A stretch of DNA of 64,000 nt from contig MU271154.1 in assembly GCA_021432605.1 (NCBI GenBank), positions 644,035 through 708,034 on the forward strand, in the 5' to 3' direction. Positions within the stretch are counted from its first letter, which is position 1. Every line of letters begins with the position of its first letter. The DNA is from Coniochaeta sp. PMI_546. Lineage: Eukaryota; Ascomycota; Sordariomycetes; Coniochaetales; Coniochaetaceae. The notes beneath the pieces are model-generated. The model was not told the DNA's origin, made no database searches, and was given only the letters and a program-made list of their open reading frames with translations. Below are positions 1 through 64,000 of the stretch, piece after piece. Made by a program: the position numbers and the translations under genes.

Positions 1-2
1 AC

Positions 3-172
3 AATGAGGTGACCCTCTGCACTCTGGGAGCATGTGGCGCTGCTGATCAGTAAGTGCCTTCTGCTTCTGCTGGCCGTAAGCTGTTAGAGTTAAGATACTA
101 AAGGGCGAACACAGGATCGCGACTATCACCTGGGCTCAGGCTACTTGCGAAGCCGCTGGAGTTCCTCTCTGA
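3..172 (+). CDS. CFEM-domain protein, 3' end only (5' cut by window edge)
   Basis: Two pieces read as the C-terminal half of a CFEM cysteine pattern. Codons from 3 to 49 give Cys-Thr-Leu-Gly-Ala-Cys followed by an Asp. A 65-nt GT-AG intron (50-114, GTAAGT donor, ACAG acceptor, possible branch at GATACTAA) follows. The last exon (115-172) gives an Ala/Thr stretch, one further Cys and a Gly-Val-Pro-Leu end before TGA at 170-172. In CFEM proteins the last cysteines sit in this spacing, and small secreted members end shortly after an 'Ala-Gly-Val' step. CFEM proteins are usually secreted or GPI-anchored and several bind haem iron. The signal peptide and first cysteines lie outside the window, so the assignment rests on about 34 residues. 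Confidence 0.42.
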
Positions 173-647
173 TAACATAGCAAGAAGGCTTCGACCGGAA
201 AATCCTGACCCTGCCGAAGTAAAAGAATGGATCAAAGATCCGGCAGTGGTGGCATGCGCGCGGTTCAGGGTCTCCTGCTGCCAGCACGGTTGTCTCGGAG
301 GGTCGATGCCTCTTTGCACGGGATCAGCACTGGTACTTGGACCAATCAAATTTGATAGCTTAGCACTCAAATGGAAGAACTATAACTGCCCCAGTTCAGA
401 TGTACCAGGTCCTGGTTTTATTCTATCACCTCCATTCCGAGTGGTGATCTGCGTACAAGCCACAGATGCAAGTCGTGGCTGACGGCTATTGCGTTCTCAT
501 GACGTCAAGCCTCCTTAAGGTCTCGAATCACCACGTCTCGCAAGGTCTCCTGAGCAGTTATGGGGCTGAGAATAACAATCTGAGAGTACATCTACCAATA
601 TCAAGCACCACTTTGCAAAGTCCCGCCAGCGCGTGTTGCAGCCAAAA

Positions 648-925
648 ATGCCAAACGACATAAAGGATAAGAACGGGGTGCCCATCAAAGAGGGCGAGGA
701 GGTCTTCACCAAGATCCGGGGTGGTACACACACGGGCATAGTCGAGAAGATCGTGACGACGAAAGAAGAGGCTGAGAAGGAAGGTGTCAAGAATCCACCA
801 AAGGTGAGTCGCTCCTCCATCAATGTAGACATGGCACTCACCGGACTACGCCCAAGGTTCTCTACACGGACCAGCATGGTCACCATGTCAGTCACAACCC
901 TGGGACGCTTCAGCATACTGAGTAA
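648..925 (+). CDS. HVA1-type TUDOR-domain small protein
   Basis: Predicted 74-residue basic protein from two exons, 648-803 and 857-925, with a 53-nt intron (GTGAGT donor; AAG acceptor; CTCAC-like branch near 838). The joined product carries the whole 'hypervirulence-associated protein TUDOR domain' signature: DKNGVPIKEGEEVFTKIRGG near residues 7-26, then a GIVEKIV strand, an NPPKV step across the splice junction, and a C-terminal His-rich HGHHVSHNPGTL segment. The unspliced frame loses this C-terminus, which supports the intron. The start at 648 is preceded by AAAA, a good fungal initiation context. Family members are short, cytosolic or nuclear, and of unknown biochemical role; the name comes from a yeast-pathogen paralogue and does not by itself imply virulence. 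Confidence 0.8.
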
Positions 926-2679
926 GGATGTTCGGAATTTACGATGGGAACATCGACAGATGGAAGATGGAAATATCGTCCAGTCGGGTAATCTTAGGGT
1001 GTATGAGCCAAGAAGCAGCTGGGTTGTAAAATGTGTCTTAGGTGGTACAAATTATAATTCTCAATACACATTTGCCAACTGACAGATGAATCTCACCGTC
1101 ATAATTGTCGGGCCAAGTTGATCGTCACAAAGCTTTCAGTGCCATGCAATCAACATTGGTCACCTGTGAGTTCCCGGATACTTGACCAAGTGTTCCCTGC
1201 AGTACAGCAGAGCCTCTGACAAAACAAGTCACGCACTGGATTTGTTCGTATCCATTATCTCGCTTGAAACATCCTGCATACATCAGCCTGACTTTTAGCC
1301 AATTCGCCTTCGAGAATAATGCTGGGGTTCAGCTGGCGTTCCCAGGTTGCTCCTTGCCTCGTGGACTGTTTTTTTGGGACTCGATATCGCAGCACTAAAA
1401 GAAAGCGGGGCCAACGAGAGCTGTGCTGTGCCGCCGCAGCTTGGAACGACTGTGCCGCTTGTCTCACTTCCCAACAACGGCAACCAAGCATACTGGTCAT
1501 GTACGGAGAAGCAGAAGGTCCTGGCTCAGATGGCAATCCTCCGGGAGCGCCATGGTGTCATGGACCTGGATTGGAGTTTATCCTTCAGCAGCCACTTTTG
1601 CCAGCCAAGACGGCCTGACAGGACCGACACGTCCAGTTTAGCATCAGCGTTGGCATCTCGCCATAGGAGCCACATGCGAGCCCAGGAACGTCTCTGCTTG
1701 AATCGAGCGGCTTTGGTTTGAACCGATGATAATCTGTGCAGTGATAACAGCTGCAGGAAGGCCGGTTTCGCATGGGAGGCACGATGGAGCGTATCGAACA
1801 TGTTCCTTTTCGTCCAATCTTGTCGTGCTTGTACCGCTCCTTTTTTCACGAGACATGCGGTTCATGCGGCAATTGGGCAGGAAGAGAAGCCGCATCGCCA
1901 AGTTCGTGAAACCGCCTCGCGTCATGTCTCTTTCCTTCAGTGTAATCTTCAGGACCTGGTGTCTTGGATTGAATGTGCGGCCTGGAGTCCGTTGTGGCGT
2001 TTTTGTTCGGCCCAAGGCTCTCCTTGGGCAGCAAAATTGTCAAGCCAGTGGCTCTTAGGAGTCGTTCCCAATTCCTGTCCGCACCACATCATGCATACAC
2101 CTTGTCCGGCACAACGGCTTCGGTTCGAGAGCAAAGCCGATTTCCAGTCACATCTTGCGCGCCTTGCTTTCCTCTATCATGTGGTGTACCATCCCGGATC
2201 TCTGAACACCAGGGATAGGGGATATCCTTGCAGGAACCCTAATATTGCCCATTGCTGATGTTAGGACACAGCCGGCGAGGTCGGGATAGCGTCACCAGAA
2301 GCACCATTGTCTAGACAAACTCGTCGCAGGCAGGACGCCGTTGCGCGTAATATTGACTCGAGGGCCGTTGGCCGCTGGCCAAGACATGGAATCGGCCATG
2401 ACCTGATGGCTCATTGCATGGGTGTGTCCCAGCGAGACGCAGAGGAGATCCATGGGAAGTGCCGGCCTAACAACTCTTCTTACTATCGAAGCGTCAACTG
2501 TCTCTAATTTCATCCAGTTGCCTCTCAGCTCTCCTGGACCAGACTATCATGGTCAGCAACGAGTGGAGCTGCATCGAGGTATAAACACACTTGCCTTCCA
2601 CTGACGAGATAGTCTTCCTCGACTTCCCTCCCCATCCGATCTTGTCTCTTCAGTCCCGTGACAGCTCATTACTCAGACA
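926..2679. other. Gene-poor stretch, no supportable gene
   Basis: Only short overlapping open frames on both strands (longest about 150 codons) with no recognisable domain, no consistent splice pattern and no codon continuity. Composition is close to the rest of the window, so this is not an AT-rich repeat. It may contain UTRs of the flanking gene or decayed sequence. Confidence 0.5.
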
Positions 2680-2833
2680 ATGACCTACACCGGAGAAGGC
2701 AACTCAGTCAATGGGAGCCAAGCTCCAAAACCTCAGCCACACCCTAAACCACATCCAGTCGACCCTGTGAGACACCTCAGAGCATAGTTCACCCTGTCCT
2801 TCTTGCTAACAGATCCAGTTTCCGGGCAGTTGA
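2680..2833 (+). CDS. Possible 35-residue Pro/His/Lys-rich peptide
   Basis: ATG at 2680 opens 29 codons ending in a Pro-Lys-Pro-Gln-Pro-His-Pro tract. A 46-nt GT-AG segment (2767-2812, GTGAGA donor, AACAG acceptor) then joins in phase to Ile-Gln-Phe-Pro-Gly-Ser and TGA at 2831-2833. A pyrimidine-rich leader (TCTCTTCAGTCCC) precedes the ATG. The CTAAC next to the acceptor is too close to be the branch point, so the intron is uncertain. No family recognised. It could be a real small peptide gene, the first exons of a longer decayed gene, or chance. Confidence 0.22.
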
Positions 2834-3575
2834 CCACCCGATCATTCATTTCGCAGCGTAGTGCTTGTGATTCGTGGTGGCGCCGCTGAGTGAGCTCCCT
2901 TTCCCGTTTGTTTCGACCAGAGCAGTGTGATTAAGACGATCTCACTCTAGAACAAGCTCAAACGGCCACTACCCGCTCTGGAGTCTCTATTGTACTAGAA
3001 CTCTTTTCAACAAATCCAAGTTCCGACTACGGCGGTGCGTTGTCCAATTGGGCAAAAGTTGGAAGCGAAAGCTGACACGGAACACCAGTCGCATGTGAGG
3101 ATGCATTGCTGCCCAATACAGCACAAAGAACGATGCTGTCCATCAATGTCCATCAACGGTTTTCCACACGACACATATCGAGCTCAAGCTATGTCAAATC
3201 ACTCCGAACCGGAGTGAACGTTTGCTACAACAGTGGCACCAGTCTGCCTATCAGAGAAGATTATTACGTTCATACGGGTCCCTGGACTCTGTGGTCTATC
3301 TTCCGACTATGACTTACAGTCAATAACACAGTACATTTGGCTTTTCTATGTCTTCATATACAGGTTATGCATTTTTTTTCGTAATTCAGTCGGCAACCTT
3401 TGTTGACTTTTAATACTACAATGTCTGTCTTTCATCTCATATGCCACACCGTTAATGTTCACCATGCCCCTGTATGCAACCATTTCCTTGCCTGTCCAGA
3501 TATCTATCATGAGTGGAATGTTCCCCTGCTCTATTCTCCTTCATTTATACAGTAACCAACAGAGGTACATGAACC
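2834..3575. other. Intergenic, 3' side of the decarboxylase gene
   Basis: No coding signal seen. The last 200 bases before 3575 are T-rich and AT-rich, as expected for the 3' UTR and polyadenylation region of the minus-strand gene that ends at 3576. Confidence 0.5.
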
Positions 3576-5269
3576 TTAGACGAGGCCCTTAACCCCTGCC
3601 TCATACTCCCTCCCAACCTCCTCTAACGCCGTGACCAGCCCGTTAACCGTCCCCTCTAAGGTCTGGCAGTTGACCACAACCCTGAAGAAACTTCCCCTAT
3701 CCCCGGGTGCATAATCGACCATGAAGCCCCTTCTAATTAGTGCCTCAACCATCTTCCTCGTCCGCCTCGTATTCACAGCTGCATCCCCATCAACCTTGCC
3801 CCCAGGCGCATAATAAAAGCAAACCTGCAAACAAGGTGGCGGATTCGTCGACACGAGCACAAACTCCTCCTTCCGCGACAGCACCTCGGCCATATGCCCG
3901 GCCATCTTGAACGCATGGTCGATCTGCCTCTCGAAGCCAGCGGCGCCATAGTAGATCCACGCCAGCGCCAACTTCAGACTATCTCCCCTCCTTCCACACT
4001 GCAGCGTGATATCCGCCAAATCCCATACCTCCGGGACATCCGCTTCATTTCCTTCCAACCCCTTTCCGCACCCTTTTTGCCCATGCTCCTCACCATCCTC
4101 ACCATGAAATAAATACCCGGCTGGCAGGGTGTTCGCTCGGCGAAATACATCCGTATCCGGCCCCAGCAGGAACGAGCACGTGACAGGCACGTTCAGCATC
4201 TTATGTGGATTCACCGTGACGCTGTCCGCGCGTTCGACACCGCTCATCTTCCCCCTCTGCCTCTCCGAGAATACCGCGCCGCCGCCCCATGAGGCGTCGA
4301 CGTGCATCCACAGCCCGAATTCCTTGCACACATCCGCGATCGAGTTGAAGGGGTCGTAGCTTCCCAGCACGGTCGTGCCGGCTGTGGCGTTGACATAGAA
4401 GGGTGTCTTGCCTTCGCTCTTCGCCCGGAGGATTCCTTCGCGTAGCTTGTCTGGAAGGATTTCTCCCGTCGTCGGGTCGACTTCCACCGTTCGGACGGCC
4501 CGAGAACCAAGACCACAGGTTATCGCGGCTTTCTCAACAGAGTAGTGTCCGTGCGCAGAGGTGAAGACTACGAAGTCGTGGCTGCCGCTGCCTAGGGTCT
4601 TGGTGTCGGGGTACAGCGTGTTGCGCGCCACTACCAGGGATGTCAAGTTCGAGTGCGATCCTCCAGCGCAGGTGAATCCGCCTGCTCTGGGACCGGTGAA
4701 GCCGAAGAGTCCCGCAAGGGCACGCGCCGTGTGCTTCTCAATCACAGTTAGAGCCGGCGAGACCTGATACACGTGCAGGTTCGTGTTGAGTACAGCGAGA
4801 AGGAGCTCCGAAACCACACCGACCGCATTGGTGCTGGCGTAGAGTTTGTCCAGGAAGCCCTGGTCCCAGGTGTTGACGCTGTACTGGAGGAGTTGCTGGA
4901 TGGTATCCAGCAGGCCCTCTCTGCCGAGGCCTTCTTTCTCGGGGAGAGACAGGGCGAGACGCTTGACAAGTTCTTCCGGCCTGAGCGTGTCAACGAGGGG
5001 GTTGAAAGCTCGTCCTTGGCTGTTCACAGGTAGGTTGCCTGTGTGTTTGACCGCTGCTGCTTCATCTGCTGACTTGATGAAGGGGACTATTAGGGTTTTG
5101 ACTGCGTCCACGAGCTATGAGAAGGTCAATGAGCTGAGTTAGGCTATGGGCTGGTAGGTCCACTTACATCCTCAACCTCGGCGGCGCGGTTTAGCCCCTG
5201 GGCAGGGGTGTGGCCGTTTGTGTGGCCGTTTGTGTGGCCATTTGTGTAGCCATTTGTGTGACCGTTCAT
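3576..5269 (-). CDS. Group II PLP-dependent decarboxylase (glutamate / aspartate / cysteine-sulfinate type)
   Basis: Two exons, 5269-5168 and 5114-3576, with a 53-nt intron (GTAAGT donor, CATAG acceptor) give a 546-residue protein. The PLP lysine lies in the NPHK motif (about Lys339) and the cofactor-ring aspartate in HVDASWGGG (about Asp307). Upstream are the conserved [12 protein letters not shown] substrate-side segment and the AGGSHSNL stretch. Length and motif order match fungal glutamate decarboxylase-like / cysteine sulfinic acid decarboxylase-like proteins. It should decarboxylate an acidic amino acid in the cytosol; which one cannot be read from sequence. Starting at the ATG at 5269 adds a non-conserved leader of five NGHT/NGYT tetrapeptides before the fold begins, and TATATA at 5311-5316 lies about 42 nt upstream of it. 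There is no sign of decay. Confidence 0.88.
5207..5266 (-). repeat. 12-bp coding minisatellite (five units)
   Basis: Five tandem 12-bp units of the type AACGGCCACACA encode Asn-Gly-His-Thr (one unit has Tyr for His) as residues 2-21 of the PLP decarboxylase. Units differ by single substitutions. Arrays of this type change copy number readily, so this N-terminus should vary between strains. Confidence 0.8.
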
Positions 5270-5310
5270 GTTGTCTGTGTATAGGAGACCAGCGGCGCTG
5301 GGAAAGGGAC

Positions 5311-5316
5311 TATATA
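5311..5316 (-). promoter_or_regulatory. TATA-like element of the decarboxylase gene
   Basis: TATATA about 42 nt upstream of the chosen ATG (5269) on the minus strand. Position fits a short leader; function is inferred. Confidence 0.35.
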
Positions 5317-6293
5317 CTTAATACTCTAGGAGAAAGGATTTCAGAAACGAGAGAATCTCCAGTGAGTCTAGATATGAATGACAGGAGCAAATACTCTGTC
5401 AAACCAGGAGCACGACAACCTGTAGCAAAAAGTCGATGGTCATGAGGGCCCACCTATTCCCGAACGCCCCAGGCCAACACGGCTCAGAGATTTCCGGCCA
5501 CTCGGCTCCGGCTCCGGAACGAGCCGCAACGGATGAGACCATCAGGGACCAATCGACTGCGGCACGGATTGCATAATTTCGAGGCTCACTAACGACATAT
5601 ACTGGTGAGCACTGGCTCCGTCAGGTCTCTTGACTACTTCCCGAGGGTAAAACGAGCCAGAGTTTGACAGTGCTGCTCTGAGCCGCTGCAGATGTCCAAG
5701 GCTCTGCAGGCCGATGTACTCCACTTGCTAGCGGATGTTCCAATTGTTTAAGGCTGAAAATTGCCGTGGAAGATCTGTCAAGATTGTGCTTAGATCTATG
5801 TGGAACGTCTGAACATCCCGACCAAGCTTTTTCTTGTGTATTAGGTACACGACCCTCCATAGAACTGCGGGGTTGGACAGGTGGTTGACTGGGCGCAACA
5901 ACAGATGGTACCTGGCGCGCTGCTGTCGTTCTCACGAGGATGCCGCTTTGTGCGCACGCGTGCAGATGTTGCAGTCCGTACTAATCGCGCATTCTCATGT
6001 AAAATGAGGTTGAGGGCTTGGATCAATTCGAGTCGGCGAATGACCAAAGTTTTCAAGCCAATACGGTACCGCGCCTGGCGACGTCACTGATGCCAAACCC
6101 CTTGCTTGCAGTGGCCGCTGCGGCTACTGGAGCTCAGCCACTCTGCGGGCTGCCTGGGCGGACGTCAAGGCACACCAAGCTACTGGGCAGTCAGGGCAAT
6201 TTTCAGCTTCAATGGTACACCACGGAACGTGTCAAGTGATACTCCGGCAGGCCTCCAGCAGCAGCATGGCGGCACGCTGGTAAGAGGCGCGCC
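5317..6293. other. Intergenic between two divergent genes
   Basis: About 1 kb shared by the minus-strand decarboxylase and the plus-strand membrane-protein gene. Open frames of 60-104 codons occur on both strands but none shows a domain or a splice pattern. Presumably promoter sequence. Confidence 0.5.
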
Positions 6294-6300
6294 CTTATAA
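6294..6300 (+). promoter_or_regulatory. TATA box of the membrane-protein gene
   Basis: CTTATAA followed by a pyrimidine-rich stretch (about 6320-6400) with repeated CTACCA units, the usual look of a fungal core promoter and transcription start region. Confidence 0.4.
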
Positions 6301-6410
6301 GATGCGAAAAGCCTTCAGTATTCACCTTTGCTTATCCTCGCATTCGTTGCTAGCTTTTATAACTCACTTGCTGTTTTACCTATACCTCTACCACTACCAC
6401 TAGGACCAGC

Positions 6411-6611
6411 ATGGCGGCCATGGACGGCTTCTACGACTATGTGAATACTGTGAAGACAACGAAATCGCCAAGGGTAACTCGTGCAACACCCCGACCTGAG
6501 AAGAATACAGCCACAGGCCGAGCTCCTCCACCGAGTACTTCGCAGCCTCAGCTATCGAAGCTGCAACGGCTCTGGGTACGGCTCTCGTCCGGCAGGCTGA
6601 CACGCGCCTAA
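6411..6611 (+). CDS. Upstream ORF or alternative first exon (66 codons)
   Basis: An ATG in good context (CAGCATGGCGGCC) opens 66 codons that end 38 nt before the ATG of the membrane protein. The product is basic and Ser/Thr/Pro-rich with no domain. A GTACGG...CTGCAG intron (6576-6644) is visible but joins out of phase with the downstream frame, so fusion as a first exon is not supported. It is best read as a uORF in the leader, or chance. Confidence 0.25.
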   Translation: MAAMDGFYDYVNTVKTTKSPRVTRATPRPEKNTATGRAPPPSTSQPQLSKLQRLWVRLSSGRLTRA

Positions 6612-6649
6612 ACGGTTCGACGTTTCTCCGTCGATGATCTGCAGGGAAA

Positions 6650-7789
6650 ATGAGCGACGACGAGAATGGCATCTATGTTGGTTGGAAAGGCGCGGCTTTC
6701 TGCGACCGCAGCACCCTGGATCTCCTCTACGGCTGCGGCATCACTATCTATCTCTGCTGCTGGGCGGCAGTCCATCTGAACGTCCCGGCAGACGATGAAA
6801 GTGCTGTGGTGCGATCATTACGCAAGGTCAAATGGATGATTGTCTGTCTTATAATGCCGGAGTACATTGCCTGGGACGCCGTCGAAGAATTGTGGCACGC
6901 TAGGATCATGGTCAGAGAGTTTGCAGCCATAGATACTCTGCGGCACTGGACGCTCACGCACGCCTTCCTGCTCAAGATGGGCGGCTTTTCATTGACCACT
7001 GCCAACGGCGAACGATTCCGGCCATCTGTCGAGCATTTCTTGGTGCTTGCCAAGACCGGACAGATCGCAGTACCGGAACTGCCGAGCGAGGATATCGAAG
7101 ACAAGAGCAAAGCTGACTGGATCGCCAAAGGTCTGGCTGTCTTTCAGATCTTGCGGTTTGCGCTGAGCTTGTTAAGCAGGGTGTCTGGAAATCTGCCGAT
7201 CAGTACTCTGGAGTTGTTCACCGTGGTCATCATTTTCTACACGTTCCTGACGTACATTTGTTGGTGGCATAAGCCGAAGGATGTCAACCTGCCGTTTCGG
7301 TTCTCTACAACGGCGACATACAAGGAGCTCAGCACCGCTACTGACAGCAACATGTACCCGCGGTTTCAAGCACCAGGCAGCCGAATATCCATTACAGATT
7401 CGAATCTCAGCGAACAGACGAGGAACATACCGGTACACTGGACTTGGGGCTCCTTTCTCGTCGTCACCGCGGGATTTGGACCGTTGCACGCGCTTGCCTG
7501 GAATTACCACTTCCCAACCCCAGCGGAGCAGATTATCTGGCGGGCAGCTACAGTCATTTGCTCGGTCCTACCGTGCGTTGTCGTTCCGATACTATCTCCT
7601 ACAATCAGAAACAATCTCGGGCGTGGTGGCATGATGATAGCATTATTTGTCGTGGTAACGAGTCTGGCGATGTATGTTCTGTTGCGGTTGTATTTGCTTG
7701 TTGAGAGCTTGGCGTCGATCAGAAATGCCCCCTCGGGTGTCTACAGGGTAGTGCGGTGGTCTGCTGTTTTGCCTGGCATTGGAGGATGA
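6650..7789 (+). CDS. Fungal multi-pass integral membrane protein, function unknown
   Basis: A 379-residue single-exon protein with about seven hydrophobic segments (roughly residues 25-45, 60-80, 165-185, 190-215, 275-295, 300-325 and 330-360). It follows the order of a large, uncharacterised fungal membrane family: an N-terminal LDLLYGC...CCWAAVHLNVP segment, a WHAR/F-like region, a Met-Gly-Gly-Phe step near residue 105, an EDIEDKSKADW-like segment before the next helix, and ICWWHKPKDV before a cytosolic loop. The N-terminus begins where relatives begin, so the ATG at 6650 is preferred over any fusion to the upstream ORF. No catalytic motif is seen. These proteins are expanded in filamentous ascomycetes, often near chromosome ends. 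Confidence 0.8.
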   Translation: MSDDENGIYVGWKGAAFCDRSTLDLLYGCGITIYLCCWAAVHLNVPADDESAVVRSLRKVKWMIVCLIMPEYIAWDAVEELWHARIMVREFAAIDTLRHWTLTHAFLLKMGGFSLTTANGERFRPSVEHFLVLAKTGQIAVPELPSEDIEDKSKADWIAKGLAVFQILRFALSLLSRVSGNLPISTLELFTVVIIFYTFLTYICWWHKPKDVNLPFRFSTTATYKELSTATDSNMYPRFQAPGSRISITDSNLSEQTRNIPVHWTWGSFLVVTAGFGPLHALAWNYHFPTPAEQIIWRAATVICSVLPCVVVPILSPTIRNNLGRGGMMIALFVVVTSLAMYVLLRLYLLVESLASIRNAPSGVYRVVRWSAVLPGIGG

Positions 7790-8924
7790 CAGAGAGAGGT
7801 CATGATTTCGAAACGCATAATTGAAAGCTTTCTATCCATTTCTGGTATTTCTGCATCAATAACACCTTCAAATTCTCCCGAAATCACTGCGTCGAAGATC
7901 ATAGGAGGGCGCCGAGAATGCGGCCGGTGATTTGGAGGGGATGGCGGCGATATCGACCGGGATTCATGCTGGCGAAAAGGGGTACCCTCCATCTTTTCAT
8001 GTGAAAGTTGTGATTGTCACGGTGCCACCGTGGGCGATGAAACTGTAAACGACTGACCTTCATCTCTGGCCATAATCTGAGTCTTGTGCACAGGAAAAGC
8101 AACAGATCGGAAGCGACGCTCGACTACTATGAGTACGTGTAGAAGAAGTGTTATCATCGTCGCCGTCGCTACTGCAGGAAAGACGACGCCAAGCGGACCC
8201 GAGAGGAAGGAACGAAAACAGTTAAGTGGGGATCTCGGTCCAGCAGCCGAAAAGGAAGCAGCGAACCACCCTCAAGCTACCTTAGTGTACACGATACTAG
8301 GTACCCTCAGTGTGGTACTTATTAGTCGAAGGTAGCTCAGTCTACCGTTACTGCGAAAGAGTACATGCGTCCAAAGCTCACCACACTAAGGTAGTACCTT
8401 ACCTTACAGAGTCACGATCCCACCCTGCATGATAACATCCTTTCTCCTATATCACCACCCGATACTTCCTTCTCAGACACGCTGCTTCGTTTCGCTTAAA
8501 CCTCTGCTCCCTCTTTTCGACAATCTCGGCTCTTGAGGGCGATCAAACAACTACCTTGCCTTTACCTTAGATAGGTACCCTAACCCGGGCCTGCCCTTCA
8601 ACCGTTTCACCCAAGGCATTGTTTGCGCGTCGCAACAGCCACCCCGCCCATTCTGGCATTGACGGCACTTCGACCACCCACGACGCGACCTGAGACAGTT
8701 GCCCGTTCCTTTGCCTGATTTACACAGCTCTCTCCCGCTTTCTAAAAGCAGAGACACCCTTGCGCTCATCGAAACCAAACATCACAACCACAGTTACTTA
8801 TACCGGGTTTGCGCGCGCCCTTGTCTAGAACCGCTGCGGACGGATGATCTGATCTACCAAACAACAAGCCACACACACTGTCGAGAACAAGACAAAACAA
8901 AACAAAACAAGTCCCCAAAAAACA
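7790..8924. other. Intergenic and leader region of the Ras-like gene
   Basis: No gene seen. Palindromic GGTACC-centred repeats occur near 8283-8305, 8385-8408 and 8560-8582. From about 8430 the plus strand is strongly pyrimidine-rich, and an A-rich tract (repeated AACAAAAC) lies just before the ATG at 8925. This is typical of a long fungal 5' UTR. Confidence 0.5.
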
Positions 8925-9749
8925 ATGCCACCACATACACCCTCTCACTCGACATCCTCCACCGCGGCCCCAATTCCAATAAGCATCACAATCTGCGGTG
9001 ACGGCGGCTGCGGCAAGTCTTCCATCACCCTCCGCCTCGTGCGCTCGCAATGGACCTCCGAATACGACCCCACAATAGAAGACAGCTACAGCATAACGCG
9101 CCGCATCGACGGGGCAACGTACCATCTATCTCTGACCGACACGGCGGGACAAGAAGAGTACCGCGGCATGTGGGCCTCCTCCAACCTCGGCGCCGACGCG
9201 TTCCTGCTGGTATACGACATCACATCCAAAGACAGCCTCGACGCCCTGGGCTACTTCAACGACCTAATAGACATGGAAGCCGAGACGCGGCTGGACAACG
9301 CCGCTAGAGCGATAAAGGCGGGCGTGAGTCCCGCGCTGGACGGCGGCGGGGCAGGGTCCGGCGCCAAGACTGTGCCGCCGGTGAAGATCGTGGCGGGGAA
9401 CAAGTGTGATCTCCAGGAGAGCAGACAGGTGCCTGCGAGTCTGGGCTTGGAGTGGGCCAGAAGACGGGGCTGCGGGTTCATGGAGACCTCCGCGAGGCTG
9501 GAGGTCAATATCGAGGAGACGTTTGCCTTGATCGTGAGAAGGGTTGTGGAGGCAAGACGGCTGGCGCAGATGGGGGTGCTCGACCACGGGGCTGGACTGG
9601 ACGGCGAGAGCAGGGTGGGCATGACCAAGCCGCTTACGCCGCTGCCGAGTGACAGCGAGAAGAGGGAAGTGGGCATGAGGGGGGTCAATATTGGGGATAG
9701 GGTTGGGAGGGGTGGTGGGGGCTTCTGGAGGAGTTTGAGGTGTTGGTGA
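8925..9749 (+). CDS. Ras-superfamily small GTPase without CAAX box
   Basis: A 274-residue intronless Ras-type GTPase. G1 is GDGGCGKSS (residues 25-33, catalytic Lys31). Switch I YDPTIEDSY (47-55) is the classical Ras effector loop. G3 is DTAGQEEYRG (72-81; Gln76 equals Ras Gln61), G4 is GNKCDL (158-163) and G5 is ETSAR (187-191). Two things are unusual. About 25 Gly/Ala-rich residues (near 127-150) are inserted before the beta-strand leading to G4, making it longer than the 190-220 usual for Ras. The C-terminus ends in Leu-Arg-Cys-Trp, so the single cysteine is second from last and cannot form a CAAX box. Membrane attachment, if any, must rely on palmitoylation or on the basic tail. It probably signals in growth or morphogenesis, but no orthologue can be named. 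Confidence 0.88.
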   Translation: MPPHTPSHSTSSTAAPIPISITICGDGGCGKSSITLRLVRSQWTSEYDPTIEDSYSITRRIDGATYHLSLTDTAGQEEYRGMWASSNLGADAFLLVYDITSKDSLDALGYFNDLIDMEAETRLDNAARAIKAGVSPALDGGGAGSGAKTVPPVKIVAGNKCDLQESRQVPASLGLEWARRRGCGFMETSARLEVNIEETFALIVRRVVEARRLAQMGVLDHGAGLDGESRVGMTKPLTPLPSDSEKREVGMRGVNIGDRVGRGGGGFWRSLRCW

Positions 9750-10203
9750 TAATTGTCTAGTGGTCGGGGAGAGGAGCTCCTTGGTTTGGATGTTTGAGCT
9801 GGTCGTTGGAGGCGGTCATGGAGGCGAATCTGACGACTGATTGTAAAGGAGGCTGTCGTTGGGCATCATCGGCTTGGGAAGGATGAGACTATGTCTTTAG
9901 GTGCTGCGTCGATTTGTTCATTGGGTGGTCTTGAGCCGAGCGAGCGAGCACATTCATCTACATATCTTACATACCTGTTGCGATGACTTACTTATTTTGG
10001 GAAATAGATACCTCGGCGTTATCGGGGTTGGAGATGCTGCAGTGTTCTAGGACAAGACAACAACGGGGGGACATCTTACTTCGAGCACGATATCCTTGCA
10101 TACCTGTATCTAGATACTTTAAATGTCATTTGTTATAACACGTTCAGCTTGTTGCCACAAAGCAGCAAAATTATAGCCCTGACGGACAAAAGATTAGACG
10201 AAC
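9750..10203. other. Intergenic, 3' flank of the GTPase gene
   Basis: No gene seen. The last bases before the tRNA hold AAAA at 10188-10191, which is TTTT on the minus strand about 12 nt past the tRNA 3' end and would serve as the RNA polymerase III terminator. Confidence 0.5.
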
Positions 10204-10298
10204 TCTCCCGCCGGGAATTGAACCCGGGTCCCGAGCGAATTTGCTCCTGCCGGATGGCGGATGACAAGCTCATATACTAACCACTATACTACGGAAGA
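10204..10298 (-). tRNA. tRNA-Asp (anticodon GTC) with a 24-nt intron
   Basis: On the minus strand the acceptor arms TCTTCCG and CGGGAGA pair over seven positions (one T-G). The D-arm GTAT-AGTGGTTA-GTAT and the preceding TA match eukaryotic tRNA-Asp. The anticodon stem TGAGC pairs with GCTCG, the anticodon loop holds TT-GTC-A with C38, and the T-arm is CCGGG-TTCAATT-CCCGG. A 24-nt intron lies at the canonical position one base 3' of the anticodon, as in many fungal tRNA genes. A TTTT tract follows 12 nt downstream. The 3' CCA is not encoded. Confidence 0.93.
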
Positions 10299-10915
10299 CT
10301 TACAGGTGTTGAACACCTGTCGTAGACGTGAGTCGTTGATAGGAAGAACGGGGCCCGAGTAGTATAAGTGTATGTGTATCCATAGATATGTGCGTGGACA
10401 TGACTCACGATGGCACCATCGCTTGGTGGATAGATAAGGGCTTCGCGGGTCCTCAAGAAGTGTTATCGGTCGCCGTTCACGATAAAGGAAAGGAACCTCC
10501 AAGTGGGACAGACGCGGCTGCGGCTTACCACAGTACGGGACTTCACATACCCTCAGTCTAATAGCAGTGCAAGAGTCGAAGAGGATGGTAGCCAGCTCAC
10601 CGTCCTAAACATGAGGTCGCTCACGACTCAATATAATATCGAGAGATTAGCGGTGAATCTCTCCATTGCTCACCTATGAGTGGAGATGTAGCCTGCCGCA
10701 TCTCGGTGAGCAAGCAGTTCGAGAAAGCAGTAGAGAGCAGATATCTTCCAGACCCAGTCGTCCCAAGCTCCTATGTCGCGCCAGCCGCGTACCATCATGG
10801 AGGGCGCCATGCCCACCTAGGCTCGAGTACGCCAAATATCGCAATCCTAGATCATCAAGATCCTCATCTAATCTTACCGAGTCCCCCCATCTATTAGCCC
10901 GATATGCCCGATCTA
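10299..10915. other. Intergenic, no gene seen
   Basis: Short open frames only. The region lies between the tRNA 5' side and the 3' end of the minus-strand AMMECR1 gene. Nothing else is recognised. Confidence 0.5.
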
Positions 10916-11758
10916 TTACTTCTTATGCTCGACGACCCATTCTCTCCAGGCCTTGTAATCCTCAAACTCGCACTTTTCCTTCTTCCCTTGGTATCGCACC
11001 ACCTTGATGCCCATCTCTCTCCACCGATCTTTCTTGCCCACATATCCGGCCTTCCGCATAAGACTGAGAATCGTCTCCTCCTTGTCCCACCCTTGCTCGA
11101 CAGCCACGTCCGGCAGGTAGGTAGCGCCATACCGCCGCCCGTGATGCACAAAACTGATTCTTATGCCGTGCTTGCCCAGCTCCCAGTCCAAGGGGTCGGA
11201 AGCGTCCTCAAAATGGGTCAGGAGGGTGACGACCACCTGCAGCGAGGGCAGCTCGCGCAGGGTGATGGGGTTGAAGCGGGTATCGTGTATAGCAGAGGTA
11301 ATCGCGTAGGAGGACAAGCCCTCGTCCAGTTCCTGCGGCTCAAAGGTGCCGATACAGCCGCGGAGCGAGTACCCGTGGCGGGCGGACTTGATGTTCCACG
11401 TCACGAAGAGCGGGGTTTCGAGTATTTTCTCGTCGGCGAGGGGCAGTGAGGAAGTCGAAGTTGCTGCTGTGGAGACGCCAGATGGTTGTTGGAGAGAAAG
11501 GCTGGTGGAGCTGGACGAGGAGGATGAGGACGTGGAAGGGACGGGGGATGCGGTGCCACTCGAGGTACCGGAGAGACGCTCCAGAGCCGGGTGCCGCTTT
11601 GTGGCGGATTTGGATATGTCGGCGGCTGCTTCGGCGGCGAGGGCTTTGAGATAGTCGGCGTAGGATTCCTCCACTTCAGAGAGGGTCATGGACTTGCGGT
11701 GTTCGAGGTGTGAGGCTAAGGCCTCGAAGCAGTAGATGCAGTGCTCGATGGTCGCCAT
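10916..11758 (-). CDS. AMMECR1-domain protein
   Basis: A 280-residue single-exon protein. The family signature LRGCIGTF is at residues 132-139, followed by the conserved order YAITSAIHDTRF, NPITLRELPSLQVVVTLL, LDWELGKHGIRI, and GATYLPDVAVEQGW near the C-terminal half. The N-terminal quarter begins with a CIYCFEAL helix and is interrupted by a Ser/Thr-rich low-complexity insert at about residues 62-106, common in fungal members. AMMECR1 proteins are conserved from archaea to humans and their biochemical activity is unknown; a nuclear or signalling role has been proposed for animals. The ATG at 11758 aligns with the normal start. Confidence 0.92.
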   Translation of the reverse strand: MATIEHCIYCFEALASHLEHRKSMTLSEVEESYADYLKALAAEAAADISKSATKRHPALERLSGTSSGTASPVPSTSSSSSSSSTSLSLQQPSGVSTAATSTSSLPLADEKILETPLFVTWNIKSARHGYSLRGCIGTFEPQELDEGLSSYAITSAIHDTRFNPITLRELPSLQVVVTLLTHFEDASDPLDWELGKHGIRISFVHHGRRYGATYLPDVAVEQGWDKEETILSLMRKAGYVGKKDRWREMGIKVVRYQGKKEKCEFEDYKAWREWVVEHKK

Positions 11759-14700
11759 GTTGCTATCTTGACAGGGAAACTGGTCGACTGGGTTGTTGTT
11801 AGTTGTTGCCAGTTGTTGCCGTGGCGAGCACGGGCAGGCCGACTTGAAGTGAAGGACGTCTTGAGGAGTTGACTACCTCTGAGGGGAACGGCACGTGTAG
11901 GATCTGGACCCTGCGTAGTCCCTGCCGCGATATTTTGGAGGAATACTAACGAGGTGAGGTTTCGGATAGAGAGGAAAGGAATAGAAGCGAACCTGTCGCA
12001 GGCCGCGAAACGTACACGCTGAGTTGGGGCAATGGAGGGGTATGCGGGAGTGAGCACGAAGGAGGGGTTCGGCTATCAGCTGAATCAGCTGGCCCGATAA
12101 GGCGAGCTGCAGCTGAGCCTAATTAATCGCCGGCCCGTCTGCCACTTGCAAGAGGGCTGCTTGCAAGCATTACTCCACGGGGACTACATCATAGTAGTAC
12201 TGCGTATAAAGGTAACTTAACCTTATTGCATAGTAGTGAACACTTGCCGCAGTCGGGGAGAGAAAGTAAGGTAGCAAGGTTCCCGTTGCTTTGACCCTAA
12301 TCTGAACCATCTTATTCTTAGACCAAGCGTTCTGCTTGGGGTCAAGCTTTAGTAGATGATTCTTCTTTCAGCGATCGAGCTTCAATCCTAAAACAGAGCT
12401 CGCCATCCACCCTTTTCCCGATATTCAGCAACCTTATGACACGCGTGGTGTCTGGTTGTCTTGGTATTAGGTATAGTACCTGACTAGCCGAGCGAATTCC
12501 CACCGCGAGCCAATTGTGATCCATACGGTAAGGTAGTCCGAGAACATGAACATGTCGAACGTCTCGCTCTACCGTACACTACACCGCAGCAATCATCGTC
12601 AAACGACATGGAGAAACGCCACGACTGCAGGGTCGCGGTCGTTCCAAGGTCCTGCCGTATTACGGGTATATCGACCCTCGTTATACGTGACCCGTGCCCG
12701 GTACGTACCGTCATCGTATGATTGAGCAGACCCTGTGTAACATCCGTAGCAGGCAACCCTTGACGAAGCTTGCCGAAAGGAGGCTGGCTTCCAACGTTCT
12801 GGGCTGGCCTGTTGCAGGGTTAGGGTCGATCTCAATTCGACGACAGGGGGCTGGATGCGGCTTTCCGTACCATGCCCACATGGCAGACGGGCCTAGAACG
12901 TCGCTAGAAACATCTGACACTCGATCACTATGAGTGGTCCGCGAGTTGCAGCACTCCGCCGCGTCGGTGTCCAGCTTCGCGATGGTGCTGATTCTTGGGC
13001 CTTGAACTGCGGGCACACTTCGTGTTCCTCCCCCTCCTGGTTGGTCTCTCTTCCTTTCGTTCTTTCTCTCCCGTCGCGATCAACGTCTTCCAAGGTTAGA
13101 CTTGGCACCCTAGACACTGTGTCTCGGCTGTCCTGCTCATTTGGCCCCAATCAGGTGAAGCTACCCAGAGCATCAACATGGATCTTCGTTTCTGGACTGT
13201 GGCAGATTATCATAGTAGACTCCAGGTGCTAGGGACGAGGACTCAAGTATAAGCCAGCATCGAAAGCTCCCTCTGACGATAGCCTACCTGGTACATGGCA
13301 TTCCGGCAAAACAGAGACATAGATTTAGTCTCCTCCGGTCATAGACGACTTTACTTCCTCCGCTCCGCTTGCACCAGCCACTCAGTGTCATTACACCCAG
13401 CCTCAAGAAGCTAAGAGACAGGCCATGACGCCTGGACAAGAAAGTCATGCCACTCCAGCACCAAGGCGCAGTCGAAGCCTGGCCTGTGCATCGTGAGCAG
13501 ACTGATCCTTCGCCGTGTATGGATGTGTACCGCCGTCATATGGGGCAGTGAGATCCGTCAAAAATGAGCAATAAACTGTAACCTCTCCTCCGGGTCCAGA
13601 ACGTAGCCGAACGTGCCAAGGACTGGGCCTGACAGCGTATTCTACTACCGTTCGATGGGGACTTCTTGGGGCCATACCGTCGTGTTCTTTGTCACTTTCA
13701 ATCTCGGAGCTGCTTTCTCTCCCATTTGTGACCTGTGTTTGTGCGTTCTGCCGCGGAAATTGCTACTTTGACAACATCCTGATGGTTGCACAACGACTTG
13801 AGAGTTTGCTTGCTCGTCATGCCACTCGACTAGCGAAACCAGACGTCCGTGGTACATCAGAATAATCACAGCCAAACAACAGTATGTCGTGGTGTCAGAG
13901 ACCAACAGGACCGGAAGTTCCTCCTTTCCCCCCTTCGTCGACAAAGAGGGATCCTCCATCCAATTCACGAAGCCTCCGAGTTACAAAACGGGCCTGGGCG
14001 GAGTCCCGAGCATCCCGTCTTCACACATTGATGAAGAAAACCCGCACGCAAACAGGCCTTGTACGTGTCTACCCGCATATCGTTGTTGCTGGGGGTCGCC
14101 ACGATCTTCCCTCCTGTTGTCGCACCAGGTTTGCGCAGGAAAGGCACGGCAAACATCCCAGCGGTGGGTGCCCTTGCCTAGATACCTAGATACGTGGACG
14201 AACTGTCGAATACCACGCTGTAGGCCGATCCCAGCACGCAGACCGGCCTGGCCATGAGCGAGTACGTTGCACGCAGCCCACCGATCGGGATCAGACCAAC
14301 CCTCCCTGCCATAACGGACACCTCTGAGTGGTCAGCGACGTTGGCATGAGAGACGGAGGTGAGTGGTGCAGAACTGTGCCCGTTTCTTATAATGTCACTC
14401 ATTACCAACCACGACCGTTCCGTCCTCTGACACACTTGCAACCATTTTGTCACACAGTGTCTTCGTCCTTCTCCCCTACTACTCGCTTCTTCCAATATGT
14501 GACCATCACAACTACCCTTGGCAGGGTCAACATTGTCTTCTCCCATTCTAGCTTGGCTCTACGGAACGATTGTGTGCACTTCGGGCTATTGAGCCCTAAG
14601 CACACATGATCAACATCCTCGTCGACCCGACCCGTGGTGAGCTCGCTTCCGTTCCACCGGGCACCGAGTTCTCCGATGGCTTCGTTGTCTATCCGGACAA

Positions 14701-16219
14701 GTGGCCGTCCGCTCAGATGGACAACCTCGATAGACACTCAGGACCTCCGCGCCAGAATTTAATGCGTCTAAGAGATGACAAGTTACCCCAATTGTAAGGG
14801 CGTGTATAGCGTTGAGAATGCATCGCCCGGCTGGACCCTTTGTTGAAGTCGACATTGTCCCCTTTTCACACAGAGCCTGGAACTCGAGCGCGACACCGCC
14901 ATATGGCCGAGCAACCTTTGCGTCTCTGTCGCCATCAAAGCAGATGACAAGCTTCAACCGGCGAGGCCTAGAGACTGGAACCAATGTTCACTGAACAGGA
15001 GCGCATCCGCGGAATTGTGTGTGGGTAGGACGTCACTTGCACGACGACGAGGTTGATCGAAGAGGAGTAACTTGCCACATCCTCAGCAACCTGATGTCGA
15101 CACATGCTTCGGTGTCGAATCTGAGAGCAACCCAGCGCGGCCTCGACAACTGTCATCCTCAAAGGCAACACTGGAAAACTGTCCTCATACTCGCGCCAAT
15201 CGATTCGCCAAGTGATGAAACGAGGTCCGCTACCGACTGCTTCAGAAGTCCCAATAGCAACCACCCGGGCATTTCGACAGTCCGGAGCCTCGTCCGCCGA
15301 TCACATGGGGTCCTTCTCGTTACGGTCAACATCTAGCAGCTATGAGTCCTCGACATGAAATCATGGCTCTACACACACGGCAACATCCAGTCCTTAGGTG
15401 CTTGGTGTCTATGTGGAATTCCAGCGGCGGGATGGGAGGCTCGCCGACCTTTGGTCCCGGCTCTACAGGTCAGACTTGCCTCAATGGGAGCTCTCTGGCG
15501 TGCCTCAAATCAGAGGACACTCGAACATGCTCAAACTGGCACGCTGGCTAGTGCCTCTCCCTTGTACTCGGTCCTGGTTTGGAAGTCCAACAGCGCCAAA
15601 ACGCTCGATTCCCTGATTCAACCACCATATCATACCGATTCTGGTCTCGGAAACGGCATAGGAGAAGCCGGATGCCTTGTTCCACTCCCTTTATACAATG
15701 TCTTGGGTGAAAAGCAGCCCGAAGAACATCCTATCAATGCAAACGGGGCAGCTTGGGATCGTCACGATTCGAGCAGCATGTTTCGTTTCTCCTTTCCAAT
15801 CTTTCTCTTGCATTCCAAACCAAACAACATATCATTAACCGAGATCATTAGTAGTCCTAACCGCGGGAGACCGCATCCGCCGGACCTGACTATATAGATA
15901 GATGGCCTGGAGATTCCTCACAACCGATCATACGATTCAAATGGCTCTCCGTGGAGGAAACCGGACCCGGAACGCCGTATAACCAGGCATACACAACCAT
16001 GCAATACCATCACTCGAACCTGTCCGCAAGCCACGACACGACGAACGACCGTGCAAGCAAGACGTCATCACTTGCCCCCGACCATGAGTGTACACAAAAC
16101 ACAATGTGTGTGTTAAACACAGCAATGACGCCTACGATGGGCTCGATACCATCTGGGCACATCCTAGTGCCCCTTCGAACCGACCATCAAATGGTCCCAG
16201 TCGAACATGAAGGAGGTCG
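11759..16219. other. Long gene-free interval (4.5 kb)
   Basis: Largest interval without a supportable gene. The first 300 bases are presumably the AMMECR1 promoter. AAGGTA/TACCTT motifs occur at about 12205-12235 and 12525-12535. Between 12.6 and 15.9 kb many overlapping frames of 60-180 codons occur on both strands, but none carries a recognised domain, a start with coherent downstream exons, or strand preference. Base composition is balanced, with no clear RIP depletion and no terminal repeats. It may be old decayed coding DNA, a long non-coding transcription unit, or a spliced lineage-specific gene that cannot be resolved by eye. Confidence 0.45.
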
Positions 16220-18593
16220 TCATTGCGAATACTGCCCCTGCTGCTGGCCATAGGCCAACCTCTGCCTCTTTTCAGGCCGGTCGTCTCCCTGACCTCCCAT
16301 AATATCCGGCATGCGGCCCATGGTAGGCGTCCCGATCTGCGGCAGCGCCTGGTTCTGGTTGACATACTGGGGCCTCTGGGACCCGCCCGGCGTAAGTGCC
16401 ATCGGCCCACTCCCCACGGCAGACATATAACCGCCGCCATCCATAGTCGGGCTTGTGTGGTTCATCTGGCTAGGGGAGTGCCACGAACCCGTGGTCGTCG
16501 GAGATGGCATCGGCGTGCCCTCGTACTTTACCTGTGGACCGGGGGCTTGCATCTGTGCTGCTTGCATCTGGCTTGCCTGCATTTGTCCGGCCTGGGCAGC
16601 TTGCATGTGCGCCTGGGCGGCGTTGTTGGCCGCTATTTGTTGTTGCATGGTCATTTGGGCTTGGGCTGCCATCGCGTTGGCGTAGGAGGCGTTGGGGCCG
16701 TGTTGAACACCGGGGGAGGCGATGTCGTCGCCAGCAGAACCTGGGGGTGGAGGGTTCTTGAGGAGTTTGGTAAGGTGTTTTTTCAAGATGCGGACCATGC
16801 CTTCTCGCGTGAAGGGCTTGGCTAAGACGTCGTTCATGCCTGCGGGATGTTAGATGGACGGTCGGGTTCAGTCACCGCCAGGACTACTCACCGAAGTGGA
16901 AATACGTCGCAATGTCCTCCTGCCGAATGTTGGACGTCATTGCAACAATTGGAGTGTCTGGGGCAACAAGACGAATGCAAGCCGTTGCAGAAACACCGTC
17001 GAACATGGGCATGATAATGTCCATGAAGATGAGATCGTATCTCATTGGCTCTTGGTTGACCTTGTTTACAGCTTCCGAACCATCCCGCTGTCCCTTCGTC
17101 AGTTATTCGCTCATTTCCGGCGACGAAACGTGGCCAGGCAGACACTTACAGCGATCTCGACAGTGCAGTCGACATTCGTCAGGAATTTGGCTCCGATCCT
17201 CGCACACGTCTTATCGTCCTCGACCAGCAATACTCTCGGTTTCCTCGAACCCCACAAAGAACCGCCTGGCTCCTTAGGAGGAGGCGTAGCCTGTGACGGC
17301 GCTTCGGCAATAGCATTGCCACTCGGAGTGCTTAGTGGCCGACTGTACGGAATGTTCTGAATGTGGTCCTGGTGGAACGGATCTATACCCGCCGTCTGAC
17401 CAACTGGATATACCATGTGCCGCGGATCATTGAACGGATCGTGGATCATGTGCATTGGCGGGCCGTTACTTTGCGGTTGACTATACATTACTGACGACGA
17501 CGTTGCCGAGTCGGGTGGCGATCCCGTGTTGTGGTACGCGATGGATAGCCGCTCCAGCTCTCTATCTGCTGGAAACTCGGGGGAAAGGCTGTTGAGCAGC
17601 TCTCTGGCGCGTCTGAGCTCTGCGGCAGGTTCGTCGGTGCCATCTGGCAAGGAGTTCATCTGTCCGGAGTGGAATGCTGGGTTCGAGTGACTCGAGTGGC
17701 TCGAGTGGGCCGAGTGCCGACTGTTTCTCCGCTTGTCGTCGATGTTGTTCAGATGGTTGATGAGCTCGTTTGCGATCTGATGCTGCGCCTTGACCATCCG
17801 CGTCAAGCCGAGGACCTCGCTGACCAGGACTTTGTTTGTGCCCGCTAACTCGTAGTATTGCTCCTGGAGCGCCTGAACTTGATGTTGTGTTGCGACAAGC
17901 TGGTCGTTGAGGAGGACCACCTGTTGCGTCGCCGGAAATGGTTCATCGGCTTGTTGGGCTTTCCGCGGCGCTGGTGCTTTCCGGCGGATGTTGTCGAGGT
18001 TATCCTTTCTGTCTGCTCGGAACTCGGGATGCCGGAACTCCCAAGCCTAAGCTGAATGTCAACAATATGTCCCCGACTGCTGGCCCGAAGCACCTACGTC
18101 TTTCCCATACAGCGTGTCGCCATTCTCCTCGTTGTGGCGGACTTTGTGGAAGTCGTACTTGTTGAGTTGCCGGACAAAGCTTGCGAAGTTGCTGTGCTTG
18201 AAATGCTTCGGTAGTATAGTCTTTGTGAATTTCTCGTTCTGCAATGGAAAGCGAGGGTCAGGAACCACCGCACTTAGGGAGGGGAGGGGGTTAATCGGTA
18301 ATGTGGATGGATAGTATACCTCGAGAACGACGAAACTATCGCCGTCGCTGCTCCACCGGACTACAGAACTGTATGCAGGGTCTTCGAGCATCCTGTTTGA
18401 TGGTGCGTCAGCGTTACGCCGATCGGACGAAGGCGGCACGATGCAGGACCTACTTGTATAGTTTTCGAACCTGTGCTTATGTTAGTTGCGCTGCGCATCC
18501 AACTGATGTGCCGTGATTGCGAGAGCTTACAAAATCACTTGAATTATTTCCTGCGGCTTGCGCCGCAACCAAATCCCCTTCTGGCGGCGGCAT
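16220..18593 (-). CDS. skn7: Skn7/Prr1-type HSF-domain response regulator transcription factor
   Basis: Seven exons can be traced in phase: 18593-18531, 18470-18454, 18392-18320, 18238-18098, 18046-17150, 17087-16892 and 16839-16220, giving 668 residues. The HSF-type DNA-binding domain spans about residues 18-115 (FVRKLYKML, then HSNFASFVRQLNKYDFHKVRH and AWEFRHPEF). A coiled coil follows at about 140-205. A receiver domain runs from RVLLVEDD (369-376) through the phosphoacceptor Asp420 in MDIIMP to the invariant Lys470 in LAKPF. The tail is Gln/Met/Ala-rich, as in activation domains. In ascomycetes this protein acts in the nucleus downstream of the Ypd1 phosphorelay and controls oxidative, osmotic and cell-wall stress genes. 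Every splice junction restores a conserved residue. All key residues are present. Confidence 0.94.
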
Positions 18594-21500
18594 AGTGGCG
18601 GTGGACTCGATAACAGACAGTGGTCGACGGCAACCGATGGTTCGAAGGTCGGGGGAGGAGGGTAGATTTTGTATGCCGGCCGGACGTGTTCAACCAGCCA
18701 TGGACGGGGGATTTCAATGGATAGGCGACTGCTCGAGACTCGTGACGATTGGAGAGTGGATATGCGAGGAAGTTTGTTGTTTTGCGCGAAGCCCTTGGTG
18801 TGGTCTCAAGTCGGAGGAGAAGATGTCGTTCCCACTTTAATCCTCCGATGTCAATGTCACGTTCTATGTGTGTGTATCCGTCCGCAACGCCCGTCCCTTT
18901 GGCGATGCAAGGTGAGGTAATAGCCCGGTGGTGTAGCTGTTGTATGCGCCGGTAGCTGTATCTGTGTCGTGAAACCTGTCCGGACCCGACTCCGGGGTTG
19001 TATACTGGCAATTGCGATACAGGCTTGCTGGAGGCGGTCAAGGTTGTCGAAGGTCGAGACTTTGTTGGTCGAGTCGCAGAACTGCTTGTGGCAAGTCGAG
19101 GGGTTCCCTCAAAGGTCTCACTGAGCTGTGGAGACAACCTGAAGTTGGATTGGAAAAACTGGGCGGAACCGGGAAGCAGGTGGGCGGACAAGGATGGTGG
19201 ATGGTGGATGGTGAGGTGGATTGGTGGATGGGATGGACGGTGTGGGATTGGAGCAGTGCTAGAGTGGCCAAAGCACGCAAAGATACGGGCCAATAACTAA
19301 GGTACTTACCGGTACACTTACAGTGTGCAGTAATAAGTCTACCATGTACGCTAGTGGCATCATAAGAAAACCCCATGAGCAACAAGCAGGGCAAAGGTAC
19401 TCATCAGCTGTCAAGTGCGAGCAAATACTCCAAGAGACGTGCTTTGCTCGAGGCAAAGATCGACATTTGGTGGCCAGCTGAGTCCAATGTGCCCTCCATC
19501 CCAACAACGGGGCTCGACTGCTACACTAGTTGCGGCGTCGATGTCTGTTTTTTGGCTGTCGAAGTTATGCATGAGACACAGTACCTCTAGATACAGACGT
19601 GTCGTGATCGGATCCGGCGCCCAACGTGGAGGAGGTTCATCAACAGATTGGAATGATCTTGGTGGAGGCCGATAACTGAATAGGTACCTTACCCAAGGTA
19701 GGTACCTTAGGTCTACGTGTAGATGCCATCCGAACTGGAAAAGGTATCTTACATAAGGTAGTAGTCAACATGCGAAATTTGGGAAAAGCAAATGGCTTAG
19801 GCTGCACCATGTATAACCTGGAAGCAATATGGAAAGCACCTTGGACGACATCGTCGTTGACTACACGTAGCGCCTGCCTCACTAACAAAGAGGAAAGATT
19901 TTAGCAATTGCAATGAATCTTTTTTGCGACGTAGCTACACGTGCCTTCCGGGTTCTTCATAGTTCTGTTCCATCGCAACTGAGACTTCCATTTAGATGTC
20001 TCTACGAAATTGGACATCACATACCTTTGACATAAGGTAAGGTAGGTAGGTACCTACCTAGCTACTACCTATAGTAAGGTAGTCTTCCATCTCAAGCTTC
20101 CGAGGCCCTCTCTCCCTAACGTGGTGTACCTTAGTACAGTAGCCCCAACCCAAAGCGGCGGCCATGAATTGTGTACGGATTTTCTTGCGGCCGAGCCGGA
20201 ATATGACCTCCGAGGAGAAGAAGGGTGAATTTCTGCTCGACCAACCGCGACAAGCGTATGCTGGAGTCTACCTTGACTACCTTACCCAAAACTGGTTATG
20301 GAGACTTGCGGAAAGCCTGGACCACGTTCATGTATGTCTCGCACAGGGACAGCTTCGCGCATACAAGACCCTGACCGTCATCTTGGGGTCTCGTACCTTG
20401 CAGCGCATCCTCTCATAACCAAAGTCATCTATCAAGGTCCGTCCGAGACTGCAAAGACGACGGAATACAATTGCCAAGCCGGACTGACCGGCACGGTTAA
20501 GGAGATGCTCAATTTGGCACTGGATTCGGCTACATGCCGACTTCCGAAAGCTTCGAGAGTCAGGATTACTATGTACGTGTGCAGTACATTATTTCGTCGA
20601 AACCAGTGTCAATCAAAGTTGGTAAGGATGACAAAACAGAAAGTTGCTGTTGCCCGTCTCGTGCAGCGCTTGAATCGTATCTAGCAGCGATCGACAGTCG
20701 AATTCTTGGAATATCGAAATTGCTTCAACCAACGGGAAGCGTCGCCAGCTCCGCAGATCTGTTAGCCGAAACCGCGTCGCCGACCACATTCCACCCAGGA
20801 CAAGGCTGCCAGGGCTGCCATCTCAGGGTCCTAAGTGTAAGCCCGCAGCCTCTTGGGAGCAGCATCAACGACAGAGTGCGCTGATAAGCCTGGGAATGTT
20901 TTTTATTTTTCTTAGCAACAGCTGTATATGTTACCAGCTTCTCTCCCCGTTAAAAGCCGAGAATTCGCAATCCAAAGCTACGTGCCCTTGATAGATGCTC
21001 GAATGGGCGATCAACAAAGCGGCGCCCAATCAGGCGGGGCCGGCGCCATTCAAAAGCTGCTGAAGAGCTTAAGTACCTTCGGTGCGTGATAGAGTGTCAC
21101 GCCGCTGACGTCGCGACTCGCCCTGATGCACCGATTGTGCATACACGTGTACGTGTAGTTCATAAGTGACCAACAACTGCGTGTACACGTAGTCCTCGTG
21201 AGATTAAGGACTCTAGCTGTGCATATTGTGGCTACTCCCATGAGGGATGAACATGATCAAGTACATACACCAGCTACCTCAATATGTCTGTCGCCAGAAC
21301 ACCCCGCGGTGATTCAAGACGAAAGCATCCTACAAGCAATAGAAGGTGCTAGCCGCGAGCAGTTCATATGTATAAGTCTTGGATGGAGAGTCCCGCCAGC
21401 TCGTCAATATGCTGGTCCAACTTTCCAGCTGCTCAATAGGACTTGCGAGGATTCAGCGCTTGGACTGCTAGTGGTTGCAGAGAAAGTTATCTCAAAGCTG

Positions 21501-21840
21501 CAGGTCGGCAATGCTGACGCAAGTCTGTCATTGGCCCGATTTAGGCATGAGGCTGGACAGGCATCAGCCCCTCCACCTTTCTTAGTTATCTTCAGATCCA
21601 GCTCCAAGTTGCTACGATTTGTTGGCGGTACCCGTTCTGATGATACCAAGGCTTTATATTCCATGAGGACGCTGTCCGGAATTGTGTCGCGTATTTTGAC
21701 GGGTTTGACCAACGTCGACTCTCCTCTTGTTTCGGCGGCCGGCCATCTGCCTGCTCAAACACTGCGAGAATAAGAGGCGGCTCGCAGTCAGGCAAATTTC
21801 GTACAGTAAGGGATTATTACCGAGGACATGTGTCGTCAGG
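18594..21840. other. Gene-poor spacer with GGTACC palindromes
   Basis: A 3.2-kb interval. The first kilobase is the leader and promoter side of the minus-strand Skn7 gene; a 249-codon frame there on the minus strand is Pro/Ser/His-rich, lacks any domain and is probably 5' UTR or chance. From 19300 to 20130 GGTACC/TAAGGTA motifs are dense. Between 20160 and 21770 two frames of 116 and 191 codons lie on the plus strand, with ordinary composition but no recognisable domain. They may be a lineage-specific or broken gene upstream of the ankyrin gene. Confidence 0.4.
19679..20090. repeat. Cluster of GGTACC-centred palindromic motifs
   Basis: Repeated AAGGTA, TACCTT and TAGGTACCTA units in both orientations: about 19682-19712, 19741-19762 and 20032-20088. 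The centre is a perfect 18-bp palindrome TAGGTAGGTACCTACCTA at 20043-20060. Similar units recur elsewhere in the window (8283-8582, 12205-12535, 19296-19312, 25180-25190, 26336-26356, 31714-31845). Confidence 0.7.
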
Positions 21841-24212
21841 ATGGCAGAACCTCTCTCTATCATGGCGGCAGCTGCCTCTCTCTTTGCTGCGTCCTTGAAG
21901 CTCTCTAAGGGCTTGATCGACCTTCGGTCGCAATTCCAGAAAGTACCGGTGACGATCAGCGGCCTGTCCAACGAGATCCAACTGACGTCGCTTGGACTGG
22001 GTGAGCTGGAGTCTCTTCTCCGCTCAAGACAAGATGTCTTGGACACTGCATTGAAAGACAACCGGGTACGCCGCAACATGCTGAAGTGCATTGAAGCGGT
22101 CACGGTGAGCATGGCCAAGTCTTTCTCTCTTCTTGATGCGGAGCTTGGCAAGCTTGCCCGTGATGGGAAGGAGTCCAAGGGAATATCGTGGCGGCTCAGG
22201 TTCATGTGGGTAGAGTCAGACTTGGATGGAATCATGGCTCAGGTCCGCGATCAGAGGTCTTCACTTAGTTTTCTGATGCAGCTAGTCTCTACGTAGGTCC
22301 CTTTCTTCAAGTTCCAGTAGACTTCTGAGTGGAGTTGATATGTGGTCATGGAAGACCCGCGCGAGGCCACTGGTGACATAGCTGACACTTCAACAGGGCC
22401 AAGATCGACGACATTCATAGGCACTTCCAGTCAGCATCTCCGGGGCTGGCTGCTCTCAAGAGAACAGCTACGGGCCCAAAGGACAAGCAGCGCGCTTTTG
22501 TTAAGCTGCAAGAAGCGACACCAAGAACAGAGTCTGTTGCCCCTGATTTACAGGAAATACTCGAGAAAGACATCAAGTTTCCTGACCTCGGGGACATCGA
22601 CGAATCAGCAACGCCAAAGCCAGCAACACCAAATCCAGCCTCGAGTGGCTCTCCTCCGCCCACAACAGCTACCTCACAGTCTGAACCCCCGCACCGCCCG
22701 TTTCATCCGCCCGCGGCTCCATCATCCTTTCCAGCGACTCCCTACAGCCAGAGCACCAAAGCGCCACCTTCCCTAGTCCACCACGAGCTCCATTACGCAG
22801 TCTCGAACAATGGCATAGACCTGATCCCTCCTCTCCTCGACGACAAAGCCTACTCTCCCATCGCCCTCCCATTAGACCCGTATAACACCCTCCCCAACGC
22901 CAGCAAGACCCCTTTGGCTCTAGCATGCTACCTAGGCTATGACGAGATCCTCCACATCTTCCTCTTCCGCTACGCCTGGGCAGTGAACGAGTGCATAGGT
23001 CGCGACCTCCCTCCACTCCACGCGGCAGCTTTTGCCGGTCACCTCTCCACCGTCCGGCTCCTCCTAGGCTACAATGCCAATCCGCGTCTGCGGGGGCCGG
23101 GCAACAACACACCTCTCTTTTGGGCATGTTCGCGGGGCCACCTCGACATCGTCCTACTCCTCCTCTCCTCCGGCGCCGAGGAGGATGTCAACTTTTCCAA
23201 CGACAAGGGTCTAACGCCTCTGATAGTAGCGGCCTACCATGGCCACGCCTCCATCATACCCATACTTCTGACAGCCGGCGCAGATATTAACGCAGCGAAC
23301 CTCAAGTCCCAGACCGCCCTCCACCTAGCATCCCACGCTGGTCACCTCAAAGCCGTCACCATACTCCTCTCCGCAGGCGCAGGTCTCAACGCCCCAACCG
23401 CCAACGGCAAGACCCCCCTCATCTTCGCTGCCGCAGCCGGCAACGTTGACACAGTCGAGCACCTAGCGGTCTCGGGCGCATTGATCAACCTCTCCGACAG
23501 CGACGGGAAAACAGCCCTCTACCACGCTTCTGCCGCCGGCTACGGGCCCACAGTGGAAGTCCTCCTCGACCGTCTGGCCTTCACGGAGACGGTCACCAAA
23601 ACCGGCGATCGCCCGCTCCACACCGCGTGCGAGAAGGGGCATGCGAGGGTGGTAGGCTACCTCCTCTCCGCCGGGGCGCGGATGGACGTACCCCGGCCAA
23701 GAGACGGGCTAGACGCGCTTGCCGTGGCAGTCTGGTACCGCCGAAAGGAAGTGCTAGGCCCGCTGGTGCTGTATCGCGTTGAGCGGGACTCGGGGGCGTA
23801 CTCCCTGCAACAAGGGTTGTGGAACGCGCTTGAGTGGGGACTGGGAGAGGCGGTTGATGCCCTGATTGAGAGCGGGGCGGATGTTAATTCTGTCGAAGGA
23901 AACGGAGAGGCAGAGGAGGAGGGAGGCAGTATGCAGAGTTTGTTGAGCAGGGCTGTCAGGGAGGGTAAAGCTGAGGCTGTGAGATTGTTGATTGAGAAGG
24001 GGGCGGATGTGAATAAAGCTGATCGGTTTGGAGCGACGCCTTTACATCGCGCTGCTAGGGGTCAGGATGTCGGGATCGCGAAGGTACTCATAGAGGCTGG
24101 GGCGAAGATGGACCTTGTTAATAAGAACGGCAAGACGCCGGTGGATGTGGCGGATGTGTTTGGTGGACAGGCGATGAGGGAGTTCTTCAAGGAGCGCAAA
24201 GCCCGGGGATAG
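21841..24212 (+). CDS. STAND-type N-terminal domain plus ankyrin-repeat protein
   Basis: Two exons, 21841-22292 and 22397-24212, with a 104-nt intron (GTAGGT donor, CAACAG acceptor) give 755 residues in one phase. Residues 1 to about 150 begin MAEPLSIMAAAASLFAASLKLSKG and continue with helical segments, the usual opening of the fungal N-terminal domain found on STAND/NLR proteins. Residues about 150-320 are a Pro/Ser/Thr-rich linker. Residues about 324-750 hold roughly ten ankyrin repeats (for example PLHAAAFAGHLSTVRLLL, TPLIVAAYHGHASIIPILL and TPLHRAARGQDVGIAKVLI). There is no NACHT or NB-ARC P-loop between them, so the protein joins a recognition-type N-terminus directly to a repeat ligand-binding region. 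A role in non-self or stress sensing is plausible by analogy only. No decay is seen. Confidence 0.88.
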
Positions 24213-24664
24213 TTGAGCTTGGCTTGTCAGCGCCCTCGTTGGCCAGCTCCAAGCCTTCCTAGTACATAGAGCCAGCCAGCCGCCTCTGCTCCTTCGCTCT
24301 TACGACGGTTTGCTCTCGACAAAGCAGATCCCCTTGAGGCGCAGCCCTGGCACGAGGTGTCCAAGATGTTTGCCCCCATTTCTTATTTCCATGGCGCGAT
24401 GAAGATGGGGGAAAAGCCTGCTCACGGTCTTACTGTCAGCGGATGACTCAAGGATGGAATTCGTGGGCTTGACGGAGTCCGGACGCGGTGTTTTCTAAAT
24501 GTGGTTTGAACTTTATTTGTGCGGCGGAGCAAACGGTTCGATTTGATGCTTCTTGGGACGAAGTTGAAACGATTCAAAAGCTTGTTTTATTAGAGGCTAA
24601 CGGTGCTGGAATGCACATACTTCGGTGATTCTTAGGCACTTTAGAAAGTGAAGTAAGCGTTCCT
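24213..24664. other. Intergenic, 3' flank of the ankyrin gene
   Basis: No gene seen; GC falls relative to the preceding gene. Confidence 0.5.
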
Positions 24665-25445
24665 CTATACAAGATCGTGCAGCGCCACCATGGCTGAGAG
24701 CCCCGTGGGGTACCTTTCTTCCCTCAGTTCATCAGCATCTTTCTCCGGGCTCCTTACTAGGCCGGTTTCACTGCCTCGCCTCCGATGGAGGGAACAAGTC
24801 GACGACGAGGAGAACCCTGAGCTGGGGGGTCGCTGGCGGGACGTTTTGGCTGAATCCATGTCAGGGTCAGGACGTCTGGACCCTTCAGCCAACCCGGGCG
24901 CTTCCTCTCAGTCCGTGGATGTTCCTCGTATCTTCTTTTCTACCATATTCATCGCACGGGAGTCGTAGTCCTTTGAACTGCCGCACCACCCCCACTCGGC
25001 AGCCTTCTCGTCGCCCGGGCTCCTGGTCACCGAAGCTATCTTGCCACGACTGAAAGTAGCCCGCGGATGGTACGGCAGCAGAGATAGACGCGGCGCGTTC
25101 CCGGTCTTCTAAGGCAATGACAAAGTCTATCGCCGCCCGCAACGTCGTGGTTATGACATCTAGGTTGTCCGTGGCCTTCGTACCTACCTAATACTATATA
25201 ATATAGAAAGTAATAGGCGCGCTTAGTCTATCTTCGATACCCGTACGAACGAGCGAGACGCGTATACCGCCGACCGTCTTGGAGTCCTCGAGTTCGCTCC
25301 CGGTAAGGGCGAAACCAGCGGCGGTAGATGTAGTTGTGTAGGGTAATAGCGAGAAGCTTCCACCGACTATCAGTCAGGACGTAAAGAACAACTAAATTTT
25401 TGTAGACGTCCTTGAAGTCGCGGGCATTGAGCTGTCTAGATTCGG
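24665..25445 (-). pseudogene. Decayed coding remnant of unknown family
   Basis: Minus-strand fragments in different frames look protein-like but do not join. One reads AAIDFVIALEDRERAAS and continues to about 24885. Another includes FKDVYKNLVVLYVLTDSRW and LAITLHNYIYRRWF (about 25300-25420), continuing after a frame change into DSKTVGGIRVSLVRTGIE (about 25220-25275). A short AT-rich patch (25180-25215) separates them. Frame shifts and stops in a small interval suggest a broken gene. I do not recognise the family. Confidence 0.35.
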
Positions 25446-25710
25446 CTTCATCAGCACCTTGGACGGCGACAAGACGGCATAAGGGCTTGGGTGTGCGTGA
25501 GCGTGATAGGAGCCGTATTCTTGCCCTTCGAAATAACATTCCAAGCATCGTCAACCTGCAGAATATCGAGGTCTTGCAGCTCGGGCACGATACTCCTGAC
25601 GTCCCCGTTAAGGGAAATCAGACCGCGTTCGGCGTATTGCATGGCAGCGATGATCGTGACCAGCTTCGTACACGAGACAACCCATATCGCCGAGTCCGTG
25701 ATCAGGGATC
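25446..25710 (-). pseudogene. Fragment of a class C beta-lactamase-like serine hydrolase
   Basis: On the minus strand a continuous frame reads Asp-Ser-Ala-Ile-Trp, then VSCTKLVTIIAAMQYAERG, then a Leu/Asp-Val segment ending in VPELQDLDIL, and after a gap ITLTHTQAL. This is the order of fungal class C-type serine hydrolases: the SxxK nucleophile motif (Ser-Cys-Thr-Lys), the AAMQ-ERG helix, the VPEL step, and the start of the ITLRHLLTHTSG-like strand. The frame ends soon after, no YxN or later motifs follow, and no N-terminal exon is seen. It is a remnant of roughly 85 codons. Intact relatives act on esters or lactams; this one cannot be active. Confidence 0.6.
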
Positions 25711-26633
25711 AGGTTATCTCCTATATAGGTAGTCTTTGTCTTGAGAGTCGAGGTCGGATGCTCTAGGGAGAAGTCGCATAACAATTAGTATAGTGATACA
25801 AAAGGAAGGATTCATAGGTTTAGGTCGTGGAACCAAAGCTAATCAAAACGCGGGAGCCAAGCTTAGATTAAGAAAGCTTTTTTCTTGGGAGGGTTACACA
25901 TACCATTCTTCGACAACTAACTCCCGAGGTAAAATGACAAGTTGCTTGACCGCTACTGTGTGTCAGCCTTTCGCGCGTATTTGTTTGTCTACACAGGCTG
26001 TGGCAGAGCTGATCCTTCTCATTTGCCGGTACGTACGACATACGAGCACCGCAATAAAGTAGTGGCAAATAAGCGATCTGCCGCAAGGACAGCAAGTTTG
26101 GTGTTGCAAGCTGTCGATGAGGTCAAGCGCTTCTAAAAATGTTAGGGTATTCAAAACCGCCTAGGCGAGGATTCGGTGTGGTAGAGCATGTCTATCAACG
26201 GCCATTCGTTAGTCAAGATGTAGCTCCTACCGGCAATATTCCCGATTACTGTCTTGTTCATATGAGAGCGGACTGGATCTCGAGTTTTCTAGTATCTATG
26301 TTGATACGCAGTAGATCTTGCTCTCAAGGAAGCTTATAGGTAAGGTGCCTACCTATTGCTCATACGTTGTCACGACATTAAGCGACTGAATTTGGGACTT
26401 CCCTTTCAAACCCGTTCTGCTCTCACGACCCCTCTACGTTGACGAGCAGAAGAGAACCAGAATCCTTCAAAGCTGAGATCGAGCTAAACAGTCAGATGCT
26501 CGATGAATATTAGCCTAGATAGTACGACGAAGAAGAGCCATCCCCTGCCTTTATACCAAGCTTCATACCCATATCTTTGGCTGATAGGCAGTCTCGGAAA
26601 CAGGCAATCCTTGGATATACGTGCTTTTGGACA
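25711..26633. other. Degenerate AT-leaning stretch
   Basis: Short frames on both strands with raised AT content and no domain. A GGTAAGG/GCCTACC motif pair lies at 26336-26356. Probably further decayed sequence between the remnants and the wall-protein gene. Confidence 0.4.
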
Positions 26634-29600
26634 CTAAACCATCAGCAAAGCCCATAGAACCGCCGCCGCGACCACAGTGCTCAATTCCCAGATCAACCCC
26701 CTTGGCCCACCAGCAGCAGTAATGTACGACGGCACGGTACTAGGCTTCGACATGGTCGCTGATGTGGTGGATGACATCGGCGGTCCACCGTAGCCACCGC
26801 CGCTGGTAGCAGACAAGCTCAAAGTCGGCAAGCTTGGCGTACCTGGCACAACCGTCATTAGCTTTGTTGTAGGCCTATCTCCACCGCCAATAGGGGGTCT
26901 GGAATAAGGCCCATCTACAGGTTCGGAAGCACCAGGGTATCGTGTCGGCGCCTCGTCGGGGCAGTTGTGGCACCCGGGTTTGGAGATGCGCGCCGTGGTG
27001 GCCGAGATAGCGTCGACTGTCGCTGTTGTCGGGGGCAGGGTGAGATCTCCGGATAAGTAGGGTTGACAGTCCTTACATTCGTCACCTGGGGTATAGCCTG
27101 GGAGTGAGGTTGTAGTATAGGTTAGTGCTTCGCAGGCGTGGCATGTTTGGGCGGTAATGGTGGTCATGATAGGGTTTGAGGTGCTGCATGATGACTTGGA
27201 ATGGGTCAGCATGAGGCTTGAGACATGGGATTTGAAATGGGTGGGCATACGCGAGTGACAGTCGCTGTTTCGCCAGCTGACGGTGTGATCCCCATGCAAG
27301 GGTAGCACGGATAGCCTGGTGTTATGGTGTGGCAGATTGGACGCGTCATTGTGGAAATGCAGGTTGTGATTGTCTCAGTGACTGAGGGTATTAGCATCCG
27401 TGGGTATGTTTCATTTGGGCGGACTTGCTTACTGGTTGCGCCCTTGGAACAGACCTCAGTGATCTGGATAAACTCAATGACTTCGATTCCGATGTACACA
27501 CCACATGATGACTCGGGTCCAGCGGGAAGGGTAGTTGTAGCTAGGGTAGTCGGTAAGATAGACCAAAAAGATCTCTGGCTTGACGCGGTGAGGATGGTGC
27601 CATTTCCCGAGATGACCGGACCATCGGATCGTGATAAAGGATTGCCACTTGCAGTGTTAGAAATGCTCCCAATGGACGAGATACCGGTGGAGTCAGGAAT
27701 AGACATATGAGGATCACTCGGTAAAGACGTCGACGCAGTGACATCAGAAAGTGAGTCGCTGACCGAAGAAGGAACAACGGTGCTGGGTCTCACCGAAGTT
27801 GAAACATCGGAGTCTGAAGCACTCGTTTCAAAACTACTCGATGCCAGAATATCAGAGGTAGGTAAATTTGTCGAGACGTTACCGGGAGCTGGAGTGGCCG
27901 ATGCGCTGGAAGTACCAGTGACGGAACCTACACCACGCGTAAGAGCTCCAGAGGTTGTTTCAACCAGAGTGTCAGAAACGACGGTGTTTGTTGAGCCGGA
28001 ACCCGCGGATCCTGGAGCACTTGGTGCGACTGAGACAGCAGAGTGCGAAAATCCAGAGTGCACAGCGCTGACGAAGGAAGGTTCCGCTGAGCTCGCCGTA
28101 CCAGACTGTCCTGCAGTGGACGAACCTCTAGAAACGAGACTAGAAAGTGTACCAGATGTCGGAGAACCAACACTCGGCACACCGGAGCCACTTGAGCTTC
28201 CAGGTCTATTCGAAAGACCCGAACCTGGAGCGCTGATGGTATGGACAATGGTTTGGACCGAAGACGCCACCGACGTGGGTGGCCCCGAGATCGGAGCTGC
28301 TCCGGATGATGGACCAGCAGGTGCTGAGACGGAAGCTGAACTGGGAAACCCTGTCCTTGAGTTCGAGGCAGTGGCGCCATCAGCTACAGCGGTTGTGAGC
28401 ACGGTACGGATGGAAGTCTCACTTAAGAGCTGAGAGGTATCAGACGGCTTTGAACCGGAATCGCTAGGAACGCTAGCGGCAGCTGAAGTTACAGGCGTGT
28501 TCCCAGAGTTGGCTCCTCCAGCAGACGTGACAATCGTGACGGAAGAAGGCGAGGCAGAACCAGGCAAACTGGAATTGGAGGGCCCGGCTGAAGATATCGG
28601 GGAAACAACAGGCCCAGTTGTCCGTGGGCCACCGTCACCCGGGCCTCCGATGGTCAAAACAGTAGTCGACCTCGACGAATCATTCCCTAGCGATCCCATA
28701 ATCGTGGTACTGGGGATGTACGAAGGGTCGGTCGCATGTGATGTGCCGGAAGTCTCTGGAGAAGACATAGGGTGGGTTATCGGCGGAGGATCTGCGATGA
28801 TGGTTATGACAGAGGGGACAGGACCACCATTATTAGTGGTGATGATCGTGATGAGAGGACGAGTTGATGAATCCGACTCGGCAGACAATGGAGGGTCTGC
28901 AGTCGCGATGACGGTAATGACGGAAGGTGTAGGGCCGGCGATGGTTGTCACAATCGTGATAGGAGGAAGAGATTCAGAGGGAGGAGTACCAGACGCTGAA
29001 AGCTGAGCTGACGATAAACCTGAGGTGCTTTGATTAGGCGCCGAACCACTCGCGGTGACCGTGGCTGTAGGAGGGAACCCTACAGTCAAGTTACTCGACT
29101 TGGAGGGTTCTGCTGGGGACGGAAGCGCGCCGGAGCTTGTGGGACTAGAATCTGAGGGCTCAACAGTCGCCGAGGCGCTGCCAGGAGTGGTTGGGTTGCT
29201 AAGAGTAGCGCTCGCCGGCTCGCCGGTAGATGAAGCCGGAGGAGTCATGGTCTCGAGTGATGATGAGCTCAGCAGCGTTGAGTTGGAAGATGGACTCGGC
29301 AGGGCGGTGCTATAGACAGTGTCAGTAGTGTACTCGTCGCTCTCGTCGGTGAAAACTGACCTTGAGTTACCGAAGACTGTGCTACTAGAGCTCATAGACG
29401 ATGACAACGAGGTAGTGTTTGACAGCTTGCAAATCCCCGGAGACAAGACCCCAAACAAGCACTTACACGACGTCGAGCAAGGATTGCCCGGCACGCCATT
29501 GGCATCCTTTCCATTGTCACACTCTTCTCCGAACGATGCTTCAATCTTGCCGTCTCCACAGCCAACAGGTGTTGCTCCGCGTGCGATGATGTACGGTATC

Positions 29601-30364
29601 CCGGCTGACCCATCGGCATATGAGTCCTCGCCATCGCCCGTGGCATTGCGGGCTATGGCAAAGGCTTCAAATCCATCCGTACCAGGTTCCATTCCTCTCT
29701 TAGGAAACTCCGTGAACACTTCGTGGACGCTGCAAGACCAATTACCGATACTGCTGTCGTCAAGGCTCTTGAGCTCGGGGGCGTTGGCAACGAGATGGGC
29801 ATCGTTGTAGCACGCAAGTCGTCCCTTGACGTAAAATGTGCCGAACTCAGAGAGCGCGTCGATTGTTGCGATATCTCCACTGTCGTAATAGCACGATAGA
29901 GAGAAGTAGAGTCCCGTGCCTTTGGAGTCAGAAGCGGCGAAGCGGATGGAGTCGTCAATCAAGTTGATTGCCCCGGATCGTGACGATGAATGATATGTTG
30001 GATCCGTACCGATGATGATCATGTTGCCCGTGACAGCGGGAGACCAGACAGCCTTGGTATCTTCAAGGAACTTGATTTTGTCGATAGCGCCGCAATTTGG
30101 GTCTGGTATAATGATTGCCTTGAACTTAGCAAAGTCGGCGGTGGTGTAAGACCTCCACTCCGCATCTGAAGCAATGTGGGCTACCGCACTGTTAGTTACG
30201 ATGTTCTTTATGCTTTTTAGAAAGAGCCTACCCGTATGCCCCAAGGTTTTAGTGGCCTCACTGTACTCATTGTAGAGCATGTCATTATAGAACAAGAGGT
30301 CCTCTGCGTTTGCGAGCTTGGTCAGGCTGGCTAGTACCAACCCTGAAAAAGACGCAGCACGCAT
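26634..30364 (-). CDS. Large Ser/Thr-rich GPI-anchored cell-wall protein
   Basis: Start at 30364 gives a clear signal peptide (residues 1-20, ending LANA). Three GT-AG introns are supported: 30231-30181, 27432-27382 (TGCTAAT branch, CCTCAG acceptor) and 27250-27195 (GCTGAC branch). The product is about 1190 residues. Residues 21-250 form a globular domain (LLFYNDML, then SYTTADFAKFKAIIIPDPNCG) with several cysteines. Residues 252-285 follow the CGDG...EECDNG...C...CKC pattern of DUF4215/myxo-type disulfide repeats. Then come about 700 residues of Ser/Thr/Pro-rich mucin-like sequence with repeated VTTIAGPTPSVIT-like units, a small Cys-rich segment (CHACEALTY, CKDCQPYL), and a C-terminal hydrophobic tail after Ala-Gly-Gly, as in GPI signals. 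It is likely heavily O-mannosylated at the wall. The long open frames on the other strand over this region are composition shadows. Confidence 0.85.
28530..29030 (-). repeat. Imperfect internal repeats in the wall-protein gene
   Basis: Units encoding ITIVTT(I/A)-GPTPSVIT(V/I)IA and ITIITTNNGGPVPSVITII-DPP recur, with further VTTxG-type units downstream. At DNA level the units are related but imperfect, as expected for an old coding minisatellite in a mucin-like wall protein. Confidence 0.6.
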
Positions 30365-32760
30365 GGCTGTTTTCGAAGGGTAACGATTGACAGGATCAAG
30401 GAGAACAGGAGATACTGGATCGATAAAGGAGAAGGTAGAAAAGGGAGCAAACCAACGGGAGCATGGCAACTCGCAGACTCGTCGATTTATAGACGTCCCA
30501 ATAACAACTGTCAGAAGGAGCGCCATGGAGAGGTCAGCTACCCTGAGTCTAGGTAACGAAAAACTTGATCGTGGCTCGATCTCGCGGATATTTACATATG
30601 GAAGAGAATCTGACAAGCAGCCTCTCGGGGTATTCAGGGGCGTAAACATCCGGTTTCTCCATTTTGTTCTCAAACCTTTAAATCAGAAATAGATGGCTTG
30701 CATGGCAAATGAGGGTAGTACGTCCTGATTCAAAACAATGAGCAGTGCGAGACTCGTGAAAGGCCCGAGCCTGGATCGTCGGGAGCGTGTTCTCGTGTGG
30801 CTCACGGCTTGTGACGCTCAAGGACTCACCATCTTTACCTGGTGGAAATGATGCCGCAAGGCAGGTAGTACACGAACATCGAGAGACTTCCTTTCCAATG
30901 GTCGTGGCCGATAATGCCAACTGACCACAGCCGGCGCAGTCAGCATGTCTCGGTCCAGCGGTTCGCAATATCACAGTCTCCATACAGAGAGTTGACGAGT
31001 GCCCAGGTGCCTCGCGATGAAAGAAGTTCTATGTCCAGCTCATCTACCGAATTCACCCGAACTCGGCTCGATTGGACTTGAGAGGGAATAAGGTGTTGTC
31101 AGCCTCAGTTGCCCCGGAGGCCAGGTCGAGCTGATAAATTGCGGTTCAAGACACCAAATCAATGGTTGGCGGTCTCACGATGAATCCGTCACACTCGCGT
31201 CAACCATGCAAGATCGCTGAGAATGCGCATGAGCCTAGTATCGCCTGCCAGTGTCGGAGTTGCACCAAGGCCCGGAATCTCTATTGGAGATGAGAAACAT
31301 TGGAAGAAACATTGGACCCAGCAATTGACTCTGATGACCAAGATAGTGTGAGAGTCTCTTGGTCCTATCTTTGATCAAGCAGCGGGAGGAAGATCTGAGA
31401 CGTGGGAAGAATGCTCTTGTAGATTGATCATACCGCTCCAAGTCTTGATGTACTGTGATGCTTGAGCTGCACAATGAAGAGGGTTTGAAGGAAAATATGG
31501 TGATCGAGACTGGCCATGGGGACCGGAGGAAGGCTGGAAGGCGCGATCAAACAACGTCCTCACTGCCGGGCCGGCATAGCTGTCGTCGCAATTGCTGCCA
31601 CCTCAGTACCTTATTTATTCATCCAGGTAAAAAATGGTGGGATGAAGGACCCACAGAAAGCAGTGAGGAAAGGGAGGCGCCACGCGCCCGCGTCATACGG
31701 CAAGGAAGAATGCAAGTAAGGTACCTTAAAATGGTGGCCAGGGGCTGTGGCCCGAGCCCCCCCGTATTGATTTTCCAGGGAACAAGCAGCCCCAGTGCCT
31801 TACCTTCAGCATTGTACCTTTTTGCCCTGAGGTACCTAACGCGAGACTTCGCAACCCACCACGCGACTGGTTCGTCGTTCTACTGCTGTTCCTGCATATC
31901 TCGTATTCTCAGCCCTCGTCCCGTTCGCCTTTAACCGACGTCATGCCACAGACTGCGGCTACTGCAATGCTTCCAGACTTTTTTCTTTTTGACAGGCGCA
32001 GGTGTTCGGTCAACTATGTTCATGCAGGAGCAGGGCGCCGTGTGGCAGACGCGGAGGTGCACGGTGGTTAACCTGCTTCTTCCACAGCATCGTGCTCCTT
32101 CACAAGTGATCTGGACGCCAAAATCTGCGGTAACCCCCCCAGCGAGTTGGAGACAAGGCTACCTTAGTGACATACATACTCGCTAATGCAGAAGCCTATA
32201 CGACTCTGGGAAGGCCCTGGGGAAAAAAACAGGAGCCAGGTCCTCAAGGTTCCGGATACGGTAGTCGGATGCTCTCACTGCCATGCTCAACCCCTTCAGC
32301 TGTCTCGTGTCCTAAGGTAGGATGGAGACATCTGCCATCATATGTCCATTCTAGTTAGATCTCTTCCTCCTATAACCGGAGGGGCAGCTCAACCAATAGC
32401 CATGCAGTGGTTCTTGCCATTGCCAGGATCTGCTTACGAAGCTTTGCCCTCGGGTGGACTGCATCGTCACTTTTTGCACCTAGCGGCCTTTTAAGGCAGA
32501 TGCTCTGCGTCGAGCTATTACAAGATGGCTGCTGCCGGCGGATGACATGTAGAGGCCAGTTCTACCGTTCACAGCCTCACAGGGAAGTACTATCTTGACA
32601 AATATCAACATGAAGGTCCTTGCGCGAGCATATATCCGCCGCCGTGTCCGATCCGAATATCTTGCACGTCCGATCCTGAGATGGCGGACAAGACAGGACA
32701 TTTCGAAGTACCACTAAATCACCCACCGGGCATACTTACATTAGAGATCTTCCAGCGAAC
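30365..32760. other. Gene-poor interval, promoter regions
   Basis: About 2.4 kb between the minus-strand wall-protein gene and the plus-strand questin oxidase-like gene. Open frames are short and unrecognised. GGTACC/TAAGGTA motifs occur at 31714-31730 and 31797-31845. No gene is supported. Confidence 0.5.
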
Positions 32761-34084
32761 ATGCAGTCTAACATGCAAGCCAACACCCAGGCCAACGCCC
32801 AGGCCTTTATACGGGATGTGCTTCAACAGCTTTTGAGCAGAAATCAGGTAGAGGCCGCGATATACCAGAAGCTGAACGGATATAATGACGTCCCTACAGT
32901 ACGTCTTGCGATTCCAGTGGCCGCACGCTGTACTTCCTTTGCCATCCCCACTAACATATGTACAGTCACTGGCTACCGTCTTTCTCTTGGGTGGCTCGTC
33001 AGCTCAGCTTCAAGCTGTCTACGATGCCAGCAAGGGAAACCTCCAACCGTGGTCCATGTCGCCGTCTCCCATCCGCACCATCGAGTCTCAAGAAGAACAC
33101 TTGGGCGATGCGCGGTTCCAGAGAGCATATATGGACCACTTCAGCTTACAGCACATCAGAAAAGGCGCTAGACATACAGTCGAATGGGCTGCGTACAGCC
33201 TGATAGCGACAAAAGCTGGCAGACAGCTTCTGTACGGACTTTTTGGCCGGTTTGGACGATCCCTTCTGTTTCTCAGCGACGGCTTGGAGGTCCCATCGGC
33301 ACTCATGATAGTCCAGGCCCTTGCGCTGGCGGCAGTAGACTGGCATGAGAAAGTTCAAGACTTTATGGTGGCATGTGCCTGTCCCCAACACGGCCAGGTT
33401 TCTGACAGGTTTATGCTAAGCCCAATCTCCATTCTCCAGCGTGTTGGCGAGGACGGCCGCTTCAGCGGTCTCCGTGGGCCCGGCGTCGAGAGCACCATTG
33501 GTATCCTGGGCGATCACGCCAGAAAAACAGCAGTCATGCAGCATGTAAGCCAGCTTGACGTCTCTGACATCTATACCACCCTCCGCGACCTTTCTCGCCT
33601 TTCTATCTTGGTAGCCTGCGCAACGCATAAGCGAGGTCAACCTGCGTTCGATCATTGCCTCGCCCTTTTCCCAGCATTCGTTGTGTCCCTGCGGGTGCTC
33701 TTGAAGGGCTTCGAGGAGACCGGCGCACACTTCAAGGAGACTGATCGTATAATGCTTGTTCGCGGCGTCTGGATGTTGATGATTGTCGCTTACATTCGTC
33801 AGCTAAGACCCAAGATTGATGAACTTGTCGTTCCGATGTTTGATGACCCGCCCAGCTGGGAGCAGCTTCTTGCTGGGTTCCACAGAGACACCTTCTCGGC
33901 AGGTAGCAAGTATGGGGATGCGCGATTTCGAGGCCTGCTACGGAGCATCCGCCGGCTCGCAGCGGATAACGATCTCTACGACCCGGCCTGGTATAGAAAT
34001 ATGGCCTCACATATGGTATATCAGTGGCGCGGATGGTCCGGCCAAGGCCATGCAGGGGCAGAGTACCTGAACGTCAGGATGTGA
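32761..34084 (+). CDS. Questin oxidase-like protein (AflY/MdpL family)
   Basis: Exons 32761-32898 and 32966-34084, with a 67-nt intron (GTACGT donor, CTAAC branch, TACAG acceptor), give 418 residues. The frame starts with a Gln/Asn-rich leader, then an LGGSSAQLQAVYDASKG segment and a mostly helical body with HLGDARFQRAYMDHF, AAYSLIATKAGRQLLYGLFGR, HPxF-lacking central helices and a C-terminal FHRDTFSAGSKYGD segment followed by WYRNMASHMVYQW. This order fits the questin oxidase-like family (DUF4243), whose members include enzymes that open anthraquinone rings in emodin-derived pathways. Length is normal. No polyketide synthase or anthraquinone gene is adjacent, so the substrate is unknown. Confidence 0.8.
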
Positions 34085-35193
34085 TGGAATTCAGACCGTA
34101 CCTCTGGCGAAGCGTTTCTTAGGGGTCATGATTGATAGCGCGGTTGTATAGTAAAGGTCGGTTTCATTAAGCATCTACACTCGGTATAGACAGAGACATG
34201 ACAGTGTCCATTGCATTTTTAATCACATCTTAATACCAATATCGCTGGAAACAGCCCCTTTCCACTCGACGCAATCCTGTCAACCGTGAAGCATCACGGT
34301 TTCTTTACAGCAATGTTCCGGGTTCTGATGCAATTGTCGACACCACGTGCATGGGTCGTCTACTACGAATGAAATTTCGCAAAGGAGATGTTTGCGCAAG
34401 AATCCAGGGGTCGAGGTTTGACGCAGCCGGAGCTGCAAGAAAGCTTGCTGACTGAAGTCGGTACGGCTGAGCCACCAGCCACCACTCGACGTGCATCACA
34501 CATCCGCTCAAGATTGACATGATCCCATCAACGTCAACCCTTCGCCTCTGATCACCAATTATGCAACAGTGCCACACCTTTTCAAAGAGTCAGCAACTTC
34601 ACACCAATACTTGAAGGTACTAAAACCCTGGAAAAATGTGATGAGCTATTGACCTCAAACAAACTCCAGCCGCAACTGCTCCCGGCATGTAATCCACTCC
34701 TCTAGCCTTGTTGGGAGGACTGTGACAAGACCAGCATGGTGAAGTCCACACCGCATAACGAATCATGACATCGTAGATTCCAAGTAAGAAGGCTTGTACC
34801 GTGAGCTGAATCATGTGCTCCGTAACAGACAGCATTGACACAGGGGCGCAACCAGATCCAACGTCGACAACGGTCCAGCCATCCCACACAGACGTCGACA
34901 CGAAGGCGATATGCACGGGCTACTAGATAGCGCAAGACAAAACAGCGAGAAAACAGGCAGTGCTGAAAGGATGGGCATCATCTTCTTCTCGTCCAGCCTT
35001 GATCTAGCCTCTTGACAGTTCAGCCGAGTCCTCGACCGACCTCGCGGCTCCAGACGCCTTCATCATCTAGTAGTGTACAGATATCAAAAATTACAGGAAA
35101 GTAGAGAGGGAGTAATACAATGAAAGGCCAAAGGTCCGGAACGCCTCGTCTCCTCCACCTCTCCTGCGCTGCTCCTCAAATCACAGCTCCCGT
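34085..35193. other. Intergenic between convergent genes
   Basis: About 1.1 kb between the 3' ends of the questin oxidase-like gene and the Mam33 gene. Only short frames; nothing recognised. Probably both 3' UTRs plus spacer. Confidence 0.5.
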
Positions 35194-36100
35194 TCAAGCA
35201 TCAATGAACTTCTTCAGCCCCTCCAACCAGCTTAGATACTCCTTCTGCTCCTTGACATCCATGTAATCCGGAACAAACACAGCAAGCGCCTGCGTCACGC
35301 CCCTCTCCTCAAGGAACCTCTCCATCAGGATCTGCAGATCCTCATCGAGACTGCCGAACGGCGGGCCGGCATAGACACCCTGAGCTTTGTGGGCCGCCTC
35401 GCCGCTCTCGCCGTAGGCAAGGGCCTTGTCGGTGAAGTAGTATAGGTTATCGACAATGATGGAACCGTCCTGGGCCGTAGCTTCAATGTTCAGCGCACCG
35501 GGCTGGTTCGGCTTCTCGACTATGACGGTCAGACGACAAGGCACGGCCGCATCGGCGCGGTCGTCGGCGTCCTCTTCGGCGTTGGGGTCTTGGTTGTTGC
35601 GGGCGGCGTCGACGTCTTCCTCGCCGAGGGCAGAGTCCTCGTCGAACATGTCCGGATCGTAGTTTTGGAGGTCGGCGATGGAGAACTTGATTGTGATCCT
35701 GGAACAGAGTGTTAGTCCTGTCCAATCTACCAGACAATTTAGAGACGGGGTGTACATACTTCTCGTTACCAAAGTTGCGGGTAAGCGTAACCTCCTCCTT
35801 GCCGGGTATGTCCTGAATCTCGAAGGGACCGTTCTCGAGGAAGTCCTTGATAGAAGCCGGCAGCGGCTCGTTCTCCTTAACGTCGTTCTCGTACTCAATC
35901 TCACTGCCGAGCTTGGCAGACAGCTCCTCGTCGACCTCGCCGGCGGCAGCGCGGCGAAAAAGAGACGTGGAGAAGGCGGATGTCTGTCTGACGACGCGGG
36001 ACGACTGTTTGCTGAAGAGGGTGGTTGTGCGGGCGGCCGGGCGTGCTGTACGGGCGAGGAACCGGGGCGCTGAGCGCGCGGCTGTGCGGAGCGAGATCAT
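35194..36100 (-). CDS. mam33: Mitochondrial p32/Mam33 family protein
   Basis: Exons 36100-35760 and 35698-35194, with a 61-nt intron (GTATGT donor, TTCCAG acceptor), give 281 residues. The first 45 residues are rich in Arg, Ser and Ala without acids, a typical mitochondrial presequence. The mature part is acidic and follows the p32 order: ELSAKLGSEIEYE near the N-terminus, TLTRNFGNEKITIKFSIADL across the splice junction, an Asp/Glu-rich loop, RLTVIVEKP, then IIVDNLYYF and GPPFGSLDEDLQILMERFLEERGV, ending in QKEYLSWLEGLKKFIDA. Members form a doughnut-shaped trimer in the matrix and support mitochondrial translation and respiration. All family features are present. Confidence 0.95.
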
Positions 36101-36454
36101 TTTGGATTGAGCGGTTATGGTGAGCGAGGCAAAGACGCTATGAGGAGCTGTGGTGTTGAGATGTGGTATGGCTGTTGGAGAGGAGGATGTGGTTTGTAGA
36201 ACAGAAGCTAAGAAAATGGGGAGCTCTCCAGCTCCATCGAAAGCTTCGAAGCTGCTTCGAAAAATTCCTGACATTCGATACTTTTTTGAGCACAGACCAC
36301 ATCGTCCGCCCCCAGCCAATCAACGCAGTTGCGAAGAGAAAATCTCAAGCTGACTAAGCTGCCTCTGTTCACCTCCACGACGATGACGGCGACAACGACG
36401 ACAGGCCTTTGATCATCCAGCAGTGTCTTATATCTCTGGCAGAAAACGCTCAAA
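36101..36454. other. Divergent promoter (Mam33 / Tma16)
   Basis: 354 bp between two divergent housekeeping genes, with purine- and pyrimidine-rich stretches and no gene. It probably drives both, which fits coupled expression of mitochondrial and ribosome-assembly functions. Confidence 0.5.
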
Positions 36455-37171
36455 ATGCCCACCACACTAGAAAAGGCGCGGAAGCACATCACCAAGAAGA
36501 AGGGTGCCGACGCCTCAGGTGCTCTTCACCAGTTTTCCCGGGATTCCAAGCGCCTCCAGACCGCTCAGATCCGGGATGAGCGCCTTGAGAAGCTCGCAAG
36601 GTCGAGAAAGAAGAGGGATAAGCCACTGCGTGAGTGATTTCCATGTTATAGTGACGTGGAGTCCTTTTGGTGAGTTAGTGCTAACTTGAGTTGCAGTCGA
36701 GCGCGTGGCTTTCTTCCAGGAAGTGAGCCGTGAGAACGGCGGCAAGGCCCTTGAGATGGCTACCATCCACTCTAAGATCCAGGAGTATGTGTGCATCTGC
36801 TTTGCAGTCCTTTAATACACGCTGCTTATACATTTTACAGGTTTGTACACCAGTACGACGAAGAGTACGAACGGCAGAAGAAGGCTCGCCGCCCAGGCCG
36901 GCCAGCCAGCGCGAAGGAGGATCTCTTGAAAGTTGCGATCAAGGGTCTCGAGACCGAGTATGAGAAAGGCTTCTGTAGGTTCCGTTCTCCACCTCTTGGC
37001 TTGTGACCCACTTCTTACAGTGATCCAGACGTACCAGACCTGACTGACGAGGTCAATATATCGGAGCTCGATCGTTGGGAAGGCTCGTGGGCTTACTTGT
37101 CAAATCTGAAATGGGTCAAGATCACAAAGACAGGAGATGTGAGGCCCTCGACTTTCCCTCCAAAAGCTTGA
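36455..37171 (+). CDS. tma16: Translation machinery-associated protein 16
   Basis: Four exons: 36455-36629, 36697-36784, 36841-36978 and 37021-37171, giving 183 residues. The start MPTTLEKARKHITKKKG is the typical Tma16 opening. QFSRDSKRLQTAQIRDERL, VAFFQEVSRENGG and FVHQYDEEYERQKKARRPGRP follow in family order, then PDLTDEVNISELDRWEGSW and an FPPKA end, which matches the FPPK ending of fungal relatives. The third donor was placed at 36979 (GTTCCG, weak) because the stronger GTAGGT four bases upstream breaks the frame; the resulting intron is only 42 nt. Tma16 associates with pre-60S ribosomal particles in the nucleus. Confidence 0.9.
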
Positions 37172-38133
37172 GTCTGTTTCAGGATGGCGTTGTCTAGATG
37201 AAGGCCAACGACTGGGCCAAAGCACACTCAGTCGAAACACTCAGGTTTAGGAATGCCCGTACAGTCCGCAAACCCAAGTCGACAAACCAAGACGATGGTA
37301 TAGATGTTCTATGACCGCGTTTCCGGGGACTGGCGTCAGTGGCATGCCAGCCCGTCCATCGATTGGCAACCCTTGGGCCTTACGGACAGACTGCCATGAC
37401 TTTGGTGTTTTACTTTAAGGACCATGGTGGAATTGCTTGTTGTTTTGCAGGTACTATATATGCAAGACGCTGGCCAACAGAATATGACCGCCGGAGGCAG
37501 ATATCGGCATTTCCTCGGTAAGCGGGAACAGTCCTATTCCTGGATGAGGCTGGGTATTACGACACTTGTGTTGTCGCCGAGGCACTTGCGTCAGAATGAG
37601 GGCAAATTGGATGGAGAGGACTATGAGTGACCAAATTGCAGCAAACCCGTGCGTAAAAGCCATTACTCCCCACAACTGCGCTCTCACAACTGTTGGCCTA
37701 TGCTACTTCGTCGTCGAGATAGGATATTCTCTTCTGGCCGTCACTTCCATGACAATCGATAATGTGTACGTGGATGCTATACTTCACGTCTTGATCCCAG
37801 CTTTCGAGCGTGCCGTTCGACGTAATGCCTGGTCACAGGGTTTACTTCCCAATCTTGTTCAGTGTTATCACTTGAATCGCCCAGAGCTTGGTTTACGTTG
37901 GCGGTGGGAAAGGGGTCATGGAATATGAATGGCTTGTGGAGTGTCCAATGCTGCCCTAATGCTCGAATTCATACCAACGGGACCATTTTCGCCATGAATA
38001 AGCGCCATGCCTCCCGCGCGCGACCATCCCTATGACGCTAGTGCCGGGATCGGATCGAAAAACAGACAGGCTTTGTCTAAATGTTCGCGGGCCACTCTGA
38101 ATACTCCGTGATGACTTTGTAGCACCATCAAGT
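37172..38133. other. Intergenic between convergent genes
   Basis: Nothing is supported. A 38-codon ATG frame at 37198-37314 follows the Tma16 stop but matches no part of that family. Other frames (for example 120 codons at 37566-37928) have no domain. Confidence 0.5.
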
Positions 38134-38937
38134 CTATAAAGCCCCCGTTTCTCTTGCCAACTCGAGGATCTTCGAGACCACCAGTTCCACATCCGGCGCC
38201 TTGATTGGTATCCTGTGTTCTCCGTCCCACTCAGCCAGCTTAGTCGTTCCGCTCTTACAGTACAATGTCATCAGCATTCTATGTCGGTCAATGCCGGGAT
38301 CTTGTAATCCATGTACATGAACCGTCGGGGTTCGAATAGAGTGGTCGCCTTCATGGGACATCGGCCAATCCGCAAATGCCATGCTCAGGCCATCGGCAGT
38401 TGCCACGTGACGTGGTGTAGAACCGAGGTCGCCTGTGGGATCGAGATTTACCAGGGGGGCACTACCGGCCATGAGGACGCCGAAGCGGAAACTGACATGA
38501 GCTCCAAGCTGCGGCAAGTGGTCTCGTCCCTCTACCGACTTGGGCGTCCTCTCCTGCAACCACAGCAAGCTCGCTGCTATCTTCGCGCCCTGCGAAAACC
38601 CTAGGACGCCGACCCAGTCGCCAGTGCCCGGGTCACTTTCGATGGCGGCTTTGCATTGGGAGAGGATCATGTCCGCGGCTTCGTGGGCATGCACCTCGTC
38701 ATGCTCGTCCTGCCATCGAAGCCAGCGGTAAAAGGGTCCATAGTCGCCGTATACCCGCTCAATTGCCGAGTGGGCGCTACATGGGAAGGGACCGTCGAGA
38801 AAGACCAGACGGAAATGCAACGCTAGGCTAGAGGAAAGGAAGCGGCGGCACTGGAGACGAAACACGGTCGCATTGACACCACCGCCGTGCAGACAGAGGA
38901 TGCGAGGGAGGTGCAGTGGTGGGTTGACCGATGCCAT
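38134..38937 (-). CDS. FSH1-type serine hydrolase
   Basis: A 267-residue single-exon alpha/beta hydrolase of the FSH1 (DUF341) family. LCLHGGGVNATVFRLQ at residues 14-29 holds the oxyanion loop. The nucleophile elbow is GFSQGA (Ser115). The acid is Asp213 in HVHGLQDPGID and the base is His241 in WDGEHRIP. The triad is complete and length is normal. Some fungal relatives in secondary-metabolite clusters act as product-releasing thioesterases or as esterases (LovG and CtnB types); others are housekeeping enzymes. The location between a questin oxidase-like gene and an A-T-R reductase allows the first role but does not prove it. No signal peptide, so probably cytosolic. Confidence 0.87.
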   Translation of the reverse strand: MASVNPPLHLPRILCLHGGGVNATVFRLQCRRFLSSSLALHFRLVFLDGPFPCSAHSAIERVYGDYGPFYRWLRWQDEHDEVHAHEAADMILSQCKAAIESDPGTGDWVGVLGFSQGAKIAASLLWLQERTPKSVEGRDHLPQLGAHVSFRFGVLMAGSAPLVNLDPTGDLGSTPRHVATADGLSMAFADWPMSHEGDHSIRTPTVHVHGLQDPGIDRHRMLMTLYCKSGTTKLAEWDGEHRIPIKAPDVELVVSKILELARETGAL

Positions 38938-41112
38938 TTTCTTTTGGCGTCGCCAGCATTCAGACCGCAGCGGCGAGCAATACGAAATAAGCCAGAGACC
39001 TGGAGATGGTGTAAAACCTGAGAGTCAAGAGCTCCAAAACCGAACAACAAGAGGAGATGAGTGACTGCAGGACAAAGAAGGCTGCCGTGAATCTTTAAAA
39101 TGGTATCGCGGCGTTCGGCGCGCTATGCTATTGGTGACCCATGCGCTAGAGATCCCTTGGCTGCCCGCTGGCAGACCGGCAGCGGCAGCTACAGCTGTGG
39201 ACTTACACGGGGTCTGGAAACTGCAAGCAGGCTGGTCAGCACTCAGCAAGCCATAGAAACAAGCCAAAGTGGATAAGATAAGCGACCTTGAAACTTGCGT
39301 TGTCGCCTCTCGCAATCTTAGCTGTCTACCAGCCGCAACTGTCGATTGTTGTACGTCAACAAACCATCAATGCTCTCACACCGCCTTTCCCCCCCGGCTA
39401 TTCATCTCAGAGAAAATCACTGAAAATATATTTGGCGCTAAGAAGATAGGAGCGGCCAGAAACTTGAGGTCGAATGGACCTGGCAGCCGCAAGGCCGTTG
39501 TACACGAACATGAGTACCTTAATTATAGGCCTCCAAAGTGATACTCCCCACACTTGAAATGTTAAGGGGGTAAAAGAACTGATATCCGCATAGTTCTGTT
39601 CAAAGCAACGAGCACTCGACTCAGATATCCAATGGTTATTCTAGAAGTATGGCTCCCCTATCTCGCGCCTTCAACACATACTCGGTGTTTCCCCTTGGAC
39701 CGTCAGGTGTCAGCTACATCTTCTGCGTCGGCGCCCTTGTTATTCTAGATGGCTCTCGTAGCTGTAACTGGTTTTAGCTGTGCCCAGCATTGCTATACTT
39801 GTTGGCCATTCTATCTGTGGCGTTCACGATGACGTTGAGCTTTGCCCGCTGCCACGCTGGTCACCGCATTTGGCACGTCTAAAGACATTGCGAACTCTTG
39901 ATACACCAACTTCATTTGACGGCGTATAAGTGATGATCCGAAGACACTGGTGTGGTTTGTAGATATGTATTGGATGTGCGTGTACCGATCAGAGGCACAA
40001 TTACACTCTCCCCAGGCTTGAAAATCTCTCTTTGGCGTTTCACGAAATGGCCGATGTATCGAAGATCTATCCTACGGCGCAAGCAGGTAATCTATTCGAT
40101 GGCAACATGAATTCGGGCTATGCAGATACCATCTTTGTACACACCGCAGCCTTGCAATCCCAGACCGCTCACTTCGCACATCGCTTCGTGACTGCGAGGA
40201 TGAGCGGTATGGTGTACCCTACTTTGGCACATCCAAGACACTCACTAGCTTGGCACTAGCTTGGTGCTGGTTTCCTCGACTAACTACAGCAGATCTGGCA
40301 CGTATTTTGCATGTTCGATACAAATCGATCGATACCGGTCCGGGAAGGGGATTGAAGGTTTTTAAAGTTCAGGCTTTAGGTCTGCGATACTCACTTAGAC
40401 GGACTTACGCTACTTCAGATGGTCACAATGGTGACGGAGATTTGATCCGGCTTGACAGGGCTCAATCACCTTTCTTCTGGGCAACGACTGGACAAATAGT
40501 ATGCTCTCGCCCAGAGTGGCTACTATTCTCTATTGCCTGTGGAGCTTTGCTACAGTGCTACTCTGTGCCCTGGACGGTTTTCCAGCGTCATTGGAGGCTC
40601 CAACCTGTGCTAATTTGTGCAGACTTGTCCGAAGTGGCAAAGAAGCGAATCTTCGGTCTTGCCAACACGCGAGAGAGCGAGAAATGCAAAGCGAAACATA
40701 GTCTCCCGGATTTTACGGGGGACAAGAGGGCGAAGGGGTGGATCGGGCAGATCCCGTTGTTGATGGAGATCCCGGCCGCTTTTTCGAAGCGTTACAACTA
40801 TTTGCCGCGTATCTACAAAGCGGAGAGCTCAAGTCTGTCGTCCCATTTAATTGCGGCGCATGTCCGAAAGGGGTATGTCGTATCTGTCGCACCGTATACA
40901 ACGGTCACATAAAAGCTAGCAACAACCAAGTCGCGTCATGGGATCAACAGTGAGGATCTGCGGCATCTATCTACACGGTATCGGTCTATACCAAGGTTGA
41001 GGTATAATGACAAGTATCGTTGTAGGATAAAACCCTCGATCTCTCTCCTGTTTTCCCGCAATCGTCAGCAAGCGAGACTTGAAGTCATTTGAGCCATAAT
41101 ATTGATCACATT
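38938..41112. other. Intergenic, 2.2 kb, with one dubious frame
   Basis: Presumably the promoter of the minus-strand hydrolase and of the plus-strand reductase. A 220-codon frame at 40250-40912 begins at TTG, has no ATG in a good context and no domain; I treat it as doubtful. Confidence 0.45.
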
Positions 41113-44100
41113 ATGGGTTCGAGACAGCCACAAACGACTAGCGGTTCCCGAAGCGGTCGACTACTTGTCAACATCGTTGACGAAGTTGCACAAGATGATC
41201 CCTTGCGGCCGTTTGCGTACTTGCCGAAGTCGAGCGTTCCACAAGATGGCTGGATGTCAATAAACTATCGCGAAGCCGCGAACGGCATCAACTACGTCGC
41301 ACATGAGCTCGTTCGCGTCAACGGCCGCCCAGCTGTACACACCTTCCCAACTGTGGCTTACATCGGGCCTAATGATGTGCGTTATATCCTGTTCATACTC
41401 GGGGCTTGTAAGGCGGGCTTTAAGTCCCTCCTAATCTCCCCCAGGAATACCGATGATGTTCAGCTCCATCTGTTCAATGCGACCCAATGCCAGCTCCTTT
41501 GGCATCCATCGACTCATGCCAAGCTCGTTCAGCCGTGGTTGGGACGACGGGATATATCTGCTACCATCATGCCTGACCTGTCAACTTTGATCCATACTGC
41601 AGTCCCGCACTTCCCATACGGAAAGACTGCAGATGAGGCAGAGTGGAATCCTCTCGTGGTCTTGCACACTAGCGGGTCTACTGGGTTCCCCAAACCCGTC
41701 GTCTCCCGCCAGGGATTGTTCACCAAACTCGAAAGCTTCAGGGACTGGCCGGAATTTCACGGCACACGAGTTGCATACACAGTATGGGCACAGGAAGCCG
41801 ACAAAGTATTCATGACAATGCCGTTATTTCATGCCGCCGGACTCTACGTTTTCATGGTTCTTACACTTCACATGGAGAAGACCTGTGCTCTACCTATTGC
41901 CGAACAGCCGATGAGCTCTGATATCATACAACAGTCCATCCTTTGCTCGAAATCGGATGGCGCTGTCATGCCGTCGTCTGTCCTCGACGAGGTCGGGCGC
42001 TCGGAGGAGGGGATTGTTGTGCTGAAGAAATTGGCATTCGTCGCGTTCGGGGGAGGTAGCCTACCGAGGGACATCGGCAACAGGTTGGCGGAGAGGGGAG
42101 TAGTGCTTTCAAATGCAATTGGATCATCTGAGTAGGTGAAAGCCCTCCTGGAACTTGCCACCGTCCAGGTGCCATTCTATGTGCTAACATGAGTGTCACG
42201 GCTTTTGCAGAATGGGCATTTACCCCATCTATTTTATACGCGACCCAAAATTGTGGCAATACATGCTCTTCAACGCCGAGCTTATGGGGTGTGAATTTCG
42301 CCGCTGCGATGATTCCGGAGAGGATCTATATGAGTTATGGGCGGTGCGTCCGTCTTCACCTGACCGGCCAGCGCCGCTGGTCTTCTACACTTTCCCGGAT
42401 CTCAACGAATGGTCCACAAAAGACCTTTGGAAACCACATCCCACGCTCCCGGATTATTGGCTTTACTGCGGCCGTGTCGACAATGTAATCGTTTTTTCCA
42501 ATGGAGAGAAACTGAATCCGGTCACCATCGAGGACATGGTGTCTACTCACCCCGGGCTCAAAGGTGCGCTAGTTGCTGGCCAGGGTAAATTCCAGGCGGC
42601 CCTCATCTTAGAGCCTGTCTGTCCGCTGGTCGATGCTGAAGAAAAAGAGAGACTCATTGATGATGTTTGGGACCTGATTCAAGAGGCAAATAAACAGACG
42701 GTCGCCCATGGACGTATTGCCAGGGACCTCATGATGGTTGCTCTTCCAGAGAAGCCGTTTGCGCGTTCAAGTAAAGGATCCATTCAGCGAGGCATCACGA
42801 CGAAGATGTATGCAGACGAGATCAATGATTTGTATGAGGATACCCGTGAAGTCGGACAGCCGGCATACTTGGATATGAGTACGAACGAAACGCTCATCAG
42901 GAGCATTCGCGCTCTTTTCGTCAGCATTGGAGTTCCATCTCTGGAACCGGATACGGACTTTTTCAGTGCGGGTGTCGACTCATTACAAGTTATGACGGTC
43001 ACACGTGCGCTACGTGCTAGTCTCGAAGCGGGGAGTATACATACGCATATCACGACAGCGACAATCTACAGCCATCCCACTCTGCGCAAGTTGGCGGAAC
43101 ATCTTCGGTCTGGAGATGGCAGCGGGTCGGAATCCAATGACACCGAGAATACAAGACGTCTTTTGGCTCAATACACGCGAGATATCCCAGGATCTGTCGA
43201 CGGAAAGTTGACACCAGTGTTTAAGCGTCAAACAGTCGTCCTTACTGGCTCAACGGGGAGCCTGGGGTCGTACCTCCTGGACGCGCTGATAGCCTGCCCT
43301 AATGTTGAGAAGGTCATAGCTCTGAACCGGTACGAGGACGGGGGCCAGGGAAAACAAGAATTTGTGAATCGCAGACGCGGACTGTCAACTTGCTGGGACA
43401 AAGTGTGCTTTCGTCATGCAGACCTAACCTCTCCGACACTTGGTGTGAGTCTCGCAGATTACACGATGCTACGTACGGAGACAGATCGCATCATCCACAA
43501 TGCTTGGCCCGTCAACTTCCATTACTCCACCGCGTCGTTTGCTCCACATGTGGCGGGCGTGCGACACTTGTTCGATCTCGCCGCTGCCGCGCGAAAAAGA
43601 GCAGCCCTCGTCTTTGTGTCAAGCCGTGGAGTCGTTGACCGTTGGCGCTCGGCGGACCCCGTACCCGAATCTCAGTTGTCAGATCTGAGCCTCTCATCGC
43701 CGGGCTACGGACGGGCCAAGGCTGTGAGTAGTTTGGTGCTTGACGCGTGTTGCAGGGCCTCGGACGTCCCCTGTGCAAGTATCAGATTGGGACAAATAGC
43801 TGGACCTAAGTCATCAGAGGGGCAATGGAGTCCGCAAGAGTTTGTTCCGAGTCTTGTAAAGAGCAGTGTGCACCTCGGTGTCCTCCCAGGCGGAATGGGA
43901 TCGATGAACGTGGTTGACTGGATCCCTGTTGAGGACATGGCTGGCCTGATATTAGATGTGGCTGGGATCGCAGTGGATATCCCTGTAGACGACATCAAAG
44001 GGTACTTCCATGGTGTGAATCCTCAAACCACTACTTGGCAGTCTCTGGTTCCGGCCATCATGGAGGTGTACGGCGATAAGATCAAAGAAGTTGTCTCCTT

Positions 44101-44335
44101 GGAGCGTTGGATTGATATGCTGGAGAAAAGTGCCTCCAACGCCGGAGATGCGGATGAGAATCCGGCGATCAAGTTGTTAGATACGTACAAGACGTTTCTG
44201 GAGGGAGAAAGATCGGGACATGGGTTCGTGGTGCTTTCAACGGACAGAACCAGGGAGAGGAGCCTGACAGCGAGGCGACTCGAGGCTATAACACCTGAGA
44301 TGATGAGGCATTGGTGCCGACAGTGGAAATTCTAG
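41113..44335 (+). CDS. NRPS-like A-T-R carboxylic acid reductase
   Basis: Exons 41113-42131 and 42211-44335, with a 79-nt intron (GTAGGT donor, TTTGCAG acceptor), give 1047 residues. The adenylation domain covers about residues 15-540, with the AMP-binding core HTSGSTGFPKPV at 185-196, an FGGGSLPRDI segment near 315 and a Y/WLYCGRVDNVIVFSNGEKLNP hinge near 425. The carrier domain holds the phosphopantetheine serine in FFSAGVDSLQVM (Ser597). The C-terminal reductase begins with the NAD(P) motif VLTGSTGSLGSYLL (about 683-696) and continues to GYGRAKAV, the YxxxK-like site. No condensation domain is present. Such enzymes activate an aromatic or other carboxylic acid and reduce it to an aldehyde. 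The substrate cannot be read from this sequence. The start at 41113 is the first in-frame ATG. Confidence 0.92.
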
Positions 44336-45581
44336 AGCTCAGAAGAAACGAGCACCCGGTCATAAATAGATGCGCTCAGACTCTGTGCGGTTGACCAACG
44401 TTGAGTCTCGAGGACTATCATATACAAATCCTCTTGTAGACGCAACAGCTAATACACGGTATACGTGATGACAGACATGCAAAGTCACTTGCCATAAGTG
44501 GCGTCATTGGATGTTTTTTTTTTTGGGGAAACTAAGTCGATTTGACCTTGAAGTCTAGATATAATACCCATCTCTCGAGAACGACTGTGCAAAAATTTAA
44601 AGACAGAAGCCCTGGCAGAGCGGTCCAATATGGCACTTAAGACAAGGCGACCTTGGTCTGCCGCCGTCTACCTATAAAGTCCCACAATATCTTCCTGGCC
44701 AAGCACCCATTTGTTTCCATATCAACGATACATTGAGCTTTGCGGACGTCTCCGTCTTTGGATTCCTTTTCGGAATGCCGGATGGGGTGTTCCATGGCCA
44801 TCTTCTTTTTCATCGGATCAAAAACGGCGAGCACACGACTGCGCCATACTTGCCTTACCGAAGCCTCAACTCGCTATCGGTAATTCTTGTCCAGTAATCG
44901 TCTAATCGTTGTGTCATAGGATCACGCGACTTCCATTTGTCTCGGTCGGGACAATCTAGGTGTGATAAGGACTTTGCTACCGAACGTACCTTATTTAACT
45001 GGGCGAGGCAATCACACCCTGTCTACACTGCCATAGCAAAAGATCTGGCAAGGCTGATTTCTGATCAGACTCCTAAATCCCTAATGTTCCCAACCATAAT
45101 TACTTCTTCACCTTCACCAACTATAGTGGCATCTCTAGCACACTGGCTTACGAAGACGAGGGCTCTAGGTTTGCGGATAACCCATATTCCTTCGTTCATC
45201 TATGGACGTTTGCAGATCTGTCGACTATACTGGACTGTAACTTCGATCTGTGCGTGTGACTAGATGACTGTCTCAGTAGCCTGCCTACTCATCTAGAAGT
45301 TGTATTGATGCGTCCGCAACGCTAACATTTGCCCTGGACGTGGCTTTTGAGATCAAGGGAGCTCGCTTTGTGATATCACTACAACTAGATTAAGATGAAA
45401 GCGCATATGTCACCCACGTGGCGCCTGGAATGACCAGCATGCGGTAATCAGTCGTCAGGGACTCGGTTCCTCGTCATTCGCCATAGATTATGCTGAGGCC
45501 TGGCTTAGCTACGCCGTGGATATGGAGGAGACTGACAGTGTTGCAATCAGACTGCCAAGCATGAAGGCGTAGCTATCATAA
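44336..45581. other. Intergenic, no gene seen
   Basis: AT-leaning sequence between convergent genes, with a T9 run near 44515 and only short frames. Confidence 0.5.
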
Positions 45582-46229
45582 TCAATAGATCTCATTCAGC
45601 GCCTCCTTCCAAAGCCTCGCAGACCAGCAAGTAACCAATAGATCAGTCATCTTCTCCTCCATCTCCACCAAAAGCTCTAGACCTGGTAAATTCTTGACCT
45701 TACCATCGGCGTCGCGCTCCACCCTCTCCTCGACCGCAATCACTCTACCTTTTTGATCAACCCAACTCACAGATCGATGTTTCCTGAACCGGTCCACAAC
45801 TGCCTGCTTGGTCTTGAAATATCCCTCGACGGTCCACCCCGCATCGCCATGCCATGCAGGAACCATCTCGACCTGTGCAATTCGGCCTTTCCCGAGTCCA
45901 TCAATCAAGACATGGCGCCGCCCGTTGACGAGAAAGGTCGGCATCCGAAAAGGGCGGAATCCGTAGATAGGGTCGAGACGCGAGCGAATAATGCCAGAGC
46001 TACGGCCCCGCGCTGAGAGCTTATACACGATCTTGCGCACCTCGTACGAAGCACTCTTTGCCTCACATGGTGGACTACTGATCTCATAGCTCGCCCGGGC
46101 AGGTGGCGTCGACGGAAAGATGAGCGTGCCGTCAAGATAGAAGTGCGGAAGTTGGGCTGTGCGGTGGTTGGCGCTTGGATCCGCTGCGCCGACAACTGTG
46201 GCATACGACGGCGGATCGGTGTCAGTCAT
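45582..46229 (-). CDS. Conserved fungal hypothetical protein (tubby/LURP-like fold suspected)
   Basis: A 215-residue single-exon protein. It opens with Pro-Pro-Ser-Tyr, then alternating strands: LPHFYLDGTLIFP, ASYEVRKIVYKL, DPIYGFRPFRMPTFL, IAQVEMVPAWHGDAGWTVEGYF and VSWVDQKGRVIAVEE, and ends with a helix (MTDLLVTCWSARLWKEALNEIY). The strand-rich body with one long C-terminal hydrophobic helix is the outline of tubby/LURP-one-like proteins; this is a structural guess only. Similar proteins are widespread in filamentous ascomycetes without known function. The 326-bp divergent spacer to the GT90 gene could be a shared promoter. Confidence 0.72.
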   Translation of the reverse strand: MTDTDPPSYATVVGAADPSANHRTAQLPHFYLDGTLIFPSTPPARASYEISSPPCEAKSASYEVRKIVYKLSARGRSSGIIRSRLDPIYGFRPFRMPTFLVNGRRHVLIDGLGKGRIAQVEMVPAWHGDAGWTVEGYFKTKQAVVDRFRKHRSVSWVDQKGRVIAVEERVERDADGKVKNLPGLELLVEMEEKMTDLLVTCWSARLWKEALNEIY

Positions 46230-46555
46230 TTAGACTAACGGGCTCGAAATCTGCGAACTTTTATTTAAGGTACATCTAGGCTGCATTGCCAGACAGGTTG
46301 TTGAGGTGCCTGGCACCGGTGTTATTGGTATTGCTTGGCGTCTTGGGAACAGGATGGACAGAGGGAGGGGCCTGACTTGGTTCATGGTGGTGTGCCTAAA
46401 AGTGGGTCCGCTAGGAGCGGTGCGGCGCGCGCTGGAACACGAGGTACGATGGTAAAGGAACGTCTTGACAACATGATTCAACGAGCGCCGTGGTTTTCAA
46501 CAAATGTCGGGTGCCCTGCCATGCCGCTCCGACACCATATCCAAACTTGCCGGCA
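46230..46555. other. Divergent promoter region
   Basis: 326 bp between the ATG of the hypothetical gene at 46229 (minus) and the GT90 ATG at 46556 (plus). No gene. A frame at 46490-46555 is an in-frame 5' extension of the GT90 frame starting at GTG and is not used. Confidence 0.45.
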
Positions 46556-48220
46556 ATGCGTCTTCCATACCGCAGGTTCCACTTCAAGAGAACAGCGGTG
46601 ATTGTGCTTGCGCTGGTCGTTTCCACCTCCCTCATCCACCACCTGTGGATCGACCTGCGCACCCTCGACTTCGACCTCCTCATCCCCTCGACCACTCCTG
46701 CCTCCGCCGGTGATACATTCGAGACATGGGGCAAACATCCCGTGTCTGTACTTCACAGACGAGCCGAAGAAGAGTTCGAAGCCTTGATTAAACGACAATC
46801 TAAGAACGGTCGCGCGGCGGTTGCTGAATACGCGCGTCGCTACGGGAGGAATCCACCACCCGGCTTCCAAACCTGGGTTGAGTACGCCCTGAAGCACGAG
46901 TCGCCAATCATTGACGACTTTGATACCGTCGCCCATGGTACACATCGGTACTACAACCTCACCGCTGCCGAGATCGACCGGCGAATGCAAGAAGCAACAG
47001 CCGATGCTGATGGGATGCCATACAACACTCGCGTCGAGAAGTGTGATTTCACCAGTGGGAAGTTTGGCAAGGGGTGTCGGCACTTTGCCACTCCGCTGAC
47101 GGCCCTCTTGGGTAGCGCTCGGCAGCTCGCGCCACATACCGAGTTTCTCGTCAATTTTCTGGATGAGCCTTCGGTGCTGCTGGGCCAGCACGGGAAAGAC
47201 GATGCTCGAGGCCCAATATGGGAGGATCTTTCTCATCAGTCCATTGTTGGAGCTGTGGTTGAAGCATGCAAAATCCGCGGTAACTCGACAATGAAGCCAG
47301 TGGTAGATGAAACGGTCAACACTTATGGATTGCCTTTTGTCGAGGATGTTGCTGCAGCGAGGGACCTCTGCCAGCACTCTGAATATGCCTCTCTCCACGG
47401 CTTTCTGATGAACCCAGCTACGATGAAGCGGATGAAGAGCGACGTTCCCATCCTGTCGCAAGCTGCCCCCTATCCGTTTGCCGACATCTTGTATCCGTCG
47501 ACACACTATGGACTTAAGTCTAGCCTTTACAAGCAAACCCAGGACAGGGCATGGAGCCGGAAGAAGAACGCTGCGTACTGGACAGGGTCGTCGACAGGGG
47601 GTTATTGGTCACGGGATACATGGCGTCAGGGACACCGCCAGCGGCTCGCTACCATGGGCATGCACAAGCAGGAGCGTAACTTCACCTATTTGCGCCCCGC
47701 AGCCGATGCGAGCGTTGGTTTTCATCCGTACTCCTCTGCCGCATTCGACAGTTCGCTGTTCAGTATTGCTCTGACCAGGATTGTTGGATGCACCGACGAG
47801 GCTGTATGTAACGAGCAGAAGACCTTCTTCAACTTGCCGCGGCGCATAGACTCGGAGCTGGAAGCCTTCCGATACCGCTACGTGCTTGACATCGACGGTA
47901 ACAGTTACAGTGGTCGGTTCTACCGGTTCATAGCCTCGCGTAGCGTGCCGCTGAAGGTGAGTATCTTCCGCGAGTGGCATGACGAGCGTCTGGTGCCGTG
48001 GCTGCACTACATACCTGTGAGTCCGAGCATGGACGAGCTGCCAGAGCTGATGAGGTTTCTGGCTACGACGTCTGAGGGGCAGAGGATCAGTCATCGCATT
48101 GCCGCGGCTGGTCGGGAGTGGTATTTCAAGGCATTGACGCCTGTCCACCAGGGCGTGTATTTATATCGACTGATGCTGGAGATGGCGTGGATGCGGGACG
48201 CATCGCGGCCCTCAAAATGA
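46556..48220 (+). CDS. Glycosyltransferase family 90 (CAP10-like) type II membrane protein
   Basis: A 554-residue single-exon protein starting at the first in-frame ATG (46556). It begins with basic residues and one transmembrane helix (about residues 12-30), giving a type II topology for the Golgi lumen, followed by a stem. The catalytic half shows the CAP10/GT90 order: ADILYPSTHYGL, then KNAAYWTGSSTGGYW near residue 345, the acidic RQGHRQRL segment, and FRYRYVLDIDGNSYSGRFYRF near the C-terminal third, followed by LKVSIFREWHDERLVPWLHYIPV. GT90 enzymes transfer xylose or related sugars to glycans or cell-wall polymers. Donor and acceptor here are unknown. Key motifs are intact. Confidence 0.9.
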   Translation: MRLPYRRFHFKRTAVIVLALVVSTSLIHHLWIDLRTLDFDLLIPSTTPASAGDTFETWGKHPVSVLHRRAEEEFEALIKRQSKNGRAAVAEYARRYGRNPPPGFQTWVEYALKHESPIIDDFDTVAHGTHRYYNLTAAEIDRRMQEATADADGMPYNTRVEKCDFTSGKFGKGCRHFATPLTALLGSARQLAPHTEFLVNFLDEPSVLLGQHGKDDARGPIWEDLSHQSIVGAVVEACKIRGNSTMKPVVDETVNTYGLPFVEDVAAARDLCQHSEYASLHGFLMNPATMKRMKSDVPILSQAAPYPFADILYPSTHYGLKSSLYKQTQDRAWSRKKNAAYWTGSSTGGYWSRDTWRQGHRQRLATMGMHKQERNFTYLRPAADASVGFHPYSSAAFDSSLFSIALTRIVGCTDEAVCNEQKTFFNLPRRIDSELEAFRYRYVLDIDGNSYSGRFYRFIASRSVPLKVSIFREWHDERLVPWLHYIPVSPSMDELPELMRFLATTSEGQRISHRIAAAGREWYFKALTPVHQGVYLYRLMLEMAWMRDASRPSK

Positions 48221-49044
48221 TTTGCGATAGACGGTGTCATGAAGCTTCGTGTCTTGCTCAGAAGACATAAGGTCTTGTGCAACCTGTCGAAAGTGGGCCG
48301 TGACACGAGTGGTTTAAGTAACCGCATCATATGGAGGAAAGTATCTTGCCTGGCGTGTGGTGAACGACGAAGAGGGAACTCACTGCGAGTCAGAATCGGG
48401 TCTGCGCGGCTCCTTGCGGACGGTTGATCGAGTTTCACTATATCGAACAGCAAAGTTCAAGTAGCAGATGGAGAGTTTCATCCGTCAAACCGGAGACCAT
48501 CGCAAGGAATCAAGAGTCGCAGCCCACGAACGCTGGACTTGTCTGCTATTATCAGGTCGGCCGGCATTGTAAGCGAGGTTACTATGTTATTTTATTGCAG
48601 GTTTCACACATCGTGTCTCTTCTGATGCCAGCGAAAGGGTTTGACTCATGTCGGGAAGCGCCCCGAACGAAGAATTATGAAACACATGGAAGCCCAGTCA
48701 CCACCGCCCACCCTGCATTCAGACATTCTTCCTTCGAACCATGCCGATTATAGAGTTTCCTGATGCGGTGTCTGAGGCTCGAGTAATTGCGGACTCAACT
48801 AAGATCCTCCCCTGAGGAAAAAACGTATACTGTAATATTCAACGGACGTGTTTCAATGCGGGACGAGATCGATTTTCATGGCCGTGACTATATGCGAACA
48901 CTGCCTCAGCTCCATCGCTCTGTCAATCTCCAAACATTGAAACCACTGTAAAAAACTGTGCAGACTTGCTATCTATGTAATGAGTATTGGTTGAATCAGC
49001 TGAACGAATAGTGTCTTCCAGATAGTGCGCAAAATGCACAAACC
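48221..49044. other. Intergenic between convergent genes
   Basis: No gene seen. AT-leaning, presumably the two 3' UTRs. Confidence 0.5.
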
Positions 49045-49845
49045 CTAGAGGTTTTCCCTAGCGATCAGGCTATCTAGCCATGGACCTAGCAGCTCCAGAC
49101 CATACTCATCGTGGGCGGCTTCTGAAGTGTAAAAGTCACCCTGCCGCCACCCAGCCGTTCCGCAAGACATGAGATGTTGACCAACAGGCTGGCAGGAGCC
49201 AAAATCGATGAGCTTTGGCTTTCCTCCTTCTCCCAGCAAAATGTTCGCTGGGTTTATATCGTTATGCGCTAGTCCTAGCGTATGTAGATGGTCAACAGCC
49301 GATCGTAAGCCTGACATGATACGGTCCTTCTGGACAAGTCCTTTGAACAGGTCAGGGCGCTCGGCAGCAAATGCCAGGTCGTAGGCAAAAGGGAATGTTT
49401 CTAGGACTAGCCCAGTGATCCTGCCTCTCTTCACACGGCAGCCGAAATAGCTAATGATGTTTCGATGAGGATGCTCTGCGAGAAGTTCCATTGTCTGTGC
49501 TTCCTGAAGCATAAGCCGAGGCAAGAATGTAGTGCCTTTGAAGTCCAGGTAGCTTGGCCACGCGGTGCGTTTCACGTAGCGGCCACAGCAATCATCCGGC
49601 GCCGCAGTTAGACTAGTCGCAGGGAAGTCCGGATAAATCTCTTCGTCCGGTATCGGTTGAAGGCAGTCTCTGGCGATCTCCACTGTGAGCTGACTTATAT
49701 GTAGTCTGAATTTGATGCCGAAGTAAGCATTCTCTTCTGGATCGACCGCTGCGAAGGCAGTCCTTGGGACTTGCTCCCCATTGACGTCGACAGTGTCCTC
49801 GCAAATTGAACAGAGATCAGCGAGCTTTGTAATTTTGATAGCCAT
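49045..49845 (-). CDS. Small protein kinase-like protein
   Basis: A 266-residue single-exon protein. The C-lobe is clear: HNDINPANILL (catalytic-loop Asp196, Asn201), then KLIDFG (Asp214 of DFG), and a GTAGWRQGDFYT segment in place of the APE region. The N-lobe is atypical: no glycine-rich loop can be seen, and neither beta-3 lysine candidate (in YFGIKF, in YLDFKG) lies in a normal VAIK setting; a possible C-helix Glu115 lies in LMLQEAQTMEL. The DFG and HND motifs suggest residual metal and nucleotide binding, so it may be a divergent kinase or a pseudokinase. Such short kinase-like proteins are common fungal lineage-specific genes. Cytosolic; no signal or membrane segment. Confidence 0.75.
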   Translation of the reverse strand: MAIKITKLADLCSICEDTVDVNGEQVPRTAFAAVDPEENAYFGIKFRLHISQLTVEIARDCLQPIPDEEIYPDFPATSLTAAPDDCCGRYVKRTAWPSYLDFKGTTFLPRLMLQEAQTMELLAEHPHRNIISYFGCRVKRGRITGLVLETFPFAYDLAFAAERPDLFKGLVQKDRIMSGLRSAVDHLHTLGLAHNDINPANILLGEGGKPKLIDFGSCQPVGQHLMSCGTAGWRQGDFYTSEAAHDEYGLELLGPWLDSLIARENL

Positions 49846-51017
49846 TTCAAGCTCGCAGCAATAGAGTTGTAAGATATGATAATGTTAACAGTCGGCTTTA
49901 TATGTTTACAGTAACAACGGGAAGAGCAAGCTTCGCCTCGGTGGGGCAGGCGGCAACCAATTATGTGGCAAAATTGCTGTATGCTGCTTGGCAACATACC
50001 TAACTAGCGTCCCCAAATTGCGTACTGTTGAAATCTGTTGGTCCCGTCCATTTCTATGTTACGATTAACTGTTATAGTACTATAGAAAGTACAACCCCCT
50101 ATTTTTACGATGATCCATGAGCCATTGCCCGTGGTTTTAATGTGAGCATCGATGCAAAGGGTGACGAGTACGACAAGCCATGCGAACAACGAGCTGGGGG
50201 TTGATGTCTGGCGTTGAGCAAGACAAGACACTGTCACTATCACTGAAACGAGTGCTTTTTTTGTGTGGAGATTTGGACAATATTACCGACTCGTAGCATG
50301 TGTGCGTCCTTTCCGTTTCATCGAGCAAGCAAGTATCTTCCTGACAGTGCTGCAGATGCAAACTTCAATGTACGAGCGCTGATAGAGTGAGTAAGAAAAA
50401 TAGTGAATTAATCGGATGTTCGGCAAGGCAATATGTTAAAGCTGAACAGAAACCGCAGGCTCTCTGGCGCGTTTGGGCGGAACTTCAAGTTACGAAAGGC
50501 ACTGTCGAACCGAATATTATGTTCACTTGTCGCGTCAACATGCCAAGGCCCGCTAGGTACAGGAGAAGAAGCAGCATGGCGGACTGGTGAAATGCTCTGA
50601 ATAGATTCGATTTTCGGCTACATTAGCCCAAGGAACACCGGCATAAAATAACACTACACTCAAAGATCAGTCTTCAAGGTCAAGAGTCCAGGGTCGAGGG
50701 CTACCTTAGTCCTCCCTAGTTAGGAAATTGAGAAAAGGGATCCACATAGGATGAATCAAGCTCATTCGCCAGTTTGTGAAGCGCACCGCACCACGAGTGA
50801 AGAAACATGCCTTTGGAGAGAGATAATTCTGTTCCTACTGCTTCCTTATCCGCCAGTCGGCGCAACAGACTGTCCGATATTAAAGCAGAGCATGAATAAA
50901 AAGTCAGGTGTGTTACCACTCTGAGTTCAGAATGCCCATCTACCACAGTCAAGTCATCAGCGTTCCAAGGAACGGTCTTCCGATAGTCCTTCTGGTAATC
51001 TTTACCTTCATGTCTAA
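49846..51017. other. Intergenic between divergent genes
   Basis: About 1.2 kb, AT-leaning, no gene. Promoter side of the kinase-like gene (minus) and of the SDR gene (plus). Confidence 0.5.
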
Positions 51018-51893
51018 ATGGCACAGACCAAACCGAAAGTCCTCATCACGGGTTGCTCCGACGGCGGGGCTGGTGCCGCCCTGGCCATCGCCTTTCACAA
51101 GGCGGGCTTCTACGTCTATGCAACAGCCCGAAATCTTGCAAAAATGGAGAACCTTAGAGTCAAAGGCATTGAGACTCTGACTCTCGACGTCCAGTCGGAC
51201 AGTTCCATCCAGGCTTGCGCCAGCTATATCACTGCAGAGGCCGGGTCGGGTAGTCTCGATATCTTGGTTAACAACGCAGGTGCACAGTACGTCATGCCTG
51301 TGGCCGATCTCAACATCTCAGAGGCCAAGAACATCTATGATCTGAACGTCTTCTCGCACGTCGCCGTAACGCAGGCATTCTTGCCTCTGTTGCTCAAGGC
51401 CCCTAGCGGGAGGAAAATGATCGTTAACCATACGTCAACTGCCGCATGCATTCCGATCCCGTTCCAGTCCATGTACAACTCATCAAAGGCGGCCTTTGCC
51501 ATGGTGTCAGATACCATGCGACTTGAGCTCCAGGGGTTCGGTATCAGAGTCATTGACCTCAGAACTGGAATCGTGCAAACGAATCTCATCAAAAACATGC
51601 AGGAAGTGAAGAATCCCTCACTACCAAAAGGATCTATCTATGAACCTGCTAAGGACGTTGTCGAAAGAGCCCTCAAGCAGGAGACCTTTAAGGGTCAGGG
51701 TACGCCCGCAGATCGGTGGGCAGACGAGGTGGTTGGCGACCTCATGAAGAAGACACCGCCTTCTGTTATCTGGAGAGGCGATTCCGCCCTCACCGTTCGC
51801 ATTTCTTCTGTCCTGCCTTTCGGAATGTTCGATGGCACGCTCAAGAGGTTAACTGGGTTGGACACTGTTGAGCAGATCATACGGAAACAATAG
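51018..51893 (+). CDS. Short-chain dehydrogenase/reductase, Ayr1-like
   Basis: A 291-residue single-exon classical SDR. The cofactor loop is TGCSDGGAGAALA (residues 11-23), a variant of TGxxxGxG with an SDGGAG core as in Ayr1-type reductases. Further motifs are DV near 57, NNAG at 85-88, and the catalytic Ser140 in VNHTSTA with Tyr153 and Lys157 in MYNSSKAAF. A C-terminal helix-strand extension follows (residues 200-291) with a hydrophobic stretch near 268-280. Relatives reduce 1-acyl-dihydroxyacetone phosphate at ER or lipid droplets, or other ketones. NADPH preference is likely, but this is inferred. Complete and not decayed. Confidence 0.9.
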   Translation: MAQTKPKVLITGCSDGGAGAALAIAFHKAGFYVYATARNLAKMENLRVKGIETLTLDVQSDSSIQACASYITAEAGSGSLDILVNNAGAQYVMPVADLNISEAKNIYDLNVFSHVAVTQAFLPLLLKAPSGRKMIVNHTSTAACIPIPFQSMYNSSKAAFAMVSDTMRLELQGFGIRVIDLRTGIVQTNLIKNMQEVKNPSLPKGSIYEPAKDVVERALKQETFKGQGTPADRWADEVVGDLMKKTPPSVIWRGDSALTVRISSVLPFGMFDGTLKRLTGLDTVEQIIRKQ

Positions 51894-52999
51894 AAGAATA
51901 ACGACTCTTTGTCCTCTAATGTAATTAAGAGACACCATACCTAGATTTGCTACCTTTCAGTAGTTACAAGGGAGACTGACCTCACATGTCGAATTGAAAA
52001 CGTAAGTGTGTAATACAGAACCTCGTACTCAAATATTGCTCTTATCATCTTGGATATAAGCTGGGAAAGCTTGTACTATCTAAGTATATTCCATAACGTA
52101 ACTTTTTATTCTTCGTAACAGAAAATATTCTCCAAAGTTGTCTCCTTCGTAGATTCCTGTACGTGGAACCACAATCACGTTCCAGGGCGCAGCAGCATAG
52201 TGCGTTTATCAGTCCTGAGGACATACAAAATCGTGCCCTTGATCACCAACTTACAAATGTCACTCACTAGTCTAGACATGGCTGTTTGCCCCGTATTTCT
52301 GGCAGAGGGGGTAACCGCATGCCTTCCTAGCTTGTCCTTTGACAAGGCACGATTACTAAACTATGCTGGTATGGATGACTGCCGCTGCCAGGTTGGTCTA
52401 AGCAATATTTTCGCATCATATGGCCGCGATGCCAAGGACGAACATAAGAGTGCAAGCACTGTCGTCGGACTTTCTTGGCATCTTGCTTAAAATATCTCAT
52501 AAGAGCTGTACCAAGAGAATTAAGCAGAATATTTGATCTGTCCCTCACAAAAGTCTTGATTGACGAATTGACCAGCCCATTCTCCCAGCGCCTGGCGACA
52601 ATTGACTGGTCCTGACAACGGTGGCACTCGGCATCTTGAAGTCCGTTGTCTGAACCAATTGACATGATTACAAACCGCGTCAATGATCACCTAAAAGACG
52701 TTACAGTAGCGAATGGATGAACCCTTTTGATGCGTTGGCATATAATTGGCACCATCGAAATGCGTTATACCAGGACCAGTTAAGGCGGTTAAGGTGAAAA
52801 CAATTTCGGTATCAAGGTAGTGTGCCTGTGCACGACATCATTTCAATGAGCGTGAGCAGTGGAGAAGAAGTCGATTGATAAGAGGCTGCTTCTCGTAAAC
52901 CACGGCAGTGCCTAATCCTGACCATACTTCGACCTTACAGCAATCTCAAACATCTAGCAGGCAGCTCAACCTTCACTAACCATTCACTGTCTCGTTACC
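51894..52999. other. Intergenic, AT-rich, no gene seen
   Basis: About 1.1 kb of AT-leaning sequence with short frames only, between the SDR gene and a pseudogene. Confidence 0.5.
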
Positions 53000-54552
53000 A
53001 TGGCTTATACTACAGCCCTACGGGCAATTCTCGTTGTTTTGTGTTTTTGGGCTACCCAAAAAGTGACGGCTCAAACCTATGCAGCTGTGACAGGACGGTA
53101 CCAGCCCAAGATGGGCTCGGGATATAATTAAGTCAGCCGTTATCCCAACGGAACTTCGCTCACTAAGGCACCTTTTCATCGATACAGCCAGTAATCCCCT
53201 TGCAGCGGAAGGAGGAAGTAGATCGGTGCGGATATTAGTTCACAAGGAGCAAAGCGACACAGTGCGCGTCGTGTCGAATACTGCAGTAACCACCAATCGC
53301 AGCGTAATGCTACCATACCAGAATTCGAAAACTGACAGGTGACATAGACGAATCACGGGATATCATTTAGTGCCGACGGCAAGACGTTATTCACATCGAG
53401 TTTAGGAAGCGTTACGGCGTACTATTATAACGCAACGGCAGGTACAGTTGGAACAGGCAAGGTCATCATCAGTGCATGTCCGACCAGGGCAGTCACCCGA
53501 CACGGGCGATCCTCGCATCGAATTCCAGCGCCGATGTAATCCTGGTAGCTCGTGGGTCAATGGAAATATCTAATCACGGCGACAACAAGCCAACCAGCCA
53601 ACTGAAGTATGATCAAGGCGTTCTGTATCAGCAGAGCCATGTCCACCGCGATTGACTATGTTTCCGGCGGCGAGGTCCTGAGCTGGGGACCTAGAAATGT
53701 TGTTGGAATGGGCAGAGACCTAGTGTACGGCGGTGTGGTACGCTCTCCCTGAGACATCGACATAGGGTCTTCACATTCAAGCAGTGGTCCGTGGAGAATT
53801 CGATGGACGATGTCCGCCTCAACAGTAAAGATGTTCATAACGAGAACTCGATAGAGAAGCTAAACTATCATGGCATCCTCAACGACACAAATAACAAGTA
53901 CAAGGGCGCCAATTTTGGCTACCCTTCTTGTGTTGCCGCCTGGGATACGCAGTTGCTTGGTGTCAGTTCTCTGCAAGTTGGCAGTCTCTTCAAGTCCGAT
54001 AGCATCCCGCAGGCTAGCGACTGCGCACAGCGCGAACCGGGACGTCTACACTTCCATTCACATCTGGCGCCCCTTGATGTCAAGTTCAACTCCAATGCGA
54101 CAAGTGTATACATTGCATTTCATGGCAGCTGGCAAGAAGAGTCTGGTCACTGCTTCCACGTTAAAGCGCACTTTAAGTGGCTTCGAAGTGAGTTAACATG
54201 TACTAGGGACCGGAATCCAGCGGATGGATACCGTGTAATGAGAGTCGACTTCAAGAATGGACAGCCAGTCGCAGATCAAACTAGCAAGACCGCGCAGATT
54301 CCTGTAATAGAGAACAGCAACATAGGAGCTTGTCCAAACAGTTGTTTCCGACCTGTTGGTTTAGACTTCGACGTCAAGGGCCGGCTCTACATGTCGAGTG
54401 ACTCGTTAGGCGAGGTGTATGTTATAATTATACGGTGCTTGAAGGAAGAAAAGATTTGTATATCTCGGTATCTCGCAGGTTTTATTACCCTGTTTCTTTT
54501 CCTTTGTACCAGTCGATCCTTTCTCAATCAGTATGTTAACAGAACGACATAG
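53000..54552 (+). pseudogene. Broken glucose/sorbosone dehydrogenase-like (PQQ-type) gene
   Basis: ATG at 53000 opens a plausible signal peptide (residues 1-25, ending VTAQT), but the frame soon hits a stop. Farther on, the fragments NHGISFSADGKTLFTSS (about 53352-53402), VSGGEVLSWGPRNVVGMG and then a 253-codon frame from 53791 hold the C-terminal half: NYHGILND, ANFGYPSCVAAWD, HLAPLDVKFNSNATSVYIAFHGSW and CFRPVGLDFDVKGRLYMSSDSLGEVYVI. This matches the soluble fungal glucose/sorbosone dehydrogenase-like beta-propeller family. At least three frame changes or stops separate the pieces. A strict intron reading cannot rescue them. The original protein would have been secreted and would oxidise sugars with a PQQ-type cofactor. 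Confidence 0.8.
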
Positions 54553-54843
54553 AACAAGACTAATATTCTCAAAACTACACTCATCTGTCGTCTCAAAAGT
54601 CTTCATGTTGTGATTAACTTAATTTGGCTAGGTATAAACTTCATATCACATTGGCCACTGGCTCAGACCCACCCAGAGAGCCTTACCATAAGATAAACCT
54701 GCTTCCGCCCATCCTTCGGAAGGCGCGGAAGCTTACGCGCCTTCGATACGTAAGCTACTTTTGACGCAACCCTCTTTTGAACCTACAGTTAATTGATCCT
54801 CACCGGACATCTGGGTCAGTGAATATCGCTTCATCGCTCCAAA
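54553..54843. other. Spacer with alternative hairpins
   Basis: Between the pseudogene and the YSC84-domain gene. A perfect 8-bp inverted repeat AAGGCGCG ... CGCGCCTT lies at 54720-54743 with an 8-nt loop. An overlapping 7-bp inverted repeat GCTTACG ... CGTAAGC lies at 54731-54755. The two cannot form together. Confidence 0.5.
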
Positions 54844-56203
54844 ATGCAAAAAGTAAAGTCTAAGTTACCCTCTTGGGACACGACAAAGACAAAGAGCAAA
54901 AAAGGCTTCGACAAGGTTTGGGGATGGGCAGATAAGCTCGGGGCGCCGATCAACAGGCTCTCAAATCGTATTGGTAGCGAAGCATTCTGGCCTACAACAC
55001 TGGACAAGGAGAGTGACAAGGCCGCCAGGATTTTGAAATCATTCTGTAGTAAGCGCTCGCCTTTACTTGTGCGAAGTTCCTGTAAATGAAGGTCTAAGTA
55101 CAAGTTATGAGACTGACCACTTTCAAGAGGACGGGTTCTATACCGACCAGGAGTCGCAGGTCGCGCAAGATGGTCCGCAGAAGAAGCAACGAGTCCTTAA
55201 GAAGATACCGCAGAAGGTGATAGAGAATGCGGTTGGCCTCGCAATTTTCACAACGATGCGAACCGGTCTCTGGATCTCTGGTGCTGGCGGTTCAGGTGTT
55301 CTTGTTGCTCGTAAGGAGGATGGGTCGTGGTCTCCCCCTTCCGGCATCATGTTACACACAGCTGGTTTAGGATTCCTTGTCGGCGTGGATATCTACGACT
55401 GCGTTGTTGTTATTAACAATCGCAAGGCATTAGAGGCATTCACCAAAATCCGAGCTACATTAGGGGGAGAGATCAGCGCAGTCGCCGGGCCGGTCGGCGC
55501 TGGTGGCGTTCTAGAGAACGATGGGAAATGGAAGGAGGCAAACAGACCAGTGTTCACTTACCTCAAATCACGAGGTTTCTATGCTGGTGTCCAAGTCGAT
55601 GGCACAGTTATTATCGAACGTACAGACGAGAATGCACGATTCTACGGAGAGACGATAGGTGTCGCCGACATATTGGCTGGAAAACCGCGCCACCCACCGC
55701 CAGAGATCAAGATGTTGATGGAGACACTAAAGGCCGCAGAAGGCCGCACCGACATAGACAAGAATGTCATGGACGAGTTACAAGACCAGCCAGCACCGAG
55801 TGATGTCGAAGTCGACGCCCCCGGCGCAGGTGTGACTTTTGGCATACCAGGCCCGGAAGATACGGATCCTTTTGGTGTTCTTGCCCTAGAAAAAGAAGGA
55901 CTTGAAATACGCGACGCTGCAACTCACTCAAGACCATCAAGTCAGCAGTTCGAATATCATCCCAGTCCAACAAGCCCTATCTATCATATATTTCAACGTC
56001 GAATGTCCGGGACATCAAGACCGAGAAGTACATCGAACCCGGTAAGGTGGAGTACTGGCTCACATACGACATCTGAAGCTGGGACACAGACCGAGCCTGT
56101 CATAATAACTCCACTTGAAGCCCTCAGCCCTGCACAAGACAGTCTTGGTCATGGAGATATCGTGCAAGAAAACGAGCGACGTGTCTATAAGAGCAGCTAT
56201 TAA
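54844..56203 (+). CDS. YSC84/SH3YL1-type lipid- and actin-binding protein
   Basis: Exons 54844-55048 and 55128-56203, with a 79-nt intron (GTAAGC donor, TTTCAAG acceptor), give 426 residues. The N-terminal 60 residues are basic (KVKSKLPSWDTTKTKSKKGFDKV). The YSC84 domain covers about residues 55-270: AARILKSFCKDGFYTDQE, then KKIPQKVIENAVGLAIFTTMRTGLWISGAGGSGVL, then AGLGFLVGVDIYDCVVVINNRKAL and a YAGVQVDGTVIIERTDENARFYG segment. The C-terminal 150 residues are Ser/Pro-rich with acidic patches and no SH3 domain. Relatives bind phosphoinositides and actin at endocytic sites. Fungal paralogues without SH3 are common. Confidence 0.87.
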
Positions 56204-56695
56204 AGAGCAATACTCCACGCGTAACCCCATTTCAAGACGACACCCAGACCGGTACCTGGATGAGTCTTGGATGATAACCCTACGGGATTCCTGAGAAGGA
56301 TCTTGGAGCTCCAAATCCGACCGACGAAAGATGAATGTCATCGAGGCTTACATGGGTCCATGTGTCTTCGATCCTTAAGCTATAGAGTATATACGGAGTT
56401 GGAATCATTAAGCTCTTACTCTCCATCACAGCTAGAATCGATTAGCTTATACTCCTCTGTGACGTGTCATACAAAGAAACCAAGTTCACCAGACCACAAT
56501 ACATCGTACTTCTATGCTCTCCCTCTCGTTTTTCTCTCACCCTAATTCGTTCAGTTCGAATGACCCATGAGCGCACTGAGCATAGAGTAAGCCATCTTCT
56601 CGGATGTCATCTCTTTCGCGACTATTGAAGCATCATAACAGGCAATTACGACATGTTAATCCGGACGCCGATGATTTCCTCCCTCGTGGCCGGTC
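56204..56695. other. Intergenic, no gene seen
   Basis: About 500 bp, short frames only. Confidence 0.5.
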
Positions 56696-57427
56696 CGGTT
56701 TCCAAACCCCCTGACTCCCCTCCGTCTTCTCCTCCACCCCGACGCCCTGACAAATCTCCTCCTCGCCGCCTCGCCTTACGGGGCGTGGGACACGATCACC
56801 GCATCGATACCCCTGATTTAGTCAGACATCTACTCCTTCAAACCGCTTGCGGTCGGACTCTGTTATCTCGCCGGTGGAGCTGGTATTCTGGCAGGCGGCT
56901 TAGTCGCCGGATGGCTAATGGATTTCTCATTTGCGCGAGTGGCACGGTCTGCTGGGCTCGATCCCAAACATCGGGACATACGCATCTTCTCCATCGGATA
57001 GACCACGTCCTCCCGCTTGATTGTCATCACGGCTGTGACCGCTGCAGGGTTTGTCGCGTATGGCTGGGTCGTGTAAAGGGCAGTGCATCCTGCTCTTTCG
57101 TTGGTGATGCAGTTCGGACTTGGACTCGGCGCTACCGTGGCGCATCAGGTGTATAGTGCGCTGCTTGTGGATGTCTTTCCGGATAGGCCTGGCACGGCTG
57201 GGGCAGCGAATAATATGTGTCGATGCGCCCTTGCCATGATAGGAGTAGCGGTCATGCAGCGGCTCGTGGAGAGGATCAGGAGAGGATGGTTTTTCACTGG
57301 GCTGGGAGTTGTGCATGGTTTGGGCTCTGCGATGGGTGTTTGGGTGCTGAGGAGGAAGTGTCCGGAGTGGCGGAAGGAGAAGATTAGGAAGATAGAAGCT
57401 GGGAGTGGTAAGGGGTTTATGGGATAG
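56696..57427 (+). pseudogene. 3' half of an MFS transporter with three in-frame stops
   Basis: One reading frame (codons from 56696) runs from RFPNPLTPLRLLLHPD to a TAG at 57427. It follows the order of DHA1-type MFS drug/metabolite transporters: LLAASPYGAWDTITASIPL, SDIYSFKPLAVGLCYLAGGAG, GRLL-like GWLMDFSF..RVARSAGL, LGLGATVAHQVYSALLVDVFPDRPGTAGAANN and an MQRLVERI tail. The frame is interrupted only by TAG at 56819-56821, TAG at 56999-57001 and TAA at 57074-57076, with no frameshift. All three are what CAG or CAA codons become by C-to-T change at CpA. The N-terminal half is not found upstream. Non-functional. Confidence 0.85.
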
Positions 57428-58074
57428 GGAGCGGAAGGGGAGATTGACATCCTCTGGTGAGGACGGGTGATTGGTACTTGTCGTTGGTCCTGTGTGCGGG
57501 CGCAGTTCTCGGTAATATATGATTACAAGCAGATATAGAGAACGAAAACTTCACTGTTTATCGTCACGACTAAAGGTTGGAGTTACAAAACCTACCTGTC
57601 GTTGAAGGTAGAGATTGGGGGCTTGCGATAAGAACGCAAACCGGATCACGTGCACGGCAATCTTGGCAAAACTCAAAAGGCTACCTATCTTCTACTGCTT
57701 GTGTAGAACTAACCATTGCTGTGACCAGCTTCATTCATTTTCCCAATACCTCCTAGGGTAATCTGTTCTATACTTTATATCAGTTCTTTTCTGAGAATGT
57801 TCGCCGAACTGACACGAGATATCCTGTTTTCAATTCGCCAGAGGGCCTGACGCCAACATCACAGCCTCACAGCATCTGATTGGCCATATGGCGCCGAAGG
57901 CTGCCTTATCCTCGCCATGGCCGCCGTTTGCGCCCGGCCCAAGGCGGATTTCATGGTCGTGACGCGATCTATTCTTCTTGCCGCCCTGTTACGCTGTCCA
58001 ACATCATCACTCGTAATTTCAACCAAGAAACAAATCTCCGCGTCTCGTCCGAGATCCGGGTTGAGACGAGAGAC
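57428..58074. other. Promoter region of the alpha/beta-hydrolase propeller gene
   Basis: About 650 bp, no separate gene. An in-frame 5' extension of the downstream gene opens at 57880 but lacks an ATG before 58075. Confidence 0.5.
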
Positions 58075-61000
58075 ATGCCGCGGTTGTCTTTCTTCCGACG
58101 CAGGGCCGTTGTTCCTGAGTCTCCCGGCCCACGCAGCCTCGTGATCCGCGAGTATCCCAACGCACAGCCGCGAGAGAATGCACCCGAGAAAGATATCCGT
58201 CTCGGCTTGACGACTCTCTATAATCCCGACGGCAAAATTACGTGCGATCTGATTTTCGTCCACGGCCTGAATGGTCATCCGCGGAACACATGGTGCCTTG
58301 ATAGCGATCCGACTCTGTTTTGGCCCAAGCGGTGGCTGCCAAACGATGAAGCCTTTCGACATGTTCGGATCCTCACCTTCGGCTACCAGTCAGCCCTATT
58401 CGAGGACGGAAATGCAACGTTCAGCATTCAGAACTTTGCCACGGCTCTGATGGAAGCAATGATGGCAGATAGACTTTCGGAATGGAATCAATCTAAGCTT
58501 TCCAAGGTAGGTACAACCCAACGAGGTTATATGTACGCGCCTTCTACTTCCTAGACGCTTGCAATGGCATGTTGGCACACCAAACTGACGCCGGTCAACC
58601 AAAGACCCCGATCATCCTGGTCGGCCATAGTATGGGCGGCTTGGTAATTAAACAGGCTTACATACTCGGTCATGAGGACTACTGGACTTACCAACCGGTG
58701 GTCAGAATGATGAAAGCCATGTTCTTTCTCGCCACGCCCCATCTCGGCGCTGAAAGTGCCGTCACGTTGATGCGTGTCCTATCTCGCCTCCCAGGCCAGG
58801 AGACGCCTGGTTTCGTTCTGGATCTTGCTCCCAAGTCTATGCTGCTGGAGTCAATCAATGACCGATTTCCTCGCCTGTGCGACAACCATGAGGACCTACA
58901 ACTATTTTCTTTCTTCGAAACCCAGCCAATGAACTACGGTATTGGCAGAGGTCTGATTGTGGAAAAGGATTGTGCTATCATGGGCTATCCTACAGAGCAC
59001 AAGACTCCCCTGAACGCAAACCACAGGACGGTTGCAAAGTATACTTCGCCTATGGATCCGTCGTATATCGCTGTACGGAATGCGCTGGCGAAATGCATCG
59101 AGGCTCTAAGGGTACAGACCGCCAAATCCGAAGCCATTCTTATGTGGAAGAGAGTCTCGTTCAGGCCGCTTCTCATAGAAGAGCTCCGGATGGCGCTTGA
59201 ACTTGATTTGGGGCACGAGGTTCACCTGACAAACAAGGAACTAGCATCCTGCTGCGGACTTGGGAGTATTGAACGACTATTCAAGTCTACAGACGAATCT
59301 AGAAGGCGACTTTGGTCCGACGGCATTGTGAAAAGCCATGTAAGGGTTACACTGGTGTGCATCCAATACTTATTGGATATGAGCAAGGGGAAAGCTCGCT
59401 TGCGTGATGAGATCCAAGGGTCCAACTTGTTTGGGTACGCTTGTGAGCACCTGTTCCGGCATCTTGACCTGCTTAAGGAAGGGGTGCGGCCTTTTAGTTC
59501 GGCGTCCTCGACAGGCGAGGTCATACGGATGCTTGCCAGATTTTTCTCAGCAGACAGCGTCCTCATCTGGATCGAGAACATCGCCGCTCATTCCAATTTA
59601 CGCATAATATATGCGGCACCGGACACCATTTCTTGGCTTCTTCGAATGCACCTATCTCTTGGTCCAGATGCCAATCAGTTAGTGGAGGAAATTGCGACAT
59701 TGAGATCATGGGCCAAGGACCTGCAGCGTTTCGTTTGGGCATTCTCTCGGCGGTTGAAAGAAGCACCGTACACCACCATACGCCGACTTATACCAGCATT
59801 CTGCCCTCCAACATCAATAATCCACCAGCAGTTCAGGACTTTCAGCGGCGTTAGAGTCATTGGGATCCGTGAGAATACATGGGGGAAACATCCAACTGTC
59901 ATCCCTTTCGAGCTGTCGCCTACGGCCGTTGCTGTCGGGCCAGGCTTAATTGCCCTGGCCTACGTATACAAAGACAACGGCGATATCATCATTTACGACG
60001 ACGAGACTCTCGTCCCAATTCACACATTACATCATTGCTGCAGCTTGTTTACGGTGTTGGTTTTTGGGACAAATGGCAGATATCTCGCTTCCTCTGCCCA
60101 AACTGATAGTGAGGGACATGAATACAGCATCCGCGTCTGGGAGATCAAGTCCTGGAGCGAGGTTTATATTCTGACTCTGCCATCCCGCCCGATAGCCATG
60201 AAATTGGAGACCCCGGTACACAACTTCCGGTTCAGACGATCTAACCTTTACGTTCTCACCGAGTCCGGTGAGATTTGGCACTTCGAGATCGAAGCCATTA
60301 TCAACGGCTACATCAATGACTGCCATTGTCGGAGACAGCTCTTCCCGGACGCCGAGATCCATTCAACCCGTCTCAATATAGTCAAGGCGGTCTTTTGTCG
60401 CTTCAGATCCTACGTGGCAATTGTGTACGACGGAGTGAGTGGCTCAAATGCTGGAAGAGTTGGAGTCTATGACTTTGGAATGTGCGGGTCGACACTCAAA
60501 CGCCTACCGGAGATCCTGTACTGTGACAAAAGTGTCGTCGATCTAGCATTTGGCAAGGCCACGTTTCGGCGGGACCGGCGCTTTCACCCCGACTCCAAAT
60601 CTGAGTCCGAGCATGACAGGGTTTCCCGCAAGCTCGTCGTTCATGACAGGGTTTCCCGCAAGCTCGTCGTTCATGGACGGCCCAGGCCCAGGCCCAGTTC
60701 CAGAATGAGCTATGGCTGGTTATCCCGCATGCCCGTGATTCGTGGCCATGATACCCTAGCGATCGCATACTCAGATCAAAGTCTCATTGTCTACCGCATC
60801 GACAGCGGCACGAAGATGAGCGAACTTGAAGGGGTACCTATTTCCTGTCTTGAATCGTCTTCTGGCGGCTGGGGTTTCATCGGCGGGACCGTAGAAGGGG
60901 AGATCTGGGAATGGGCTGCAGATTCGTTAGTACCCACCTTTCGCATCTCGGATGCGACGAACCGGCTCGGTCCCATATATGCGGCTCACACAAGCTGCGG

Positions 61001-62135
61001 GAACGATATCGTTGATGTCAGACGATTTCATTGCCGTGTCCTGTATCCTTACTCCCGCAAAGCCAACACGGCGGTCGAGAGTGAAAACCCAACGCTGATA
61101 ACCGCCGTGAGTTGTGCCAACGCGCCCGACTTCCCTCAATTGGTCGTCTTTGTCGGGAAAGGGGACGGATCAGTCCACCTGTATAGATTCGCGGACGGAC
61201 ACTCCGAGGAGCAGCTATTCACGCAGTCAATGGGCACCGGGATCCAGTATGTCCATTTCGATAACGGCTTGCTGACCGTCTGGGATTACTCAAACATGAT
61301 CACATGCCGTGTGATCAAGATCGCACAAACTTCACGGACGGTGGTCAATGCTCCGTTGCTTCAACTTAGTGTGGAACTTGATCCAATCGAGTCCCAAGTC
61401 ATGGCCAGCGGCAAACACTCACGAGCACTCATCGCTACCGCCTGGGGCAAGGTACTCTCCCTCTATCGCTTGGACAATCCTGACACCTATGATCCAGTCG
61501 ACTATGAAGTCAAAGATGACGATACGACGAAACATTGGGCGTCTCATCCCAGCAACCCAGACTGGGTCATCTCTATCGGGCGGTCATCTGTTCAGATCAG
61601 AAGTTGGAGGGATCTTTCTTGTCTGACTACCACCCAAATCCCTAACCTCGTCCAACCCAATGGCGATGTGCTGTTCATAAAACACCAGTACGCATCCCAT
61701 GACTTCTTCGTGGTGTATTCATTTGTTGCAGCAAAATACTGGGATAAAGAAACGTCGTCTCACATACAAATCTGCGACTATTGCGCCATCGGCACCGAGA
61801 CAGACTCTATACTTCCTGGGCCGAGCTTGAGTATGCAACCCCTGGACCTTCCAAGGGTGTGGGAGGTCCTCGGCATCTATGACAGACGGTTAGTATATCT
61901 TAGCAAGGACTTCTGGGTGTGTTCAGTCAGCATATACATCCCAGAGGACACGCCTACGAAACACTTCTTCATCCCCGACGACTGGCGCAGCGCTCATCCT
62001 GAACTTTGGTTCCGCCTATCAACGGATGGAAGCGTCCTGGTTGTCAGGCATTCAGAGATCTTTGCCTTCATGGGAGGGCTTGTTACGAAGCAATCCCTAC
62101 CTGTGCCTGCCAATGATAGACAGTCGTCGTGGTAG
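58075..62135 (+). CDS. NLR-like protein: alpha/beta hydrolase plus beta-propeller, NACHT missing
   Basis: Preferred model: exons 58075-58510 and 58555-62135, 1338 residues, intron donor GTACAA and acceptor TTCCTAG. A stronger donor (58507, GTAGGT) would need the acceptor at 58604 and also keeps frame; both give the same fold. Residues 55-330 form a lipase-like alpha/beta hydrolase: HGLNGHPRNTW near 63-73, nucleophile elbow GHSMGG (Ser171), ATPHLGAE near 205, and HRTVAKYTSP near 302. The next recognisable segment, at about 337-365, is ILMWKRVSFRPLLIEELRMAL, the element that follows the NACHT domain in fungal NLRs. No P-loop (GxxxxGKS/T) or Walker B lies anywhere between or elsewhere. Residues about 590-1320 read as beta-propeller blades of WD type. 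It lies less than 2 kb from the telomere. Confidence 0.82.
60612..60671 (+). repeat. Perfect 30-bp tandem duplication in coding sequence
   Basis: Two identical 30-bp units, 60612-60641 and 60642-60671, each encoding HDRVSRKLVV in frame. Because the copies are identical, the duplication is recent or is kept identical by slippage. It sits in a charged loop between propeller blades, ahead of an Arg/Pro-rich GRPRPRPSS stretch. Confidence 0.9.
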
Positions 62136-62406
62136 ATGAGGTCCGCGAATCGCGCAAAAGTCTTGGGGTAAGAGGCTGTGGATTGTTCTACTCTATTTTG
62201 TCTCTTTTGTTCTACTTTAGCTGGTTGGCTTTTCCTTGGTTGCTTTACTCTGCTTTGGGCTGATGCTCTACTTTAGTTGGACATTGTTTTTTCTCCCATG
62301 GTCATGGCTAATGATGAAACTCCTATGTTCGAGATATACTTACGTTCTAAATCGTGACCTGTTGGCGCTAAAAGTGTGTCCTTGTTCTGTAACCTCTCGC
62401 CAGGCC
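62136..62406. other. Spacer between last gene and subtelomeric repeat
   Basis: T-rich plus strand with two CTACTTTAG-type units (about 62211 and 62270). No gene. Confidence 0.5.
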
Positions 62407-63171
62407 CCTAGATATTAGGAATGCCATAGAGACCTCTCTTTGCCCGCAAAACAAAGTCAGTCCCCTAGTCGTTTTAACGTCAAAAACCCCTATTTTCGAC
62501 CTCTTTCTAACGTTTTTTAAAAGAAATCTATAATTATTTAACGTAAGTTATTTACTCTTATATCGTATAGGAAAATAATCCGACCCGTATTTCTAATTAT
62601 TAAAAGGTACCCTTTTTATAATCTTATAATAATATACGTAAGGTTATTTATACTTTTAATATTTAAAAGTATTCCTTTACCTTTTTTATCTCTTTTTTTT
62701 CATTTTTTATCGAAATATAAGTATTATTAAATAAAGTATCGTTATTACCGAACTTTCGTAAGGTTAATTTAACGTCCTTTTCTATATAATTAATACGCCG
62801 ATTTCTTTAAAACTAGTTTATATTTAAATAAACCTTTTTACCAAAACCTTTTTTAACCCAAAACCTTTTTTATAATTAGATAATACGTTATTAAACCTCT
62901 TTCTTAATTTATACCTTCTTTTCCTTAAGACCTTTTTTATCTAAAACCTTTTTAATAAACCTTTCTCTTTATAATTTATATTTAACTAAACTTCTTAACC
63001 GAAACGTAAACCTTTTTCTTTATAGTTTATATTCGACTAGACTTCTTAACCGAAACGTAAACCTTTCTTTTTTATATTCGATTAAACCTTTCGACCGAAA
63101 CCTTTTTAATAAACTTCTCTCTCTATAATTTATACTCGACTAGACCTTTTATTTAAAACCTCTTTAATAAA
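62407..63171. repeat. Subtelomeric AT-rich repeat, copy 1
   Basis: Starts with CCTAGATATTAGGAATG and runs about 765 bp until the same start recurs at 63172. Very AT-rich and without open frames of note. The first 110 bp align without gaps to copy 2. Internally the last third holds tandem units of roughly 55-60 bp, each with an AACCTTTTT...TTTATA(A/G)TTTATA core and a CTTCTTAACCG(A)AACG-like end (about 62940-63160). Confidence 0.85.
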
Positions 63172-63905
63172 CCTAGATATTAGGAATGTTATAGAGACCT
63201 CTCTCTACCCGTAAAATAAAGTTAGTCCCCTAGTCGTTTTAGCGTTAAAAACCCCTATTTTCGACCTCTTTCTAATATCTTTTGAAAGAGGTCTATAGCT
63301 ATTCAACGTAAGTTATTCATTCTTACGTCGTATAAGAGAATAATCCGACCCGTACCTCTAGCTACTAAAAGGTACCCTTTTTATAGTCTTATAATAATAT
63401 ACGTAAGGTTATTTATATTTTTGATCTTTAAAAGTATTCCTTTGCCTTTTTTATTTGTTTTCTTCTATTTTCCGTCGAGATATAGGTATTATTAGGTAAA
63501 GTATCGTTATTACCGAACTTTCATAGGGTTTATTTAACGTCCTTTTCTATATAACTAGTAGGCTAATTTTTCCAAAACTAATCCGTATTTAAATAGACCT
63601 TTCTACCAAGACTTTCTCTAGCCCGAGATTTCTCTTATAACTAGATAATACGCCGCTAGACCTTTTTCCTAATCTATACCTTCTTTTCCTTAAGACCTTT
63701 CTTATCTAAGACTTCCCTAATAAACCTTTCTTTCTATAGTTTATATTCGATTAGACTTCTCTTTTAATCTATACCTTCTTTTTACTAAGATTTCTCTTAT
63801 CTAAGACCTCCTTAGTAAACCTTTTTTTTTATAATCTATATTCGACTAAACTTCTCTCTTACCTAAGACCTTTCTTATCTAAGACTTCCTTAGTAAACTT
63901 TTCTC
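63172..63905. repeat. Subtelomeric AT-rich repeat, copy 2, truncated at the telomere
   Basis: Second tandem copy in the same orientation as copy 1. It begins with the same CCTAGATATTAGGAATG and ends within the internal short-unit array where telomere repeats begin (63906). Compared with copy 1, the clearly aligned differences are transitions, and most fit CpA-to-TpA or TpG-to-TpA, the RIP signature. Confidence 0.85.
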
Positions 63906-64000
63906 TTAGGGTTAGGGTTAGGGTTAGGGTTAGGGTTAGGGTTAGGGTTAGGGTTAGGGTTAGGGTTAGGGTTAGGGTTAGGGTTAGGGTTAGGGTTAGG
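63906..64000 (+). repeat. Telomere, (TTAGGG)n
   Basis: 15 perfect TTAGGG hexamers (63906-63995) plus TTAGG, continuing to the window end. The G-rich strand points outward, so this is the right-hand end of the assembled chromosome. TTAGGG is the usual filamentous-ascomycete telomere repeat. Confidence 0.99.

Follow-up and report, generated by a model that had tools for sequence, protein, structure and literature searches.

The gene at positions 58,075 to 62,135 on the plus strand of the window (the whole stretch of 64,000 nucleotides that was analysed) encodes an NLR-like protein with a hydrolase head and a sensor tail and without the NACHT switch. Our best reading, to which we give a probability of about 0.45, is that it represents a switch-less NLR derivative, that is, a protein of the sesB-hydrolase/NACHT/winged helix/helical region/propeller type that lost the nucleotide switch in its own line of descent. 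Current understanding treats NLRs as switches driven by ATP, and a natural member of the family that is without the nucleotide machinery and has both effector and sensor would test the need for the switch.

The gene model consists of two exons. Exon 1 (58,075-58,506, plus strand) encodes residues 1-144, the N-terminal half of the alpha/beta hydrolase, and is followed by a 98-nt phase 0 intron (58,507-58,604, plus strand; GTAGGT..AAG) in which a branch-like CTGAC site starts 20 nt before the end. Exon 2 (58,605-62,135, plus strand) encodes residues 145-1320 and the stop, with an uninterrupted reading frame until the stop codon at 62,133-62,135. The original prediction, made from the sequence alone, had placed a 44-nt intron at 58,511-58,554, which likewise preserves the frame; it was dropped because the 98-nt intron is better on donor, branch-like site, phase, paralogue column and profile score. 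More specifically, the donor of the longer intron looks stronger, its position falls in the same alignment column as introns of the paralogues L013, L014 and L015 (that of L011 is one column off), and the hydrolase profile matches the resulting protein once with 290.6 bits, compared with 283.8 bits in two pieces for the earlier model. With the intron replaced, the protein has 1320 residues rather than the 1338 first given.

A search of the target's own genome (33.5 Mb in 24 contigs) gave at least 29 matches, corresponding to the target and, as a lower bound, 13 other loci. Seven of these have the whole architecture: L009 (C2, 518k), L010 (C9, 762k), L011 (C6, 2467k), L012 (C5, 1951k), L013 (C15, 125k), L014 (C2, 2507k) and L015 (C12, 520k). 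L009 is one open frame; the other six were spliced by a purpose-written protein-to-genome alignment, and the models start at the hydrolase except for L009, which includes the N-terminus. Mean identity between target and paralogues is 18-39%, depending on the domain. All seven contain an NPHP3_N match and a P-loop-like sequence, and all seven hold 314-331 residues (linker, NACHT and lid) at the place where the target has only the four residues QTAK (59,115-59,126, plus strand; residues 315-318), so NACHT was most simply lost from the target. This confirms the absence of the module as originally predicted, and the scan for paralogues with an intact NACHT that had been proposed as a check has yielded seven; the predicted joint at about 59,130 was close in position. 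The P-loop and Walker B patterns that we tried find no match in the target protein, in agreement with the same prediction. Pfam, run on the 1338-residue model, returned no NACHT family among 10 families up to E 1, and a genome search with PF05729 gave at least 16 matches, none of them at the target.

The remaining six loci and a genome-wide control place this absence in context. A NACHT match is present in L016, L018, L019 and L021, and L017 has instead a P-loop-like sequence that we take to be of NB-ARC type. No NACHT match falls within the stretch of L020, and the target may therefore not be the sole NACHT-less hydrolase gene in the genome; among the 13 other loci and the target, only the target was found to be a NACHT-less hydrolase with a winged helix and a propeller part. 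Across the genome, at least 20 matches to GPIID_WHD were found up to E 1 (14 over the cut-off, including the target; all counts obtained by searching the genome are minimum values). One was excluded, its frame being read as a SEN1-like helicase, and 18 of the remaining 19 are closely preceded on the same strand by an NPHP3_N match, the exception being the target.

The sesB/PGAP1-like alpha/beta hydrolase of the target (58,201-59,114, plus strand, interrupted by the intron; residues 43-314) is 37-42% identical to those of the seven NLR paralogues. On the 1338-residue model, the N-terminus matches PGAP1 with 25.0 bits (cut-off 24.3) and DUF676 with 22.9 bits (cut-off 20.3). The nucleophile elbow GHSMGG (GxSxG) is present and the oxyanion-type HG (H63-G64, 58,261-58,266) is retained. 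S153 (58,629-58,631), E249 (58,917-58,919) and H284 (59,022-59,024) are all invariant in the paralogues and probably constitute the catalytic triad, with E249 as the presumed acid from its place in the sequence. The triad region had been described as looking intact, and every one of these putative catalytic and oxyanion positions is indeed kept. A search of the PDB with the target hydrolase alone matched one chain (E 0.67), and a profile built from seven hydrolases, those of the target and of six paralogues, had 22 distinct sequences among its matches up to E 1, mostly lipases and esterases, with BlEst2 as the best match (E 1.6e-05) and GPI inositol-deacylase at E 0.23. SesB-like domains are described as a common NLR N-terminus (PMC4986451; PMC9815663). 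By its identity to the paralogue hydrolases, the N-terminus of the target is an effector domain that belongs to a class known from NLRs.

Directly after the junction, the target retains half of a winged helix. The first half (59,127-59,258, plus strand; residues 319-362) corresponds to positions 13-56 of the 90 in the GPIID_WHD profile. Pfam scores it at 22.5 bits (cut-off 27) over those positions only, and the genome search at 26.9 bits (27.2 with neighbours), marked as over the cut-off. The second half (59,259-59,372, plus strand; residues 363-400) is altered. The end of the paralogue winged helix follows the pattern hhhHxTAxEFL, with some variation. The target lacks 13-17 residues directly before the HxTAxEFL motif, its motif columns read LGSIERLF in an alignment that is loose here, and G and I stand where all seven paralogues have His and Thr. 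The post-NACHT segment, originally described as kept, is thus preserved in its first winged-helix half; the damage to the second half had been overlooked, and this second regulatory lesion is a new observation. Compensating frameshifts in the altered part were considered and rejected, as the other two frames hold stops and no motif was recognised there. A single-sequence AlphaFold2 model of the winged-helix and helical part (58,965-59,807) was uninformative (mean pLDDT 40.7) and was left unused. In human NLRs, the winged helix carries a patch, FxHxxQEhxA, whose histidine has been proposed, by comparison with Apaf-1, to take over from sensor 2 in contacting the phosphates of ADP, and a few human NLRs are without this histidine (PMC2323615). 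Judging from position and pattern, the histidine of the fungal HxTAxEFL motif may be its counterpart; if so, the target would be without the NTPase and without the nucleotide reader. Damage to this motif would be expected once constraint on nucleotide reading was relaxed.

The C-terminus, within which the domain limits were placed by eye, comprises a helical region that keeps its conserved columns (59,373-59,852, plus strand; residues 401-560), a first propeller part that is eroded or rewired relative to the paralogues (59,853-61,112, plus strand; residues 561-980) and a second propeller part (61,113-62,132, plus strand; residues 981-1320) with a C-terminal HFFIP-type motif common to the paralogues. 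An insertion in the first part contains an exact, in-frame 30-bp tandem duplication (60,612-60,675, plus strand; 2.1 copies, 100% match). WD40-type Pfam matches of the target lie under their cut-offs, and those of the paralogues are mostly stronger. The C-terminal propeller of the original prediction is nevertheless supported by a propeller-like part that aligns with the paralogue propellers at about 19% identity, and a C-terminal repeat sensor is recognised on these grounds. The suggestion that the protein is an effector-only variant does not hold, since the helical region and propeller part are attached.

Selective constraint was assessed from the columns that are invariant in the seven paralogues. 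The target keeps 38/42 of these in the hydrolase (R191L, S267C, L270M and F290Y are changed), 2/2 and 2/4 in the first and second halves of the winged helix, 11/12 in the helical region, 5/12 in the first propeller part (7/12 lost) and 6/7 in the second. In a leave-one-out comparison over columns conserved in 6 of 6 sequences, retention in the target versus the paralogues was 0.90 versus 0.92 for the hydrolase (287/320 and 294/320), 1.00 versus 0.78 and 0.45 versus 0.90 for the two winged-helix halves, 0.91 versus 0.91 for the helical region, and 0.45 versus 0.89 and 0.81 versus 0.79 for the two propeller parts. With the requirement lowered to 5 or more of the 6, the corresponding values were 0.85 versus 0.86, 0.96 versus 0.70 and 0.30 versus 0.75, 0.80 versus 0.74, and 0.50 versus 0.66 and 0.66 versus 0.71; the deficit of the first propeller part is therefore smaller with the laxer threshold. 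Pooling the hydrolase with the helical region and the second propeller part (55/61), against the second half of the winged helix pooled with the first propeller part (7/16), gives a difference with a Fisher p of 0.0002, in a grouping that was chosen post hoc, omits the first winged-helix half and includes propeller columns that align poorly.

These data bear on a strong rival explanation, to which we grant a probability somewhat below that of our best reading: the target may be a young pseudogene, in which an internal deletion disabled an NLR at a fast-turnover chromosome end and stops have not yet been acquired. The window forms the end of contig C12 (708,034 bases), which finishes in 15.8 copies of TTAGGG; this confirms that the gene adjoins the telomere as originally noted, and the target lies about 1.77 kb from these repeats, as a pseudogene at such an end might. 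The AT-rich stretch before the telomere is also found on C1, C2, C7, C8, C21 and C24. The two losses in the regulatory core and the long C-terminal branch described below point the same way, and the 7/12 invariant columns lost from the first propeller part and the exact 30-bp duplication also fit decay, against our best explanation; the conserved residues that the target retains may, moreover, predate the loss of NACHT. On the other side, the three length changes (NACHT, winged helix and duplication) all preserve the frame, and retention of strictly conserved columns in the hydrolase, helical region and second propeller part is close to that in the paralogues. The target shows no frame-breaking lesion: the frame is open, as the original prediction had stated, and the intron signals are intact. 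The RIP indices of the target (0.56 and 1.23) fall within the ranges of the paralogues (0.51-0.61 and 1.11-1.39), as does its GC3 (0.595; paralogues 0.525-0.673), and those of the subtelomere beside it are of RIP type (1.63 and 0.15). The presence of introns, this RIP-type subtelomere and the genes encoded point to a filamentous fungus. In simulation, the median divergence up to which an unconstrained copy kept its frame was 0.0015 mutations per site when 10% were indels (95th percentile 0.0066) and 0.005 with substitutions alone (95th percentile 0.0214). Because frame survival is this short, the open frame of the target argues for constraint or recent loss; it excludes relaxed constraint only beyond an age of between a small fraction of a percent and about 2% divergence. 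The earlier view that this is not simple decay is upheld, as far as sequence goes, by the open frame, the hydrolase columns and the paralogue-like RIP indices, but a young dead gene is compatible with the simulation.

On our best reading, two steps account for the target. Comparison with the paralogues shows an in-frame loss of about 310-330 codons, comprising the P-loop NTPase together with linker and lid, and the alignment shows a further change that took away the 13-17 winged-helix residues and the motif histidine. The remainder is a hydrolase with an intact putative triad, leading into half a winged helix and the helical region and from there into the propeller part. With no NTPase and presumably no nucleotide reader, the usual ATP-gated oligomerisation would not be available to the target by itself. 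If made, the protein could instead act as a hydrolase that works independently of nucleotide, with the binding partner of the propeller directly controlling its activity or location, or it could co-assemble with an intact paralogue in place of ATP-driven oligomerisation. Direct gating by a propeller ligand or co-assembly with a paralogue appears most likely, with early pseudogenisation close behind, and a function of the target is plausible. The wider proposition that fungi turn NLRs into switch-less receptor-enzymes, in which the propeller gates the hydrolase directly once the NTPase and the winged-helix reader are lost, seems to us rather unlikely.

Plant NLRs that lost a module have become modulators (PMC9851556), and the target could similarly bind the same ligand as its paralogues, or the paralogues themselves, through its propeller and helical region and dampen them, as the truncated plant NLR NRG1C dampens its neighbours. 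NRCX and NRG1C (PMC9851556) offer precedents for this improbable alternative, being, like the target, NLR paralogues kept after losing a defining module, and the helical region and second propeller part that it would require are kept. However, NRG1C lost its executor N-terminus and NRCX its executor function, whereas the target keeps the executor and lost the switch, and the putative catalytic triad and oxyanion residues, all retained, would be superfluous for a pure binder.

That an assembly collapse or a gene-model error conceals the NACHT is very improbable, even in a genome in which NACHT-type sequences are numerous (NPHP3_N alone has at least 67 matches up to E 1). At the joint, coding sequence runs on contiguously and in frame, which leaves no place for an intron that might conceal a NACHT exon; a missed exon with a P-loop at about 59,130, which the original prediction had named as its possible refutation, was not found. 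A DNA-level search of the genome with the target returns only the self-match, and a collapse of NACHT alone during assembly would not be expected to damage the winged-helix motif independently as well. NACHT debris or a missed NACHT exon elsewhere in the window was also searched for and not found: a NACHT profile of the seven paralogues, run unfiltered over six frames of the 64 kb, reached only E 0.45. In L013, L014 and L015 the linker contains a phase 1 intron, located 1 to 19 columns beyond the junction column (377). We considered whether the breakpoint arose in this intron and found no matching remnant in the target bases; the idea is kept as a lead.

A tree of the hydrolases of the target, the paralogues and six other hydrolases of the genome groups the target with the NACHT-bearing L010, L011, L013 and L015 (86/85), apart from L009, L012 and L014. 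This grouping makes loss simpler than primary absence, and the simplest account is a single loss of NACHT on the target's own lineage. In the C-terminal tree the placement of the target is not firm, and its branch is the longest (2.45, median 1.14). The notion that the target never had a NACHT and is a hydrolase-propeller protein merely resembling NLRs draws on the weak branch that unites the target and the seven paralogues against the other hydrolases (45/77), and is scarcely credible given that half a winged helix is kept, a domain that follows NACHT in the 18 other cases found in the genome, and that the target aligns with the paralogues through to the C-terminus.

Fungal cell death has been reviewed (PMC12881547), and several known systems resemble the target in part. 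With the fungal sesB-like/NACHT/WD40 NLRs (e.g. Podospora NWD4, PMC3321046; surveys PMC4986451 and PMC12258605) it shares the hydrolase class, winged helix and propeller, but it is without their NACHT and winged-helix histidine. SesB genes also stand alone, adjoining STAND genes (PMC3321046), and the stand-alone SesB effectors have, like the target, a sesB-type hydrolase without a NOD domain of its own. These carry a C-terminal amyloid-type motif (PMC3321046), whereas the target matches none of four amyloid patterns (regular expressions based on PMC3321046, C-terminal sigma- or PP-type) and continues into a helical region and a propeller part. In corals, glycosyltransferase proteins that carry TPR or ankyrin repeats and no NACHT (PMC12314368) are likewise of effector-repeat build and have NACHT-bearing relatives; their enzyme is a different one, and a winged-helix remnant goes unmentioned in the portions of that article available. 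The NWD2(1-30)-GFP construct shows that the signalling end of an NLR can act without NACHT when self-assembling (PMC4344463); unlike the target, it is artificial, signals through amyloid and has no enzyme. A fungal protein of hydrolase, winged helix and propeller without NACHT was not recognised in our literature search, which is no proof of absence in print.

One fungal NLR survey selected NLRs by their nucleotide-binding-domain genes and assigned 60 NLR sequences without such an annotation to nucleotide-binding types by blastp (PMC12258605), and some of these 60 could resemble the target. Because surveys of this design could overlook target-like proteins, the class may be under-counted; if our reading is true, switch-less receptor-enzymes would be easily overlooked in catalogues built on the nucleotide-binding domain.

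Two further searches concerned exon 2. Viral contigs searched for its relatives gave none. In PADLOC, it matches DUF626_VIII (E 2.7e-07, 28.1 bits), and the paralogue L009 matches DUF626_VIII (1e-08), LmuA (6.2e-05) and DrmC (0.0036).

In L013, L014 and L015, three same-genome paralogues with the whole architecture, the linker between hydrolase and NACHT holds a phase-1 intron, located 1 to 19 alignment columns past the column at which the gap of the NACHT-less, NLR-like gene starts. The linker intron is a possible hint to the breakpoint in that gene. Within its propeller part, the gene also carries an exact, in-frame 30-bp tandem duplication (60612-60675) that looks recent; a short stretch rich in PR comes after it.

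Another locus of the same genome (L020, G000:C3:2912000-2919000) has a 321-aa frame for a distant sesB-like hydrolase. A NACHT match was looked for in the stretch C3:2912000-2919000 and none was found; this hydrolase may be a stand-alone esterase.

Immediately upstream of the NACHT-less gene, MFS-transporter-like coding (56629-57427) is apparently divided between frames, with the Pfam match limited to the frame at 57077-57427, and the split may correspond to an intron or a broken gene. On the telomeric side, AT-rich subtelomeric repeats (62400-63900; RIP-type dinucleotide indices 1.63 and 0.15) share 68-90% identity with stretches of contigs C1, C2, C7, C8, C21 and C24, and their counterparts in C2, C7, C8 and C21 are close to an end of their contig. 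Elsewhere in the window, frames for a questin-oxidase-like protein, an FSH1-type hydrolase and an NRPS-like AMP-binding / carrier / reductase protein lie near one another at 32876-44332, a possible secondary-metabolite cluster.
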